Source of the DNA: Microbulbifer aggregans
Lineage (GTDB): Bacteria; Pseudomonadota; Gammaproteobacteria; Pseudomonadales; Cellvibrionaceae
Reading direction: 5' to 3'
Assembly: GCF_001750105.1 (NCBI RefSeq)
Contig: NZ_CP014143.1
Coordinates: 1,240,001 to 1,304,000 of the forward strand
Length of the DNA: 64,000 bases
Shown here: positions 1-64,000 of the stretch, piece after piece
How positions within the stretch are numbered: the stretch's first letter is position 1
Layout: each line of letters starts with the position of its first letter
Position numbers and translations under genes: made by a program
Notes under the pieces: generated by a model
Seen by the model: only the letters and a program-made list of their open reading frames with translations
The model's database searches: none
What the model was told of the DNA's origin: nothing

Positions 1-162
1 ATCTCAATTATTGCAAGACGGTTGTGGTGCATTGCAGGCGCAGGCAAGCCTTCTGTGTGAGCCAGAGCTTGGCTCACGCTGATTCACTTTAGTAGAGTGG
101 CTGTTCAGGGCCTTCAGGTCATTCGTCACCTTTCATAAGCACAACAACACAGGCGTGACATT

Positions 163-1857
163 TTGAACAGATTTTCCCGGCGTAATTTTATCAAGACAGC
201 ACTTGCCGCCAGCGGCGGCGTGATGGTCTCCACTTCCCTGCAGGCCATGAGCCGGCCGGAGCTCCCCTCGCAGGTCAGCTTTAGTCACGGGGTCGCCAGC
301 GGTGACCCGCTGCAAGATGCGGTAATTCTCTGGACCCGGGCCACGCCGGCTTCTTCGGTGAGAGATGGTGAGCCGATCAAGGTCACCTGGGAACTGGCCC
401 GGGACGAGCAGTTTGTGGATGTGCTGCGTCGGGGCAGTGCTGAGACGAGTTCGGGGCGCGACTATACCATCAAGATCGATGTGCAGGGGCTAGAGCCGAA
501 TACCGCCTACTACTATCGCTTTGTCGGCGCCAGTGAGCAGAGCCCGGTGGGCCGCACCAAGACCCTGCCCGCCGGTGGCGTGGAGCAGGTAAAACTGGCC
601 GTATTCTCCTGTTCCAATTACCCGGCCGGTTACTTCAATGCCTATGCGCTGGCCGCCCAGCGCGGTGACTGGGATGCGGTGCTTCATCTCGGCGACTACA
701 TCTACGAGTATCCGGCGGACGGTTATGCCACTGAGCGTGCGGCAGAAATTGGCCGCGCGCTGCCAGAAGACAATGCCGGCGAGATTCTGTCGCTGGCGGA
801 CTATCGCAAGCGTTACGCCCTCTACCGTGCCGATAACGGCCTGCAAGCATTGCACGCGGCAGCGCCGTTTATCACCGTCTGGGATGACCACGAAGTTGCC
901 AATGATGCCTGGAAGGGCGGAGCAGAAAATCACAGCCCGGAAGAGGGGGATTTTTTCGAGCGCCGTGCGGCCGCGATTCAGGCCTATTACGAATGGCTGC
1001 CCATTCGCCCACCACAGGGCGAGACCAAGCCGCAGATCTACCGTAGCTTCCAGTTCGGTGACCTGATAGACCTGCATATGCTGGACACCCGGGTTATCGG
1101 CCGCGATGAGCAGCTGCAGTTTTCTCGCTATCTGGGCGAGGATGGCAGTTTCGATGGCCGTGCCTTTGGTGCGGCGCTGGCAGATCCGGAACGCACCCTG
1201 CTCGGCCCGACACAGCGCAACTGGCTGGCGGAAACGCTGCAGCAATCCACAGGCAAATGGCAGCTGCTGGGCCAGCAGGTGCTGATGGGCAAGATGTTCC
1301 TGCCGGCGGAAATCCTCATGAGCTACTACAGTCGGGGCAAGAGGCCAGATCCCACCCGCGAACTGGTTGAGCTGAAAATGGCCAGCCTGAAGGGTGAGCC
1401 GCTGAGCGAAGCCCAGCGTGGGCGGCTGCAGCAGCTGGTGCCTTACAACCTGGATGCCTGGGACGGCTATGCGGTGGAGCGCGAGGCGCTGTACCGGCAT
1501 GTGGCGGAGCTGGGCAAGAACCTGGTGGTAGTGGCAGGGGATACCCACAATGCCTGGTATAACCACCTGAAGGATGACAGCGGCCGTTTAATCGGGCTGG
1601 AATTTGCTACGCCCAGTGTTACTTCACCAGGTATGGAGTCTTATCTGCAGCTGGATGAGCGAGCAGCGCAGGAGCTTGCCCATGGCATGCCGGTTCTGAT
1701 CGACGACCTGCAGTACTGCAACCTGCACCAGCGTGGCTTTATGGCGCTGACCTTCAGCCGTGATGAAGTGCGGGCAGAATGGACGTTTGTGGATAACATC
1801 GACAGCACTGAATTCGCTGAGGTCGGCCGCCACCAAGTTGTCCATCAGCTGGTGTGA
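163..1857 (+). CDS. phoD: PhoD-family alkaline phosphatase/phosphodiesterase, Tat-exported
   Basis: This 564-aa protein matches the PhoD family: secreted metallophosphoesterases that release phosphate from phosphodiesters and monoesters. The N-terminus carries a twin-arginine signal (SRRNFIK, residues about 5-11), a hydrophobic stretch and an Ala-rich cleavage region, so a folded, metal-loaded enzyme is probably exported by Tat. Residues about 40-130 form the PhoD N-terminal Fn3-like domain (SHGVASGDP, ILWTR). The catalytic domain shows metal-binding motifs HLGDYIYEY, WDDHEVAND and, near the C-terminus, GDTHNAW. Translation starts at a TTG placed directly before the Tat signal. It is monocistronic and convergent with rlmJ. 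Phosphate-starvation control is likely from the family, but I did not find a clear Pho box. Confidence 0.9.
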   Translation: MNRFSRRNFIKTALAASGGVMVSTSLQAMSRPELPSQVSFSHGVASGDPLQDAVILWTRATPASSVRDGEPIKVTWELARDEQFVDVLRRGSAETSSGRDYTIKIDVQGLEPNTAYYYRFVGASEQSPVGRTKTLPAGGVEQVKLAVFSCSNYPAGYFNAYALAAQRGDWDAVLHLGDYIYEYPADGYATERAAEIGRALPEDNAGEILSLADYRKRYALYRADNGLQALHAAAPFITVWDDHEVANDAWKGGAENHSPEEGDFFERRAAAIQAYYEWLPIRPPQGETKPQIYRSFQFGDLIDLHMLDTRVIGRDEQLQFSRYLGEDGSFDGRAFGAALADPERTLLGPTQRNWLAETLQQSTGKWQLLGQQVLMGKMFLPAEILMSYYSRGKRPDPTRELVELKMASLKGEPLSEAQRGRLQQLVPYNLDAWDGYAVEREALYRHVAELGKNLVVVAGDTHNAWYNHLKDDSGRLIGLEFATPSVTSPGMESYLQLDERAAQELAHGMPVLIDDLQYCNLHQRGFMALTFSRDEVRAEWTFVDNIDSTEFAEVGRHQVVHQLV

Positions 1858-2258
1858 CTGGGAAGCAGGCCGTTAATTCTTTGTGCCAGTCGAAAGGATA
1901 AAAGACACGTTCCGGGCCACTGAGAAAGGAGTTAGGGCTACATACCTTCGCATAAGTGCGCATATTACCCGGTGGCTCGAATTTGAAAGGTGCGCATCGA
2001 GTGCTGAGGTCGTTTATGCACAAATTGGCGATCGGCGAGTGATAGGCGGAGAGGATGCCCCCTCGTCATATTCAGGGCGAGGAACAACAAGAATGGAATG
2101 AGTGCACGGTTCATATGCTTGCCCTGGAGCAACCGAAACGAGAAGAAAAAAGCCCCCGCACTTGCAGGAGGTAAGGCACATCGAACATGCGATGTGCCTT
2201 GTCCGTCGTTAGCCCTAGCCCAAGGGTATTTTCTCGTCGGTGATGGGACGCATTGGTT
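1858..2258. other. Intergenic region between convergent genes
   Basis: About 400 bp lie between the ends of phoD and rlmJ. Short ORFs here have no recognisable content and no good ribosome site. The only clear structure is the hairpin at 2173-2200 followed on the minus strand by an A/T run near 2145. Confidence 0.5.
2143..2200 (-). terminator. Hairpin terminator downstream of rlmJ
   Basis: There is a perfect 11-bp inverted repeat, 2173-2183 with 2190-2200, around a 6-nt loop. Read on the minus strand it is followed by a weaker GC-rich hairpin and a run of T (complement of the A tract near 2145). It sits about 60 bp past the rlmJ stop and may stop transcription from both convergent genes. Confidence 0.55.
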
Positions 2259-3098
2259 TTACTCTGCGACTAGCGTGCGGCACTCATAGAAGTCTTCTCC
2301 TTCTTCGCCAAGCACGGAAGCCAGACCCGGCAGCAATTCCTGCATATCTCCCAACAACATCCACGGGGGATTGACGACAATCATGCCCGCCGATGTCATG
2401 CCCGGCCCATCGCTATCAGCGGCAATCCCGAGTTCGAACTGCACCACGTTGCGAACACCTGAGCTTTTGATCTGGTTCTCCAACTGGTCGATGCGCGCGC
2501 GCTCAACCACCGGGTACCAGAGCGCTACGGTGGCGGCAGGCATCCTGCGATAGATCAGCTTCAGTGCATCGATGACCCGCTGGTAGTCCTGCTTCATCTC
2601 GTAGGGTGGATCGATGAGGATGAAGGCGCGGCGCGATTGGGTGGGCAGCAAACCTGTAAGGGCGCGGAACCCATCCTCCTGGCGAATCTGCACATTGCCT
2701 GCCGAGCAGGAACGGCGTAATTCCGCCACATCGCTCGGGTGGAGTTCATACAGCCAGGCTTTGTCCTGCGGGCGCAGCAGGTTGCGGGCGATGGCAGGAG
2801 AACCGGGATAGACCCGCAGCCGCTCGTCCGGATTGTGCGACCAGATCTGCTCCAGGTAGGTCTGCAGGGTCGCCACATCCGGTGTGCACTGCAACAGGCG
2901 ACCGATGCCATTGCGATATTCGTTGTTCTTGGCCGCCATGGCGCTCTGTAGGCGGTAGAGCCCGGCACCGGCGTGGGTATCGATATAGTCGAAGGCTTTG
3001 TCCTTCTTTTGCAGGTAGGTGAGGATTTCCACCTGCACAAGGTGCTTCAGCACGTCGGCAAAATTGCCGGCGTGGAAGCCGTGGCGATAACTGAGCAT
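2259..3098 (-). CDS. rlmJ: 23S rRNA (adenine2030-N6)-methyltransferase RlmJ
   Basis: The 279-aa protein matches the RlmJ (YhiR) family, which methylates A2030 of 23S rRNA using S-adenosylmethionine. It begins MLSYRHGFHAGNFADVLKH, the characteristic start of this family, and the catalytic N6-methyltransferase motif DPPYE is present near residue 165. The open frame extends upstream for 52 codons, but the ATG at 3098 matches the family start and the 280-aa E. coli length. It is a single gene, convergent with phoD. Confidence 0.93.
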   Translation of the reverse strand: MLSYRHGFHAGNFADVLKHLVQVEILTYLQKKDKAFDYIDTHAGAGLYRLQSAMAAKNNEYRNGIGRLLQCTPDVATLQTYLEQIWSHNPDERLRVYPGSPAIARNLLRPQDKAWLYELHPSDVAELRRSCSAGNVQIRQEDGFRALTGLLPTQSRRAFILIDPPYEMKQDYQRVIDALKLIYRRMPAATVALWYPVVERARIDQLENQIKSSGVRNVVQFELGIAADSDGPGMTSAGMIVVNPPWMLLGDMQELLPGLASVLGEEGEDFYECRTLVAE

Positions 3099-3330
3099 GG
3101 GACCCGTCTGAAAAATCTCAAATAGACAATCGGGCCTTTGGCCGGGGAGCGGCCGAGGCGGCTGTTGGGAGTAGCCTTGGGTGACGGACCGGGACCGGCC
3201 CACCAGGGATCTCGCGCGGATTTTGTGCCTATTCCGGGTGGCTGTAAACAAGATTTGAGCGGGAAGGATGGGGGCGTTTTTAGGGGTGGCAGATGCGCTA
3301 AAAACATGGGGTGGGGGGAGGGTTGGCTTT

Positions 3331-3360
3331 GCCCTTTGGGCTCGCTGGTCTCTGGTGGCT
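3331..3360. repeat. Repeat copy A (30 bp) downstream of tRNA-Arg
   Basis: A 30-bp stretch starting GCCCTTTGGGCTCGCTGG is repeated at 3625-3654 with one difference. Each copy is followed by a TCGAACCTGGG motif (3375-3385 and 3743-3753). Confidence 0.75.
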
Positions 3361-3544
3361 TTGCCTCCTCTCGCTCGAACCTGGGAGGCTTTTATCGAAC
3401 TCTCTCGGACAAACCATATGCAGGAAATGCCGTTAGTTGGCTGAAGGAAGAGGGAATAGTACAGGGGGCTGCTGCGGGGAGAGGATTAGCTCCCTTCGGT
3501 CGCTGCTCTACAGCGGCGTTGCCGCTCTCGAGTCGAACGGAGGT

Positions 3545-3555
3545 TCGAACCTGGG
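3545..3555. repeat. TCGAACCTGGG motif, middle copy
   Basis: This 11-bp motif occurs three times: 3375-3385, 3545-3555 and 3743-3753. The middle copy follows a diverged unit that begins with GAGGATTAGCT at about 3480, similar to the start of the third unit at about 3611. Confidence 0.7.
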
Positions 3556-3624
3556 CCTTCAGGCCCACCACATTCAAGAAGGGCATCTCGAAGGGTGGGG
3601 CTTGATGCGCGGAGGATTAGCTTC

Positions 3625-3654
3625 GCCCTTTGGGCTCGCTGGTCTCCGGTGGCT
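3625..3654. repeat. Repeat copy B (30 bp) downstream of tRNA-Arg
   Basis: This copy matches 29 of 30 bases of 3331-3360. It lies in a larger unit (about 3611-3753) that includes GC-rich inverted repeats and the perfect CTAATTTGC...GCAAATTAG hairpin at 3717-3737. Confidence 0.75.
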
Positions 3655-3787
3655 GCGCCACGTGGACTCGCGCGCGGCGCTCGGGGCTGCGCCCCGCCGT
3701 CGCGAGCTCCGGCGCCCTAATTTGCCTAGCAAATTAGTCGGCTCGAACCTGGGAATTGGTCGAAGCCCTTGGGCTTGGGTCGATATA

Positions 3788-3820
3788 CAAAAAAGGCCAC
3801 CCGTTGGGTGGCCTTTTTTG
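3788..3820 (-). terminator. Intrinsic terminator of tRNA-Arg
   Basis: A near-perfect palindrome, A6-GGCCACCC-GTT-GGGTGGCC-T6, lies just past the tRNA 3' end on the minus strand. Stem and T run make it a strong Rho-independent terminator; its symmetry would let it work in both directions. Confidence 0.9.
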
Positions 3821-3824
3821 TATA

Positions 3825-3901
<77 letters not shown>

Positions 3902-4059
3902 GAAACTCTGATTGTCTATCCGGCGCTGTGCCTGTTTCGGGGCGGGAAGCTTTCGGCTTCCGGCAGCGCTCCCCTCGCTTGGCTCGGGTCCGGCCACCAA
4001 TCACAGATTGGCGTCGTTCGGCGGCGCGCAAGGCGGTGCCTTGCCTACGCTTGCCTCAC

Positions 4060-4078
4060 CCAGCTGAGCTACGGGCGG
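4060..4078 (-). repeat. 19-nt duplicate of the tRNA-Arg 5' end
   Basis: Positions 4060-4078 exactly repeat 3884-3902, the acceptor 5' strand and D-arm of tRNA-Arg in the same orientation. No D-loop completion, anticodon or T-arm follows, so it is a truncated tRNA remnant and not a gene. It is 176 bp upstream of the intact tRNA. Confidence 0.8.
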
Positions 4079-4173
4079 ATCTCGTATGGCTCTGAGGCCA
4101 GCGAGGACGCGGATTATACAGAAGGGGTGGGGGTCGGCAAAGTGGTTCTGGGCCAATTCCTTTGGCGCCGCCC

Positions 4174-4202
4174 TTCGCAGCGGGCGGCACAATGCTTATA
4201 AT
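4174..4202 (+). promoter_or_regulatory. Sigma-70 promoter of the cytochrome c5 gene
   Basis: A -35 element TTCGCA (4174-4179) and a perfect -10 TATAAT (4197-4202) are separated by 17 bp. Transcription would start near 4209, about 68 nt before the cytochrome start codon. Confidence 0.65.
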
Positions 4203-4276
4203 GCGCGGCTGGTAGAAGTGTGCGGCAAAAAGCCGGAAGTCTACGGGCTGCGACGGTGGCCTCTAGGGGGAGAGAA

Positions 4277-4693
4277 ATGAAGAAGATTGTAGGTATCGTG
4301 GCGGCCCTGGCTCTGGGTGCGACCGTGGCAGTAGCCCAGTCCGTGGATGAGCAGATTGCGGAGCGCCTGACCGCGCCAGACAACATCTGCATGCAGGGCG
4401 ACGAGTGTGCCGCTGCGGCTCCGGCAGCAACTGCTTCCGCCGGTGGCGGCACCCGCTCCGGTGAAGACGTGTACAACGGCTCCTGTCAGACCTGCCATGC
4501 GGCTGGTGTGGCCGGTGCACCCAAGCTCGGTGATGCCGCGGCCTGGTCTCCGCGTATCGCTCAGGGCATGGAGACCCTCTACACCCACGCCATCAATGGC
4601 TTCAATGCCATGCCGGCCAAGGGCCTGTGTGCGGACTGCAGCGACGAAGAGATTCAGGCTGCCGTCGACTACATGGCGGAGAACAGCAAGTAA
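4277..4693 (+). CDS. Cytochrome c5-type periplasmic c-type cytochrome
   Basis: The 138-aa protein has a Sec signal peptide (MKKIVGIVAALALGATVAVAQ). An Ala/Gly-rich linker leads into one class I cytochrome c domain with the haem attachment motif CQTCH and a later methionine ligand region (FNAMPAKG). The extra pair CADC after it is typical of the cytochrome c5 family, soluble periplasmic electron carriers that feed terminal oxidases. The ATG at 4277 has a GGGGGAGAG ribosome site, which rules out the in-frame start 57 nt upstream. It is monocistronic, with its own promoter and a strong terminator. Confidence 0.9.
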   Translation: MKKIVGIVAALALGATVAVAQSVDEQIAERLTAPDNICMQGDECAAAAPAATASAGGGTRSGEDVYNGSCQTCHAAGVAGAPKLGDAAAWSPRIAQGMETLYTHAINGFNAMPAKGLCADCSDEEIQAAVDYMAENSK

Positions 4694-4715
4694 GCGACTG
4701 CTTACTCCTGTTGCG

Positions 4716-4745
4716 AAAAGGCCGCTCATCGAGCGGCCTTTTTTG
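4716..4745 (+). terminator. Intrinsic terminator after cytochrome c5
   Basis: Stem GGCCGCTC/GAGCGGCC (4720-4727 with 4731-4738), a 3-nt loop and a following T6 run form a textbook Rho-independent terminator. Confidence 0.93.
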
Positions 4746-4999
4746 TGCCGGCCGGGGTTCTCCGCTTCCGGTTCACCCCCTATTCCTTCATCCCCCCCTT
4801 AGCAGTGATGTGAGCTTCATCGGCGGTTTTATCGCGCGTTTCGATAATTTACGCGCCAAAAACCGATAAGCAGGTGTCATTCCCCCTGTGATCAAGTTAG
4901 ATTCCAGATCCTCTTAAGATTGCTCTGTTGGTCTTTTGTTCTGCTTTAGGGCTATCGGGCAAAGAAAAATAATTATTTAGATGCAGGAAGGGAGACCCG
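4746..4999. other. Upstream region of the 5.0-6.2 kb two-gene unit
   Basis: About 250 bp separate the terminator from the next start codon. It becomes AT-rich near 4960-4980, just before a GGAAGGGAG ribosome site. I do not see a convincing sigma-70 promoter and no gene is supported. Confidence 0.4.
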
Positions 5000-5365
5000 A
5001 TGTCCTATCAATGGAAGAACAATCTGGCCTGTCAGGCGACTTACAAGATCCTGTCCGGGCGCAACAAGATGGATCAGTTTGATCCGGAGGATTACTCCCT
5101 GGCCGAAGCGGGCGAGCTCAAGCTGCGGGATCTGCGCTTCCGTATCACCAGCACCGATGCCTTTGATGGCTTCGAGGCCAAGCAGACGGCACTGCTGTTC
5201 TTTAAAGCCCTGCGAGACGATTACAGCCCCAAAAAGGAAAACCGCGAGATCACCAGTAACCAGTTCGTGCTTACCCTGGTCGAGCTGTTCCGGAGCGATG
5301 AAAAGACCCTGACCGATCTCGCCGCCACCGTGGATGAGTTCTGCAAATTCGAGGATGAGTTCTGA
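5000..5365 (+). CDS. Hypothetical protein, 121 aa, in a two-gene unit
   Basis: I do not recognise this protein. It is soluble, has no signal peptide or membrane segment, and is rich in charged residues, with a strongly acidic C-terminal end. Its secondary-structure pattern looks mainly helical. The ATG is preceded by the ribosome site GGAAGGGAG. Its stop codon overlaps the start of the next gene by one base (TGATG), so the two are translationally coupled and probably act together. Confidence 0.75.
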   Translation: MSYQWKNNLACQATYKILSGRNKMDQFDPEDYSLAEAGELKLRDLRFRITSTDAFDGFEAKQTALLFFKALRDDYSPKKENREITSNQFVLTLVELFRSDEKTLTDLAATVDEFCKFEDEF

Positions 5366-6216
5366 TGAGGCGTATAACCCCTGAGCTCGCTGCCGCCGCG
5401 GTCGCGTTGTCGATGACGGCAACGGTGCTTGCAGCGGAAGATGATCGCAAAGCGCAATTCGCCCCGACGCTCCTCAGTGCAGAGTCTGACAGTACGGTGC
5501 TGGGACTGAGTTATGAGTTGGCCAACTCGGGGCGCCGCAACTTTGCATCGCCGGCAGCCGCAGATAGTGACGAGTGGGAAGACCCAAACATCGACGCACT
5601 GGAGTGGGGCTATACCCTGAAAGGGGTGCTGACCGGGAACCCGGATGACAATCCGGAGAATTTTGCCGAGCTGGACGTGTACCTGAATTACTCCCGGCTG
5701 GCTCTGAATCTGCCGGTGCAGGAGTTTGGTGCGGTGTACAGGTACGAGGCGGACCAGTCGTTCGACAACAAACAGTCCGTGGTCGGCCTGCGCTACACCG
5801 CGCATGTCAGCCGTCTGGTGCCCGACACTTATCGCACCAGCGGCGATCTATTGATACGAGCCACCCTGGGTGAAGTCACCCCGCTGACCGATACCGCCCG
5901 TGAGGCTGTGCTGGGCAGCGGGCCGGATAGTTACCAGCGCTGGGATGCCATTGCCCTGTACAAGGTGCCGGTGCGGGACTGGTTGGGCGATTACAGCGAG
6001 GATCTCGAGATCAGCTACCGCTATTTTGAGGAACTGGATCCGCCAGAGGCGATTCAGGAAGCGGGCCTGGAAAACTCCGAGTATTTCTCGGTAGTCCTGA
6101 ACCTGAAAAACAATCTCTTCGTCGCCTACACCGAGGGTGAACTGCCAACCGACCTGGAAGAAGACAAGACCTTCAAGCTCGGCTGGAGCTGGGAGTTGGG
6201 CGACCTGGTGCGCTGA
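5365..6216 (+). CDS. Hypothetical exported protein, possible outer-membrane beta-barrel
   Basis: This 283-aa product starts with a hydrophobic signal sequence (residues about 8-22, ending VLAA). The rest alternates polar and aromatic residues, as in beta strands (GLSYELAN, LDVYLNYSRLAL, FGAVYRYEADQSF). It ends with an amphipathic strand, FKLGWSWELGDLVR. That pattern fits a small outer-membrane barrel or periplasmic beta-rich protein, but no family is recognised. It is coupled to the upstream 121-aa gene by a one-base overlap and followed by a perfect hairpin. Confidence 0.75.
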   Translation: MRRITPELAAAAVALSMTATVLAAEDDRKAQFAPTLLSAESDSTVLGLSYELANSGRRNFASPAAADSDEWEDPNIDALEWGYTLKGVLTGNPDDNPENFAELDVYLNYSRLALNLPVQEFGAVYRYEADQSFDNKQSVVGLRYTAHVSRLVPDTYRTSGDLLIRATLGEVTPLTDTAREAVLGSGPDSYQRWDAIALYKVPVRDWLGDYSEDLEISYRYFEELDPPEAIQEAGLENSEYFSVVLNLKNNLFVAYTEGELPTDLEEDKTFKLGWSWELGDLVR

Positions 6217-6223
6217 CCAGCTC

Positions 6224-6248
6224 GGGTTGCCTGCTCAGCAGGCAGCCC
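6224..6248. terminator. Hairpin between convergent genes
   Basis: An 11-bp stem with one wobble pair (6224-6234 with 6238-6248) and a 3-nt loop lies 8 bp past the preceding stop codon. There is no T run, so it may act as an RNA 3'-end stabiliser or a weak terminator. Confidence 0.5.
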
Positions 6249-6335
6249 GGTTGTGGATCATGGAGATGTGGGGGGCATCCCAGACCAGTGGTCGCATGCA
6301 GAGTTATTGGGCGGATCCTCCGGTAGGAGCTCCGC

Positions 6336-8327
6336 CTAACTTCCCGGTAAAGTACAAAGGGAGAGGTCGCTGTAATTTGGATGGAAAAAAGTCAGTGAAT
6401 TGTTCTTATATCCGCCATCCTCTGTCCCGAAGGCGGCGTGTTCTTGCCAGATCAGCGCCAGCTGATTTGACTGGCGTACACTGAAGCTCCCACTGATGTC
6501 CCCCCATTGGCCCATGGGGCCAAAGGCATCAAGCTGGGACCAGCCGGAGGCCTCGTCAAAGCAGAAAAGGTAAAAATTGTCGACTGCGGGAACATGCATA
6601 ACCCAGCTGTCGTTGACTGGTATCGGTGGATGATCCAGTGTGGGGGTGGCAAGCCCGATAGCCCCGAGGCTTTCTTGTTCGTCCCAGGACATCCCTGAGA
6701 AGAGCCAGGTTGCTGAACCGGCTCCTAGAGAGTCAGCTACGAGCATCAGGGCTCTTTCGCCGCTCCAGCTTAGCTCTATCTCGGTACCGACGCGCATCAC
6801 TCCATAGGCATAGATTTCCTGGAGTGACCAACCATCGGTTAGGGTGCGAGTAGCCAATTGCAACCCAGATTCATTGAAGTCGAACTCATCCCGTCTCGGA
6901 GCGTAGGTGATAGGTATCGCGAGGCTTCCGGTTGCACTTATTGCTGGGCGTCTGGGGCCACCTGCATCGAGGGATATCGGTAACTCCTCGACAATTATCT
7001 CGATTGGCTGCTGATCGAAATTAAAGCGATGGGTCTGTAGTAATTTCTGGCCATCTTCTTTCTCAATGACTCTTGTAAGTGCAGCATAACCCTGGCGATT
7101 GGCATTCATTGACCTGATGTCGCGAGGTAGTTCAATCATCTCCTGAGACCATATGCCATCTGGAGTGCGAGTTTTGCACTGGGTAAGCAAGACCGAGGTG
7201 TTTAGCCAGCAGGCAAGCAAGCTACCTGAGTCACTCTTGAAAAGGTAATTGGGTTCGTAAAAGGCGTCTTCTGTGCTTTCACTAAGGGTGACGAAGGATG
7301 CCTGCTTTGTTTGTGTATTGATGTCGGCGCTCAATGCAGCGGTAGGAGTGATCCAGAAAAGCGTCACGACTTGGTCTCTGAATGTACTTCTCAAGACGCT
7401 GCCATGCGATTGCAGCTCGAAATTCTGAAATACGTTAAATTTCTCTTCGAGAGAGTTTGTTGCCGCGTTGAAAACCTGCAGGTCCACTGTGAATTGACCG
7501 GAACTTGATCCGGTTAGGAGCGCGATATTACCTTTCTCGTTAGATGGCAGTCCAAAAGTGGAAAACCATGGTGCGTTGTTGAGCCTTTGTCTGTCTGAGC
7601 CGATGAGATAATAGTCTCCGACGGTAACTTCTCTTGTGCCGAGGTCAACACCTTCATAGTTCAGTATTACTTCAGTATTACCAACTGAGCGAGGGGTGAG
7701 ATGTCCTGTCAGAGGTGATCGATCAGGGTGCACTATGACTGAATAAAGTGTTCCAGAGAAGTCGGCGATATCCGGGTTAGATGAGGTGTAAATGATGTCA
7801 CCGAGAATCGAGAAGTCGGGTGCACCCTGAACTCTTGCGTGTGCATGCTTCAAAAAGGGCATGGCAGTGTTCTTTGGGAAGGTAATAGCCCGTTGTACCG
7901 TTTCAATCGAATGGATATAGGGTGAAACCGTGATGTCTATAGAATCTTCATGGCCCTGATGCGAGGCGGTAATGGTGGCTGAGCCGGTTTCAAGAGGGTG
8001 TACGTAAGTTGTCCCGTCAGTTGCCTCTATTTTGGCCACTGTGGTTGGGTCTACGGACCACTCTGCTGAAGATGTTATGTCCTCGGACGATCCATCTGAG
8101 TAGATCAGTGACAGGGAAATTGCCTGTTTTTCCCCATAGTAAAGAAGTTCGGTGGTGCTCAGGGATATGCTGACTTTTTGGGCAACCGGGGGGCTTTCAG
8201 TTTCTTCCTTGTTGCCTGAACCTGACGAGCTGCCCCCCCCTCCGCAAGCACACAGCAACAACGTAAGGATGGTACTGACGGCAAATGGAATAAAGCGTCG
8301 AGAGAACTCTTTAATCGTCATTATCAT
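6336..8327 (-). CDS. Lipoprotein with bacterial Ig-like (Big_2) domain
   Basis: The 663-aa protein starts with a lipoprotein signal: basic residues, a hydrophobic core and the lipobox LCAC followed by a Gly/Ser-rich linker, so it should be lipid-anchored. Residues about 50-130 look like a Big_2 Ig-like domain (SISLSTTELLYYGEKQ, a typical GSATITA turn). The remainder is a long beta-rich region I cannot assign. The frame extends 41 codons further upstream, but only the ATG at 8327 (or 8321) puts the signal sequence at the N-terminus. The gene is visibly more AT-rich than its neighbours, suggesting acquisition. It stands alone, convergent with the preceding unit. Confidence 0.8.
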   Translation of the reverse strand: MIMTIKEFSRRFIPFAVSTILTLLLCACGGGGSSSGSGNKEETESPPVAQKVSISLSTTELLYYGEKQAISLSLIYSDGSSEDITSSAEWSVDPTTVAKIEATDGTTYVHPLETGSATITASHQGHEDSIDITVSPYIHSIETVQRAITFPKNTAMPFLKHAHARVQGAPDFSILGDIIYTSSNPDIADFSGTLYSVIVHPDRSPLTGHLTPRSVGNTEVILNYEGVDLGTREVTVGDYYLIGSDRQRLNNAPWFSTFGLPSNEKGNIALLTGSSSGQFTVDLQVFNAATNSLEEKFNVFQNFELQSHGSVLRSTFRDQVVTLFWITPTAALSADINTQTKQASFVTLSESTEDAFYEPNYLFKSDSGSLLACWLNTSVLLTQCKTRTPDGIWSQEMIELPRDIRSMNANRQGYAALTRVIEKEDGQKLLQTHRFNFDQQPIEIIVEELPISLDAGGPRRPAISATGSLAIPITYAPRRDEFDFNESGLQLATRTLTDGWSLQEIYAYGVMRVGTEIELSWSGERALMLVADSLGAGSATWLFSGMSWDEQESLGAIGLATPTLDHPPIPVNDSWVMHVPAVDNFYLFCFDEASGWSQLDAFGPMGQWGDISGSFSVRQSNQLALIWQEHAAFGTEDGGYKNNSLTFFHPNYSDLSLCTLPGS

Positions 8328-8551
8328 TTTTCTAATGCAGATATTTTGATTAGGCGTTATAGGTGCAGAAGAGCAGCATACACGCGAGTACACCGCGAAG
8401 TGGGTGCGCACCATGCTGTACTGAGGGGGTTGCCCGGCCTGAGAATACAAGAGTGCTGGGCATTAGTTAAGGTTTTGTGCTCGGTGTGGAATAGCTGCGC
8501 GCACCATAAAGAGCGCGCGATGCTATCGAAGAACAGAGCGTGAAATCTTGA

Positions 8552-10585
8552 TTAATCAAACATACTTAGCAGCGACCCCAGCGTTTCCTCCCCCTTGGCC
8601 TGGTTCTGTTCCGGTGTCGCCTGCCCGAATCCCTCGAGGACGATATCATCCTCCGGCAGCTCGTCGAGGAAGCGGCTGGGGGTGGTGTCCTGGTTTTCGC
8701 CAAACTGTTTGCGCTTGCCCGCCAGGGTCATGGTCAGCGTGCGCTGGGCGCGGGTGATACCCACGTAGGTCAGTCGACGCTCTTCCTCGATATTGTCGTC
8801 CTCGATGCTGTTGCGGTGCGGCAGCAGGTTTTCCTCCATGCCGATCATGAACACATGGGGGTACTCGAGGCCTTTCGATGCATGCAGCGTCATCAGGCTG
8901 ACCTTGTCGGTGGCCTCCTCCTCTTCCTGGCGCTCCAGCATGTCCCGCAGGATCAGCTTGGAGATGGCCTGCTCCAGCCGCACGTCCTGCTCCAGCTCAT
9001 CGTCAGTGCCCTCCATGATCTTGGTGAGGCTGTCCAGTAGCCAGTACACGTTCTCCATGCGCTTCTCGGCCACTTTCTCGCTGCTGGCGTTCTGGCTGAG
9101 CCAGCCCGGGTAGTCGATATCGTCGAGCATTTCCCGCAGGGCGGCATCGGGGCTGTTCTCGCGGCAGTTGCGCTGTACGCCTTCCATCCACAACACGAAT
9201 CGGTTCAGGCGTTCGTAGCCCTGCTCGTTGATGTGCTCACGGAAGCCCATTTCTGAGCAGGCATTGAACATGGAGATCTCGCGCCCCTTGGCATAGTTGC
9301 CGAGCGCCTCCAGGGTGCTGGTGCCGATCTGTCGCCGGGGCGTATTGATGATGCGCAGGAAGGCGTTGTCATCATCGGGGTTTACCAACAGGCGCAGGTA
9401 GGCCATCACGTCCTTGATCTCCGCGCGGGCAAAAAACGAGGTGCCGCCGGACATCTGGTAGGGGATCTGGTGCTCCTGCAGCTTCATCTCGATCAGCCGC
9501 GCCTGGTGGTTGCCACGGTACAGCACGGCGAAGTCCATAAACTTGGCGCCGCGACGGCTCTTCTGCAGGAAGATTTCGTTGGCGACCCGCTCGGCTTCCT
9601 CGGTCTCGTTGCCGACTTTGATCACGCGAATCTCTTCGCCGAGCCCCCTGTCGGACCACAGCGCCTTGTCGAACTCGTGCGGGTTGTGGGCGATCAGGTG
9701 GTTGGCCACCTTGAGAATACGGCTGGTGGAGCGGTAGTTCTGCTCCAGCTTGATCAGTCTCAGGCTGGGGAAGTCCTGCTTGAGCGCGCTCATATTCTCC
9801 GGCCGGGCCCCACGCCAGGCATAGATGGACTGGTCGTCGTCCCCCACCACGGTGAGGCCACCGCGGCCGCCCACCAGCAGTTTTACCAGCAGGTACTGGG
9901 AGTTATTGGTGTCCTGGTATTCGTCCACCAGCAGGTAGCGGATTTTCTTCCGCCAGCGGTGCAGCAGCTCGGGGTCTGATTCGAACAGCTGGACCGGCAG
10001 CAGGATCAGGTCGTCGAAGTCCACGGCGTTGTAGGCCTTGAGGGCATCGCAGTAGCGCGAATAGGCGATCGCGATGGCCTGCTCCCCGGCGCTCTGGGCC
10101 ATTTCCAGGGCCTGGCGCGGGGTGAGCATGTCGTTCTTCCAGTTAGAGATCTGGTTCTGCACCCGGTCCAGCAGGTCGGTGTCCAGGTCGCCATCGCGGA
10201 GCATCAGCTCCTTGATCAGAGCCCGTGCGTCTTCGGCGTCGAAGATCGAGAAGCCGGGCTTGAAGCCGGCGGCCCGGTGCTCCTTGCGCAGGATATTGAG
10301 GCCCAGGTTGTGGAAGGTGGACACGGTCAGGCCGTGGGCGGCCTTGGAGCGTTTGCCATCGGCGCCGGACAGCAGCTTGCCGACCCGCTCCTTCATTTCG
10401 CGGGCGGCCTTGTTGGTAAAGGTCAGGGCGGCAATATTGCGCGCCGCATAGCCGCACTCCTCGATCAGGTAGGCGATCTTGCGCGTGATCACGCTGGTCT
10501 TGCCGGAACCGGCGCCGGCCAGCACCAGGCAAGGGCCGTCGATATATTTCACCGCCTCCGCCTGGCGGGGGTTGAGCTTGGTCAT
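8552..10585 (-). CDS. rep: ATP-dependent DNA helicase Rep (superfamily 1)
   Basis: The 677-aa protein is a UvrD/Rep-type 3'-5' DNA helicase used in replication restart and clearing proteins from DNA. Motifs appear in order: Walker A GAGSGKT (about residue 26), motif Ia TFTNKAA, Walker B DEYQDTN, GDDDQSIYAWRGA, QNYRST, and the late motif VSLMTLHASKGLEYPHVF, then GITRAQ. Length and the start MTKLNPRQAEAV match Rep more closely than UvrD. The frame begins two codons earlier with a TTG, but the ATG at 10585 matches the family. It appears monocistronic. Confidence 0.92.
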   Translation of the reverse strand: MTKLNPRQAEAVKYIDGPCLVLAGAGSGKTSVITRKIAYLIEECGYAARNIAALTFTNKAAREMKERVGKLLSGADGKRSKAAHGLTVSTFHNLGLNILRKEHRAAGFKPGFSIFDAEDARALIKELMLRDGDLDTDLLDRVQNQISNWKNDMLTPRQALEMAQSAGEQAIAIAYSRYCDALKAYNAVDFDDLILLPVQLFESDPELLHRWRKKIRYLLVDEYQDTNNSQYLLVKLLVGGRGGLTVVGDDDQSIYAWRGARPENMSALKQDFPSLRLIKLEQNYRSTSRILKVANHLIAHNPHEFDKALWSDRGLGEEIRVIKVGNETEEAERVANEIFLQKSRRGAKFMDFAVLYRGNHQARLIEMKLQEHQIPYQMSGGTSFFARAEIKDVMAYLRLLVNPDDDNAFLRIINTPRRQIGTSTLEALGNYAKGREISMFNACSEMGFREHINEQGYERLNRFVLWMEGVQRNCRENSPDAALREMLDDIDYPGWLSQNASSEKVAEKRMENVYWLLDSLTKIMEGTDDELEQDVRLEQAISKLILRDMLERQEEEEATDKVSLMTLHASKGLEYPHVFMIGMEENLLPHRNSIEDDNIEEERRLTYVGITRAQRTLTMTLAGKRKQFGENQDTTPSRFLDELPEDDIVLEGFGQATPEQNQAKGEETLGSLLSMFD

Positions 10586-10760
10586 GGGCAATACATCTGG
10601 TCCGTGTCGAGGCCGGGCATTCTACCAGCCGAGAGGGGGCTCTTGCGCAACTGAATGGGCAGTCCGGAGCGCGAAGACTGACCGGGGGCGCGGCCCCTGT
10701 TCATATACTTTGGGCCACCGATTGGCTATAACGGCGCCTTACCGGAGCGGAAGTTACACC

Positions 10761-10982
10761 ATGCAGCGAGCCATTACCGGCTTTCACCGGGACGAGGAGA
10801 GCCACTGGGTGGCGGAGCTGGAATGCGGACACTTCCAGCATGTGCGCCATGACCCGCCCTGGCAGAATCGCCCCTGGGTGATTACCGAACATGGCCGGGC
10901 CCGCATGCTGGGCGAGCGCCTCGATTGCAAAAAGTGCGACGAGGGTGCGCCGCCGGACCAAATCGAAGAGAGCGAAGACTGA
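10761..10982 (+). CDS. DUF3565 family small protein
   Basis: This 73-aa protein matches the DUF3565 family ([34 protein letters not shown], and a C-terminal CKKC). The Cys and His residues (ECGH, RHDPPW, CKKC) suggest a metal site. Function is unknown. The ATG at 10761 begins the conserved region; the longer frame upstream is non-coding. Its TGA overlaps the start of the next gene by one base, making it first in a packed run that continues through the metallo-beta-lactamase. Confidence 0.82.
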
Positions 10983-11438
10983 TGGCGAGAATCTGGGTGG
11001 ATGCCGACGCGTGCCCCGTGGCGATCAAGGAAATCCTGTTCCGTGCCGCCGAACGCACCGGAACCGAAATGACGCTGGTCGCCAATCAGCCGGTGCGGGT
11101 GCCACCGTCCCGCTACATCAAGGCGATGCAGGTTACCTCGGGCTTCGACGTGGCCGATAACGAGATCGTCCAGCGCAGCGAAGAAGGCGATCTGATCATC
11201 ACCAGCGATATTCCCCTCGCGGCCGAAGTGATCGAGAAGGGTGCCGAGGCATTGAGCCCGCGGGGCGAGCGTCATACCAAAGCGAATATCCGCGCGCGAC
11301 TCAACATGCGCGATTTTATGGACACCATGCGTGCCAGCGGCATGCACACCGGCGGCCCGCCGCCGCTCAGCCAGATCGACCGCAAAGCCTTTGCCGACCA
11401 GCTCGACCGCTGGCTTGCCAGAAGCAAGAGGTCGGGCG

Positions 11439-11446
<8 letters not shown>
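10982..11446 (+). CDS. yaiI: YaiI/YqxD family protein (UPF0178)
   Basis: The 154-aa product matches the UPF0178 (DUF188) family: [18 protein letters not shown] at the N-terminus, a conserved ITSDIPLA segment and ERHTKANI. Its conserved acidic residues resemble a PIN-like nuclease fold, but no activity is established. The start at 10982 overlaps the previous stop by one base, and its end overlaps the GTG start of the acetyltransferase by 8 bases. Confidence 0.85.
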
Positions 11447-13435
<1,989 letters not shown>

Positions 13436-13463
13436 ATCGACACGATAATTCAGGGACGAACTG

Positions 13464-14471
13464 ATGCTGACCGACAAACTACCCCGGCAATCCCTCGGCT
13501 TTTTCCCCACCCCCCTGCACCCACTGGAGCGATTGACACAAGTAGTCGGTGGTCCGCGTCTGTTTATCAAGCGCGACGACCAGACCGGCCTGGCGCTGGG
13601 CGGCAATAAAACCCGCAAGCTGGAATTTATCCTGGCCGATGCCCTGGCCCAGGGGGCCGATGCCATCGTTACTGCCGGCGCGGCACAATCCAATCACTGC
13701 CGGCAGACTGCTGCGGCAGCGGCGTTGCTGGGCCTGGAATGCCATCTGTTACTGGGTGGGCGGGCGCCGACCACCGCCCAAGGCAACCTGCTGCTGGACC
13801 AGCTATTCGGCTGCCATATCCACTGGACGCCGGGCCACCGCAAGGGCGAGGACCTGGCTGAGGTGGTGCGCTATCTGGAACGGGCTGGTCGCAAGCCCTA
13901 TGTGGCGCCCTATGGCGGCTCCAGCGATCTGGGTGCGCTGGCTTTCGTTGGCGCCCTCGAAGAGCTTCAATCCCAGTGGTCCGATCAGGGCGGGCCCTTC
14001 ACACATATCGTGTTTGCCTCCAGTTCCGGCGGTACTCATGCCGGCCTGATGGTCGGCGCACGCTTGCTGGGCCTGTCGACAAGAATAGTGGGCATCAATA
14101 TCGATAAAGGCGCAGGCGGTGAGCGGCCCTTTGACGAGCATATCCTCGACCTGGCCGGGCAGGCGGCTGCGCGGCTGGGCCATTCAGAGCCATTTACCAG
14201 AGACGACCTGATCCTGGACGATGACTATTTGGGTGAGGGCTACGGTGTGGTCGGCGATGCCGAGCGGGAAGCCATTAGCCTGCTGGCGCGTAGCGAGGGC
14301 ATTCTGCTGGACCCGGTCTACACCGGCCGCGCCATGGCGGGCTTGCTGGCACTGGTGCGCCGTGGCGCATTCAAGCCGTCTGATCGGGTGCTGTTCTGGC
14401 ATACCGGCGGGGCACCGGCCCTGTTTGCCTACGGCGATCAACTCCAGCTTGGAGAAATACCGACCCTCTGA
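13464..14471 (+). CDS. D-cysteine desulfhydrase/ACC deaminase family PLP enzyme
   Basis: The 335-aa protein is a fold-type II PLP enzyme. The cofactor lysine lies in LALGGNKTRKLEF (about residue 51). Other conserved parts are AAQSNHCRQTAAAA, the phosphate-binding region ASSSGGTHAGLMVG and the C-terminal HTGGAPALFAYG. The family includes D-cysteine desulfhydrase (pyruvate, ammonia, sulfide) and ACC deaminase; D-cysteine desulfhydrase looks more likely, but the sequence does not settle it. The ribosome site is AGGGA, 6 bp before the ATG. It follows the acetyltransferase by 28 bp and probably ends the operon. Confidence 0.85.
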   Translation: MLTDKLPRQSLGFFPTPLHPLERLTQVVGGPRLFIKRDDQTGLALGGNKTRKLEFILADALAQGADAIVTAGAAQSNHCRQTAAAAALLGLECHLLLGGRAPTTAQGNLLLDQLFGCHIHWTPGHRKGEDLAEVVRYLERAGRKPYVAPYGGSSDLGALAFVGALEELQSQWSDQGGPFTHIVFASSSGGTHAGLMVGARLLGLSTRIVGINIDKGAGGERPFDEHILDLAGQAAARLGHSEPFTRDDLILDDDYLGEGYGVVGDAEREAISLLARSEGILLDPVYTGRAMAGLLALVRRGAFKPSDRVLFWHTGGAPALFAYGDQLQLGEIPTL

Positions 14472-14716
14472 GGGCAGGGTAAGTCGTAGTTAGCGTCATA
14501 GGCAGCGTCAATCACCCCCGCAGACCGCAGACTGGTGATAGAGAGTTGCTGGATTACACTCAAAGATGAATCCGCCTGTTTCCGTTGTCCGTCAGAGCCT
14601 CGGGCTGGTCGCATTGCACTTCCCCGCGCCAGGCCCGTCGACACGCTCTATGGTGCTGGCGCGTACCCCGGCGCTCAACGGCTCGACGCTCGCAACCGGT
14701 ATGAGGTCCGTCACCG

Positions 14717-15718
14717 ATGATTCGCAAGCTGCTTTTCTTTATTTTTCTTCTGCCCTGCCTCGTGATCGCGCAAGAAGTCACAGTCGAAAATTTTGTCCGG
14801 GCCGAGTCGGATACGATGTTTCGCAAGAATATGGAAGGTGCCGGCGTAGGTGTCGGTGAGCTAAGCCATATTCGCACTCCGACCACCCCGGACAACCAGC
14901 CGGTGATCCGGATGAACCAGGATACGCTCTACTCGATGGTGATTCTGGACCTGTCGAAACCGGTCACGGTGACACTGCCGGACCTGGGGGGGCGCTATCA
15001 GTCCATGCATGTGGTGAACCAGGATCATTACATGTCCTATGAGGCAAAGCCTGGCACCTATCGACTCACCCAGGATGAGGTGGGCTCCCGCTTTGCCCTG
15101 GTGACTTTTCGCACCTTTGTGAATACCAATGACCAAAAAGATATCGAGAAGGCGCACGCTGCACAGGACGCCATCAAAGTGAGCGGTGGCGGGAGCGGGC
15201 CTTTCGATGCACCTGAGTGGGATGCCAAGACTTTGACGGTCGCCCGCAAGGCGCTCAACGACCTCGCAATTCTCGGTTTTGAAAGTGCACACGCCTTTGG
15301 AAGTAAAGAAGAAACCAAGCCTATTGATCACCTGGTCGGTGCGGCGGCGGGTTGGGGTGGCTTGCCCCAGAGTGCGGCCTATTATGAGATCGACAGCGTC
15401 TCCCAGAACGACGGTAAACAGCCCTATGCGGTGACAGTCAAGGATGTGCCCGTCGACGCGTTTTGGTCAGTCACCGTCTATAACGCCGACGGCTATCTCG
15501 AAGCCAACAAGCAGGGCGTAAACAGCTACAACGATGTGACTGCTGAACGCAATCCGGATGGGTCGCAGACCATTCACTTCGGCGGGTGTGAAGACGGGCG
15601 CGTGAACTGTATCCCGATTACACCGGGATGGAATTACGCTGTGCGGATGTATTCCCCCCGCAAAGAAATTTTGAGCGGTGAGTGGTCGTTCCCCAAACCC
15701 GAGCCATCGAAACGCTAG
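14717..15718 (+). CDS. DUF1254/DUF1214 domain exported protein
   Basis: The 333-aa protein has a signal peptide (MIRKLLFFIFLLPCLVIAQ). A DUF1254-like N-terminal half is marked by NQPVIRMNQDTLYSMVILDL and GGRYQSMHVVNQDHY. A DUF1214 C-terminal half follows (YAVTVKDVPVDAFWSVTVYNADGYL, the typical NWNY-like end). Such proteins are periplasmic and of unknown role. The gene stands alone, after a 245-bp gap that shows no gene. Confidence 0.85.
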   Translation: MIRKLLFFIFLLPCLVIAQEVTVENFVRAESDTMFRKNMEGAGVGVGELSHIRTPTTPDNQPVIRMNQDTLYSMVILDLSKPVTVTLPDLGGRYQSMHVVNQDHYMSYEAKPGTYRLTQDEVGSRFALVTFRTFVNTNDQKDIEKAHAAQDAIKVSGGGSGPFDAPEWDAKTLTVARKALNDLAILGFESAHAFGSKEETKPIDHLVGAAAGWGGLPQSAAYYEIDSVSQNDGKQPYAVTVKDVPVDAFWSVTVYNADGYLEANKQGVNSYNDVTAERNPDGSQTIHFGGCEDGRVNCIPITPGWNYAVRMYSPRKEILSGEWSFPKPEPSKR

Positions 15719-15794
15719 CAGCTGTCGCCGCCAGGGTAGTCATTTTGGGAAGCTGACCTACGCATTCATGCCCGACGTAGCACAGTCTTAACGG

Positions 15795-16277
15795 TCAAAA
15801 GTAACGCCGCACCTGTCGCAGGTAGCGGCGATACTCCTCGCCGAACTTGCGCTCCAGGTAGCGCTCTTCCCGACGCACTACACCGCTGTGTACCAGCCAG
15901 AGTAAAAGCGGCAGCAGCACCAGTGCCCAGAAAGTATTGATGATCAGAGTGAGTCCCAAGTACATCAGTGTCAGCGCCAGGTACAGGGGATTGCGACTGA
16001 AACGGTACGGGCCGCTTGAGACAATCGCCCGTGTCGATCCACCCGGATGCACGCAGGTGCCCGCGCGATCCAGTGTGATCTTCCCCCACAGCGCGAGTAC
16101 CACTCCACTTGTCAGCAGCATTGCGGCAATTGCCCAGTGCCAGCTTGACCTGGCTCCCATCGAGAGCGGGTAAAACCATTCCAGCACAGCGGCCAGCACC
16201 AGAAAGCCTGCGTAAATCAGTGGTGGCAGCGCAATGACCTGAGCGTGATCTGGTGTCCGCACACACTCTGTTTTCAT
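15795..16277 (-). CDS. Isoprenylcysteine/phospholipid methyltransferase-like membrane protein
   Basis: The 160-aa protein has four predicted membrane segments. Its C-terminal signature GPYRFSRNPLYLA is that of the ICMT/PEMT methyltransferase superfamily, and a following EERYLERKFGEEYRRYLRQVRRY completes the family motif. These enzymes use SAM at the inner membrane; the substrate is unknown. It lies 44 bp downstream of comM on the same strand. Confidence 0.85.
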   Translation of the reverse strand: MKTECVRTPDHAQVIALPPLIYAGFLVLAAVLEWFYPLSMGARSSWHWAIAAMLLTSGVVLALWGKITLDRAGTCVHPGGSTRAIVSSGPYRFSRNPLYLALTLMYLGLTLIINTFWALVLLPLLLWLVHSGVVRREERYLERKFGEEYRRYLRQVRRYF

Positions 16278-16321
16278 CCTGACACTTCTCTGTAGCTGTT
16301 AGGGGTGGAAGTTGTTGTAGG

Positions 16322-17818
16322 TCAGGCGCCGACCGTAGCTGGTCGGCGATCCAGATTGCGGTATGCCAGTGCTTCCGCCACCTGAGCCGTGCCAATGTTA
16401 GCGATCCCCGCCAGGTCGGCCAGGGTACGGGCCACTCTCAGTACCCGGTGATAGGAGCGGGCGGAGAGCCCCAGCTGAGTGACCGAGTTTCGCAGCATGG
16501 CCGCTTCACTCTTGCCCAGTGCGCAGTGTTGTTCCAGTGCACTACCTGCCAGTTGCGCATTCACTACCCCCTGACGCGTCAGTTGCCGCTCACGCGCGGC
16601 CAGCACTCGTGCACGCACGGTTTCGGAAGACTCGCCAGCGGGTGCCTCCTGCAGCTCGGCCGCGTTCATGCTTGCCACTTCCACCTGCATGTCGATCCGG
16701 TCCAGCAGTGGTCCAGAGAGTTTGTTGCGATAGCGGTCAATCTGATCCGGCGTGCAGCGGCAACGGGATTCGCCCAGATAGCCACAGGGACAGGGGTTCA
16801 TGGCCCCGACCAGCTGGAAACGGGCCGGATAAGTCACCTGGGCGCGGGCGCGGGAAAGACGCACCTCGCCGTTTTCCAATGGCTCCCGCAGCAGTTCGAG
16901 CGCATGCCGGGGGAATTCCGGCATCTCATCGAGGAACAGCACACCGCGGTGCGCCAGGGAAATTTCCCCGGGCCGCGGGTTGCTGCCGCCACCCACCAGC
17001 GCCGTTGGGGAGGCGCTGTGGTGGGGCGCACGAAATGGCCGTTGCTGCTGCCGCGGCAGTCCCGCACTGGAGTAGACGGCGGCTACATCGATTAATTCTT
17101 CCCGCGACAGCGGCGGCAGGATGCCCGGCAACCTGCTGGCGAGCATGGTCTTGCCGGTACCGGGCGGGCCATAAAAGAGCAGGTTGTGTCCGCCGGCCGC
17201 GGCAACCTCCAGTGCGCGTCGGGCGCGCAGCTGGCCGCGCACCTCGGTGAGGTCGGGATAGCTGTGAAGGTTGTCGCTCGCAGGGGCTGCCTGGGCAAGG
17301 GGCAGGCGCTCGCGGCCGTGCAACTGGGCGCAGACTTCCAGCAGTGAGTCGGCAACCTGTGCCCCGCCATTTGCCAATGCCACATCGTCACTGCATTCCC
17401 GGGGAGCAATCAGCGTCCGGCCCGCATCCCGGCAGGCGATGGCGGCGGGCAGCGCGCCGCTGGCCGGCCTCAGGGCGCCGGTCAAGGCGAGTTCACCGAT
17501 AAATTCCAGTGTTTCCAGCGCGTCACCGGGCACCTGTCCGGAGGCGGCGAGGATACCGATGGCGATGGCCAGGTCGTAGCGACCGCCTTCCTTGGGCAGA
17601 TCGGCGGGTGCGAGGTTGACAGTGATGCGGCGCTGGGGAAATTCAAAGTGACTGTTGATCAGGGCGCTGCGCACGCGATCACGGCTCTCGCGCACGGCGG
17701 CTTCGGGCAAACCGACAATATTAAATGCCGGCAGGCCATTGGCCAGATGGGTTTCGACAGTAACAAGCGGGGCGGAGACGCCAACCTGGGCGCGGGCAAA
17801 GGTGACGGAGAGGCTCAA
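16322..17818 (-). CDS. comM: ComM/YifB family AAA+ ATPase
   Basis: The 498-aa protein is the YifB/ComM magnesium-chelatase-like ATPase. ComM is a helicase that promotes branch migration during natural transformation in gammaproteobacteria. An N-terminal Lon-substrate-like domain (FNIVGLPEAAVRESRDRVRSAL) is followed by Walker A GPPGTGKTMLASRLPGILPP, Walker B VLFLDEMPEF and a zinc-like CPCGYLG...CRC insertion. The C-terminal domain has SARSYHRVLRVARTLADL. The start is a TTG; length is as usual. UbiK is just upstream on the same strand. Confidence 0.93.
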   Translation of the reverse strand: MSLSVTFARAQVGVSAPLVTVETHLANGLPAFNIVGLPEAAVRESRDRVRSALINSHFEFPQRRITVNLAPADLPKEGGRYDLAIAIGILAASGQVPGDALETLEFIGELALTGALRPASGALPAAIACRDAGRTLIAPRECSDDVALANGGAQVADSLLEVCAQLHGRERLPLAQAAPASDNLHSYPDLTEVRGQLRARRALEVAAAGGHNLLFYGPPGTGKTMLASRLPGILPPLSREELIDVAAVYSSAGLPRQQQRPFRAPHHSASPTALVGGGSNPRPGEISLAHRGVLFLDEMPEFPRHALELLREPLENGEVRLSRARAQVTYPARFQLVGAMNPCPCGYLGESRCRCTPDQIDRYRNKLSGPLLDRIDMQVEVASMNAAELQEAPAGESSETVRARVLAARERQLTRQGVVNAQLAGSALEQHCALGKSEAAMLRNSVTQLGLSARSYHRVLRVARTLADLAGIANIGTAQVAEALAYRNLDRRPATVGA

Positions 17819-17887
17819 AATTTCTTCCCTGAAATTTGCTGTTCGGCGGACCGCTACTCCCCAATGCGGCCGCTATCTAATGGTCTG

Positions 17888-18136
17888 TCATTCGGCTGAG
17901 GGCGGACGGTGGTCTCGGGAGCCGAGTGCTTTCTCCAGCTCGGCCACCTGGGCCTCAAGTGCAGCGACCTTTTCCCGGGTGCGCTCGAGGATGGCCACCT
18001 GGGTATCGAACTCCTTCTGAGAAACCAGAGGCAATTTTCCCATGGCGACGGTGAGGGCATCCCGCAGGTCGTCGGTAACCACCGCACCCTGATCCCTCAG
18101 CTCCTTCAGGAGTTGCTGCAGCTTGTCTGAAGACAC
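17888..18136 (-). CDS. ubiK: Ubiquinone biosynthesis accessory factor UbiK
   Basis: The 82-aa protein matches the BMFP/UbiK family: a short trimeric helical protein (LLKELRDQGAVVTDDLRDAL) with a C-terminal coiled coil, TREKVAALEAQVAELEKAL. UbiK assists the aerobic ubiquinone complex with UbiJ. It starts with GTG and is preceded by GAGAGGG, 7 bp away. Location next to comM is common in this lineage. Confidence 0.85.
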   Translation of the reverse strand: MSSDKLQQLLKELRDQGAVVTDDLRDALTVAMGKLPLVSQKEFDTQVAILERTREKVAALEAQVAELEKALGSRDHRPPSAE

Positions 18137-18640
18137 CTATCTACCCTCTCTGACCGGCACCGGTATTGATGCCTGCTGATCTGCTCGAATTGTACCCCAG
18201 TCACTGAGCTGGCCGAAACGGCCTCAAACTAGGGCATTAGCAGTGCCTTGCACTGGCGCAGCCTGCCGGGTCTTTGCGCTCTTATGGATCGCCGCTCCAG
18301 CTTGGGGCCCCTTTACTGTGCGTAGTGCCTGACCCGGGTCCAAATTGGTGCGCCCCAGCTCCCGTCCGATCGCCGAGAAAGCCGTAACCGCTTCACGGAA
18401 TTCCTCTAACTCATTGATTTCTAGCTGAAAAATCAACTTGGCATCAAGTGTGCAATTTACATGGCAGCAGCCTCCGGTCCGGAACGCGTTTCCGGACTGT
18501 GCTTCAGCCTCGGGCAAGGACAGCTCACAAGGCGAAACAGCAGAGCCACCATCCATCCAATGGTCGGCACCCGACGCTGACAGGCTGTAACGAGAAGACG
18601 ACATAAAAATTACAGATCACAGAGACCAAGGAGAATTAAG
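18137..18640. other. Regulatory region upstream of the nitrogen unit
   Basis: About 500 bp separate ubiK from the porin gene. A 126-codon minus-strand frame (18224-18604) has no recognisable content and overlaps the promoter, so I do not call it. The clear element is the sigma-54 site at 18439-18453. Half-site resemblances to NtrC operators (GGTGCG at 18347-18352) are too weak to call. Confidence 0.55.
18439..18453 (+). promoter_or_regulatory. Sigma-54 (-24/-12) promoter
   Basis: TGGCA at 18439-18443 and TGC at 18451-18453 have the exact spacing of the RpoN consensus TGGCAC-N5-TTGC, with the invariant GG and GC 12 bp apart. It sits about 190 bp upstream of the TorF porin gene that leads glnK-amtB-glnK, where NtrC/RpoN control would be expected. 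Confidence 0.7.
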
Positions 18641-19757
<1,117 letters not shown>

Positions 19758-19835
19758 TGAAAAACGGTGCAGTGTAACGACGCTGACTTGAAAAAATTAC
19801 TGAAACAAACCTCTCGGGATTGAACGGAGCGAACG

Positions 19836-21095
19836 ATGGAAAACCAAATTTTTCAGTTGCAGTACGCAATTGATACATTTTATTTCCTGGTGTGTGGTGC
19901 ACTGGTCATGTGGATGGCGGCAGGCTTCGCCATGCTGGAAGCGGGCCTGGTGCGTTCCAAGAACACCACCGAAATTCTCACCAAGAACGTGGCACTCTTC
20001 GCCATTGCCTGCATCATGTACCTGCTGACTGGCTACGCCATCATGTATGACGGTGGCTGGTTGCTGTCCGGTATCGAGGCATTTGATATGGAAGGCGTAC
20101 TCGCCAGCTCGGCCGAAAACGGCTTCGAGGGCGACTCTGTCTACTCCGGTGCTTCAGACTTCTTCTTCCAGGTGGTGTTCGTGGCCACTGCCATGTCCAT
20201 CGTTTCCGGTGCAGTTGCGGAGCGCATGAAGCTGTGGAGCTTCCTCGCTTTTGCTGTCGTACTGACCGGCTTCATCTACCCGCTGGAAGGTTCCTGGACC
20301 TGGGGCGGCGCCGACGTCTTCGGCCTGTATAACCTGGGTGACCTGGGCTTCTCCGACTTCGCCGGTTCCGGCATCGTACACATGGCCGGTGCGGCTGCGG
20401 CGCTGGCTGGCGTGCTGCTGCTCGGCGCCCGTAAAGGCAAGTACGGCCCCAACGGCCAGGTATACGCCATCCCCGGCGCCAACCTGCCGCTGGCGACGCT
20501 CGGTACCTTCATCCTGTGGATGGGTTGGTTCGGCTTCAACGGTGGCTCGGTGCTGAAACTGGGCGATGCCGCCAACGCGCACTCCGTGGCCATGGTGTTC
20601 CTGAACACCAACACCGCCGCTGCGGGTGGTGCGATTGCTGCACTGATTACTGCCCGTGTCCTGTTCGGTAAGGCCGACCTGACCATGCTGCTGAACGGTG
20701 CCCTGGCCGGCCTGGTGGCAATCACTGCTGAGCCTTCCACGCCGACTGCCCTGCAGGCGACCCTGTTCGGCGCCATCGGCGGTGTCCTGGTGGTCTTCTC
20801 CATCGTCACCCTGGACAAGCTGAAGATCGATGACCCGGTCGGCGCTATCTCTGTGCACGGTGTGGTTGGCCTGCTGGGTCTGCTGCTGGTGCCGGTCACC
20901 AATGACGGCGCCTCCTTCAGCGGACAGCTGATCGGTGCGGCCACCATTTTTGTCTGGGTATTTGCCGCTTCCTTCGCCGTATGGTTCCTGCTGAAGGCCA
21001 TCACCGGTATCCGCGTCAGCGAAGACGAGGAGCAAGAAGGTGTTGACTTGGTAGAGTGCGGAATGGAAGCTTATCCGGAATTCATGGGCAAATAA
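19836..21095 (+). CDS. amtB: Ammonium transporter AmtB
   Basis: The 419-aa inner-membrane protein has 11 predicted membrane segments. It carries the Amt features: the Phe gate in DFFFQVVFVATA and the twin histidines in GSGIVHMAGAA and ISVHGVVGLLG, which line the conducting pore. Length and residues are complete. It lies between two P-II genes and is preceded by GGAGCG near the start. Regulation by the upstream sigma-54 promoter is likely. Confidence 0.95.
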   Translation: MENQIFQLQYAIDTFYFLVCGALVMWMAAGFAMLEAGLVRSKNTTEILTKNVALFAIACIMYLLTGYAIMYDGGWLLSGIEAFDMEGVLASSAENGFEGDSVYSGASDFFFQVVFVATAMSIVSGAVAERMKLWSFLAFAVVLTGFIYPLEGSWTWGGADVFGLYNLGDLGFSDFAGSGIVHMAGAAAALAGVLLLGARKGKYGPNGQVYAIPGANLPLATLGTFILWMGWFGFNGGSVLKLGDAANAHSVAMVFLNTNTAAAGGAIAALITARVLFGKADLTMLLNGALAGLVAITAEPSTPTALQATLFGAIGGVLVVFSIVTLDKLKIDDPVGAISVHGVVGLLGLLLVPVTNDGASFSGQLIGAATIFVWVFAASFAVWFLLKAITGIRVSEDEEQEGVDLVECGMEAYPEFMGK

Positions 21096-21136
21096 CTGTC
21101 CGCACCCGCTGCCGGCCCTCACGGGTCGGCGGTTGA

Positions 21137-21514
<378 letters not shown>

Positions 21515-21814
21515 GCGCCGCGCGCACGACTCTTCCAGATCCTGAAAGCCCCCGCGGGGGCTTTTTCTTTTTGTGCTGATTCCCGCCAGATTTCCTCTTT
21601 CCATGCCAGCAGATCCAGTGTCGCGTTTATCCCCATAACCAACTGCGATAAACCGTAACCGGTCGGCAACAAAAAACTCTACGTTTGTTGATCCCCGATG
21701 CTGGCGTGATATGGCAAAGCTGCCTATATATTAATCGCCGCGGGGTAATCCAAGGTAGCCGGCGGCACAGGGGTACTTCCTCTGTAACAGAAGTAGCAGT
21801 TACAGGGTTCAATC
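21515..21814. other. Intergenic region between the nitrogen unit and sutA-like gene
   Basis: The 300-bp gap has the terminator at its start. The middle is AT-rich, with TATATATTAA near 21724, a plausible promoter region for the following small gene; no -35/-10 pair was certain. No coding signal is seen. Confidence 0.4.
21544..21571 (+). terminator. Intrinsic terminator of the ammonium unit
   Basis: AAAGCCCCC-GC-GGGGGCTTT followed by TTTCTTTTT lies 30 bp past the second P-II stop. It is a strong Rho-independent terminator. Confidence 0.93.
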
Positions 21815-22039
21815 ATGAAAGATGGTTACCAGGATCAAAACAGCTCTTCCCGTGCAAAAGACAATGAGGATTTTGCTGAAGAGCGCAGTATCACTTCCCG
21901 CGAGCGGGCCCGCAGTCAACTCAATTCGGATATCGAGGAATATCTTGCCAGCGGTGGCGCCATCGCGGAAATCGATCCGGATGTGACCGCCGATCCGCCG
22001 CGCAAGCCGCAGCCGAAATACGGCAGCCGACCGATCTGA
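21815..22039 (+). CDS. sutA: SutA-like RNA polymerase-binding transcription factor
   Basis: The 74-aa, highly charged protein resembles SutA of Pseudomonas. SutA binds RNA polymerase and modulates transcription during slow growth. The match I recognise is the second half: EEYLASGGAIAEIDPDV followed by ADPPRKPQPKYGSRPI, which fits the conserved helix and the C-terminal tail ending YGSRPI. The N-terminus is shorter and less acidic than in Pseudomonas. It is monocistronic. Confidence 0.72.
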   Translation: MKDGYQDQNSSSRAKDNEDFAEERSITSRERARSQLNSDIEEYLASGGAIAEIDPDVTADPPRKPQPKYGSRPI

Positions 22040-22217
22040 AGGTGTTGAAGTGCGCGTTGGGTTGACGCGCACCTGGCTCCTCAAGGCGCGGGACAAATCT
22101 ATCGGAGAGGGTTGCTGAATAGCGCTCTCATCGTTGATCTATGGTTTATGCAGGCGGCGCCGAGCCCGGTGTCGCTTTGGTATGGGCCGTATTTTAATTG
22201 ATGGGAGAAACGCACGG

Positions 22218-24110
22218 ATGGGACTACTGAACCGACTGCTGGTCGCCTATGTCGCCGTATCTGCAGCTGCTGTCTGTGTGGCCCAGGATGCGCCACCGAC
22301 GGGACCCAAGTCCGACGCCAAGTATGCGCCCTACCCAGAGCTGGATTTCCCGAACCGGGTCTTCTTCGGTGATACCCACCTGCATACCAGCTACTCCACC
22401 GACGCGGGCATGTTCGGCAATACGCTTGGGCCGGATGCCGCCTACCGCTTCGCCAAGGGTGAGACGGTCACTTCCAGTACCGGTGTGCCGGCGCGCCTGC
22501 ACCGCCCACTGGATTTTCTGGTGGTCGCCGATCATGCCGAGAACCTGGGCCTGGCGCCGTTGATCGAGGAGTCCGACCAGAGACTGCTGGCCAGTAAATG
22601 GGGCAAGCAGGTGCATGACCTCACCAAGGCGGGCAAGCCCGATGAGGCGTACGCCATGTGGGGCTCTGCGATCGCAGAGCGCAAGGATCCGCTGACAGGC
22701 ATTGAAGGCCTGGTGGCGTCCATGTGGCAGCGGATCACCAAGGCTGCAGAAGAACACAATAATCCGGGTCTGTTTACCGCCCTGATCGGATTCGAGTGGA
22801 CCTCCAGTCCGGATGGCAGCAACCTGCACCGTGTTGTCGTATTCCGCGACGACAAACCCAGGGCCGATAAGATCATTCCGCTATCGGCTTACGATTCCGA
22901 GGATCCCGAGGATTTGTGGCGCTGGATGGCTGACTATGAGGAAAAAGTAGGCGGTCGTGTCCTCGCCATTCCGCACAATGGCAACCTCTCCAACGGACTG
23001 ATGTTTGACAGCGTCACCTTCACCGACCGCAAACCCCTCGATCGGAATTACGCCGAGCGTCGCGCCCGGTGGGAGCCCATGTACGAGGTCACCCAGATCA
23101 AGGGCGATGGCGAAACCCATCCACTGTTGTCGCCAAACGATGAATTTGCCGACTTCGAAATCTGGGACAAAGGTAGTTTCGGTGCAGCCAAGGAAAAGGA
23201 CATGTTGCCGCGTGAGTATGCCCGTGAAGCGTTAAAGCAGGGACTCGCCTATCAGGAAAAGCTCGGGGCCAACCCCTACAAGTTCGGTATGATTGGCAGC
23301 ACCGATTCCCACACGTCACTGGCCACGACCGGGGAGGATAACTTTTTCGGCAAAGCCACAGCGGTGGAACCGAGCAGCGATCCGATCCGTTTTGAGGAGA
23401 AGATTACCGGCTATCTGCCCGACCCCAAGGGGCGCGACTATGCCATCCGCCACTACCAGGCCAGTGCCTCAGGGCTCGCTGCGGTGTGGGCACGGGAAAA
23501 TACCCGCGAGGCGCTCTGGGATGCGATGGCGCGCAGGGAGGTGTACGCAACCACGGGCACACGCCCGCTGGTGCGGGTCTTTGCCGGTTTCGGTTTTACC
23601 AAAGACGACCTCAACCGCTCCGACTTCGCCCAGCATGGCTACGACAATGGCGTGCCCATGGGCAGGGAGCTCAAGCGTTCAGACAAGGCCCCAACGTTCC
23701 TGGTGCGGGCGTTGCGCGACCCGGACGGCGCCAATCTGGACCGCATCCAGATGGTGAAAGGCTGGCTGGATAGCGGGGGCAAGACCCACGAGCGGATTTA
23801 CGACATCGCGGTGTCCGACGGTCGCAAGATTGGTGCCGACGGCCGGGCAAACCAGGCGGTGGGCAACACGGTCGACCCGAATGACGCCACCTACACCAAT
23901 GCGATCGGCGATCCCTTCCTGCAGGCCTATTGGAAAGACCCCGAATTCGATGCCAGGCAAAATGCCTTCTACTACGTGCGGGTGCTCGAAATCCCCACGC
24001 CACGCTGGACCACCTACGATGCGAAATACTTCGGACTGAAACGGCCGAAAGATGTGCCGGCAAGTATCCAGGAGCGGGCCTATACCTCGCCTATCTGGTA
24101 CAACCCTTGA
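22218..24110 (+). CDS. DUF3604 domain exported protein
   Basis: The 630-aa protein has a signal peptide (ending AVCVAQ) and matches DUF3604, a PHP-like fold of unknown activity. Metal-ligand-like residues fit that fold: FFGDTHLHTSYSTDAGMF, VVADHAENLGL, AIPHNGNLSN and STDSHTSL. Length is as in the family. The ATG at 22218 begins the signal peptide; a longer frame upstream does not. It is monocistronic, convergent with xerC. Confidence 0.86.
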   Translation: MGLLNRLLVAYVAVSAAAVCVAQDAPPTGPKSDAKYAPYPELDFPNRVFFGDTHLHTSYSTDAGMFGNTLGPDAAYRFAKGETVTSSTGVPARLHRPLDFLVVADHAENLGLAPLIEESDQRLLASKWGKQVHDLTKAGKPDEAYAMWGSAIAERKDPLTGIEGLVASMWQRITKAAEEHNNPGLFTALIGFEWTSSPDGSNLHRVVVFRDDKPRADKIIPLSAYDSEDPEDLWRWMADYEEKVGGRVLAIPHNGNLSNGLMFDSVTFTDRKPLDRNYAERRARWEPMYEVTQIKGDGETHPLLSPNDEFADFEIWDKGSFGAAKEKDMLPREYAREALKQGLAYQEKLGANPYKFGMIGSTDSHTSLATTGEDNFFGKATAVEPSSDPIRFEEKITGYLPDPKGRDYAIRHYQASASGLAAVWARENTREALWDAMARREVYATTGTRPLVRVFAGFGFTKDDLNRSDFAQHGYDNGVPMGRELKRSDKAPTFLVRALRDPDGANLDRIQMVKGWLDSGGKTHERIYDIAVSDGRKIGADGRANQAVGNTVDPNDATYTNAIGDPFLQAYWKDPEFDARQNAFYYVRVLEIPTPRWTTYDAKYFGLKRPKDVPASIQERAYTSPIWYNP

Positions 24111-24134
24111 AAGCTCACAAGCAGAGGGTAACTG

Positions 24135-25031
24135 CTAGCGTTTTTTGTCTTTAGCGCGCGGATGAGCCTGGTCGTATACGCGGGCCAGATGCTGGAAATC
24201 CAGGTGGGTATAGATTTGCGTGGTGCTGATATCTGCGTGACCGAGTAATTCCTGCACGGCGCGCAGGTCGCCGCTGGATTCGAGCATGTGGCTGGCAAAT
24301 GAATGGCGCAGCATATGTGGATGGACCCGCTGCTCCGCTCCGCTGCTGCGGGCCCAGTGGGCCAGGCGGTTCTGCACGGCGCGGTTGCCAAGGCGACGGC
24401 CCTTCATGCTGGTGAAGACGGCATCCTCCGCTGATCGGGGCGCCACCTGACGCCAGCGGGTTAGGGCGGTACTTGCTTCCGAACCGACGGGCAGCAGGCG
24501 CGTCTTGCCCCCCTTACCCGTCACCCGAACCTCGCCCGCCGGCAAATCCAGGTCGCGCCAGTTAAGGGCGGTCAGCTCACTCAGGCGCAGGCCACTGCTG
24601 TAGAACAGTTCCAGGATTGCGCGGTCTCGCAGTGCCAGCGGATCCTCGTCAGTATCCGGTGCCTGGACAAAGTCTGCCGCCGCATCCACGTCCAGCACTT
24701 TGGGCAGTTTTTTCTCGCCCCGCGGGGGGCGCAGGCCGGCAGCGGGGTTGGCGCCAATCCAGTGTTCCCGCAGGGCAAAATTACACAGGCTGCGCACGGC
24801 GGAGAGCCAGCGCTGCAGGCTCTTTGCCCCCAGTCCTTCCCGGTGTAGCTGTGCCAGCCAGCTGCGCAGCGTCATCTCCCGAAGTTGTCCGATTTCGTCG
24901 ACGCCTTCCCGTTCCGCATATGAATGCAGGCGGACGAGGTCGCGTCGATAGGCGGCAATGGTGTGGGGGGAGAGCTGCTTGCCGGTTTGCAGGTGGTGCA
25001 GAAAGCGTTCGATGGCGCCCGTCAGCAGCAC
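24135..25031 (-). CDS. xerC: Tyrosine recombinase XerC
   Basis: The 298-aa protein is XerC, which acts with XerD at dif to resolve chromosome dimers. It has the N-terminal SAM-like domain and the catalytic residues in order: R in SSGLRLSELTALNWRD, H and R in HPHMLRHSFASHML, H in ELLGHADISTTQ and Tyr nucleophile in IYTHLD. The GTG at 25031 gives the same length as E. coli XerC; the longer frame upstream lies over DUF484. It follows DUF484 by 7 bp, the common dapF-DUF484-xerC order. Confidence 0.93.
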   Translation of the reverse strand: MLLTGAIERFLHHLQTGKQLSPHTIAAYRRDLVRLHSYAEREGVDEIGQLREMTLRSWLAQLHREGLGAKSLQRWLSAVRSLCNFALREHWIGANPAAGLRPPRGEKKLPKVLDVDAAADFVQAPDTDEDPLALRDRAILELFYSSGLRLSELTALNWRDLDLPAGEVRVTGKGGKTRLLPVGSEASTALTRWRQVAPRSAEDAVFTSMKGRRLGNRAVQNRLAHWARSSGAEQRVHPHMLRHSFASHMLESSGDLRAVQELLGHADISTTQIYTHLDFQHLARVYDQAHPRAKDKKR

Positions 25032-25038
25032 GGCATCA

Positions 25039-25776
25039 TTACCGCTGATCCAGCAGGCGCGGCAACAGGCGTTCCAGCACTTCGCCGATATAGGAGAGGA
25101 ACAGGGTGCCGAGACTGGAGCGGTAGTGCTGGGGATCGCTGGAGCCGACAGCCAGTACGCCGAGCTGATTGGCAAGAGGCACCACCGCGGCAGAGGCAAC
25201 GGCTTCCGCATCCTTGCCGAACAGGTAGGCCTTTTCCGCCGGGCGCAGAATGCCGCACACGGTGCGACCGTTGCGGAGGATGCTGCCGATCGCGTTCTCG
25301 GCGGCGGGGCGCGGGGTGCAGCGGACTTCTCCCAGATCACTGTGCCCGCCGGGCAGCGGACCAAACAGGGTCAGGGAGGTGAACTCGACGCCAAAATCGC
25401 TGGCGAAGCTCGGGTAGAGCGCGGCACCGGCCTCGGCAACGGACTCCGCTTCCAACAGTGCCAGCATCAGTCGGCGGCTGTGCAGGAACAGCTGGTCGTT
25501 TTCACGTGCATTGTGCAATAACTGGTCGAGACGCTGACGCATCTCGATGTTGCGTTCCCGCAGCAGGTGAGTCTGGTGTGTCATCAGTGACACGGTCTTG
25601 CCGTTCTCCCGCGGCAGCTTGATGGTCTCGAGCAGCTCCATGTGTTCGGCGAAGAAATCCGGATTCTGGATCAGGTAGCGGGCCACCTGGCGAGCCAGCA
25701 GTTTGCGGTCGCGCTTGGAGTCGCCGCTGCCGTCACTGTCGAGGGCTTCCAGGGTTACGTCGCTTGATTCCGTCAT
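25039..25776 (-). CDS. DUF484 family protein
   Basis: The 245-aa protein matches DUF484, a GAF-like domain family always found between dapF and xerC. The N-terminal part reads VARYLIQNPDFFAEHMELLETIKLP, followed by a coiled-coil HLLRERNIEMRQRLDQLL and a GAF-like domain. Function is unknown. It starts 21 bp after dapF and ends 7 bp before xerC. Confidence 0.92.
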   Translation of the reverse strand: MTESSDVTLEALDSDGSGDSKRDRKLLARQVARYLIQNPDFFAEHMELLETIKLPRENGKTVSLMTHQTHLLRERNIEMRQRLDQLLHNARENDQLFLHSRRLMLALLEAESVAEAGAALYPSFASDFGVEFTSLTLFGPLPGGHSDLGEVRCTPRPAAENAIGSILRNGRTVCGILRPAEKAYLFGKDAEAVASAAVVPLANQLGVLAVGSSDPQHYRSSLGTLFLSYIGEVLERLLPRLLDQR

Positions 25777-25797
25777 CTTCGGGATTGCTGCCTGCTG

Positions 25798-26628
25798 CTA
25801 GAGAACGATCTGCCCATGGTACACGGTGGTGGCGGGCCCGGACATGGTAACCGGCTGTCCCGGTCCGCTCCAGTGGATTGTCAGTGGCCCGCCGGGCAGG
25901 TGGATGGTGACGGAATCGTCGACCAGGTCGCGCAGGCGCGCAGCCACGGCAGCGGCGCAGGCGCCGGTGCCACAGGCGCGGGTCTCACCCACGCCACGTT
26001 CGAACACCCGCAGATGGGCCTCGTCCCGTGAGGTGATCTGCAGGAAGCCCACATTGACCCGATTGGGAAAGCGGGGATGGCGTTCGATCTTGGCGCCCAG
26101 GCTCTCCACAGGAGCAGTGATTACATCTTCCACCAGCAGCACCGCGTGCGGGTTGCCCATGGAGACGGCACTGACGGTGAAGACTTCGCCGTCCACATCC
26201 AGTGGATAGGTTTCCGCCTGGCGATCGGCTTCGAAGGGCACGTCGGTGGGCTCGAGTACCGGCACGCCCATGTCGACACTGACCTGATCCCCATCAAGGT
26301 GACTGAGTCGCAACAGGCCGCCAGCGGTTTCCACGACCAGGTGCTTTTTGCCGGTGAGGCGGCGCTCGCGCACAAAGCGCGCGAAACAGCGGGCACCATT
26401 GCCACAGTTCTCCACTTCACCGCCGTCGGCGTTGTAGATGCGGTAGCGGAAGTCTGCGTCGGGATTTCTTGGCGCTTCCACAACCAGCACCTGGTCGCAG
26501 CCGATGCCGAGGTTGCGGTCCGCCAGTTGGCGAATCTTTTCCGGCGACAGCTTGATGCGCTGGCTGATCGCGTCGAGCATGACAAAGTCATTGCCGAGCC
26601 CGTGCATTTTGGTGAACTTCAACCGCAT
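25798..26628 (-). CDS. dapF: Diaminopimelate epimerase
   Basis: The 276-aa enzyme converts LL- to meso-diaminopimelate for lysine and peptidoglycan synthesis. The two catalytic cysteines are visible: [14 protein letters not shown] and [24 protein letters not shown] N-terminus and length are typical. It lies 66 bp downstream of lysA in the same run. Confidence 0.96.
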
Positions 26629-26694
26629 CTGATTCCTCTGTACTGCTCTCCGCTGTATTGTTCGCGCGGAATGCCGCTGTCCCTTGAAGGCCGG

Positions 26695-27948
26695 TTAGTG
26701 TTTCTCCGGCGCCTTGCTCTCGCCGCGTACCAGATCCGCCATGCTCTCGCGGGCGCGGACGAGATGGGAGCGGTCCCCATCCACCAGTACTTCTGCCGCA
26801 CGGGGGCGGGAATTGTAATTGGAGCTCATGGTGAAACCGTAGGCACCGGCCGAGAGCATGGCCAGCAGCTGGCCGGGCTCCAGGGCCAGCTCGCGGCGTT
26901 TGCCGAGAAAGTCGCCGGTCTCGCAGACCGGGCCAACGATATCCCAGAACTCAGTATCCCTGCCGTTCGGCTGCACCGGCACGATATCCTGCCAGGCCTG
27001 GTAGAGCGCCGGACGCAGGTTGTCATTCATGGCCGCATCGACGATGGCGAAATTGTGCTCTTCGGTGCGTTTGAGGAATTCCACTCGGGTAAGCAGCAGG
27101 CCGCCGTTAGCGGCAATGGAGCGGCCGGGCTCCAGTACCAGCTCCAGTTTGCGGTCGCCGAGCCGCTCTTTCACCGCGCCGATGTAATCGCTGACGGGGG
27201 GCGGTTCTTCGCCTCGGTAGCGTACGCCCAGCCCGCCGCCGAGATCCAGGTGCTTCAGGTGAATGCCTTCGCCTGCCAGCTCGTCGATCAGCAGCAGCAA
27301 CCGCTCGAGTGCGTCGAGAAATGGCGACACTTCGGTGAGCTGGGAGCCGATATGGCAATCGACACCCACCACGTTCAGGTGCTCCGATTTCGCTGCGCGG
27401 CGATAGGTGTCGAGGGCGGTATCGATGGCGATACCAAACTTGTTTTCCTTGAGCCCGGTGGAGATGTACGGATGAGTTTTGGCATCCACGTCCGGGTTCA
27501 CGCGTAGAGAAACTGGCGCAGTTACACCCATCTCGGCTGCCACCGCATCCAGTCGTTCGAGCTCTGCATCGGACTCCACATTGAAGCAGTGCACGCCCAC
27601 TTCCAGTGCGCGGCGCATCTCCGCGGCGGTCTTGCCGACACCGGAGAATACGATCCGGGCCGGATCACCACCGGCGAGCAGCACCCGCTCCAGCTCACCG
27701 CCGGAGACAATATCGAACCCGGCACCGAGCTGTGCCAGTAGCGACAGGATGCCGAGGTTACTGTTGGCCTTTACCGCATAGCAGACCAGTCCAGGATGAT
27801 CGCCCAGTGCGTCGGCGTACTCGCGGTACTGACGCTCGAAGTGGGCACGGCTGTACACGTAAGTGGGGGTGCCAAACTGTTCGGCTATTTCCGTCAGGGA
27901 GACATCTTCGGCCCAGAGGCCTCCGTCGCGGTAATGGAAGTCACTCAT
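26695..27948 (-). CDS. lysA: Diaminopimelate decarboxylase
   Basis: The 417-aa PLP enzyme makes lysine from meso-diaminopimelate. It has the alanine-racemase-like barrel with the cofactor lysine in YAVKANSNLGIL, the phosphate-binding GGGLGVRY and the C-terminal site CETGDFLG and AYGFTMSSNYNSRPR. Its start overlaps the lptM stop by 3 bases, so the two are translationally coupled. Confidence 0.96.
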   Translation of the reverse strand: MSDFHYRDGGLWAEDVSLTEIAEQFGTPTYVYSRAHFERQYREYADALGDHPGLVCYAVKANSNLGILSLLAQLGAGFDIVSGGELERVLLAGGDPARIVFSGVGKTAAEMRRALEVGVHCFNVESDAELERLDAVAAEMGVTAPVSLRVNPDVDAKTHPYISTGLKENKFGIAIDTALDTYRRAAKSEHLNVVGVDCHIGSQLTEVSPFLDALERLLLLIDELAGEGIHLKHLDLGGGLGVRYRGEEPPPVSDYIGAVKERLGDRKLELVLEPGRSIAANGGLLLTRVEFLKRTEEHNFAIVDAAMNDNLRPALYQAWQDIVPVQPNGRDTEFWDIVGPVCETGDFLGKRRELALEPGQLLAMLSAGAYGFTMSSNYNSRPRAAEVLVDGDRSHLVRARESMADLVRGESKAPEKH

Positions 27949-28205
27949 TTTTCTACTGCAGGCTCCAGCTCGTCGGCGGCGGTTTCACTATCGTTTCTGC
28001 GCCGCGTTTCTTGTTGTTCTTCCGTTGTCTCGGCCTGGGCGCCGGGAGTCGTGCTGCTCGCCGGTGCCACTATCGGCGACTGTGCCGGTACCGGGGCCGG
28101 GCTGGCCGCATCCTGCGGCAGGTACAGTGGACCTTTCTGGCCACAGGCACCGAGCAGGCTCGCGGCCAAAACGACGGTGGCGAGTGGTAAATTTTCTTTA
28201 AACAT
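27945..28205 (-). CDS. lptM: LptM (YifL) family LPS-transport lipoprotein
   Basis: The 86-aa lipoprotein has the lipobox LLGAC followed by the family signature GQKGPLYLP. LptM helps LptD mature at the outer membrane. The remaining Pro/Ala/Glu-rich tail is longer than usual and low in complexity. The ATG at 28205 starts the signal peptide (MFKENLPLATVV); the frame extends six codons upstream. Next to lysA is its usual place. Confidence 0.88.
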   Translation of the reverse strand: MFKENLPLATVVLAASLLGACGQKGPLYLPQDAASPAPVPAQSPIVAPASSTTPGAQAETTEEQQETRRRNDSETAADELEPAVEK

Positions 28206-28244
28206 CGACGGCTTCCTGCGCATTGTTGTGCGGAAAAGCCTGCT

Positions 28245-28250
28245 AGTATA
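28245..28250 (-). promoter_or_regulatory. -10 element for lptM-lysA-dapF operon
   Basis: TATACT on the minus strand lies 40 bp upstream of the lptM start, within the divergent lptM/cyaY interval. A poor -35 (TTCATC) lies 16 bp before it. The assignment is tentative. Confidence 0.4.
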
Positions 28251-28291
28251 GCCAGCTACTCTACCCGATGAACACTGTAACAGAAGTAACT

Positions 28292-28618
28292 ATGACAGCG
28301 AGCCAGGCAGACTTTGAAGCGGCGATCGAGCGCACCCTGATCGAGATCGAGGACGCACTCGATTCCTGCGAATGGGACATCGATTACGAACGCGCGGATG
28401 CGGTGCTGACCCTGACCCTGGAGGACAACGGTAGCCAGGTCATCCTCTCCCGCCAGACCGCCAACAAGGAGCTGTGGGTGGCGGCCCGTTCCGGCGGTTA
28501 CCACCTCGCCTTTGAGCCACCCGGCTGGAAGTGCACGACTACCGGTGAGGACCTGCCGACCCTACTGGACCGGGTATTGACCGAGCAGCAGGGCGAGTCA
28601 GTTTCACTCGGGTTGTAA
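28292..28618 (+). CDS. cyaY: Frataxin-like iron donor CyaY
   Basis: The 108-aa protein is bacterial frataxin, which regulates Fe-S cluster assembly. It has an acidic first helix (EDALDSCEWDIDYERADA), TLTLEDNGSQVILSRQTANKELWVAARSGGYHL and the usual C-terminal helix. I prefer the ATG at 28292, which matches the family start; an in-frame ATG 24 bases upstream lacks a ribosome site. It is divergent from lptM and convergent with argH. Confidence 0.92.
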   Translation: MTASQADFEAAIERTLIEIEDALDSCEWDIDYERADAVLTLTLEDNGSQVILSRQTANKELWVAARSGGYHLAFEPPGWKCTTTGEDLPTLLDRVLTEQQGESVSLGL

Positions 28619-28646
28619 TAATGATTGGCGACGCCGCGGCAAATGT

Positions 28647-30080
28647 TCAGCGCGCGGCGATCGCTTCCCTGGCGCGGGTGCAGGCGGCCCGCACCTGTGC
28701 GGGGGCAGTGCCACCGATATGGTCCCGGGCGGCCACGGAGCCCTCCAGGGTCAGCACATCAAAAACGTCTTCACCGATGACGTCAGAGAATTTCTGCAGC
28801 TCTTGCAGACTCAGGTCGGCGAGATCGCAGTTCTTTTCGATGGCAAATGCCACCGAGTTGCCGACTATCTCGTGTGCATCACGGAAGGCCACCCCCTTAC
28901 GCACCAGGTAGTCGGCCAGGTCGGTTGCGGTGGAGAAGCCCTTGGCTGCCGCGGCGAGCATATTGTCCTTTTTCGCTTTCAGTGCCGGCACCATGTCCGC
29001 GAAAGCCCGCAGGCAGTCCAGCGCGGTGTCGGCCGCATCAAACAGCGGCTCCTTATCTTCCTGATTGTCCTTGTTGTAGGCGAGCGGCTGGCTCTTCATC
29101 AGGGTCAGCAGGGCGATCAGGTGGCCGTTGACGCGACCAGTCTTGCCACGTACCAGCTCCGGTACATCCGGGTTCTTCTTCTGCGGCATGATCGAGGAGC
29201 CGGTGCAGAAGCGGTCGGGCAGGTCGATAAAGTCAAACTGGCTGGAGGTCCACAGCACCAGCTCCTCACTGGCGCGGGACAGGTGCGTCAGCAGCAGTGC
29301 GGCAAACGCACAGAACTCGATGGCGAAGTCGCGGTCGCTGACGGAGTCCAGTGAGTTCTCCGTGGGCGCATCGAAGCCAAGCAGCTCGGCGGTGCGGGCC
29401 CGGTTGATCGGGTAACTGGTGCCTGCCAGGGCAGCGGCGCCCAGGGGGGAGCGATTTACCCGCTTGCGGCAGTCCATCAGGCGCTCGTAATCCCGGCTCA
29501 GCATCTCGTTCCAGGCCAGCAGGTGGTGACCGAAGGTCACCGGCTGCGCGGATTGCAGGTGGGTGAAGCCGGGCATGATGGTATCGGCCTCGCGCTCCGC
29601 GAGCTCTACCAGGCCGTTCTGCAGGCGGGTGAGCTCGGCGCCGATGGCGTCGATGCGGTTGCGCAGCCACAGGCGGATGTCCGTGGCGACCTGGTCATTG
29701 CGGGAGCGGCCGGTGTGCAGTTTCTTGCCGGTCGCGCCGATGCGCTGGGTCAGGCGCGCCTCGATATTCATATGGACGTCTTCGAGCTGCACCGACCAGG
29801 GGAACTCGCCGGCCTCGATCTCCGCGGCGATAGCCTTGAGACCGTCCTCGATCTGCCGGAACTCATCATCAGTGAGTACGCCCACCTCGGACAGCATTTG
29901 CGCATGGGCCAGCGAGCCCTGGATATCCTCCAGCGCCATGCGCTGGTCAAACATCACCGATGCGGTAAAGCGCTCCACGAAGGCGTCGGTCGCCTCACTG
30001 AAGCGGCCGCCCCAGAGCTTGGCGGCGGGGTTGGCATCGGATCTGGGTTCCTGGGGTGCGGGGGCTTTCTTGTCACTCAT
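28647..30080 (-). CDS. argH: Argininosuccinate lyase
   Basis: The 477-aa enzyme makes arginine and fumarate from argininosuccinate. It has the fumarase-superfamily signature [12 protein letters not shown], the [18 protein letters not shown] region and [17 protein letters not shown]. The ATG at 30080 gives the expected start ([12 protein letters not shown] follows) and the upstream 86-codon extension is rejected. It is divergent from algZ, as next to algZ/fimS in Pseudomonas. Confidence 0.95.
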
Positions 30081-30224
30081 GTTCTGTCGCTGTCTCTCGC
30101 AGTCTCTCCGCGGATCTGGCGGAGGTAGTGGAAGTGGCTGGGCGATGGCGGTATCTTCGAGGGCGCGCTGCGCTCCACAGAGCGGCGGCGAACCTGATAA
30201 CAATGCACGAAGAATAATAGTGGT

Positions 30225-31361
30225 ATGACCTCCCCACAGTCCGCGCAACCGGCGGGCAGTATAACGCAGCAAATTCGAAAATTTGCGCCAGATGGCGAAG
30301 ATTCTGCGCAGGCGCAGTTCCTGCCTGACCTGTGCCATGTCTCCGCGCTGGCAGTACTGGTACTGATGGGCGAGCTGCTGGCCCTGGTACTGGTGCTGGC
30401 GGTGGATGGGCTGCGGGATTTCAGCTGGCAGCGTCTGGGCCTAGTGTCGCTGGCGGTGCAATGGGTGATCCTGCCCTCCGCCGCGCTTCTGTGCCGACTG
30501 CGACCGAGACTGGCGCAGCTGTCCCATCGCGTTGCCGGGGCGATCAGCTTTGCCGTGGTCATGGCGGTGTTGCTGGCGGTCCTCGTCGTCCAGGAATGGC
30601 TGCGTGCCTCACTGATGCGCCAGGGCTTTGATCTCTGGCATCTGCTCGACAATACATTGCTCGGTGCCATCTGTGCCGGCGTAGTGCTGCGCTATGCCTA
30701 TGTACAGCAGCAGCTCCACAACCAACAGCGCGCCGAACTGGTCGCGCGTATCGATGCCCTGCAGTCCCGCATCCGCCCCCATTTCCTGTTCAACAGTATG
30801 AACAGCCTCGCCAGCCTCATCGCCATCGATCCAGAGCGGGCGGAGAAATTGGTCGAGGATCTCTCCACCCTGTTCCGCGCCAGCCTCGCGGACTCCAAAA
30901 TGGTGCCGCTCGAGCAGGAGCTGACCCTGGCCCGGCGCTATCTTCAGATCGAGGCGTTGCGTCTCGGCGAGCGGTTGCGGCAGAGCTGGGATATAGACTC
31001 CGGTCTGGAGAGCGCAGTGATTCCCTCCATGCTGCTGCAGCCCCTGCTGGAAAATGCGGTACTGCACGGTGTGGCGCGACTGAAGCAGGGCGGCGAGATA
31101 CAGGTTTATCTGCGACAACTGGATAACCAGTTGCAGCTGGTGATAGAAAACCCAGCCCCCGCGCTGGATTCCAACCGGGAGCGCCGTGGTAACGGCATGG
31201 CACTGGAGAATATTCGCCAGCGGCTTGCCGCGCACTACGGTCACCGTTATCGCTTCCAGTCAGAACTTGAAGATGGGATCTACCGGGTAGAGGTTATCCT
31301 GCCGATGAACAATATCCCCGAGACGGGAAAGAGAAGCGAGAAGATGGAGCCCGCCCTGTGA
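30225..31361 (+). CDS. algZ: AlgZ/FimS-like LytS-family sensor histidine kinase
   Basis: The 378-aa inner-membrane protein has four predicted membrane segments (residues about 37-145). The His_kinase domain (LytS type) holds the phospho-accepting histidine in [19 protein letters not shown] degenerate HATPase follows ([26 protein letters not shown]). It pairs with the AlgR regulator, whose GTG overlaps its stop by 4 bases. In Pseudomonas this pair controls type IV pili and exopolysaccharide. Here pilU/pilT lie immediately beyond algR, which fits. Confidence 0.88.
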
Positions 31362-32104
31362 CGGAACTCGGTGTACTGATCGTGGATGATGAACCCCTCG
31401 CCCGTGCCAGATTGGCCCGTCAGCTGGAGGGGCTGCAACGCTGCACGTTACTGGGAGAGGCTGCCGATGCCGAGGCGGCCCTTGTCCAGGTTGAGGTGCT
31501 GGATCCGGATCTGGTACTGATGGATATCGAAATGCCCGGGGACAGTGGCCTGGTGCTGGCCGAGAAGCTCTCAGCCCGCGAGCATCCCCCGGCAATGATC
31601 TTCTGCACGGCCCACGACGAGTTTGCCCTGCCGGCTTTCGCTACCGCAGCCACGGGTTACCTGCTCAAGCCGGTAGCGAGGGAGCAGCTGGCCGCGGCCA
31701 TCGATAAATTGCAGCGCCTGAGCAAACCGCAGCGACGGGTGGCTGCCACCGGAAAGGTGGGGGAATCCCCGAGACCACAGATCAAGGCGGTGAGCCGCCG
31801 CGGAGTGGAGTTGTTGCCGGTGGATACCATCCGCTGCCTGATCGCTGACAGCAAGTATGTGGTCGCTCACCACGACGGCGGTGAGACGATCCTCGATGAG
31901 TCGCTGAAAGACCTGGAGCGAGAGTTCGGCGATACGTTCGTGCGGGTGCATCGCAATGCCCTGGTATCGAGGCATTTCATCGCCGGACTGAGTCGGGACA
32001 GTGGCGGTTACCGGGTGATGTTGAGCGGAAGCGAGCAGCGGCCCCAGGTGAGCCGCCGCCTATTGCCCACAATCCGTGAGCTGGTGGAAGAGCTGGGCCG
32101 GTAA
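31358..32104 (+). CDS. algR: AlgR-like LytTR response regulator
   Basis: The 248-aa protein has an N-terminal receiver (VLIVDDEPLARARLARQL, phosphorylatable Asp in LVLMDIEMPG, TA in FCTAHDEFA, K in YLLKPV) and a C-terminal LytTR DNA-binding domain (FVRVHRNALVSRHFIAGL, VSRRLLPTIREL). Its length equals Pseudomonas AlgR. The GTG start lies within the end of algZ. It ends 19 bp before the convergent pilU. Confidence 0.9.
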   Translation: MTELGVLIVDDEPLARARLARQLEGLQRCTLLGEAADAEAALVQVEVLDPDLVLMDIEMPGDSGLVLAEKLSAREHPPAMIFCTAHDEFALPAFATAATGYLLKPVAREQLAAAIDKLQRLSKPQRRVAATGKVGESPRPQIKAVSRRGVELLPVDTIRCLIADSKYVVAHHDGGETILDESLKDLEREFGDTFVRVHRNALVSRHFIAGLSRDSGGYRVMLSGSEQRPQVSRRLLPTIRELVEELGR

Positions 32105-32122
32105 CGACTACCAGCCCGCGCA

Positions 32123-33271
32123 TCAGTACAGCTTCGGTCCGCCGTATTCGTCGCTGTCGCCCTCGAGGCTCAGCTCGCCCGCTGCATCGTTCAGGTACTC
32201 GGCATCGGATTCCGACTTGAGCTTGATCATCAGGCGCAGGTCGTTAGCGGAGTCGGCGTGGGAGAGGGCGTCCTCGTAGGTGATCTCGCCGCGGTCGTAC
32301 AGCTCGTACAGGGCCTGGTCAAAGGTCTGCATGCCCTGCTCGTTGGAGCGTTTCATCAACTCCTTCATCTTGTGCACCTCGCCCTTGCGGATCAGGTCCG
32401 CCATCAGCGGGGTGTTGATCATGATCTCGAGACAGGCGCGGCGGCCGTCGCCATCCGGTGTGGGTACCAGCTGCTGGGCGACCATCGCCTTGAGGTTCAG
32501 CGACAGGTCCATATAGAGCTGCTGGTGACGGTCCGCCGGGAAGAAGTGGATGATCCGGTCCAGCGCCTGGTTGGCATTGTTGGCGTGCAGGGTGCACAGG
32601 CACAGGTGGCCGGTCTCGGCGAAGGCGATGGCGTGATCCATGGTCTCGCGCGAGCGCACCTCACCAATGAGAATCACGTCGGGCGCCTGACGCAGGGTGT
32701 TCTTCAGGGCGACCTCGAAAGATTCGGTATCCAGGCCCACCTCGCGCTGGGTGACAATACACCCGCGGTGCTGGTGGACGAATTCGATCGGGTCCTCGAT
32801 GGAGATAATGTGACCTTTCGAGTTTTCGTTGCGGTGGCCGATCATGGATGCCAGTGAGGTGGACTTACCGGTACCGGTCGCACCCACGAAGATGATCAGG
32901 CCGCGTTTGGTCATCGCCAGATCCTTGAGGATCTCCGGCAGTCCCAGACCGTCGACCGTGGGGATACGGGTCTCGATGCGGCGCAGCACCATGCCCACCA
33001 GGTTGCGCTGGAAGAAGGCGGAAACCCGGAAGCGGCCCACATTGCGCACGGCAATAGCGAAGTTCAGCTCTTTCTTTTCGGCGAATTCGCGACGCTGCTT
33101 CTCGTTCATCACACCCACCACCAGCTCGCGGGCCTTCTCTGGCGTCAGCGCTGAGCTGCTGGCCGGGATGACCTTACCGTGAACCTTGATCGAGGGCGGT
33201 ACACCGGCGGTGATGAACAGGTCCGATGCCCCTTTCTCCACAACCAGCTGTAACAGTCTTTCGATTTCCAT
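32123..33271 (-). CDS. pilU: Type IV pilus retraction ATPase PilU
   Basis: The 382-aa PilT-like ATPase equals the usual PilU length. It has an N-terminal PAS-like domain, Walker A GATGTGKSTSLAS, the Asp box ISIEDPIEFVH, Walker B ILIGEVRSRETMDHA and the His box ETGHLCLCTLHANNANQALDRI. PilU works with PilT to retract type IV pili against load. It follows pilT on the same strand after 113 bp. Confidence 0.93.
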   Translation of the reverse strand: MEIERLLQLVVEKGASDLFITAGVPPSIKVHGKVIPASSSALTPEKARELVVGVMNEKQRREFAEKKELNFAIAVRNVGRFRVSAFFQRNLVGMVLRRIETRIPTVDGLGLPEILKDLAMTKRGLIIFVGATGTGKSTSLASMIGHRNENSKGHIISIEDPIEFVHQHRGCIVTQREVGLDTESFEVALKNTLRQAPDVILIGEVRSRETMDHAIAFAETGHLCLCTLHANNANQALDRIIHFFPADRHQQLYMDLSLNLKAMVAQQLVPTPDGDGRRACLEIMINTPLMADLIRKGEVHKMKELMKRSNEQGMQTFDQALYELYDRGEITYEDALSHADSANDLRLMIKLKSESDAEYLNDAAGELSLEGDSDEYGGPKLY

Positions 33272-33384
33272 TGTCTAAACCACTTTTATTGTTGTCGCGT
33301 CGCTGCGCTATTGTCCGCGGCCGATGCGGAAGTTTGCGCGATTAATGCTGTCCCCGTTTAAGGCCTGCAGGGACAGTCAATGAC

Positions 33385-34419
33385 TTAAAAGTTTTCGGGC
33401 ATCTTCGCCTTCTCACGGGCCACATCGCGGGTGATCACCCGGCGCTCCACCAGATCCTGCAGGCACTGGTCCATGGTCTGCATGCCCACGCTGGCACCGG
33501 TCTGGATGGCAGAGTACATCTGCGCGACCTTGTCCTCGCGGATCAGGTTACGGATTGCTGGGGTGCCACGCATGATCTCATGGGCCGCCACCCGGCCGCC
33601 GCCATTGCGCTTCAGCAGGGTCTGGGAAACCACCGCCTGCAGGGATTCTGACAGCATCGAGCGCACCATTGCCTTTTCTTCCGCCGGGAATACATCCACC
33701 ACCCGGTCGATGGTCTTGGCCGCGGAGGTGGTGTGCAGGGTGCCGAATACCAGGTGACCGGTTTCCGCCGCAGTCAGGGCCAGGCGGATGGTCTCCAGGT
33801 CCCGCATCTCACCAACGAGGATGATGTCCGGGTCCTCACGCAGGGCGGAACGCAGGGCCTCGGCAAAGCCGTGGGTGTCCCGGTGTACTTCCCGCTGGTT
33901 CACCAGGCACTTTTTCGATTCGTGCACGAATTCGATCGGATCCTCGACGGTGAGGATGTGCTCGTACTTGTTGTCGTTAATGTAGTCGATCATTGCCGCC
34001 AGGCTGGTGGACTTACCGGAGCCGGTGGGCCCGGTCACCAGCACCAGGCCGCGGGGGGTGTCACAGATCTGGCGGAATACCTGGCCCATCCCCAGATCGT
34101 CCATGGTCAGTACCTTGGACGGAATGGTCCGGAACACGGCACCGGCACCGCGGTTGTGGTTAAACGCATTTACACGGAAGCGGGCGACGCCGGGCACTTC
34201 GAAGGAGAAGTCGGTTTCCAGGAATTCCTCGTAATCCTTGCGCTGCTTGTCATTCATGATCTCGTAGATCAGCGCGTGTACCTGCTTGTGCTCCATCGGC
34301 GGCAGGTTAATGCGGCGGACATCGCCATCGACACGGATCATTGGCGGCAGCCCCGCGGACAGGTGGAGGTCCGAGGCGTTCTGCTTGGCACTGAAGGCGA
34401 GGAGTTCTGTGATGTCCAT
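33385..34419 (-). CDS. pilT: Type IV pilus retraction ATPase PilT
   Basis: The 344-aa ATPase has Walker A GPTGSGKSTSLAA, Walker B ILVGEMRDLETI, the His box ETGHLVFGTLHTTSAAKTIDRV and the C-terminal AIRNLIRE motif needed for retraction. Length equals the family norm. It is transcribed divergently from yggS, with pilU downstream. Confidence 0.95.
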   Translation of the reverse strand: MDITELLAFSAKQNASDLHLSAGLPPMIRVDGDVRRINLPPMEHKQVHALIYEIMNDKQRKDYEEFLETDFSFEVPGVARFRVNAFNHNRGAGAVFRTIPSKVLTMDDLGMGQVFRQICDTPRGLVLVTGPTGSGKSTSLAAMIDYINDNKYEHILTVEDPIEFVHESKKCLVNQREVHRDTHGFAEALRSALREDPDIILVGEMRDLETIRLALTAAETGHLVFGTLHTTSAAKTIDRVVDVFPAEEKAMVRSMLSESLQAVVSQTLLKRNGGGRVAAHEIMRGTPAIRNLIREDKVAQMYSAIQTGASVGMQTMDQCLQDLVERRVITRDVAREKAKMPENF

Positions 34420-34483
34420 ACTGCTACCTTATTGTTCTGATTACCCTGTTGTCCTCTGGCGGGAGGCGGCGCGAGGTGCCGGA

Positions 34484-34512
34484 TTCGAGTCGCAGTCGGA
34501 TTTGCGTACAAT
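34484..34512 (+). promoter_or_regulatory. Candidate sigma-70 promoter for yggS
   Basis: TACAAT (34507-34512) is preceded at 17 bp by TTCGAG (34484-34489). The -10 is good and the -35 is weak. It lies 28 bp upstream of the yggS start. Confidence 0.45.
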
Positions 34513-34540
34513 CGGCCCCTCTTTGTTATCGAGCTAGTAT

Positions 34541-35236
34541 ATGCGCAAAGAAGACATCACCGAAAACCTGAATCGTGTGCGCGCACGCATCGTCACCAGT
34601 TGTGCGGCCTGCGGGCGCGATCCGGACAGGGTAACCCTTCTGGCAGTATCCAAGACCCGGCCGGCGTCAGACCTGCGCAGCGCCTTCGATGCCGGCCAGC
34701 GCGATTTTGGCGAGAACTACCTGCAGGAGGCGCTCGAAAAGCAGGCGGAGCTCTCGGATCTGGATATCACCTGGCACTTCATCGGGCCGCTGCAATCCAA
34801 CAAGACCCGGGCGGTGGCCGAGCATTTTCACTGGATGCACAGTGTCGATCGGTTAAAAATTGCACAGCGACTTTCTTCACAGCGACCGGATTCCATGCCG
34901 CCGTTGAACCTGTGTCTGCAGGTCAATATAGACGACGAAGACAGTAAGTCGGGTGTGTTACCCGAAGAGGTTGTCGCTCTGGCGGAGGCGGTGGCCGAGC
35001 TGCCAAATGTGTGCCTCCGTGGGCTGATGGCCATTCCCGCGCCGCGGGAGTCGGAAGAAGAACAAAAGCAGCCTTTCGAGGCCCTCTATGCGCTGCTCGA
35101 TCAGTTGCGTGAGCGGCTGCCGGGGCAGCCACTGGACACGCTTTCCATGGGTATGTCTGGCGACATGGAGGCGGCTATCGCCAGCGGTGCCACCATGGTA
35201 CGGATCGGCACCGATATTTTCGGGCGAAGAGACTAA
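34541..35236 (+). CDS. yggS: YggS family pyridoxal-phosphate homeostasis protein
   Basis: The 231-aa single-domain PLP protein binds cofactor by the lysine in LLAVSKTRPASDLR. Other marks are GENYLQEA, WHFIGPLQSNK and SMGMSGDMEAAI. It controls PLP balance and amino-acid metabolism rather than catalysing a known reaction. pilT-yggS-proC-yggT is a common order, but here an S9 peptidase gene on the other strand splits yggS from proC. Confidence 0.94.
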   Translation: MRKEDITENLNRVRARIVTSCAACGRDPDRVTLLAVSKTRPASDLRSAFDAGQRDFGENYLQEALEKQAELSDLDITWHFIGPLQSNKTRAVAEHFHWMHSVDRLKIAQRLSSQRPDSMPPLNLCLQVNIDDEDSKSGVLPEEVVALAEAVAELPNVCLRGLMAIPAPRESEEEQKQPFEALYALLDQLRERLPGQPLDTLSMGMSGDMEAAIASGATMVRIGTDIFGRRD

Positions 35237-35239
35237 CGG

Positions 35240-35265
35240 ACGCCTCTCGCCGCAGCGAGAGGCGT
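35240..35265. terminator. Perfect hairpin between convergent yggS and S9 peptidase
   Basis: An 11-bp perfect stem, ACGCCTCTCGC with its complement, closes a CGCA loop. It lies 3 bp after yggS and 7 bp from the end of the opposite gene. There is no long T tract, so it may work with Rho or as a 3'-end stabiliser for both. Confidence 0.6.
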
Positions 35266-35272
35266 CACCGGG

Positions 35273-37318
35273 TTACAGTGCTTGTTCGGCAGACTGGACC
35301 GTATCGTTTTCCCTCATCTTCCAGCGAGATACAGGCTTCTCCAGCAGGTGCTGGGAGAAGAACAGGGCGGTCACCTGGGAGAAGACATCCCGGTTTTCCT
35401 TTTTGCGGTAGCCGTGTCCCTCGTTGAGGGCATTCATGTACCACACAGGCTTGCCCCCTTCTCGCAGTGCTGCGACGATTTGCTCTGCTTCAGTAACCGG
35501 TACCCGGGGATCGTTTTCTCCCTGAACTACCAGCATGGGTACGCGGATTTTGTCCACATTGTTGCTGGGGCTGATGCGTTCGAGGAAGGCGCGCATGTCC
35601 GGATCACGCTCATTGCCGTACTCCACCCGGCGCAGGTCGCGGCGGTAGTCGCGGGTATTGGTCAGGAAAGTTACGAAGTTGGAGATGCCGACGATATCGA
35701 CTGCGGCCCGCAGTCGGTCGCTATAGTGCATGGCGCTGGCGAGTACCATGTAGCCGCCGTAACTGCCCCCAAATACCGCTACCCGGTCACCGTCCAGATC
35801 CGGTTGGGTATCGATCCAGTCCAGCAGCGCACCGATGTCCCGTACCGAATCTTCGCGCTTGTAGCCGTTATCCAGCGCCACATAGGTTTTGCCGTAACCG
35901 GCGGAGCCGCGCACGTTGGGTGCGATCACTGCCACACCCAGCTTCTGTAGCCACAGTTGGTAGGTGCTGCTGAAATAGGGTCGGTACTGAGCCTCCGGGC
36001 CGCCATGGATGGAGATCACTACAGGTACTGGACCCTCGGTATCGCGGGGGCGATAGACAAAAGCGGGAATCTTGCGTGCCTCGCCATCGACTGTGTCAAA
36101 GGTGGGGTAGTGGACCAGTTCCGGCTCGATAAAGCTGTCTGTGTCCAGTCCGCCCACCTCACTTTTGGTCCAGCGCTCGAGCTCTGCGTGGCGCAGTGGT
36201 GTGCGGCGCAGATTCAGGACGAACGTGTCGGTTGGGGTCTTGGGGGTGTTGATGGACAGTGCCAGTTTGTCTCCCTGACCATTGAATGTGAGCCCGCCCA
36301 CTACGCCAATGGGCAAGTCTTTCACCTTGCGATAGCGCATATTGCGGGGATTAAACAGGTAGACCTGATCCATACCGTTCTCGTTGATGGTAAAGGCCCC
36401 GCGGCGGCGGTCATCGCTGAGCACCACCGAGGATACGTCCCAGGCGATACCATCAGTGATTACACGCTCTTCTCCGGTGGCGAGGTTCCTGTGCACCAGT
36501 TGGGCGAACTCGCCCCGTTGGTCGGATACGTAAAAAATGCCACTGCCATCGCTGTCGAAGTCCCCGGCATAGTTACGCGACTGGTTCTCGCTGTCGCCGG
36601 CAACCCGCTGCAGTTCCCCACTCTCCAGATCCAGCACGTGGACCAGGGAGTTAGTGGAGGAAATGTACTGCTGCACCAGAAGCCGGCTGTTGTCCGCACT
36701 GAAAGACACCGGGCCCCACCAGCTGCCGTCGGGAGACTCGAGGGCGAGAGTACTGGTGTGGCCATCGGCACTCAGACGGGTGATCCAGATGTCATTGGCG
36801 CGGCCATTGCGGCGCGTGCTCTGGTAGGCCACCAGAGAACCGTCCGGGCTCCAGGCTATCTGACCATTGCGTGACTCACCGTCGGTCAGCATGCGGCTAT
36901 CGCCGGTTGCGGGATCAAACAGGAAAATCTGCGCGTCCTCACTGCCGCCGGCATCCATGGTGAAGGCGATCTGCCGGGATTGCGGCCGCGGTTCCACCTG
37001 GCCTACGGGTTCCGTGAAGAAAGTGAGCTGTTGGCGGGCGCCGCCCGGTCGATCCACCCGGTGGATCTGATTGACCTCGCCGAACCGGGTAGAGACATAG
37101 AGGGCATCCCCTTCCTCGGTCCAGCCGAGTACAGACGCGGAGCGAACACTCTGGTAGCGATTCAGGTCATCGGCCACCTGGTCCGGTACCGGAGGAATAT
37201 CTTCCATTACCAGGTTGCCGTTGTTGAGGGTGCGTGTCTCCACTGCAGCGGGAGTGACAGCTGACCAGGCCAGGCTGACGGCCACCAGTGCAGCTGGCAG
37301 AAGTCTCTGCTTGCTCAT
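35273..37318 (-). CDS. S9 family (prolyl oligopeptidase) serine peptidase, exported
   Basis: The 681-aa protein has a signal peptide ending TPAAVE. A WD/TolB-like beta-propeller spans residues about 50-400 (GQIAWSPDGSLVAYQST, VSFSADNSRLLV). The C-terminal alpha/beta-hydrolase carries the catalytic Ser in GGSYGGYM, Asp in GENDPRVP and His in LNEGHGY. Enzymes of this type cleave short peptides. It is monocistronic, inserted into the yggS-proC neighbourhood. Confidence 0.9.
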   Translation of the reverse strand: MSKQRLLPAALVAVSLAWSAVTPAAVETRTLNNGNLVMEDIPPVPDQVADDLNRYQSVRSASVLGWTEEGDALYVSTRFGEVNQIHRVDRPGGARQQLTFFTEPVGQVEPRPQSRQIAFTMDAGGSEDAQIFLFDPATGDSRMLTDGESRNGQIAWSPDGSLVAYQSTRRNGRANDIWITRLSADGHTSTLALESPDGSWWGPVSFSADNSRLLVQQYISSTNSLVHVLDLESGELQRVAGDSENQSRNYAGDFDSDGSGIFYVSDQRGEFAQLVHRNLATGEERVITDGIAWDVSSVVLSDDRRRGAFTINENGMDQVYLFNPRNMRYRKVKDLPIGVVGGLTFNGQGDKLALSINTPKTPTDTFVLNLRRTPLRHAELERWTKSEVGGLDTDSFIEPELVHYPTFDTVDGEARKIPAFVYRPRDTEGPVPVVISIHGGPEAQYRPYFSSTYQLWLQKLGVAVIAPNVRGSAGYGKTYVALDNGYKREDSVRDIGALLDWIDTQPDLDGDRVAVFGGSYGGYMVLASAMHYSDRLRAAVDIVGISNFVTFLTNTRDYRRDLRRVEYGNERDPDMRAFLERISPSNNVDKIRVPMLVVQGENDPRVPVTEAEQIVAALREGGKPVWYMNALNEGHGYRKKENRDVFSQVTALFFSQHLLEKPVSRWKMRENDTVQSAEQAL

Positions 37319-37498
37319 GGGCTTTCCTTGTTATCGTCATTGTCGCCTCCATGTTAAAAGTCTCGCCACGGGATACCAGTGGGCTGCGACGGACGGAGGT
37401 GGCGCAGAGGGGAATTCGCGCCAAATTTTCAATTGGCCGGGGCGGCGGCCATAATTTGCCCCGGCAAAGTCATACGATAGTGAACGAAGGGGATGTCA

Positions 37499-38335
37499 GT
37501 GACAGCGACGGAAAAACCGAAGATGGTGTTTATCGGTGGTGCCGGCAATATGGCCGGCGCTGTGATCGGCGGCCTGGTGGCCAGCGGTTATCCGGCAGGG
37601 CGCATCGTCGCCACCGGTCGCAACGAGCAGAAACTCACTGATTTTGCCGCGCGCCACGGTGTGCAGGTGACCACTGACAATGCGGCTGCGGTGGCGGAAG
37701 CCGATGTGCTGGTGCTTTCGGTCAAACCACAGATGATGAAAGAGCTCTGCGGGCAGATCGCCACGCTGGTAAGTGATCGCAAACCACTGGTGATTACTCT
37801 CGCGGCGGGTATTCCGCTGGCGGCCTACCAGCGCTGGCTCGGCGCCGGTGTGCCCATCGTACGGGCGATGCCCAACACGCCGGCCCTGGTGGGCACCGGG
37901 GTTACCGGCCTGTTCGCGGGCGATGGTGTCTCCAATGCCCAAAAGCAGATTGCGGAGCAGATGGCCGAGGCGGTCGGCATCGCCATCTGGGTCGATGAGG
38001 AAGCCGGCATCGACCAGGTGATCGCCGTCTCCGGTTCCGGGCCGGCTTACTATTTCCAGTTTATGGAATCCATGATCGACGCTGCGGAAAAGGCGGGCAT
38101 GAACCGTGCCGATGCCGAGCGGCTTACCTTGCAAACCGCTCTGGGCGCGGCGAAACTGGCGGTGGCCAGCGATGTGGACGTGGCCCAGCTAAAGCGCAAC
38201 GTCATGTCACCAAACGGCACCACCGAGCGTGCGATACAGCGTTTCCAGAACGACGGTTTGCCGGCGCTGGTGGAGCGGGCAATGCGGGACTGCGCCGACC
38301 GCGCCGCAGAGATGGCGCGCGAGCTGGATAACTAG
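37499..38335 (+). CDS. proC: Pyrroline-5-carboxylate reductase
   Basis: The 278-aa enzyme makes proline with NADPH. It has the dinucleotide-binding motif FIGGAGNMAGAVIGGL, VKPQ, RAMPNTPALVGTGVTGL and SGSGPAYYFQFME. I chose GTG at 37499 because AAGGGG directly abuts the ATG at 37493, leaving no spacer for that start; the ATG remains possible. yggT follows after 83 bp. Confidence 0.94.
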   Translation: MTATEKPKMVFIGGAGNMAGAVIGGLVASGYPAGRIVATGRNEQKLTDFAARHGVQVTTDNAAAVAEADVLVLSVKPQMMKELCGQIATLVSDRKPLVITLAAGIPLAAYQRWLGAGVPIVRAMPNTPALVGTGVTGLFAGDGVSNAQKQIAEQMAEAVGIAIWVDEEAGIDQVIAVSGSGPAYYFQFMESMIDAAEKAGMNRADAERLTLQTALGAAKLAVASDVDVAQLKRNVMSPNGTTERAIQRFQNDGLPALVERAMRDCADRAAEMARELDN

Positions 38336-38418
38336 ACAACAGCGCTGACAAGAATGCAGGGCGCCGGCAGCAGCGGGCGCCGACAATAGTAAATGCGAGA
38401 ATCGTGCAGGGAATCTAG

Positions 38419-39027
38419 ATGGCCAACACTTTCACCAATATCGGTGTCTTCCTCGTCGCCACCATTGGCATCCTTTATCTGTTTGCCGTGCTGATGCGCT
38501 TTCTGCTGCAACTGGCGCGGGCGGATTTCTACAACCCGATCTCCCAGGGCATCGTGAAAGTCACCAACCCGTTACTGCTGCCATTACGGAAGCTGGTGCC
38601 GGGTCTGTTCGGAATCGATATGGCCTCGCTGGTGCTGGCGATTCTGGTGGGCTGGGTCATGATTCTCGCCTGCGGCTTGCTGGCTGGTGGTGGCCTGTTC
38701 AACCCGTTGAGCGCTTTGCTGTGGTCGTTTCTGGGCTGCATCAGTACCGTAATCGCGATTGTCTTTATCGGAATGCTGATTTCCATCATCTTCAGCTGGA
38801 TCGCGCCGCAGAGCGGCCATCCGGCCCTGATGCTGCTGCGGCAGCTGCTGGAGCCGTTCTGCGCACCGGTGCGTCGGCTGATTCCGCCGCTGGGGGTGAT
38901 CGATATCAGCCCGATCTTCGTCTTTATCCTGTTGACGGTGGCGGACAAGCTGCTGGTGGGTTTTGCTCAGATGGCCAATATGCCCGCATTCGTCTACGGA
39001 CTCTTCTGGCAGATCCCCGGGTTCTGA
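38419..39027 (+). CDS. yggT: YggT family membrane protein
   Basis: The 202-aa protein has two tandem YGGT domains, each with two membrane segments and the conserved motif (R)FLLQLARADFYNPISQGIVKVTNP and FCAPVRRLIPPLGVIDISPI. The family is linked to osmotic stress and cell shape, without an established activity. It follows proC as usual. Confidence 0.93.
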   Translation: MANTFTNIGVFLVATIGILYLFAVLMRFLLQLARADFYNPISQGIVKVTNPLLLPLRKLVPGLFGIDMASLVLAILVGWVMILACGLLAGGGLFNPLSALLWSFLGCISTVIAIVFIGMLISIIFSWIAPQSGHPALMLLRQLLEPFCAPVRRLIPPLGVIDISPIFVFILLTVADKLLVGFAQMANMPAFVYGLFWQIPGF

Positions 39028-39146
39028 TCGACGCCCATTCCGCAAACCGGGTCGCATTTCCGCCGGCCCGGCGCTTCTATTCTCATGCCTGTTGACCGAG
39101 AATAGCCGCTTCCGTCAAGTAAGCAGTACAACAAGAACAGAATTAC

Positions 39147-41114
39147 ATGGAAGACGCTCTCTTGCGCCAGCATATCGCCGATTACGACCGCTGGAAGAAA
39201 GGCCTGGACAACCAGTTCGCCGCCTTCAATCAGTGGCTGAAGCAGCATTTCCCCAACTCCGCCGGTGCCCGCCAGGTGGTGCAACAGGCCCGTTCCCTGC
39301 TGGCGGAGGACCAGTTCACGCTGGCGCTGGTGGGGGAATTCTCTCGCGGCAAGACCGAGCTGATCAACGCACTGTTGTCGCATACCTACGGCAAGCGCCT
39401 GCTGCCCTCGCGGCCGGGACGCACCACTATGTGCCCGACGGAGATATTCAGCGACGGGGGCCAGCAGGCCAGCCTGCGGTTGCTGCCGATCGAGACGCTG
39501 GCCACCAATACCAGCCTGGAAAGCTTTCGCCGTATCCCGCAGAAATGGGTTGCCCACGAGTTCGACGCCAACGATGCCGATGCCACCCGCGAGGCCCTGC
39601 TGAAGGTTGCCGCCACCAAGTCGGCGACACCCGAAGAGGCGGCCCGTCTCGGTTTCGATCGCCGCCACCTCGATAGCAATGGCGCACTGGTAGAGATTCC
39701 GGCCTGGCGGTATGCACTGATCTGCCTGCCACATCCGCTGCTGGCCCAGGGATTGCGGATCATCGACACGCCGGGCCTCAATGCCCTCGGCAATGAACCG
39801 GAACTGACCCTTAGCACGCTGCCTGGCGCCCAGGCGGTGGCATTCCTGCTGGCGGCGGATGCCGGCGTCAGTGGCACCGACCTGAATATGTGGGAGACGC
39901 ATCTGGTCCCCCTGCGTGAGCATCGTGGCACCGCGGTGATGGCACTGCTCAACAAGATCGATGCCATGTGGGACGATCCGGACGAAGATCCGGAACTACT
40001 GCTGCGTCGCATGCGTGCGCAGGTGAGCAAGCTGCTGGAGCTCCCTCAGGAGAGTGTGGTGGGCGTTTCTGCCAAGAAAGCGCTGCTGGCCCGACAGCAG
40101 CAGGACGCAGCGCTACTTGAACAGAGCCACTTTGCAGAGTTTGAAAAATTACTGGTGCAGCGACTGATGGAGCACCGGCAGAAAGTGGCCGAACATCGTT
40201 GCCTGCACCAGGCACTGACACTGATGGCGGACACCCGCGATCTGCTCAAGCGCCGTCTCAACAGCGGGCAAGCGGCGCTGGAGCACCTGCAAAGTCGCGG
40301 CAGTACCAGTACCGAGCAACTCGAAGAGCTGGCCCAGTTGCAACAGACGGTGAAGCAGCAACACAAAGTCTGTCATCAGGAGTTGCTGACGCTGAAGTCG
40401 AGCCACCGCATGCTGGCCCGTCAGCGCTCTTCACTGCTGGCTCCGGTTTCCAGCCAGCAGTTGCAGACTCTGATCGACGACACCAGCCGCGCCCTGAATG
40501 AGCGCTGGACGCCTCTGGGCCTGGCCCGTGCCATCGACGGATTTATGGAAGGGGTGGATCACCAGCTCGCCAACATGGAGCGGGAAGTGGACGCGGCCAA
40601 CCGTCTGGTGGATGCCATCTTCGAACGCTCCTCCCTGAAGAACCTGGATTCCAGCGACCAGCATTTCGGGATTGCCAGTTTCCGTCTCAGTCTGCGCGGT
40701 CTGCATCGGCAGGCGGCACAATTGCGCCGTTCGCCGCAGCTGTTGCTGGCGCGGCGCAACCGCCTGACCGAGCGCTTTATGGCCACGCTTGCCAGCGAAG
40801 TAGGGCGCCTCTATAGCCAGTTGATCTCTGCTGCGGATGGCTGGCTGGACCAGGCCCTGGAGCCTCTCAAACAACATGTGCAATACCAGAAGCATTTGCT
40901 CAACCGGCATTTGATCAAGCTCACAGAGTTGAAGCAGAAAACCCAGAGCAAGCGCACTGATCTGCGCGCACTGGAAGAGGAGATCCTGCGCAACGACAGT
41001 GCGCTCGCTTCGCTGGAGGAGCTGCTGAAACAAAACGCCCCGGCGCCACAGCCGGTGGCACCTGCGCCGCGCCGCGACAACGTTACCCAGCTGAAAGCAC
41101 CCGCGGCCAGCTGA
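39147..41114 (+). CDS. Dynamin-like GTPase family protein
   Basis: The 655-aa protein has an N-terminal Dynamin_N GTPase domain. Motifs are G1 GEFSRGKTELINALL (about residue 60), G2 TTMCPTEI, G3 IIDTPGLNALG and G4 LLNKID. The rest is mostly helical and coiled coil, with a long Leu/Gln-rich stretch and a low-complexity Pro/Ala tail. I see no clear membrane segment. Bacterial dynamin-like proteins remodel membranes or assist in stress or phage protection; the role of this one is unknown. It lies between yggT and metX, 119 bp after yggT, and is preceded by an AT-rich start region. Confidence 0.83.
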   Translation: MEDALLRQHIADYDRWKKGLDNQFAAFNQWLKQHFPNSAGARQVVQQARSLLAEDQFTLALVGEFSRGKTELINALLSHTYGKRLLPSRPGRTTMCPTEIFSDGGQQASLRLLPIETLATNTSLESFRRIPQKWVAHEFDANDADATREALLKVAATKSATPEEAARLGFDRRHLDSNGALVEIPAWRYALICLPHPLLAQGLRIIDTPGLNALGNEPELTLSTLPGAQAVAFLLAADAGVSGTDLNMWETHLVPLREHRGTAVMALLNKIDAMWDDPDEDPELLLRRMRAQVSKLLELPQESVVGVSAKKALLARQQQDAALLEQSHFAEFEKLLVQRLMEHRQKVAEHRCLHQALTLMADTRDLLKRRLNSGQAALEHLQSRGSTSTEQLEELAQLQQTVKQQHKVCHQELLTLKSSHRMLARQRSSLLAPVSSQQLQTLIDDTSRALNERWTPLGLARAIDGFMEGVDHQLANMEREVDAANRLVDAIFERSSLKNLDSSDQHFGIASFRLSLRGLHRQAAQLRRSPQLLLARRNRLTERFMATLASEVGRLYSQLISAADGWLDQALEPLKQHVQYQKHLLNRHLIKLTELKQKTQSKRTDLRALEEEILRNDSALASLEELLKQNAPAPQPVAPAPRRDNVTQLKAPAAS

Positions 41115-41256
41115 AAAGGCTCTGAACCGGCGGTGTCGGTCGACACCGTTGGACGTTGTGGCTGCGGCGGTGACATTTGTCTTCCGCCGTGGCGCTCCCG
41201 TAAACTGGCCGGTCTTCCACCGATGAACACCGCTTGACCCGGAAACCGGTATCACC

Positions 41257-42459
41257 TTGTCTACCGTAAATATTTCAGCACCCGCCGAACAGCGTGACGT
41301 GAGCCGTGACCCCGGCTCCGTCGGTATTGTCGTGCCCAGGCAACACACGTTTCGTGAGCCGCTGGAGCTTGCCTGCGGGCGTACGCTGAGTGAGTACACG
41401 CTGGTGTACGAGACCTACGGCACCCTGAATGCGGCCAAGAGTAATGCGGTCCTGATCTGTCATGCACTTTCCGGCCATCATCACGCCGCCGGCCGCCACA
41501 GCGAAGAAGACAAGCGTCCGGGCTGGTGGGACAACTACATCGGCCCGGGCAAACCCATCGATACCGACCGTTTTTTTGTGGTCTCGCTGAACAACCTGGG
41601 CGGATGCCATGGCTCCACCGGTCCCGCCTCTATCAATCCCGAGACCTGCCGCCCCTGGGGACCCGATTTCCCGATGTTGCGGGTGCGGGACTGGGTAAAC
41701 AGCCAGGCGCGGCTGGCCGATTTGCTCGGCATCGAGCAGTGGGCGGCGGTGATCGGTGGCAGCCTGGGCGGCATGCAGGCCATGCGCTGGTCACTGGAGT
41801 ACCCGGATCGTTTGCGTCACTGCGTCGTGATCGCCTCGGCGATGAAGCTCTCGGCACAGAATATTGCCTTCAATGAAACTGCCCGTCAGGCGATTACCTC
41901 CGACCCGGATTTCTGCCACGGCCGTTATCTGGATGAGGACAAGCTGCCCCGCCGTGGTCTCGCGGTGGCACGCATGATCGGCCATATCACCTATCTCTCG
42001 GATGATGGCCTCGGCAAAAAATTTGGCCGCGAGCTGCGTTCGGGTACGTTTGAGCGCGGCGTAGAGGAGGAGGTGGAGTTCCAGGTGCAGAGCTATCTGC
42101 GCTACCAGGGGGACAGCTTCTCCGGCAGTTTTGACCCCAATACCTATATCCTCATGACTCGGGCGCTGGACTATTTCGACCTGGCGCGGGAGTACGGCGA
42201 CGATCCGGTGGCAGCCTTCTCTCATGCGCGCTGCCGTTTTATGTTGATCTCGTTCACCTCTGACTGGCGTTTTGCACCGGAGCGTTCCAGGGAGATCGCC
42301 GACGCACTGATGCATGCGAACGTGCCGGTGAGCTATGCAGAAATCGAATCGTCCATGGGGCACGATGCCTTCCTGTTGCCGAACAGCCGCTACCAGCGCG
42401 TCTTCGACGCATACATGCAGCGGATAGCCGCTGAGTGCGATGAGGGAGTAGGGCAATGA
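41257..42459 (+). CDS. metX: Homoserine O-acyltransferase MetX
   Basis: The 400-aa alpha/beta-hydrolase starts methionine synthesis by acylating homoserine. The nucleophile Ser is in GGSLGGMQA, with Asp in TSDWRFAP and His in [22 protein letters not shown] is also conserved. In proteobacteria, MetX beside MetW often uses succinyl-CoA, so acetyl versus succinyl is open. A TTG start is used. Its stop overlaps metW by 4 bases. Confidence 0.93.
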
Positions 42460-43049
42460 TGCGGGTTGACCTGGATGCGATTCAGGATTGGATCAGGCCA
42501 GAGAGCCGGGTGCTCGACCTGGGTTGTGGTGACGGCTTGCTGCTTGAGCAATTGGCCCGCAACAAGCAGGTCAGCGGTTATGGGCTGGAGATCGACCCGG
42601 AGGAGATCGAGCGCTGTATTGCCCGCGGCGTCAACGTGGTGGAACAGAACCTCGACGCGGGGCTTGGCAACTTCGCCGACAATAGCTTCGACACCGTGGT
42701 CATGACCCAGGCCCTGCAGACCCTGCGCCAGCCTCATCTGGTGGTACAGGAAATGCTGCGCGTCGGGCGCGAATGCATCATCACCTTCCCCAATTTTGGG
42801 CAGTGGAGAGCGCGTTGGCACCTCGCCATATCCGGTCGTATGCCGGTTTCGGATCTATTACCTTTCGAGTGGTACGACACGCCTAATATTCACTTTTGTA
42901 CTTTCAGGGACTTTGATCTTCTTTGTAGGGAGCGTCGCTGGACTATCCTCCATCGACAGGTAGTCTCTGAAACCCGGATTGGGGTGGCGTTGAAAGATTT
43001 TTCGCCCAATCTTTTCGGGGAGACGGCGATCTACCATCTCACTCGCTAA
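42456..43049 (+). CDS. metW: Methionine biosynthesis protein MetW
   Basis: The 197-aa protein is a SAM-dependent methyltransferase-fold partner of MetX, with motif [41 protein letters not shown] and [13 protein letters not shown] are characteristic. It overlaps metX by 4 bases (ATGA). Confidence 0.94.
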
Positions 43050-43179
43050 ACTGAAAAGAGATGTGCGCCAAGGATGCCGTGCCGGGGTCGTGAGTGGGCC
43101 TGATTGGGTCCTGAAAGGGGCCGTGGTCATGAGCCCGGCACCCACCGGTGAGGGAATCGACAACAACAGGAGGTGATTC

Positions 43180-43632
43180 GTGAAACGTATTCTGACAGCC
43201 GTGGCTGCAGCGGCCTTGCTCTTCTGGGCAGTGAGCGCTGCGGCGCAGGAAGCCAAAGTCATCAAGAGTCACGAAGATTTTGGCGATTACCGCGTGGTCT
43301 ACTCGGTTTTCAACAGCAGCTTTATCAAGCCTGAGATCGCTCAGCAGTACAAGCTGGTACGGGCCGATGATCGGGCCTACGTCAATGTGTCGGTGGTGGA
43401 AAAGGATTCCGGTCAACACGGGCTGGCCAGTGAAGTCGGCGGCACTGCCACCAACCTGATCCAGCAGTCGCGCCCGCTGAAATTTCTCGAGATTCGCGAG
43501 GGGCCGGCAGTTTATTACCTGGCGCCGCTGCGCTTTGAAGACGAAGAAGTACTGACCTTCAAGGTGGATGTGAAGTTGCCGAATGGCCGTACTGAACAGC
43601 TGACATTCCGCCGTCAGCTCGACAAATTGTAA
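43180..43632 (+). CDS. DUF4426 exported protein
   Basis: The 150-aa periplasmic protein has a signal peptide ending AAAQEAK and matches DUF4426 (FGDYRVVYSVFNSSFIKPEIAQQYKLVR). It is regularly downstream of metW; function is unknown. It starts with GTG, preceded by a near-perfect AGGAGGTG. Confidence 0.88.
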   Translation: MKRILTAVAAAALLFWAVSAAAQEAKVIKSHEDFGDYRVVYSVFNSSFIKPEIAQQYKLVRADDRAYVNVSVVEKDSGQHGLASEVGGTATNLIQQSRPLKFLEIREGPAVYYLAPLRFEDEEVLTFKVDVKLPNGRTEQLTFRRQLDKL

Positions 43633-43650
43633 AGCCTGTCGGCGGCGGTA

Positions 43651-43677
43651 AAAGCGAGCGCTCCGCGCTCGTTTTTT
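43651..43677 (+). terminator. Intrinsic terminator after the DUF4426 gene
   Basis: Stem CGAGCG/CGCTCG (43655-43660 with 43666-43671), a 5-nt loop and T6 follow within 20 bp of the stop. Confidence 0.88.
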
Positions 43678-43714
43678 ATTTGTGGCCCTGAAAGGGGCGG
43701 TTCTGGAGAAAAAT

Positions 43715-44332
43715 TTGGACAAGATCGTGCTCGCCAGCGGTAACGCCGGCAAACTGCGGGAATTCTCCCAGCTGTTCGCCAGCTGGGACATCGAGGTGGT
43801 ACCGCAGTCGGATTACAACATTCCGGATGCGGATGAGACGGGCCTCAGTTTTATTGAAAACGCCCTGATCAAGGCACGCCATGCCAGCCGCCTGAGTGGA
43901 CTGCCGGCGTTGGCCGATGATTCCGGTCTGGCGGTGGATGCCCTGCACGGTGCGCCGGGAATTTATTCTGCGCGCTATGCTGGTATTGGCGCCACCGATG
44001 CCGAGAACAACCGCAAGCTTCTTGAGGCACTGGCGGACACCCCCGATGAGCAGCGCGGGGCCAGTTTTAACTGTGCGCTGGCATTTGTACGTCGCGAGGA
44101 CGATCCGGTACCGCTGGTATGCAGTGCCCGCTGGCGCGGCCGTATTCTGCATGAGGCAGCCGGTGAGGGCGGCTTTGGTTACGATCCGTTGTTTTTTGTC
44201 GAGACCGAGGGCATGGCTTCGGCTCAGCTGTCCCGAGAGGTGAAAAACCGTATCAGCCACCGCGGCCAGGCCGTGGAGCGCTTCCGCGCATTGTGGCAGG
44301 AGTACATGGGCAGCGAGGCCGCCCTTGGCTGA
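43715..44332 (+). CDS. rdgB: XTP/dITP pyrophosphatase RdgB
   Basis: The 205-aa enzyme removes non-canonical purine nucleotides. It has VLASGNAGKLREF at the start, FIENALIKARHAS, ADDSGLAVDALHGAPGIYSARYAG and a C-terminal SHRGQAVERF. TTG at 43715 has GGAG 6 bp upstream; the longer frame starts inside the preceding terminator. It overlaps hemW by 8 bases. Confidence 0.93.
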   Translation: MDKIVLASGNAGKLREFSQLFASWDIEVVPQSDYNIPDADETGLSFIENALIKARHASRLSGLPALADDSGLAVDALHGAPGIYSARYAGIGATDAENNRKLLEALADTPDEQRGASFNCALAFVRREDDPVPLVCSARWRGRILHEAAGEGGFGYDPLFFVETEGMASAQLSREVKNRISHRGQAVERFRALWQEYMGSEAALG

Positions 44333-45503
44333 TAACAACATCGCCGAGCTCGGCCTGCCACCGCTGAGCCTCTATGTGCACATCCCCTGGTGTGTGCGGA
44401 AATGTCCCTACTGCGACTTCAACTCCCATGCTGCCGGGGAGATCCTGCCCGAGGCGGAATACGTGGCTCAGCTGCGACGTGATCTGCACAGTCAGCAGGC
44501 GTGGGCGCAGGGGCGCCAGCTGACCTCCATCTTTTTCGGCGGCGGTACTCCCAGCCTGTTTTCCGCCCATGCCATTGCCGACATTCTTGGCGCGGCAGAG
44601 GAGCTGGTGGGCTTCGAGCCGGATATCGAGATTACCCTCGAGGCCAACCCCGGTACTTTCGAGCAGCAGAAGTTTGCCGGCTATCGGGCCGCTGGCGTCA
44701 ACCGGTTATCCATCGGCGTGCAGAGCTTCGATGCACATCAGCTGGATAACCTGGGACGCATCCACTCCGGTTCGGAGGCCGCCGGTGCCCTGGAAATGGC
44801 CCGGCGCGCCGGCTTTGACAATATCAATCTGGACCTGATGCACGGCTTGCCACAGCAGACCGAAGAGCAAGCATTGGCGGATCTGCAGCGGGCCGTGGAC
44901 CTCGGGCCTGAGCATATCTCCTGGTACCAGCTCACCATCGAGCCGAATACCGCCTTTTACAGCGCGCCACCGGTGGTCCCCGGGCCCGCCCATATTGTTT
45001 CCATGCAGGGAGCGGGGCGGGATTATCTGGCCCGTCATGGCTATGGACGCTACGAGGTTTCCGCCTACGGCCAGTCGAATCGGGAGGCGCGCCATAACAT
45101 CAACTACTGGTCTTTCGGCGATTATCTGGGCATCGGTGCCGGAGCGCATGGCAAGGTGAGCCTGCCAGAGACCGGGGAGATACTCCGCACCCGCCGCACA
45201 CGCACCCCGCGCCATTACCTCGCCGCGGGCGAGAACGGGCCGCTGTCAGCGCCACCCGCAGAGCCAGTGGCCCGGGAGGAGCTGCCACTGGAATTCCTGA
45301 TGAATGCCCTGCGACTGGTCCAGGGGGTGCCCGCGGACGTATTTACGCGACACACCGGCCTGCCGCTGTCGTCCCTGGCCAAGCAGTGGGCGGTGCTCGA
45401 GCAGCTGGAGCTGGTAGAGCCGCTGGAGGAGCGTATCGCCGCGTCGGCCTTCGGGTTCGACTATCTTGACGAGATACTGCAGCGCTTCCTCGAGCAGCCG
45501 TGA
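44325..45503 (+). CDS. hemW: Radical SAM haem chaperone HemW
   Basis: The 392-aa protein has the radical SAM cluster motif CVRKCPYCDF, the glycine-rich FFGGGTPSLF, the EANPGT segment and the HemW-specific HNINYW. It is a haem chaperone, not coproporphyrinogen oxidase, though related. A TTG start overlaps rdgB; the pair is usual. Confidence 0.93.
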   Translation: MADNNIAELGLPPLSLYVHIPWCVRKCPYCDFNSHAAGEILPEAEYVAQLRRDLHSQQAWAQGRQLTSIFFGGGTPSLFSAHAIADILGAAEELVGFEPDIEITLEANPGTFEQQKFAGYRAAGVNRLSIGVQSFDAHQLDNLGRIHSGSEAAGALEMARRAGFDNINLDLMHGLPQQTEEQALADLQRAVDLGPEHISWYQLTIEPNTAFYSAPPVVPGPAHIVSMQGAGRDYLARHGYGRYEVSAYGQSNREARHNINYWSFGDYLGIGAGAHGKVSLPETGEILRTRRTRTPRHYLAAGENGPLSAPPAEPVAREELPLEFLMNALRLVQGVPADVFTRHTGLPLSSLAKQWAVLEQLELVEPLEERIAASAFGFDYLDEILQRFLEQP

Positions 45504-45565
45504 GGAGCAGGGCATTACCCTTGAAAGCCCCTCCCGCGGCCCCCATAAAGAGGGCAACCGGCGCC

Positions 45566-45594
45566 TTGCGGCTGCGGGGGGCTCTACTTATCAT
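45566..45594 (+). promoter_or_regulatory. Sigma-70 promoter for trxA
   Basis: TTGCGG (45566-45571), a 17-bp spacer and TATCAT (45589-45594) form a plausible promoter about 60 bp upstream of trxA. Confidence 0.5.
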
Positions 45595-45654
45595 GTGCCC
45601 ACCGCGCCTGCGGGGCAGGACCGCACCGAGTAACCAAGAGAACAGGAAAGCAAT

Positions 45655-45984
45655 ATGAGCGAGCACGCAATCGTCAACGTGACCGATGCCGAGTTTGAGG
45701 CCGAAGTACTCAAGGCCGAGGGCCCGGTACTGGTAGATTTCTGGGCGCAGTGGTGCGGCCCCTGCAAGATGATCGCTCCGGTCCTGGAAGATCTGGCTGG
45801 TCACTACGGCGACAAGCTGAAGATCGTCAAGGTCGATGTGGATGCCAACAAGGAATCCCCGGCCAAGTACAACGTGCGCGGCATTCCCACCCTGTTGCTG
45901 TTCAAGGGCGGCAACGTGGAAGGCACCAAGGTAGGCGCCCTGTCCCGCGCCCAGCTGACTGAATTCATCGACAGCCAGCTCTAA
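45655..45984 (+). CDS. trxA: Thioredoxin 1
   Basis: The 109-aa protein is thioredoxin, with the redox-active WCGPCK at about residues 32-37, the cis-Pro loop RGIPTLLLF and typical length. It reduces disulfides of ribonucleotide reductase and other cytoplasmic proteins. trxA-rho is a conserved pair; a hairpin and a rho promoter separate them. Confidence 0.97.
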   Translation: MSEHAIVNVTDAEFEAEVLKAEGPVLVDFWAQWCGPCKMIAPVLEDLAGHYGDKLKIVKVDVDANKESPAKYNVRGIPTLLLFKGGNVEGTKVGALSRAQLTEFIDSQL

Positions 45985-45990
45985 ATACCC

Positions 45991-46027
45991 CGCCATCCTG
46001 TGGGACAATTTCTCTTGCAGGATGGCG
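45991..46027. terminator. 10-bp hairpin after trxA
   Basis: CGCCATCCTG (45991-46000) pairs perfectly with CAGGATGGCG (46018-46027) around a 17-nt loop. There is no T tract and it overlaps the rho -35, so it may be a Rho-dependent 3' boundary or a regulatory structure. Confidence 0.5.
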
Positions 46028-46042
46028 ATCTGCCGTTATACT
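46015..46042 (+). promoter_or_regulatory. Sigma-70 promoter for rho
   Basis: TTGCAG (46015-46020), 16 bp and TATACT (46037-46042) make a good promoter about 320 nt before the rho ATG. Confidence 0.65.
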
Positions 46043-46362
46043 GGCTAATAATCTGAAACCATTCAGACGAGTCGAGTACGATTCCTGACCGAGCTGAACG
46101 AAGTCGCCCCTCCGCACGGTCGTAGACCATCCCCGGCGCGTGAACTCCTTGAGTTGAACTTATCCAGAGCCAAGCTGCACGGCCGACCGGTCAATTGAAG
46201 CAGTTTTCTGAGTTCCCCCTGAGCTATCGCGAATCCGGAAATGCATGAAAGGGCGCTGCGTCCATGGGCAAAATTGAGCAATATCAAACTCCAGACCCCT
46301 CCTCGAAAAATTCCGGCGCGTCCGCGCCAAATGCAAACAGAAACCTTAATAAAGCAATTGGT

Positions 46363-47622
46363 ATGAATCTCTCCGAATTAAAAACCAAACCGATCGAAGA
46401 ACTGATTGAAATCGCCAAGGGCATGGGCCTCGAAAACCTGGCCCGCTCGCGCAAGCAAGACATCATCTTCAACATCCTCAAGCGGCACGCGAAAAGCGGT
46501 GAGGATATCTACGGTGAAGGGGTGTTGGAGATTCTGCAGGACGGTTTTGGTTTTTTGCGCTCCGCCGACTCTTCTTACCTGGCGGGCCCGGATGATATCT
46601 ACGTTTCCCCGAGTCAGATCCGACGCTTCAACCTGCGCACGGGCGACTCCATTGCCGGCAAGATCCGCCCACCGAAAGAAGGCGAGCGTTACTTCGCTCT
46701 GCTGAAGGTCAGCGAGATCAACTTCGACAAGCCGGAAAACGCCCGCAACAAGATTCTCTTCGAAAACCTCACCCCGCTTTTCCCGAACAAACGCCTGACG
46801 CTCGAATGTGGCAACGGTTCCTCCGAGGACCTGATCGGCCGCATCATCGACCTGGTCGCGCCCATCGGTAAGGGGCAGCGTGGTTTGATCGTCGCACCGC
46901 CGAAAGCCGGTAAGACCATCATGCTGCAGAACATGGCTCAGGCCATTACCCGCAACAACCCCGAGTGCCACCTGATCGTCCTGTTGATCGACGAGCGCCC
47001 GGAAGAAGTCACCGAGATGCAGCGCTCCGTACGCGGTGAAGTGGTCGCTTCCACATTTGACGAGCCGCCGGCCCGTCACGTGCAGGTTGCCGAGATGGTG
47101 ATCGAAAAGGCCAAGCGCCTGGTGGAGCACAAGAAGGATGTGGTGATCCTGCTGGACTCCATCACCCGTCTGGCCCGCGCTTACAACACCACCGTGCCGT
47201 CGTCCGGCAAGGTACTGACCGGTGGTGTCGACGCCCACGCGCTGGAGCGCCCGAAGCGTTTCTTCGGTGCGGCCCGTAACATCGAGGAGGGTGGAAGTCT
47301 CTCCATCATCGCCACCGCGCTGGTGGACACCGGTTCCAAGATGGACGAGGTGATCTTCGAGGAGTTCAAGGGCACCGGTAACATGGAGCTGCAACTGGAT
47401 CGCAAGATCGCTGAAAAGCGTGTCTACCCGGCGATCAACGTGCGCCGCTCCGGGACCCGCCGCGAGGAGCTGCTGATGCCGGAAGGCGAGCTGCAGCGGG
47501 TATGGATCCTGCGCAAGCTGCTCCACGACATGGATGACCTGGCGGCCACCGAATTCTTGATCGACCGCCTGAAGGACTTCAAGACTAACGACGAGTTCTT
47601 CCTGTCCATGAAACGGAAATAA
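46363..47622 (+). CDS. rho: Transcription termination factor Rho
   Basis: The 419-aa hexameric RNA helicase has the N-terminal RNA-binding domain ([25 protein letters not shown]), P-loop [11 protein letters not shown], the Q-loop and R-loop regions ([14 protein letters not shown]) and Walker [16 protein letters not shown]. Length equals E. coli Rho. The ATG at 46363 is the conserved start; the 33-codon upstream extension is rejected. Confidence 0.97.
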
Positions 47623-47636
47623 TTCCCAATCAGAAT

Positions 47637-47658
47637 AAGGCACCGGATCCGGTGCCTT
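47637..47658 (+). terminator. Terminator after rho
   Basis: A 22-bp perfect palindrome, AAGGCACCGG and its complement with ATCC centre, is followed by ATT. It lies 15 bp after the rho stop and may act in both directions. Confidence 0.7.
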
Positions 47659-47704
47659 ATTGCTAACTGGGGATGAAAGCGGCGATTATTTGCGCAGAAA
47701 CTGA

Positions 47705-47733
47705 TTGAAAAGGCGAGCCGTTAGGCATATAAA
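47705..47733 (+). promoter_or_regulatory. Sigma-70 promoter of the RRM gene
   Basis: TTGAAA (47705-47710), a 17-bp spacer and TATAAA (47728-47733) are close to consensus. A transcript from here would have a 5' leader of about 165 nt. Confidence 0.7.
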
Positions 47734-47906
47734 GTCCCACATTGTGGCGCTGGATGTGTACTGAACGAACGACGCCCGACCGAATTGGCCAGTGCCAGTC
47801 ATTAACCGACCCGCACACTTCAGGCCAATCTCAGATGGATGATCTGGTGGAGCTGGTTATCCATTTGTGACTGCACGACAGCCCACATATCTAGTGAGAA
47901 CTTTTT

Positions 47907-48176
47907 GTGAATATCTATATTGGAAATCTGGCCTACGCGGTAACTTCTGAAGACCTGCAGGAAGCATTCGGTGCCTTCGGAGAAATCTCTCGCGCGACTG
48001 TAATCACCGACCGGGAGACTGGCCGCTCTAAAGGTTTCGGTTTCGTTGAAATGCCGAACGACGACGAAGCTCGTAAGGCGATCGAAGAAATGAACGATCA
48101 GTCGCTGTCTGGCCGTAACATTCGTGTTAACGAAGCCAAGCCGCGCGAAGACCGTCCGCGTCGTCCCCGCTTCTAA
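47907..48176 (+). CDS. RRM-domain RNA-binding protein
   Basis: The 89-aa protein is one RNA-recognition motif with RNP2 IYIGNL near the N-terminus and RNP1 KGFGFVEM in the middle, followed by a basic Arg/Pro tail. Such proteins are RNA chaperones, often cold-induced. The start is GTG at 47907. A long 5' leader suggests post-transcriptional control. Confidence 0.92.
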   Translation: MNIYIGNLAYAVTSEDLQEAFGAFGEISRATVITDRETGRSKGFGFVEMPNDDEARKAIEEMNDQSLSGRNIRVNEAKPREDRPRRPRF

Positions 48177-48336
48177 GCTGATCCCAGCTTAAGCGTTCGG
48201 TGGCCCGCAGTATCCGCTGCGGGCCCCTTCAAACTCCTCCCCTTTCTTCGCAACCTGCTCTAGCCAGGCTGCCATTCCCCATTTTGTCCTGACTCCTTTA
48301 CACTGCGCACAGAGCTTTTCTGCGGTCAGGAGCAAA

Positions 48337-49800
48337 ATGAAATACAAAGACCTGCGTGACTTTATCAAGCTGCTGGAAAAACGCGGCCTGCTGAAACGCA
48401 TCCAGCACCCTGTCGACCCCAATCTGGAAATGACAGAAATTGCCGACCGCGTCCTGCGTGCCGGTGGTCCCGCGCTGCTATTTGAAAACCCCGTTGGATT
48501 CGATACGCCGGTGCTCGCCAACCTGTTCGGCACCCCGGAGCGCGTTGCCCTGGGCATGGGCCGGGAATCGATCACGGAACTGCGTGAAGTGGGCGAGCTG
48601 CTCGCCTTTCTCAAGGAGCCGCAGCCCCCCGAGAACCTCAAGGATGCCTGGGAAAAATTACCTGTGTTCAAGCAGGTGCTGAACATGGGGCCCAAGGTGG
48701 TAAAGAAGGCGCCGTGCCAGCAAGAGGAGCTGAGCGGTGACCAGGTGGATCTCTACCAGCTGCCAATCCAGACCTGCTGGCCCGGCGATGCGGCACCGCT
48801 GGTGACCTGGCCGCTGGTGATTACCCGCGGGCCGGAGAAGAAGCGCCAGAACCTCGGCATCTACCGCATGCAGCTGATCGGTAAGAACCGCCTGATCATG
48901 CGCTGGCTCTCTCACCGTGGTGGCGCACTCGACTTCCGCGAGTGGTGCCAGCGTAATCCCGGCAAACCCTACCCGGTGGCGGTCGCCCTCGGTGCCGACC
49001 CGGCAACCATCCTCGGCGCGGTGACACCGGTCCCGGATACCCTGTCTGAATATGCCTTTGCCGGACTCCTGCGCGGTGACAAGACCGAGGTCGCCGAAGC
49101 CACGTTGAGCGACCTGCAAGTGCCTGCCAGTGCCGAATACGTGCTGGAAGGCTATATCCACCCCGACGATATGGCCGATGAAGGCCCCTATGGTGACCAT
49201 ACCGGTTACTACAACGAGGTGGACAGTTTCCCCGTCTTTACGGTGGAGAAAATCACCCATCGTAAAGACCCCATCTACCACAGCACCTATACCGGGCGGC
49301 CGCCCGATGAACCCGCGGTGCTCGGCGAGGCGCTAAACGAAGTATTCGTGCCGATCCTGAAAAAGCAGTTCCCGGAAATCGTCGATTTCTACCTGCCGCC
49401 CGAAGGCTGCTCCTACCGCCTCGCCGTCGTCAGCATGAAGAAACAGTATCCGGGCCATGCCAAGCGGGTAATGATGGGTGTCTGGTCCTTCCTGCGCCAG
49501 TTCATGTACACCAAGTTCGTGATTGTCACCGACGACGACGTCAACACGCGCGACTGGAAGGACGTGATCTGGGCCATGACTACCCGTATGGACCCGGTCC
49601 GTGACACGACCATGGTGGAGAATACTCCGATCGACTACCTGGATTTCGCCTCGCCGGTTTCCGGGCTGGGCTCCAAGATCGGCTTTGACGCCACCAATAA
49701 ATGGCCGGGGGAGACCGACCGTGAATGGGGCCGGCCCATTGAGCGGGACCCGGATGTGGTGAAGAAGATCGATGAGATCTGGGGCGAGCTCGGCCTCTGA
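48337..49800 (+). CDS. ubiD: 4-hydroxy-3-polyprenylbenzoate decarboxylase UbiD
   Basis: The 487-aa prenylated-FMN enzyme decarboxylates the ubiquinone precursor. It has [22 protein letters not shown] at the start, [22 protein letters not shown], the catalytic region [13 protein letters not shown] and the C-terminal [18 protein letters not shown]. Length is typical. It is monocistronic, and prFMN supply by UbiX must be encoded elsewhere. Confidence 0.95.
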
Positions 49801-49835
49801 CCACCAAAACCAATCACTGACCCAGGGAGGGGACG

Positions 49836-50237
49836 ATGCAAGTGATCAAAACCATCCGGCCCGGCCAGAAAGGCGCTCGCCGCTTCGAGCGCCGGTTTGG
49901 CAAGCGGCTCTGCGCCGTGCGGTACCGCAATTCCCCATGCGGTAACAAAGTTCTCACCACGGTTGAACTGATCGTCGATGAGCGTGATAAGCCCGCGCCG
50001 GGCGTTTCCCATTCCGGATTACATGCTTACCAGCGGGCGGAACCGGTGGCGCTCTCGATTGGTGCAGAAGAAAACGCCATGCGGCGTCTGCTCAAACAGG
50101 CTGGGGCTCGCTGGAGCCAGCAAGCGCGAGCTTGGGTCGCAACCCGCGAAACCGTCGCGACGCTCGGCCTCAATCATCGAGTTGTTGAAGGGCTGATTGA
50201 CGCCTGTACCGATGTGGACACCAGTATCGAATTGTGA
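49836..50237 (+). CDS. Hypothetical basic protein bordering the cassette array
   Basis: The 133-aa product is basic and soluble: KTIRPGQKGARRFERRFGKRL, then VRYRNSP and TVELIVDER, which resembles small proteins I associate with plasmids and integrative elements, of unknown function. A ribosome site, CAGGGAGGGG, lies 5 bp upstream. It is GC-rich like the chromosome, unlike the cassettes, and ends one base before the first palindrome of the left border. I see no catalytic motif. Confidence 0.72.
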   Translation: MQVIKTIRPGQKGARRFERRFGKRLCAVRYRNSPCGNKVLTTVELIVDERDKPAPGVSHSGLHAYQRAEPVALSIGAEENAMRRLLKQAGARWSQQARAWVATRETVATLGLNHRVVEGLIDACTDVDTSIEL

Positions 50238-50255
50238 GTGGTTAGATGTGACCAC
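50238..50255. promoter_or_regulatory. Palindrome 1 at the array's left border (operator-like)
   Basis: GTGGTTAGATGTGACCAC begins immediately after the preceding stop codon. It is an imperfect 18-bp inverted repeat and a near copy of 50296-50313 (two differences). Confidence 0.6.
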
Positions 50256-50277
50256 TTATGATCATATATGGATACCC

Positions 50278-50291
50278 CTAGTTAGAACTAG
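50278..50291. promoter_or_regulatory. Central 14-bp perfect palindrome
   Basis: CTAGTTAGAACTAG is a perfect inverted repeat between the two 18-bp palindromes. Half-sites read GTTAGAAC, which contains a GTTRRR-like core. Confidence 0.55.
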
Positions 50292-50295
50292 TAAC

Positions 50296-50313
50296 GTGGT
50301 CAGATATGACCAC
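50296..50313. promoter_or_regulatory. Palindrome 2 at the array's left border (operator-like)
   Basis: GTGGTCAGATATGACCAC is a perfect 7-bp stem (GTGGTCA/TGACCAC) around GATA, 58 bp from its near copy at 50238. A GTTAAAT core-like motif follows at 50329-50335, just before the first cassette gene. Confidence 0.65.
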
Positions 50314-50333
50314 GCATAAGAATAAACTGTTAA

Positions 50334-50654
50334 ATGTATATGGATAGATACGCGGTTTCTGCTCGATTAAGTCTGACCTCAATATTCGCAATGATTGCGT
50401 TTGTTGTGATATTGAACTTTTTACCGGGCGAACTATTTAAATACGCGCTGATGGACTTGTTTCTTGAAGTTTCAGGTATTCTTTTGACTACCAGTTTCAC
50501 TCTACCAGGTCTTTATCTCTGGGTTACGGGGTTTAAAAGGTATGACGAAGCTTTGGGCGGGTTCGGGCCAAAGTTGGTACTGTATTTCGTTTTTACAATA
50601 CCTTATGCGATCTACCTACAGTACCAGTATGAAAGCAGTGCAAAAAACATTTAA
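50334..50654 (+). CDS. Cassette 1: small membrane protein
   Basis: The 106-aa protein has three predicted membrane segments (about residues 13-30, 42-63 and 79-97) and no recognised family. The first ATG overlaps the core-like GTTAAAT; a second in-frame ATG is at 50340. No good ribosome site is seen, so translation may be weak. attC1 begins inside the last codons. Confidence 0.7.
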   Translation: MYMDRYAVSARLSLTSIFAMIAFVVILNFLPGELFKYALMDLFLEVSGILLTTSFTLPGLYLWVTGFKRYDEALGGFGPKLVLYFVFTIPYAIYLQYQYESSAKNI

Positions 50655-50705
50655 CAAGGCAATGCAGCGGACTGCTGCGCAGCCGCGCTGATTGCGGCGT
50701 TATGA
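50649..50705 (+). repeat. attC site 1 (57 bp)
   Basis: Inverse core ATTTAAC (50649-50655) fits RYYYAAC exactly; the middle forms GCAGCGG/CCGCGC-type pairing; the core GTTATGA closes it. It is a short attC. Confidence 0.82.
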
Positions 50706-50712
50706 GTCAAAG

Positions 50713-51180
50713 ATGAGTAAATCGCGAGAATTAAAATATGAGCCAAGAAGCATTTACTTAACCTTTAGTTTATTGGCATTCTTCTCGTTCCTGACTGCAA
50801 TAGCTGTGAAAAACATATACGTCGCAAACGGTATGTTTTTTGTTCTTTCAACCGCGAGTTACTTTGTTGTCAACGTAACAAACGGAAAAGTGTTCTTTTT
50901 CGATAGAAAGGTTGTCGGAACCTACAATTTGCTGTATCCGTTTTCCGTGATGGCAGGAGCGCTCATAGTTTTGGGGGCAGGCTCAGTGAATGTCATTCCC
51001 TTTGAGATTTTAGCTGTTAACTCTCTTGCAGCAGCCGGTTTGCTATTTGTAGCAAACTACATATTGCTACGTAAATTTTGGAATGGCTTTGATTCAACGC
51101 TGAGCATTTTATGTGTGTCGCTCCTGGCTGGAGTGGGTGTTACGTTCAGCCTAAGCTCTGCGCTCTGGAGTCACTCATAA
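50713..51180 (+). CDS. Cassette 2: small membrane protein
   Basis: The 155-aa protein has four predicted membrane segments (LLAFFSFLTAIAV, MFFVLSTASYFVV, PFSVMAGALIVLG, LLAGVGVTFSLSS). It belongs to no family I recognise. The ATG at 50713 has AAAGATG spacing from the attC core; in-frame ATG-like codons upstream lie inside attC1. Confidence 0.75.
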   Translation: MSKSRELKYEPRSIYLTFSLLAFFSFLTAIAVKNIYVANGMFFVLSTASYFVVNVTNGKVFFFDRKVVGTYNLLYPFSVMAGALIVLGAGSVNVIPFEILAVNSLAAAGLLFVANYILLRKFWNGFDSTLSILCVSLLAGVGVTFSLSSALWSHS

Positions 51181-51318
51181 CAAACGCAAGCAGGATGCTA
51201 CGGCCCTTCGGGCCTCCGCGGGACGCCCAACGCTATGCACATTTTGTGCGGGTCGCTGCGCTCCCAGTTTCGCACAAAATGTGCATAGCATTGGTCGCCC
51301 CTGTTGCGGGCGTTATGA
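51175..51318 (+). repeat. attC site 2 (144 bp, long family)
   Basis: The site begins TCATAAC and ends GTTATGA. Its core is a large inverted repeat, GCTATGCACATTTTGTGCG with its complement (51230-51289), around a GC-rich tip. It belongs to the family shared with attC4, 7, 8 and 11. Confidence 0.9.
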
Positions 51319-51327
51319 GTCTTAAGT

Positions 51328-51657
51328 GTGGAGAACGAAGCAATCCTTAGCGAACGCTCCAAATGTTCAAAAGCCGCAATTACCGTCTTGGTAGCTATGT
51401 TTATTGCGGGCTTACTCCTTTGGTTGCTTCTGGCCCCAGTTGAAAAAGGGTCTGTCGTGTTTTGGAGTGGTGTAGTTCTAATGGCTATCCCAGGTTATGT
51501 TGCCGGAGAGAGCTTAGGTTCTTTGGGGTTAGGGGCTGATTTCGTTAAGAAATTATCCAAGTCATTACGCATAATATTTGGCTTTTCTTGGGTGCTAATA
51601 TGCCTGTTAATTTTTAGTGCAGTTTTAGCGTTTTTGTCATCAATGGTAGGAACATAA
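51328..51657 (+). CDS. Cassette 3: small membrane protein
   Basis: The 109-aa protein has three predicted membrane segments (VLVAMFIAGLLLWLLL, VVFWSGVVLMAIPGYV, IIFGFSWVLICLLIF). No family is recognised. It starts with GTG, 10 bp after the attC2 core. Two attC starts follow in tandem. Confidence 0.72.
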   Translation: MENEAILSERSKCSKAAITVLVAMFIAGLLLWLLLAPVEKGSVVFWSGVVLMAIPGYVAGESLGSLGLGADFVKKLSKSLRIIFGFSWVLICLLIFSAVLAFLSSMVGT

Positions 51658-51677
51658 CAAGCAATGCCACAATCAAC
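51652..51677 (+). repeat. Truncated attC remnant
   Basis: ACATAACAAGCAATGCCAC resembles the left half of attC1, but a second attC start begins at 51678 with no core in between. It is likely a scar from cassette loss or recombination between attC sites. Confidence 0.65.
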
Positions 51678-51752
51678 TCATAACAAGTCAAGGCAGCATC
51701 GCCACTTCGTGGCTGGACGCGCTAAAGCGCGCAGCTGCTTGATGCGTTAGGG
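51678..51752 (+). repeat. attC site 3 (75 bp)
   Basis: TCATAAC at the start, inner inverted parts GGCAGCATC/GATGC and CGCGC/GCGCG, and the core GTTAGGG at 51746-51752. Confidence 0.82.
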
Positions 51753-51774
51753 TGAGAAATAAACGAGGTGATAG

Positions 51775-52206
51775 ATGAACGAAAAACCAAAAGTAATTAC
51801 TGTCACACAGATTGTTCTCGTGATTTTTCAACTGATCATGGCGTATGCATATATATTTGTAGTTAGATCATTACTGGCTCCAGCTAATGATTTTGATAGC
51901 TACGCCGGAGCCATTCTTGCTGTGGCGATATCAACACTAATTTTCTGGCTTCCTTTGATTTCATTTATATTGATAATCTATAAGCATTGGATTGGTCGGT
52001 GGTTGGCAATAGCAGCTCTATTATTCTTACTAATTAGTTCATTAATTAGCCCAGAGAGTAGGCTCAGTGGATCAATGGCACATGATCTAGGGGTATATAC
52101 GGCACGTACTGTATTTCTTATGCTTCCGTTAACCTTGATACTTTTCCTGATATTCTCGAGAGCGGTGAGAGAGTACTTCGCAAACCCTAACAAAGCCAGG
52201 CAATGA
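51775..52206 (+). CDS. Cassette 4: small membrane protein, stop inside attC
   Basis: The 143-aa protein has four predicted membrane segments. The ribosome site GAGGTGA precedes the ATG. The reading frame enters attC4, so the last seven residues (NPNKARQ) are encoded by the recombination site itself. No family is recognised. Confidence 0.78.
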   Translation: MNEKPKVITVTQIVLVIFQLIMAYAYIFVVRSLLAPANDFDSYAGAILAVAISTLIFWLPLISFILIIYKHWIGRWLAIAALLFLLISSLISPESRLSGSMAHDLGVYTARTVFLMLPLTLILFLIFSRAVREYFANPNKARQ

Positions 52207-52328
52207 AGCTCCGGGCGTATGGCCTCCGCGGGACAGCTTGCCTTGTGCGCATTTTGCGCAGGTCGCAGCGCTCCCAATTTCGCGCAAAATGCGCACAACG
52301 TAAGCTGCCCCTGCTGGCGGCGTTATAT
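52185..52328 (+). repeat. attC site 4 (144 bp, long family)
   Basis: Starts CCCTAAC, ends GTTATAT. Inner palindrome: TTGTGCGCATTTTGCGC with GCGCAAAATGCGCACAA. It is homologous to attC2, 7, 8 and 11. Confidence 0.9.
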
Positions 52329-52334
52329 TTTTCG

Positions 52335-52568
52335 ATGAAAGTTAAGCTTCCTGACACAATTGAAGATTTCTTGCTGCTATGTTGCAGTGTTCTTTGCTTA
52401 TGGTATTCGCTGTACTCCATCGGTAGAGGCGAGATCTTTATGAAAGTCGAATCCTTTCGTCTTTCAGAAAGCCCACTGGGCTTCATCGTTTCAGTCGCCT
52501 TTATAACTGTTCTAGGCTTATGGACCGCGTATCTCGCCTTAACTCAGAATCAGGACGAAGCGAGCTAA
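52335..52568 (+). CDS. Cassette 5: very small membrane protein
   Basis: The 77-aa protein has two predicted membrane segments (FLLLCCSVLCLWYSLYSI and FIVSVAFITVLGLWTAYL). A longer frame starts within attC4, but the ATG at 52335 follows the attC core normally. No family is recognised. Confidence 0.7.
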   Translation: MKVKLPDTIEDFLLLCCSVLCLWYSLYSIGRGEIFMKVESFRLSESPLGFIVSVAFITVLGLWTAYLALTQNQDEAS

Positions 52569-52575
52569 AGTCAAA

Positions 52576-52662
52576 ATATAACAAGCGGTTGTAATCGCCG
52601 CGATAGACGCGGCTGGGACGGCTTACGCTACGCTCCAGCCGCCCCTAAACCGGGCGTTAAGT
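52576..52662 (+). repeat. attC site 5 (87 bp)
   Basis: Starts ATATAAC, and ends GTTAAGT, an exact GTTRRRY core. Inner arms GGACGGCTTACG and CGGGC are paired imperfectly. Confidence 0.85.
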
Positions 52663-52678
52663 GAGTAAAGGAGTACCG

Positions 52679-52924
52679 ATGAAGTCATTTATATTTAATC
52701 TGGCCGGACTTCTTGGCTCTTGGCAATTTATTGAGCTTTCTTCTGAAAATTCACTCAATTCAGTCCTTGCACCTATCGTTTTTGGCGGCTTTCTCATATC
52801 TAGTATTCTTTGGTTCATTGTTAAATTTGGTGTGAATCAGCGAACCAATGGCGGAGCATATTTTGGGAGAAATGCCGGTAGTCATGGCGGTGACTGCGGA
52901 GGTGGGGGGGATGGCGGGTGCTAG
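52679..52924 (+). CDS. Cassette 6: membrane protein with Gly/Cys/His-rich tail
   Basis: The 81-aa protein has two predicted hydrophobic segments, then a striking tail, GSHGGDCGGGGDGGC, which could bind metal. Strong ribosome site AAAGGAG lies 5 bp before ATG 52679, so the upstream GTG in the attC core is rejected. I know no named family for it. Confidence 0.75.
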   Translation: MKSFIFNLAGLLGSWQFIELSSENSLNSVLAPIVFGGFLISSILWFIVKFGVNQRTNGGAYFGRNAGSHGGDCGGGGDGGC

Positions 52925-52929
52925 CCCCT

Positions 52930-52987
52930 ACTTAACAATCACGGGCAGTGATGCTGCGGCCCTCCGGGCCTCCGCGGGGCGTTATGG
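52930..52987 (+). repeat. attC site 6 (58 bp)
   Basis: ACTTAAC (52930-52936) fits RYYYAAC; the core is GTTATGG. The middle GCGGCCCTCCGGGCCTCCGCGGGG is shared with the left parts of the long attC family. Confidence 0.82.
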
Positions 52988-53006
52988 CTCGTAAAGGAAT
53001 TCGAGT

Positions 53007-53300
53007 ATGGAAACTACACCAAATAGAAAATGGATGTATCAGGTTGGGCTTATTTTGCCTATCGTTTCAGCTTGCCTTTTTGTCCTGGCCTTCTTGAGTG
53101 GCTCACAATCTGTATTACGGTTGCACCTAGTTTCGTTTGGCTATCTACCCTTTTTGGGGCTGGCTTTAGCAATTTCTTACTTATGTTTTAGCTTTATCGA
53201 TAAAATTCGATATACCATCTCAGGCTATAGAAACTTGATTGCTGCGTCTCTACTGGTGCTCCTTTATGGGTTATGGTTGTGGGCAGTTTCAAAGTACTGA
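53007..53300 (+). CDS. Cassette 7: small membrane protein
   Basis: The 97-aa protein has three predicted membrane segments (LILPIVSACLFVLAFL, PFLGLALAISYLCFSFI, AASLLVLLYGLWLWAV). Ribosome site AAAGGAA precedes the ATG. No family is recognised. Confidence 0.76.
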   Translation: METTPNRKWMYQVGLILPIVSACLFVLAFLSGSQSVLRLHLVSFGYLPFLGLALAISYLCFSFIDKIRYTISGYRNLIAASLLVLLYGLWLWAVSKY

Positions 53301-53310
53301 GTAGCCTCAG

Positions 53311-53454
53311 CCATAACAAAGCCGGGCAATTTGCTCCGGGCCTGCGGCCCTCTGCGGGACAGCTTACCTTGTGCACGTTTTGCGCCGGTCGCTGTGCTCC
53401 CATTTTTGCGCAAAATGCGCACAAGGTAAGCTGCCCCTGCCGGCGGCGTTAGCT
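53311..53454 (+). repeat. attC site 7 (144 bp, long family)
   Basis: Starts CCATAAC, ends GTTAGCT. Palindrome CTTACCTTGTGCACGTTTTGCGC is paired with GCGCAAAATGCGCACAAGG. Confidence 0.9.
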
Positions 53455-53467
53455 ATTTGGTCGAACT

Positions 53468-53842
53468 ATGAAATTCATTTCCCGATGGCATGTTATTGTT
53501 AAGTACATGCTAAAACACAAAAGAGAGGAAAATTTTTTCCCACTGATGACCTGCTCCTATTGGTTTACGGTGGTCGTTTCAAGCATCATCTATTTAGTAT
53601 TAGGTAATGCTGATGTGCTGCACCTAAAAAGCGACCTAGTGAGCATTTTTGGTGTCGTGCTCTTCTTCGGTGTAATTTTTATAGTCCATTTATCTATACG
53701 GAATATTCAGACGTATGATGAGGCTGAGGTATGGTATAGCTTGCTCAGTAAGAATCAGAAAATTGGCCTTAACGTGGTCGTTGCCAGCTTCATGGCAGTC
53801 AGTTTTATTTCGCTACTTACTTGGGCCGTTGTGGAAATGTAG
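53468..53842 (+). CDS. Cassette 8: small membrane protein
   Basis: The 124-aa protein has a basic N-terminus and three predicted membrane segments (FTVVVSSIIYLVLG, IFGVVLFFGVIFIVHL, GLNVVVASFMAVSFISLL). The ATG lies 14 bp after the attC core. No family is recognised. Confidence 0.75.
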   Translation: MKFISRWHVIVKYMLKHKREENFFPLMTCSYWFTVVVSSIIYLVLGNADVLHLKSDLVSIFGVVLFFGVIFIVHLSIRNIQTYDEAEVWYSLLSKNQKIGLNVVVASFMAVSFISLLTWAVVEM

Positions 53843-53849
53843 TGAATGC

Positions 53850-53993
53850 AGCTAACAAAGCCAGGCATTTTGCTCCGGCCCTTCGGGCCTCCGCGGGACA
53901 GCTTACCTTGTGCACGTTTTGCGCAGGTCGCTATGCTCACATTTTCGCGCAAAACGCGCACAAGGCAAGCTGCCCCTGCCGCCGGCGTTATGT
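53850..53993 (+). repeat. attC site 8 (144 bp, long family)
   Basis: Starts AGCTAAC, ends GTTATGT. The long palindrome is nearly identical to attC7. Confidence 0.9.
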
Positions 53994-54003
53994 GTAAATT
54001 GAG

Positions 54004-54309
54004 ATGAGAAAAACATACTCGTTAAAAGAAATTGAAATACCGATGGAAATAGCTGAGTTAAACGGGCCGTTCCAAGAGTTCAAACAAGACGTCTCTATTG
54101 TCTCTGTAAAATTAAACTCGGGTGAAATTTTCGAGCGTGTAATGCTTCTCTATCCAAATTACGTAATTTCAGTAGCGGAAGAGTCAGAGTTACCTTTTAA
54201 TCAAAAAGAGGTTTCTGAGGTCCTCCAGTCTCCTCAAAGTCTTCGTAGGCATAAAGATTCAAGCTGGGTATATTGGTACAACCAAAATGACTTTAGTAAA
54301 AACACATAA
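54004..54309 (+). CDS. Cassette 9: soluble hypothetical protein
   Basis: The 101-aa protein has no membrane segment or signal peptide; it is mixed alpha/beta, acidic, with a Trp/Tyr-rich end (SSWVYWYNQNDF). No family is recognised. Size and composition resemble immunity or antitoxin-like proteins, but nothing specific supports that. Confidence 0.72.
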   Translation: MRKTYSLKEIEIPMEIAELNGPFQEFKQDVSIVSVKLNSGEIFERVMLLYPNYVISVAEESELPFNQKEVSEVLQSPQSLRRHKDSSWVYWYNQNDFSKNT

Positions 54310-54387
54310 CAAGGGCAGGCAAAATCGCCCACAAGAAGCGTGGTCTGGACGCGCAAAAAGCACGCGCCTTTGCTGCCGGCGTTATAT
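54304..54387 (+). repeat. attC site 9 (84 bp)
   Basis: Starts ACATAAC, ends GTTATAT; inner GGGCAGGCAAAATCGCCC and GCGTG/CACGC pairs. The inverse core lies across the previous stop codon. Confidence 0.82.
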
Positions 54388-54404
54388 CTCAGAGAGAACG
54401 TGAC

Positions 54405-54866
54405 TTGTTTGAAATATTTTTTCTCCTGCTGCTGGCATCTCTAGGTTTTTACTCGATCTATATCTTGCTCGTCGGCGAAGTGTATCGAATTGAGCCGGTT
54501 GTAATAAAGGATTATGACGGTGAGTTGCTTAGGAGAGTGCGAGTCACCTCATTCGATAAACAGTATTATTCATTGTTAGAAGGCAATAAATTCCCTAATT
54601 TTTTGTTCTCTTCGAACTCTCTGCTTTTGAGGTGGGGATGCCCAATATTTAGCCGGGCTGAATTTCAGAATTTGATAGATAGTTTGGACCGGGGTGTATC
54701 AAGTACCCACAAAGGACTAAATAAAGTTAATATAAAAACTTATGTTGGCGCACAAAATGGCGAGGCAATAGTTAAGATTTATCACTTACTTGGGTTCTCG
54801 CAGGTATTTATTAACAGGGCTGCAATCAACGAAATTAAGTCTGACCTCGTAGAGGGAGAGATATAA
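54405..54866 (+). CDS. Cassette 10: membrane-anchored hypothetical protein
   Basis: The 153-aa protein has one N-terminal membrane segment (FFLLLLASLGFYSIYILLV) and a soluble domain that could face either side. It starts with TTG. No family is recognised. Confidence 0.7.
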   Translation: MFEIFFLLLLASLGFYSIYILLVGEVYRIEPVVIKDYDGELLRRVRVTSFDKQYYSLLEGNKFPNFLFSSNSLLLRWGCPIFSRAEFQNLIDSLDRGVSSTHKGLNKVNIKTYVGAQNGEAIVKIYHLLGFSQVFINRAAINEIKSDLVEGEI

Positions 54867-54953
54867 CAAGCGGCTGTTATCGCCCCTGTGGGGCTGGGAC
54901 GGCCTTTCCGCCGCTTCGCGGCTCCAAGTCCGGCCCAAAGCCGGGAGTTATGC
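54861..54953 (+). repeat. attC site 10 (93 bp)
   Basis: Starts ATATAAC and ends GTTATGC. Inner arms GCGGCT/CCCCTGTGGGGC and CCGCCGCTTCGCGGC form hairpins. Its 5' part resembles attC5. Confidence 0.86.
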
Positions 54954-54970
54954 ATTCGAGAGAATCTAGG

Positions 54971-55312
54971 ATGACTAAAAAATTAATAATATTATTTCCG
55001 CTAATTGCGGCCATTGCTCTTGCAATATTGTTCAAGCCGCAGCTCAAAGCTATTTTCTCTGACCAGCTGACTCGCTGGGAAATTGACAAAATAAAGGCTT
55101 CAAAAGTTGACGTGGGTTGCACCCAGGCAGTATGTGGAGTCAAAGCGATAGAAAGTGAAGTTTCGTTTCAATTTACTTTCAATAATAGAAGTCAGCTTTC
55201 CGAGCGAGTTGTATTGTTAAATCGGATTATAGAAGGCTGGCCGTCCACGAAATCGGAGTGTAGCTCGTTCACAAATATTGGTGGTTTAGATGTTTGCTAT
55301 CTGTGGCAATAA
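54971..55312 (+). CDS. Cassette 11: exported or anchored protein with four cysteines
   Basis: The 113-aa protein has an N-terminal hydrophobic segment (LIILFPLIAAIALAILF) and a soluble part with four cysteines (two in GCTQAVCG, then two near the end), which fits a disulfide-bonded periplasmic domain. The ATG at 54971 follows CTAGG; an earlier ATG lies in the attC10 core. No family is recognised. Confidence 0.7.
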   Translation: MTKKLIILFPLIAAIALAILFKPQLKAIFSDQLTRWEIDKIKASKVDVGCTQAVCGVKAIESEVSFQFTFNNRSQLSERVVLLNRIIEGWPSTKSECSSFTNIGGLDVCYLWQ

Positions 55313-55340
55313 ACATCAAGTGAACTCGGTGGTGCGGCAT

Positions 55341-55483
55341 GCATAACAAAGCCAGGCAGTATGCTGCGGGCCTTCGGCCCTCCGCGGGACGGCTTACCTT
55401 ATGCACGTTTTGCGCACTCGCTTCGCTCCCATATTTGCGTAAAAAGCGCACAAGGTAAGCTGCCCCTGCTGGCGGCGTTATGC
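55341..55483 (+). repeat. attC site 11 (143 bp, long family)
   Basis: Starts GCATAAC, ends GTTATGC. The arms CTTACCTTATGCACGTTTTGCGC and GCGCACAAGGTAAGC pair as in attC7 and attC8. Confidence 0.9.
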
Positions 55484-55520
55484 TGGCGGCCATCCACTTT
55501 TTTGCTAATGAGAAATAAAA

Positions 55521-55823
55521 ATGAAGCCATATTTAAAGATGATTACTATGACTCCGATCTTGATGTTTTTATTTGCATCAATTGTATATGCGCAGACTGA
55601 TGTGAAGGAATACAAAAAGGGAACAGGGACTTCAATGCTCGTCCCCTCTATTCAGAACGATAAGGATCTTCCAAAGCTGAGTGGATCTGAAAAAAAGCAA
55701 ATTGATTCCTCGCAGAAGCGCAAAAGAAGTAATGAAAGCGCAAAAGCAAAAGCAAAAGCAAAACCGGCACAAACTTTCACAGGCAGTGGCCCAGCAATGG
55801 CAAGGGATAATCCTGATGCTTAG
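55521..55823 (+). CDS. Cassette 12: exported Lys/Ala-repeat protein
   Basis: The 100-aa protein has a signal peptide ending VYAQT and a basic, disordered mature part with KAKAKAK from a tandem GCAAAA hexamer repeat. It has no recognised domain. The ATG follows AATAAAA. Confidence 0.7.
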   Translation: MKPYLKMITMTPILMFLFASIVYAQTDVKEYKKGTGTSMLVPSIQNDKDLPKLSGSEKKQIDSSQKRKRSNESAKAKAKAKPAQTFTGSGPAMARDNPDA

Positions 55824-55851
55824 GTTTCTAACTTAGTTTTGAAGCTTCACA

Positions 55852-55969
55852 GCATAACAAGTTACGGCAGAAAGACGTCTTACTTTGTGCATTTTTTGCG
55901 AAGTCTGTGCGCCCATGTTTTTGGGCAAAAACCACGCAAAGTAAGCCGCCGCTGCGGACGGCGTTAGGT
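55852..55969 (+). repeat. attC site 12 (118 bp)
   Basis: Starts GCATAAC, ends GTTAGGT, an exact core. Arms GTCTTACTTTGTGC and GCAAAGTAAGCC pair. It is related to the long family but shorter and diverged. Confidence 0.86.
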
Positions 55970-55986
55970 TCAAGTAAGGTTCGGAC

Positions 55987-56454
55987 ATGGAGCAATGGAT
56001 CAATCATCTTATCATCAAACCACTGCTCATTATTTCCATTGTGGTCCCGATCGCATATGTAGAAGTCTCAGAAAATGGGCTCACAGTGGAGTCCATTTTC
56101 CTGATTGCGATAGTATTGGGCACATGGGTGTCTATCTCACTACTCGAAAAATACATCAAGCATCATGTGCGTTATTACGTGCCTATGAAGAGGCTGGAGG
56201 TAGATGTTGTATTAAGAAAGGCCGCAACCTATCTAGGAGTTAGGTATTCTTGCAGCGAGCCTAAAAACAATTCGTTCTCTGGAGTTCTCACTAGTCAAGG
56301 ATTTACAGAAAAGTGGGTTATCACATCTGAAAATGGAAAGGTACAAGTCTCCGTATCTGGAGACTACCCGTTCCCGATTTCACTTTATAATTGGTGGCGC
56401 ATTCACAGGGATGTTGCTGAAGAGCTATGGTCACAGGGGATGCGCCGTGCCTAA
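55987..56454 (+). CDS. Cassette 13: membrane-anchored hypothetical protein
   Basis: The 155-aa protein has two predicted N-terminal membrane segments and a soluble domain ending NWWRIHRDVAEELW. No family is recognised. The ATG is 18 bp after the attC core. Confidence 0.74.
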   Translation: MEQWINHLIIKPLLIISIVVPIAYVEVSENGLTVESIFLIAIVLGTWVSISLLEKYIKHHVRYYVPMKRLEVDVVLRKAATYLGVRYSCSEPKNNSFSGVLTSQGFTEKWVITSENGKVQVSVSGDYPFPISLYNWWRIHRDVAEELWSQGMRRA

Positions 56455-56520
56455 AAAACTCAAGCACGCGGACCAAATTTCTCATGTGCTACGATTTGCC
56501 CGGTGTTGCGCGCGTTGGGC
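56449..56520 (+). repeat. attC site 13 (degenerate inverse core)
   Basis: The left end, GCCTAAAAAACTCAAGCACGCGG, has lost the AAC of the inverse core; the right end GCGCGTTGGGC keeps an exact GTTRRRY core. The middle shows CACGCGG and CGCGCG pairing. It may be inactive. Confidence 0.6.
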
Positions 56521-56547
56521 AGCCCAAAGAACTCGGGGATATTCTTA

Positions 56548-57093
56548 ATGACAAACCGGAAGATGGATTTAACCTGTAGCTGCGGGCAGGTAGTGTTGAA
56601 GGTTCTCGGTCGTCCAATAGTTAATGCTGAGTGCCTGTGTAACGATTGCCAGACTGCTGGGGAGATTCTGCAATCGTTGCCTGGTGCCCCATCCACTTTG
56701 GACAGTAAAGCTGCAACACGCTTTGTGCTTTATCGAAAAGATAGGGTATGGTGCGACAAAGGGCAGACTTACTTATGTGAACATCGGTTGTCGAAGCATT
56801 CCAAAACACGTCGTGTGGTCGCTACGTGTTGCAACACGCCAATTTTCCTAGAGTTCACTAGTGGTCATTGGTTGAGCATATACGGTGGCCTCTGGCCTGC
56901 GGAGGCCTTACCTGCGCTTGAAATAAGGACGATGACTCGGGATCGGCCCAGCGGCGTCGAACTCCCAGATGACGTGCCCAATCCAAGCACTCACACAATT
57001 TCTTTTTTCGCCAAGCTTTTTGGGGCTTGGGCTGCCATGTATTTCCGCACCCCGAAGATTGACTTTGTTAGAGGAGGCTTGAAAAAACCATGA
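56548..57093 (+). CDS. Cassette 14: GFA/Mss4-like zinc protein (DUF6151-like)
   Basis: The 181-aa protein has a pattern of cysteines (CSCG, ECLCNDCQ, then TCCNTP) typical of the glutathione-dependent formaldehyde-activating (GFA) zinc fold, and resembles the DUF6151 group of this fold. A GFA enzyme activity is not shown. The ATG at 56548 lies 28 bp after the attC13 core. Confidence 0.68.
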   Translation: MTNRKMDLTCSCGQVVLKVLGRPIVNAECLCNDCQTAGEILQSLPGAPSTLDSKAATRFVLYRKDRVWCDKGQTYLCEHRLSKHSKTRRVVATCCNTPIFLEFTSGHWLSIYGGLWPAEALPALEIRTMTRDRPSGVELPDDVPNPSTHTISFFAKLFGAWAAMYFRTPKIDFVRGGLKKP

Positions 57094-57168
57094 TGTCGAT
57101 TGTTCCGCAGTAGACCCTACCGAGAAAATTGAGCAAGTTTTGATTTCTTGAGTCTGGGTATGTGTGCC

Positions 57169-57220
57169 GCCCAACAAAGCACTTCAGTCGACGGCTCCGC
57201 CGCAGCTGAGCTTCAGCATA
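57169..57220 (+). repeat. Degenerate attC site 14
   Basis: GCCCAACAAAGCACTTCAG has an exact RYYYAAC inverse core and CTGAGCTTCAG near its right end. No GTTRRRY core follows, so the right end is lost. Confidence 0.5.
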
Positions 57221-57261
57221 ATTGCTAACTAGATTATGGTTCTAACAGAAAAAGAAAAACC

Positions 57262-57999
57262 ATGGCAGAAGTTTTAATTCCACTTCCCGATAAGGACTTT
57301 GATGTAACCGAGGTGGCTGTTCCTTGGCGATTACTCACAAGCGCGGGGCATCATGTGATTTTTGCGACTGAAAAAGGTACGGGTGCTCCTGTCGCAGATC
57401 CGTTGCTACTTACTGGGGTTATTTTCGGGCAGCTTGGTGCTGAAAAGGAGGCAAAAGCATTCTATAGGGAGATGTGTGAAGACAGGGCATTTAACAACCC
57501 CCTGTCGTGGTCAAGCCTGAACGTCGACAATTTTGATGCGTTAATTTTGCCCGGCGGGCATGCACCTGGTATGCGCCAATACCTTGATAACTCAAGTCTG
57601 CACAAGTTTGTTTCGGATTTCTGGGCTACAAATCGTCCTGTGGGTGCGATTTGTCATGGGGTAGTGGTTCTCGCACGCGCGAAGAGCGGTGATGGGAAAT
57701 CCATATTGCATGGCAAGAAAACCACGTGTCTTCCCAAGTACATGGAAAGGCTCGCCTATTGTCTGACGTTTTGGAAGCTCGGAAACTATTACCGTACGTA
57801 CCCTGCTTATGTTGAAGCTGAAGTCCGCGATGCTTTGTCGAGCCCAGGTGACTTCGTACGAGGACCGATCAATCTTGGTAAGCGTGGGACCTCTGCAGAC
57901 CATAAAGCTGCATTTGTGGTTGAAGATGGTCGCTATGTGTCGGCTCGCTGGCCCGGAGATGCCTATCTGTTTACTGAGCGGTTCATGTCATTGCTGTAA
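57262..57999 (+). CDS. Cassette 15: DJ-1/PfpI family protein
   Basis: The 245-aa protein is a class I glutamine-amidotransferase-like protein. The nucleophile-elbow Cys lies in GAICHGVVVLA, with FDALILPGGHAPGM before it and FVVEDGRYVSARWPGD at the end, as in Hsp31/PfpI relatives that act as chaperones, glyoxalases or peptidases. Substrate is unknown. It is directly followed by a truncated attC. Confidence 0.83.
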   Translation: MAEVLIPLPDKDFDVTEVAVPWRLLTSAGHHVIFATEKGTGAPVADPLLLTGVIFGQLGAEKEAKAFYREMCEDRAFNNPLSWSSLNVDNFDALILPGGHAPGMRQYLDNSSLHKFVSDFWATNRPVGAICHGVVVLARAKSGDGKSILHGKKTTCLPKYMERLAYCLTFWKLGNYYRTYPAYVEAEVRDALSSPGDFVRGPINLGKRGTSADHKAAFVVEDGRYVSARWPGDAYLFTERFMSLL

Positions 58000-58012
58000 C
58001 AAGCGGGCGTGA
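57995..58012 (+). repeat. Truncated attC at the right end of the array
   Basis: TGTAACAAGCGGGCG at the stop codon matches the left ends of attC5 and attC10. No palindrome or core follows, so this marks the decayed right border of the array. Confidence 0.6.
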
Positions 58013-58147
58013 GCTATCTTGCACAAATGAAGAGCAAAATCGAAGGGCGCGATAATAGAAAATAATGACGCCATATTACGACTACTGCGTGGCAAAATCT
58101 GACCCTGCTCGGCAAGCCACGAAATCCAGGCAGTTCGCTACCATCCA

Positions 58148-58639
58148 ATGATCCGCATTGCCAACACAGGTGACGTCGTCGCTATCGCCAGAATCTACAA
58201 CCATTATGTAGAAAATACGGCTGTGACGTTTGAGGTTAATCCGGTTTCCGAAGAAGAAATGGCATCCCGGGTAGCCGAGTGCCAGGGGAGTCGCCTACCC
58301 TGGCTAGTGGCAGAGGATCCCAATGGGGTGGTAGGTTATTGCTACGCCACGAAATGGAAAGGGCGTGCGGCCTATCAGTACTCGGTCGAGGCTTCGGTTT
58401 ATGTGGCGCCATCTTCGCTTGGCAGGGGGTGGGGAACCCGCCTCTATAAGCAGCTATTGGTCGAGCTTAGGCGCCGGGACCTGCATGCAGTCATCTGTGG
58501 TATCACATTGCCCAATGAGGCCAGCGTTGCCCTGCATGAGAAGCTTGGCATGGTCAAGGTCGCCCATTTCAAAGAGGTCGGAAGGAAGTTCGATCAGTGG
58601 ATCGATGTCGGGTATTGGCAATGCCTGCTAACAGACTAA
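58148..58639 (+). CDS. Phosphinothricin/L-amino acid N-acetyltransferase-like GNAT
   Basis: The 163-aa protein matches the Pat/MnaT type of GNAT: MIRIANTGDVVAIARIYNHYVENTAVTFE, then SVEASVYVAPSSLGRGWGTRLYKQLL (acetyl-CoA binding) and ITLPNEASVALHEKLGM. These acetylate methionine sulfone/sulfoximine or related amines. No attC follows, so it is outside the array. Confidence 0.88.
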   Translation: MIRIANTGDVVAIARIYNHYVENTAVTFEVNPVSEEEMASRVAECQGSRLPWLVAEDPNGVVGYCYATKWKGRAAYQYSVEASVYVAPSSLGRGWGTRLYKQLLVELRRRDLHAVICGITLPNEASVALHEKLGMVKVAHFKEVGRKFDQWIDVGYWQCLLTD

Positions 58640-58730
58640 AAAGCTGTGGGCTATTCGCGGGGCGCAGGTAAATCAGGCGTGTGCTTCGCGCACCTGCCAT
58701 AACCAGGAATTCAGGAAACGGGATGCTCGT

Positions 58731-59060
58731 ATGGAATTTATCATTCTGCTTATCATCATCCTCGCGGTACTGGTGCTGCCGCTGAAGATGGCGGCAGCCA
58801 TGATGGGAGCGCGTAATACTGGCGCTTTTTACTGTCTTTTCGCGCTGCTGCTGGCAGTTTTCATCCAGCGGATTGTGGGTAGCATGATTCCGGGTGTCAC
58901 CGAGGAGTGGGGCCTGCTGATCGCTATTCCGCTTGCCGCTATCGCCTATATGCTCGTGCTCGGCACCGGCTTCCTGAAAGCGATCGTGATCGCGCTCGTA
59001 CAGGGGCTGATTACGATCGGCGCCGTACTCCTTCTGGGTGGCTATTTCGCCAGCATTTAG
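58731..59060 (+). CDS. Small hydrophobic membrane protein, unknown
   Basis: The 109-aa protein is almost entirely hydrophobic, with four predicted membrane segments. It is GC-rich like the chromosome and belongs to no family I know. It lies 73 bp upstream of the ZIP gene and may be co-transcribed. Confidence 0.7.
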   Translation: MEFIILLIIILAVLVLPLKMAAAMMGARNTGAFYCLFALLLAVFIQRIVGSMIPGVTEEWGLLIAIPLAAIAYMLVLGTGFLKAIVIALVQGLITIGAVLLLGGYFASI

Positions 59061-59132
59061 ACTCGCTCGCGGCCTCACATGGGCTATCGCGGCTAATCTT
59101 TACTTTCCCGTAATCCCTGCTGGAGCGCTGCA

Positions 59133-59834
59133 TTGGTGACGATCATCGTCATTCTCATCGTCTCTGGAGCGCTTCTTATTGGCGCCCTCTGGGGACTCTG
59201 GGGCAGAATCTCGGATTCCACCGAGGGGTTTCTGGTCGCCCTGGCAGGCGGCGCGCTGCTCATTTCAGCGGTACTGGAGCTCATCTATCCCTCCATGGAG
59301 GATGGGCGTGTGGGCTGGGTCCTGGTGTCTGTCCTGGCGGGGGCTGTGAGCTTTGCTTTGCTGGATTACCTGGTTAAGGAGAAGTGCGCGGCAGGGCAGG
59401 GCGCGGGACTGCTGATGGCCATTACCCTCGACGGCGTTCCGGAAAATCTCGCGCTGGGTGTCTCGCTGATTGGAACTGCACCGATGACGGTGGCGGCTCT
59501 ATCGTGCTCGATCTTCCTCTCAAACCTTCCGGAAGCAGCTGGCGGTGCCAGGGAGATGCGGGAAGGCAAGCTCAGTCGACGCACTGTACTGCTGCTGTGG
59601 ACGGCGGCCGCCCTGTTGCTATCCCTGGCTGCACTGGCCGGACATTGGCTGCTGGCCGATATCGACGACGCTATTCTTGCCTATATCCGCTGTTTTGCGG
59701 GTGGTGCGGTAGTGGCGTCCCTGGCGATCGAAGTTTTCCCCAAAGCCTTCAGCAAAGACAACTACTGGTCTGGTGTGGCGGCTGCCCTGGGGCTGGTGAT
59801 TGCACTGTTCCTGCATGCACTCGGGGAAGGGTAG
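59133..59834 (+). CDS. ZIP-family metal transporter
   Basis: The 233-aa protein has seven to eight predicted membrane segments and matches the ZIP fold. The metal-site helices read LDGVPENLALGVS and FLSNLPEAAGG. Typical ZIPs have HSxPEG in both. Here the His of the first is Asp and PEG is PEN or PEA, as in a divergent bacterial ZIP subgroup. Substrate is unknown. The TTG at 59133 lies 7 bp after GGAG. Confidence 0.8.
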   Translation: MVTIIVILIVSGALLIGALWGLWGRISDSTEGFLVALAGGALLISAVLELIYPSMEDGRVGWVLVSVLAGAVSFALLDYLVKEKCAAGQGAGLLMAITLDGVPENLALGVSLIGTAPMTVAALSCSIFLSNLPEAAGGAREMREGKLSRRTVLLLWTAAALLLSLAALAGHWLLADIDDAILAYIRCFAGGAVVASLAIEVFPKAFSKDNYWSGVAAALGLVIALFLHALGEG

Positions 59835-59861
59835 GTGTTGAGGGGCCTGAAAAGGAGGCTC

Positions 59862-60452
59862 TCACTTGGCATTGCGAGATAATTGTTTTCCCTCTCCCCG
59901 GATGATCGTCAGTACAATCTCGCCCACGGGAATACCGAGTTTGCTCAGTTTCGATTCATTGATCAGTACCCGATCGGATATCAGGTACATGCGGTCATCC
60001 ACATTGATCTCGATGGTGTCGCCTTTGTAGGGGACTTCGAGCACATAGCGGATAAACATGGCGTTGCCGCTGACCTCCACCTCAGCATCCCCCACCACAT
60101 CCTCGGCACGGCCGATATAGGTCCGCACGCCGGGCGTATCGCTTGCAGTGGGGATGAGCTGCCAGTTTCGGAATTGCACTTCTCCGTCATCAAACAGAAA
60201 GCGCTCGGCGAGCAGGCCGACGCCGCCATTCCAGCTTCCCTGCAGGTCCGCGTTGAAGCGCCGGGTGACCGTGCCATTGCGATCTTTGAGTACACCGTGG
60301 GCGGTCAGTGGGCCGCGAAAGAATTCCTCCGGCACCATCCGGGGCTGCTTGTCCTGATAGTGCTCAATGCCGGCAGAGCTGCAGGCGACAAGAAAAAGCG
60401 CGCACAGTATTAAAAGCAGGCGCCTGGTAGCGATCAGGTGAGTAGTCTGCAT
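59862..60452 (-). CDS. DUF3833 lipoprotein
   Basis: The 196-aa lipoprotein has lipobox LVAC at the end of a hydrophobic signal (MQTTHLIATRRLLLILCALFLVAC). The mature part matches DUF3833 (FFRGPLTAHGVLKDRNGTVTRRF, the typical opening). Function is unknown. The ATG at 60452 starts the signal; 17 upstream codons are rejected. Confidence 0.86.
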   Translation of the reverse strand: MQTTHLIATRRLLLILCALFLVACSSAGIEHYQDKQPRMVPEEFFRGPLTAHGVLKDRNGTVTRRFNADLQGSWNGGVGLLAERFLFDDGEVQFRNWQLIPTASDTPGVRTYIGRAEDVVGDAEVEVSGNAMFIRYVLEVPYKGDTIEINVDDRMYLISDRVLINESKLSKLGIPVGEIVLTIIRGEGKQLSRNAK

Positions 60453-60598
60453 GACGATTGGGTTCCAAGCGGAGTTGCAGTTGAGCATACGCCACCGCAC
60501 CAAATGTGGATCAGGGCGGCACAGGGTGCGCTGCGTACAACCCTAGCCTAACGCAGCCACCGGCGTCTGAATGGCGGCAGGAGGGAATTGGCAGGCAA

Positions 60599-62179
60599 TT
60601 ACTCAGCCGACACGCCGGCAGCCTCAAGCCGCTGTCGCAGGGGTTGCAGATGGGATGCAAACTGACGCCAGCGGCCCATGGACCGCTGGTGTATTGGCTG
60701 GCGCACCTGCGTTGCGCTGGCGGTCGCTGCTGCGCCTGCACTGCGATGGAATTCGAGGCAGGCCGTCTCGAACGGGAGTTCGAGCTGATCCAGCAATGCC
60801 CGGGTCTGCTGCTCCTGATCCTGTACCAGTTGATCGTAGTTGACCTCGATCAGGCGATCACCCAGCAGGTTGCGCCAGTGATCCATCAACTCGCGATAGC
60901 CGATGTAGTAGTCAGCCAGTTCTTCCAGACTGTAGGAAAAGGGATAGGCATCGGCGAACAGTTGCTTGAACATGGCAAAGCAGCTGTCCATGGGGTTGCG
61001 ATATACATGGATCAGTCGCGCCTGAGGAAAAGCCTTGGCCAATAAAGGTAGATAGAGAAAGTTGCTGGGCAGTTTATCGGTGAACAGTGGCGCGGAGCCT
61101 CTCAGGTAGGCGGTATCCTGTCGATACAGGTCGGCCGCCCGTTGCAAATCCATCGTTACCGCCTGGGCGGCGATATCGGCCCGGAACAGTCCGGGCTGGC
61201 GGATGCTGCTCAGGCGCTTTACCGCCAGTGGCCACTGGGCCAGTTCACCGAGGGACTGGACGCGACTGTGACTGGAAACGATCCGCTCCACCAGGGTGCT
61301 ACCCGACCTGGGCAGGCCGAGGATAAACACGGGGTTAGCGTCCGCGGTATTCTCGGCTGGCGGGGTTTCGGTGAACCAGCGCTGATCAAACCGCCGGCAC
61401 AGTGTATCGAACAGGGTGCGGTCATCACGGAAGTCATACTGAATACGCTTTCGTTGCAGGCTTGCGGCCTGTGCGCAGTGCGTCCACGCCGCCTCCCAGC
61501 ACTCGAGATCCTCGTACTCTTTCGCCAGGGCGTAGTGCAGGTAAACTTTTTGCCCGGCATCCTCATTCTCTGTCTTGAGTAGCGATTCCATCACGGTGCA
61601 GTGTTCAGAGCACTCGGCCCGGCGCGCCCTGGAAAGTTGCCAGTGACTGCGACCGTGATCAGGATTCTGCTCCAGAACTCGCTGCAGGTTGTCCACCGCT
61701 TCCTGTTTCCGGCCGACAAAAAGTTGAATGGCTGCGGCATTGGAGAGGATGGCAATATCGTCTGGTGCCAGGCTTGCGGCACGGCTGATCAGCGGTTCGG
61801 CTTTCTCCTGCTTGCCGATATGACTATAAACGGTTGCGAGCACATCCAGAATTTTGGCGTTATCGCGCGCGGGCTCGGTACAGCGATCCGCTTCACGCTC
61901 GGCATCGGCGTGTCGCCCGGCCTGAACCAGGCAGCGGGCTTTCTGAACACGGGCATCGAAGCGCGCGGGGTCGATTTTCAGCACGGTATCGAAGGCGCGC
62001 AGTGCCATATCAATCTTACCGCCCTCCGCGGCTGCTAGACCCAGGACGAGATGGGCATCGGCCTGCCTGGGGTCGCGCTTCAGAATATCGATGCAGAGCG
62101 CCGTTGCAGTTCGCCAGTCTTTGCGGGCAACGGCACTGCGTACTTCACTAAGCTTCCCGCTAATATCCACCGGGCTCAT
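60599..62179 (-). CDS. TPR-repeat sulfotransferase
   Basis: The 526-aa protein has N-terminal TPR repeats (residues about 10-220) and a C-terminal sulfotransferase domain with the PAPS-binding loop ILGLPRSGSTLVERIVSSHS and the 3'-phosphate motif RLIHVYRNPMDSCFAMFKQ. Similar proteins are often beside TonB receptors in marine gammaproteobacteria, with unknown targets. ATG 62179 has GGAGG 5 bp upstream; a 74-codon upstream extension is rejected. Confidence 0.88.
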   Translation of the reverse strand: MSPVDISGKLSEVRSAVARKDWRTATALCIDILKRDPRQADAHLVLGLAAAEGGKIDMALRAFDTVLKIDPARFDARVQKARCLVQAGRHADAEREADRCTEPARDNAKILDVLATVYSHIGKQEKAEPLISRAASLAPDDIAILSNAAAIQLFVGRKQEAVDNLQRVLEQNPDHGRSHWQLSRARRAECSEHCTVMESLLKTENEDAGQKVYLHYALAKEYEDLECWEAAWTHCAQAASLQRKRIQYDFRDDRTLFDTLCRRFDQRWFTETPPAENTADANPVFILGLPRSGSTLVERIVSSHSRVQSLGELAQWPLAVKRLSSIRQPGLFRADIAAQAVTMDLQRAADLYRQDTAYLRGSAPLFTDKLPSNFLYLPLLAKAFPQARLIHVYRNPMDSCFAMFKQLFADAYPFSYSLEELADYYIGYRELMDHWRNLLGDRLIEVNYDQLVQDQEQQTRALLDQLELPFETACLEFHRSAGAAATASATQVRQPIHQRSMGRWRQFASHLQPLRQRLEAAGVSAE

Positions 62180-62250
62180 AACAACCTCCGCAAATGACGA
62201 CCGGATACTTCGCCTCTCATCAATAGAGACTGCATTATACGTGCTGAAAT

Positions 62251-62275
62251 AAAAAAGGCGGGGCATGGCCCCGCC
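62251..62275 (-). terminator. Intrinsic terminator of the TonB receptor gene
   Basis: On the minus strand GGCGGGGC-CAT-GCCCCGCC is followed by TTTTTTATTT, 25 bp past the receptor stop codon. Confidence 0.92.
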
Positions 62276-62300
62276 TAACGATCCTGTGAGAGAAGTCGGA

Positions 62301-64000
62301 TCAGAACTCGTAGGACAGGCTGGCACCAATGGTGCGGGGCAGTCCGACATAATGGAACTGTCCGCGTTCGCCGTAACGGCGGGCGCTACGACCGCCAACA
62401 TAGTAGTACTCGTTGGTGACGTTATCGGCGAACAGTGAGGCGCGCCACTGATCGAGACGGTAGTCCGCGGACAGGTTGAACAGGGTGTAGCTGTCCAGCA
62501 GCTCGTTGTCGTTGAAGCTGCCGAGGCTGTTCAGTCGGGTCTGGATCTCGTCCTTGTAGTAAGCATTGCCGCGCAGGGTCAGCTCACCGGTGGGGACCTC
62601 AACGGCATAGTCCAGAGCCAGGTTGGCCTGCAGGTTGGGCACGCCCGGGAAGGCATCGCCATCGAAGCCGCCGATTTCCGGTGCATCGCCCTTCAGGCCG
62701 TGGTCGTAGTAGGTCACCCAGGCATTGATGCCGAGGTTGTCGGTGACCGCAGCCTGGGTTGCCAGTTCGATACCGTTGATCTGGCCTTTGCGGGCGTTAC
62801 CGGTGATGTTGATGGCCTGCAATTCAGACTTGGCTGGCACCTGGAGGTCTTTCCAGTCGATGCGGAAAATGGCCCCGTTGAAGATCACCCGACCGTCGGC
62901 CAGGGTGGTATGCCAGCCAAGTTCGTAATTCACTGCCGAGTCAGAGGTAAACGCCTTCTCGCTATCGAGCAGCTGGGGACCGATGTTGGTACCACCGCGA
63001 CGGAAGCCCTCGGCGGCCGTGGCATAGACCATGACATCACTGGTGAAGTTGTAGGCCGCATTCAGCTTGAACACGGTATCGTCGATCTCTGACTTACCGG
63101 AATCGCACTCGGGTTCGACGGTGTCACGGGTCCAGTACCAGTAGACCGGCAGCAGGGTGCAGTCGTAGGCGATATCTTCACTTTGCTCGAAATAGCGGGC
63201 GCCGACAGTGACTTGCAGTTGCTCGCTGGGGTGGAAGGTGGTTTCGCCGAACAGCGCGCGCTCTTCAAAAGTGCTGCCGCTGTAGGCCCAGTACTCCAGC
63301 TCACCGTAACCGGTATCGATACCGGCCCAGTCCTGGTAACCCGGGGTAAACTCGCGGGAGTTACCGGTGCCCTCGTTCTCCTCGTAGTAAACGCCGGCGA
63401 TCCAGTCCAGCCAGTCAGGGGAGTTGGCGTCGGTGGACAGGAAGCGGGTTTCGTGAACGAAGGCTTCCTCTTCATCCTGTTCCAGTGTGAAGGAAGAGAA
63501 CTCCGGGAAGTCACAGTAACCCGGCCAGATGTCCACACACAGCAGATCGGTCTGGTCGCGGTTACCCTCACCTTCGTATTGTGCCAGCGAGGTGGTGGAG
63601 AAAATCTCGACGGCCTCGGTATTCCAGCCCAGCTCAATATTGAACAGGTCGTCACGGTTGTCCCGGACTTCCTGATAGCGCAGCGGCGAGCTGTACTTGT
63701 CACCGGTGTAGGCGAGGTTCACGGCCTGGCGGCCACCAGCCTGCTGGTCCTGCAGGTAGTAGCTGACTTGCGCGTGGAAGTCCTCGGTTGGCTCCCAGCG
63801 CAGTGCTGCGCGAACAGAGGTGGTCTCTTCGGTATTCGCGTCCTTCACGACCCGGCTATCATTGCTCACGCCAGGCTCTGTCAGCACATTCACGTAGTCG
63901 ACAAAGCCAGCATCGTCGATCCGGTTTGCGGAGACGCGCAGGGCCAGAGTTTCAGACAGGGGGAGGTTGAAGATACCGGTCACGTCGCTGGAGAGGCCGT
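62301..64000 (-). CDS. TonB-dependent receptor, C-terminal part (runs off window)
   Basis: The minus-strand frame continues to the last base of the window, so about 566 C-terminal residues are seen and the signal, TonB box and plug lie beyond it. The visible part is an outer-membrane barrel with features of the family: DDAGFVDYVNVL, VSYYLQDQQAGGRQ, VYATAAEGFRRGGTN and the terminal strand VGLPRTIGASLSYEF ending in Phe. The apparent GTG at 63983 is an internal valine. The substrate cannot be told. A TPR sulfotransferase is next downstream. Confidence 0.92.
   Translation of the reverse strand, partial: GLSSDVTGIFNLPLSETLALRVSANRIDDAGFVDYVNVLTEPGVSNDSRVVKDANTEETTSVRAALRWEPTEDFHAQVSYYLQDQQAGGRQAVNLAYTGDKYSSPLRYQEVRDNRDDLFNIELGWNTEAVEIFSTTSLAQYEGEGNRDQTDLLCVDIWPGYCDFPEFSSFTLEQDEEEAFVHETRFLSTDANSPDWLDWIAGVYYEENEGTGNSREFTPGYQDWAGIDTGYGELEYWAYSGSTFEERALFGETTFHPSEQLQVTVGARYFEQSEDIAYDCTLLPVYWYWTRDTVEPECDSGKSEIDDTVFKLNAAYNFTSDVMVYATAAEGFRRGGTNIGPQLLDSEKAFTSDSAVNYELGWHTTLADGRVIFNGAIFRIDWKDLQVPAKSELQAINITGNARKGQINGIELATQAAVTDNLGINAWVTYYDHGLKGDAPEIGGFDGDAFPGVPNLQANLALDYAVEVPTGELTLRGNAYYKDEIQTRLNSLGSFNDNELLDSYTLFNLSADYRLDQWRASLFADNVTNEYYYVGGRSARRYGERGQFHYVGLPRTIGASLSYEF

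Follow-up and report, generated by a model that had tools for sequence, protein, structure and literature searches.

A cassette array without an adjoining integrase gene, behind ubiD in Microbulbifer, begins at its own attI-like site and is probably supplied in trans

We investigated a 64-kb window (the whole stretch of DNA analyzed) of a genome of the genus Microbulbifer, assembled as one contig of 3.86 Mb (G000), in which an array of integron cassettes lies behind ubiD and starts at an attI-like site of its own. The sequence comparisons below make it quite probable that this array is an integron platform lacking intI that is fed in trans by a distant IntI, likeliest IntI_A, and that genomes of the genus hold several satellite attI sites each.

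Cassette array behind ubiD

The clear array spans 50329-55969, and a decayed tail runs from 55987 to about 58012. Two covariance models, R1 (arms model) and R2 (long model), were trained solely on attC outside the window; R2 was added because R1 alone, which gave 2 hits when the filters were off, misses long attC. The features are as follows, in window coordinates.

48337..49800, + strand: ubiD (3-octaprenyl-4-hydroxybenzoate carboxy-lyase), Pfam UbiD 287 bits
49836..50237, + strand: g133, uncharacterized 133-aa gene
50238..50319, + strand: attI-like arm containing palindromic units, of which that at 50296-50313 (GTGGTCAGATATGACCAC) is clearest
50320..50332, + strand: attI-like core GAATAAACTGTTA, putative crossover at GTT (50329)
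50329..50702, + strand: first cassette, 374 bp, ORF 50334-50654 (106 aa)
50649..50705, + strand: attC 1, R1 E 4.7e-8
50713..51180, + strand: cassette ORF, 155 aa, about 3 TM segments
51175..51318, + strand: attC 2, R2 E 2.7e-37
51328..51657, + strand: cassette ORF, 109 aa, about 3 TM segments
51678..51752, + strand: attC 3, R1 E 1.4e-5
51775..52206, + strand: cassette ORF, 143 aa, about 4 TM segments
52185..52328, + strand: attC 4, R2 E 1.4e-31
52335..52568, + strand: cassette ORF, 77 aa
52576..52662, + strand: attC 5, R1 E 4.7e-6
52679..52924, + strand: cassette ORF, 81 aa; two other genomes have DNA about 81% identical to it in their arrays at the ubiD site
52930..52987, + strand: attC 6 (short), R2 E 0.003, R1 E 0.13
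53007..53300, + strand: cassette ORF, 97 aa, about 3 TM segments
53311..53454, + strand: attC 7, R2 E 4e-38
53468..53842, + strand: cassette ORF, 124 aa, about 3 TM segments
53850..53993, + strand: attC 8, R2 E 1.5e-34
54004..54309, + strand: cassette ORF, 101 aa, without TM segment
54304..54387, + strand: attC 9, R1 E 1.2e-7, R2 E 3.2e-5
54405..54866, + strand: cassette ORF, 153 aa
54861..54953, + strand: attC 10, structural scan, 88-bp stretch 92% identical in the intI_B array
54971..55312, + strand: cassette ORF, 113-120 aa
55341..55483, + strand: attC 11, R2 E 2.9e-32
55521..55823, + strand: cassette ORF, 100 aa
55852..55969, + strand: attC 12, the last recognizable, R2 E 1.1e-9
55987..57999, + strand: decayed tail with an ORF of 155 aa, a GFA-like ORF, a ThiJ/PfpI-like ORF and attC remnants

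Twelve intact attC, all on the + strand, were found between 50649 and 55969. R1 and R2 together called 11 distinct sites, R2 those starting at 51175, 52185, 52930, 53311, 53850, 54304, 55341, and 55852 (E 4e-38 to 0.003) and R1 those at 50649, 51678, 52576, 52930, 54304, and 55852 (E 4.7e-8 to 0.13); the twelfth (54861-54953) came from the structural scan. The six minus-strand hits of R2 covered the inner stem alone (77-82 nt) of + strand attC already called. At a strict threshold, the structural scan of the window returned 9 sites, all on the + strand and all within the array; of 20 dinucleotide-shuffled versions of 50301-58020, 19 gave 0 sites and one gave 1. Up to three decayed attC remnants (near 56450, 57171, and 57997) were recognized by eye and called by no model. 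The initial annotation had proposed about fifteen gene-attC units on one strand, expecting at least ten attC from a covariance model and taking a lack of hits as evidence against it. The one-strand units and the model hits bear this out; the number fifteen is reached only with the remnants, because 12 attC are intact and up to three are decayed. Scanning the whole genome with R1 revealed three more clusters, located at 2.65, 0.42, and 0.975 Mb.

The cassette products had been described as almost all unrecognized, and unrecognized they proved: none of the 13 ORFs from 50334 to 56454 reached the Pfam cut-off, and PADLOC recognized 0 of 10. In the tail, Pfam matched GFA (24.4 bits, cut-off 24.3) and ThiJ_like (138 bits); the tail had no match in the shorter M. 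flavimaris array.

Integrases and the first cassette

No IntI was found in the window, as the initial annotation had stated, and the sole PF00589 recombinase there scores as XerC. Searches of the whole genome with PF00589 and TIGR02249, which extend the search for intI beyond the window, placed no integron integrase near the array and located two intact genes elsewhere, intI_A (at 2.23 Mb) and intI_B, both with large arrays and the nearer 0.94 Mb away. Their products scored 419.6 (IntI_A) and 418.7 bits (IntI_B) against TIGR02249 (cut-off 265) and align to VchIntIA (2a3v) over the catalytic domain, retaining R, H, R, H, and Y, which we take to be the catalytic residues of IntI.

The first cassette behind ubiD is identical at 374 of 374 positions, GTT to GTT, to a member of the intI_A array (G000:C1:2237225-2237598). 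The identity extends by 0 nt on either side, i.e., it ends at the crossover points.

The attI-like site

The motif GTTAAAT at 50329 fits the attI core of complete integrons (GTTRRRY), the exact cassette copy starts there, and homology of the flank to M. flavimaris ends at 50332. In a complete integron, intI adjoins attI; here ubiD and g133 lie upstream instead. The initial annotation had offered two readings, a CALIN or the far end of a chromosomal integron. Because the array starts at an attI-like site of its own (50238-50332), the second reading is mistaken and the term CALIN by itself falls short, although the array does lack an integrase. It also has the tandem attC of a CALIN (at least 2 required; the covariance models give 11, and the structural scan brings the number to 12), whereas the published accounts of CALIN origin imply an array without an attI platform and this one has, judging from its sequence, an attI-like core and arm at its proximal end.

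The core recurs in G000. A 14-nt form is found at attI_A (2231172) and at the head of an intI-less array (2652962), and the identical 13-nt form heads another intI-less array (977468). Relative to the attI_A core, the core behind ubiD has one A missing, and its arm is of a different type. The 13-nt form also occurs once at 3032913 without attC, which we judged to be a chance match. A simple consensus scan of 49700-50800 returned no sigma-70 promoter (Pc).

Upstream, ubiD is a conserved chromosomal anchor (47 of 48 Microbulbifer genomes), and g133 is present in 25 of 48. Searches of g133 against Pfam, NCBIfam, and PHROG gave no hit, and the PDB gave no sequence match (best E 0.43) and no fold match under E 0.98, the AF2 model having a pLDDT of 89.9. 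Several hits in a viral library were named DUF5710, and we rejected this assignment as too weak (best E 0.019). Arms of the C type also occur in G060 and G016, where g133 was not found, so g133 is not strictly required.

Recurrence of the core in the genus

In 48 Microbulbifer genomes, the exact core was found 154 times (6 for the reversed control); 13 of the genomes have it nowhere. Seven of the 45 motif sites with context adjoin intI, and same-strand attC lie downstream at 24 of the other 38; the attC at these motif sites number 169 on the sense strand and 0 on the antisense strand. The scan found no attC at 14 of the 45 and just one at 4, and such sites may be empty, decayed, or missed.

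Sites within a genome resemble each other. In G021, an orphan site matches attI_A of the same genome at 241 of 251 columns, and the match does not take in intI or the LexA-like box of intI, so named from the LexA consensus. Over the 25 nt 5′ of the core at different loci (44 sites), identity was 0.632 within and 0.553 between genomes, an excess reached in 0 of 300 label shuffles. This likeness could stem from gene conversion and not from a common enzyme.

A second core pattern, type B (GATANAAATGTTA), had 35 matches vs. 20 in the control, of which 30 were inspected. Because it is weakly enriched, type-B orphans are identified from context and not from counts. Two type-B sites in other genomes (L188 and L209) keep intI fragments, so decay of intI produced some of the orphans. 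The acnB locus carries a type-A orphan attI in G000 and a type-B one in M. flavimaris (G012) and, because both genomes are occupied, does not provide a clean empty site showing insertion ends. The genes at other array heads (acnB, an RND efflux gene, and a topoisomerase IV-like gene) were named by eye and are presumably what these names say.

Segments shared between arrays

Near-identical non-IS segments were shared by 15 of 101 pairs of arrays within genomes vs. 1 of 1124 between genomes. The within-genome count was 24 at first, 17 after masking one IS-like unit, and 15 after dropping two pairs (G063 447k/3727k and G018 3096k/3177k) in which the longest ORF is transposase-like, presumably an IS3 or IS110 transposase; the removal of IS was thus partly by eye. 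Five of the 15 pairs, all in G008, share solely an ORF-less 403-bp unit with the right end CTTTA, not GTT, and leaving this odd unit out gives 10 of 101. Two pairs in G021 combine transposase-like stretches with further common segments, and one G021 pair shares a 308-bp segment of ambiguous nature. No sharing was seen in G028, G061, or G015.

Proposed mechanism and alternative origins

If the array is fed in trans, IntI, probably under SOS control, would excise cassettes as circles from any array, and the attC of a circle would recombine at the GTT of a satellite attI, so that the cassette would enter in first position. Arrays within one cell would thereby trade cassettes, and expression would come from read-through of the host genes 5′ of the array. 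The catalyst would be IntI_A or IntI_B, and the attI behind ubiD would be active. A broader proposal, which we regard as tentative and rather doubtful, is a distributed integron: attI modules of ~100-250 bp without intI or promoter would disperse behind host genes, several capture platforms in each genome would answer to one SOS-controlled integrase, concerted evolution would keep a genome-specific palindrome uniform among them, and at the ubiD platform g133, as a dedicated DNA-binding protein, would read the tandem palindromes and control recombination or expression.

The array could instead be an ordinary CALIN relic, a once-complete integron that lost intI and is now decaying. Loss of intI is a known route to CALINs, as far as the available text of these papers goes (PMC8618304, PMC9024848, PMC11389934), the intI fragments at two type-B orphans elsewhere fit it, and so does the decayed distal tail behind ubiD. 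Yet attC follow ubiD in 23 of 47 genomes, none of which has a trace of intI there. The exact copy of an intI_A array member in first position, contents that differ between the genomes compared, and the apparent gain of cassettes at the attI end are not expected of a relic, which we therefore consider unlikely.

Integration at secondary attG sites is a described process, and attI recombination requires the full arm whereas attG recombination does not. IntI gets by with little sequence at secondary sites, according to the accessible part of PMC10127599. An off-target insertion, with later cassettes stacked upon it, might also have founded the array. An attG is a minimal, non-conserved GTT-type site, however, and the site behind ubiD is not random: the distance from the g133 stop to GTTA is 84-108 bp in 22 of 24 genomes (those with a core recognized by the script), palindromes at ≥85% lie in the arm in 21 of 24, and the exact core heads 16 of the 22 arrays at the locus, the other six (G001, G019, G021, G028, G059, and G061) having variant cores. 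Moreover, the core repeats at several attC-adjoining sites per genome, one of them beside intI. This origin appears improbable.

Rearrangement might have carried part of the intI_A array, from its distal region, to the ubiD site. The two arrays have attC families and one cassette in common, and attC-like stretches are common to the ubiD-site and intI_B arrays. A moved distal piece would, however, lack an attI core and arm at its start, the single cassette in common is the first, and an attC array with other contents sits at the same location in all 22 genomes with a complete g133 after ubiD (where the sequence read after ubiD gave no match to IntI at E 1e-4), so that this explanation is largely refuted and hardly credible.

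A conserved operon that encodes small membrane proteins and has its genes separated by repeats, to which the TM-length hydrophobic segments (at least one in 12 of the 13 ORFs from 50334 to 56454) might point, can practically be dismissed given the attC covariance hits and cassette contents that were unlike between genomes wherever compared; because relatives carry different cassettes at the same site, the genes form no fixed operon, the result that the initial annotation had named as telling against a cassette array.

Relation to known systems

Arrays without intI are commonly seen as degraded integrons or off-target insertions, and intI loss, rearrangement, and off-target insertion are the origins given for CALINs in the available text of PMC9024848, PMC8618304, and PMC11389934; CALINs are also described as mobilizable in trans (PMC12444791 and PMC11389934, in part). 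The array behind ubiD resembles a CALIN in having attC without intI nearby and differs in its own attI-like site, its one chromosomal place in 22 genomes, and its apparent gain of cassettes at the attI end. With sedentary chromosomal integrons (intI-attI-array) it has in common attC families, an apparently related attI core, and polarity; it differs in that intI is at least 0.94 Mb away and that there are several attI per integrase. The genome G000 has two complete sedentary chromosomal integrons. CALINs of Xanthomonas, which occupy seven loci of the chromosome apart from the ilvD integron, are likewise at recurrent loci, but their description mentions no attI in the available portion (PMC12444791). 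The attG and attI-like off-target sites are comparable in that IntI acts away from its cis attI (PMC10127599, in part), but they are scattered GTT whereas this site recurs with an arm. Delta-attI gene cassettes also have attI sequence out of its usual place, but they belong to mobile integrons, where resistance cassettes carry the attI-type ends, and are not chromosomal platforms (PMC12901181, in part). IntegronFinder, as partly described in PMC9024848, confines attI detection to class 1 integrons.

Our literature searches returned no multi-platform integron with intI-less attI sites. If satellite attI are real, some CALINs would be working platforms, and a single integrase would insert a cassette in first position, where it would probably be expressed, at several loci that follow different host genes. 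Natural trans-acting integron recombination would become directly testable, and there would be a route to finding attI sites.

Other families

In an order-wide check, the pattern was not seen in G132 and G145. Four genomes of three other families have one intI-linked copy plus look-alike orphans. Across 21 sites in seven genomes of other families, identity over the 25 nt was 0.628 within vs. 0.316 between genomes (0 of 1000 shuffles).

The array and the attI-like site at its head

Two covariance models built from attC sites lying outside the window called 11 plus-strand attC sites within it, bearing out the attC check proposed in the initial annotation; their minus-strand matches were inner-stem echoes of plus-strand attC already called, and a structural scan supplied a twelfth site. 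The strict structural scan of the 64 kb on both strands gave nine sites, every one inside the array, and 0 or 1 site per shuffle when the array region was shuffled (n = 20). No Rfam match at gathering score was found in the array region. About fifteen cassettes had been proposed at 50330–58012; an array with 12 attC stands, and fifteen is reached only by counting the remnants beyond its end:

Array proper, plus strand: ends at 55969, followed by three ORFs with attC remnants

The array has a G+C of 0.449, against 0.604 for ubiD together with its downstream neighbour. The cassette products were indeed unrecognised (0 of 13 ORFs in 50334–56454 at the Pfam cut-off), and 12 of the 13 carry at least one hydrophobic segment of transmembrane length. 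Just behind the array, at 58148–58639, lies an ArsN1 family B arsinothricin N-acetyltransferase (217.8 bits against a cut-off of 210); a stretch of 71% similarity is also found behind the Microbulbifer flavimaris array.

The closest named relative is M. flavimaris WRN-8, with 93% identity in g133 (the uncharacterised 133-aa gene at 49836–50237, between ubiD and the attI-like site). Left-flank homology to M. flavimaris ends at 50332, the GTTA of GAATAAACTGTTA. Judged by its sequence, the window array has an attI of its own. It matches the definition of a CALIN, one of the two initial readings, in its attC sites and missing intI, but departs from it in having an attI, the absence of which the definition implies.

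Integron integrases and sister sites in the genome

The window lies on a single contig of 3,864,326 bases. PF00589 has seven matches in the genome. Of the four compared with NCBIfam, two score as integron integrases (419.6 and 418.7 bits against a cut-off of 265) and the others as XerC and XerD; the TIGR02249 search returned only IntI_A and IntI_B above cut-off. The nearer lies 0.94 Mb away, beyond the 200 kb either side suggested for the intI search; each IntI faces a large array:

2,229,820–2,230,914, minus strand: IntI_A, integron integrase
3,466,128–3,467,117, plus strand: IntI_B, integron integrase

The two arrays have 14 and 15 attC, respectively (strict scan, 20-kb stretches; one odd 177-nt match left out). 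IntI_A and IntI_B are 51% identical, the alignments of both span the catalytic domain of VchIntIA (2a3v), and both genes have near their start a CTGT-N8-ACAG box, which we take to be a LexA box.

The 14-nt core GAATAAAACTGTTA has two copies in the genome, one at attI_A (beside intI_A) and one heading an array without intI at 2.65 Mb. The 13-nt core has three: one at the window site, one heading another intI-less array (0.977 Mb), and one at 3.03 Mb, where no attC accompanies it. The fourth intI-less cluster, which is decayed, lies at 0.42 Mb (G000:C1:422302–424200, L083); it follows a topoisomerase IV-like gene and is headed by the degenerate core GAATAAATTATTGG. Upstream of the four intI-less arrays stand g133 (window) and three genes identified by eye: acnB, one for RND efflux, and the topoisomerase IV-like gene. 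All four genes are co-oriented with their arrays, and read-through expression is therefore possible. At the acnB place the attI is type-A in this genome and type-B in the near relative M. flavimaris (L158, L156), which suggests attI-type swapping or a hot spot.

The ubiD site in relatives

Complete g133 lies behind ubiD in 22 of 47 genomes, with attC directly after it in all 22; the stretches read behind it gave no match to IntI at a threshold of 1e-4. The core is exact in 16 of these and variant in G001, G019, G021, G028, G059, and G061. Among the remaining 25 genomes (stretches of 595–3000 bases read), one has attC at ubiD (G011, core type-B) and one a broken g133 (G068). G017 carries g133, core, and attC on a contig other than that of ubiD, and G013 carries them 6.3 kb from ubiD. 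Type-B-like cores at the ubiD site were seen in L253 (G059), L074 (G001), and L221 (G011): GATATAAATGTTA, ATTAAAATGTTA, and GATACAAATGTTA. In a BLAST comparison of 17 ubiD-site loci, attC-like stretches of the window recur in their arrays, and one 81-aa cassette of the window recurs at ~81% in two of the 17. The genes do not form a fixed operon, which would have counted against a cassette array: the ubiD site is conserved, but array content varies among relatives.

Homologues of g133 number 36, the named ones all from Microbulbifer, and the gene is present in 25 of 48 genomes. The palindromic units in the arm, between the g133 stop and the core, vary by clade, and C-type arms without g133 occur in two genomes. 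The structure model of g133 is confident and matched no known fold; a fair guess is that g133 is a putative DNA-binding partner.

attI cores with and without integrase

The pattern GAATAAAN{0,1}CTGTTA has 154 copies in 35 of 48 Microbulbifer genomes (reversed control: 6). We read up to 8 kb downstream of 45 sites: the full set of five in G000 and 40 in nine further genomes, to which G019 contributed just two of its six. attC lay downstream at 31 of the 45 (exactly one attC at four of these), with 169 attC sense and 0 antisense. A divergent IntI lies within 2.5 kb of the core at seven sites, its alignment starting 271–282 bp from the core; the 38 without near IntI have attC at 24 and none at 14. 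Upstream sequence sorts the 45 sites into 23 groups, and therefore many chromosomal places are used. The orphan (attI-like site without intI) at 3581k in G021 is identical to the attI_A of that genome in 241 of 251 columns, the match starting at the AGCCTATGGCT palindrome and excluding intI and the LexA-like box. Type-B attI without intI occur at L205, L206, L208, L210, and others, and intI fragments persist at two type-B orphans.

Positions 50329–50702 are identical base for base to G000:C1:2237225–2237598 in the intI_A array, with the adjacent base differing on both sides; this cassette occupies the attI end of the window array, the entry point of new cassettes. Arrays A and B have segments of 701 bp and 525–527 bp in common at 100%. 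Among 50 arrays, sharing (at least 250 bp at ≥95%) was found in 24 of 101 within-genome pairs, 17 once an IS-like unit was masked, 15 after removing two more pairs with transposase-like ORFs, and 10 if the 403-bp ORF-less unit of G008 was also excluded, versus 1 of 1124 between-genome pairs before and after IS-like masking. No array sharing was found within G061, G028, or G015. G019 has an orphan whose second cassette is the one that stands first in the intI array, and whose own first cassette is also inside the intI array. These observations are most simply explained by a multi-platform integron, which would comprise one or two IntI proteins and several attI sites, most without intI; the window array would then work as an integron in trans, the catalytic part being predicted from sequence.

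From an order-wide set of 194 genomes, seven with at least two copies (G130, G207, G150, G132, G100, G104, and G145; 20 stretches, 21 sites) were examined closely; other two-copy genomes (e.g., G042, G094, G146, G174, and G197) lay outside this sample. One copy adjoining an IntI match and others without were seen in G130 and G207, which belong to one family, and in G150 and G100, which represent two more; in each genome a similar palindrome precedes the core, and attC follow at least one orphan. G104 has two similar copies, both without IntI, and the pattern of one IntI copy plus orphans was not seen in G132 and G145. Over the 25 nt upstream of the core at the 21 sites, identity was 0.628 within genomes versus 0.316 between them (0 of 1000 shuffles).

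Mobile-looking units

A unit of ~403 bp without a long ORF (L117, 2510–2917; also L119, L121, and L116 of G008, L091 of G024, and L222 of G019) is the first element after attI at five sites, spread over three genomes, and also occurs within the G008 ubiD array. Its right end is CTTTA, it bears a LexA-like box CTGTATGTAAATACAG in G008, and it has no Rfam match; it may be a mobile SOS-responsive promoter or RNA cassette. A 1.8-kb unit (L150, L151, and L152 of G034; L124, L125, and L127 of G021; L154 and L069 of G019) carries a transposase-like ORF of 524 aa, as seen in the G034 sequence, is flanked by GTT-like ends, and occurs in several arrays of a single genome; it is likely an attC-targeting IS.
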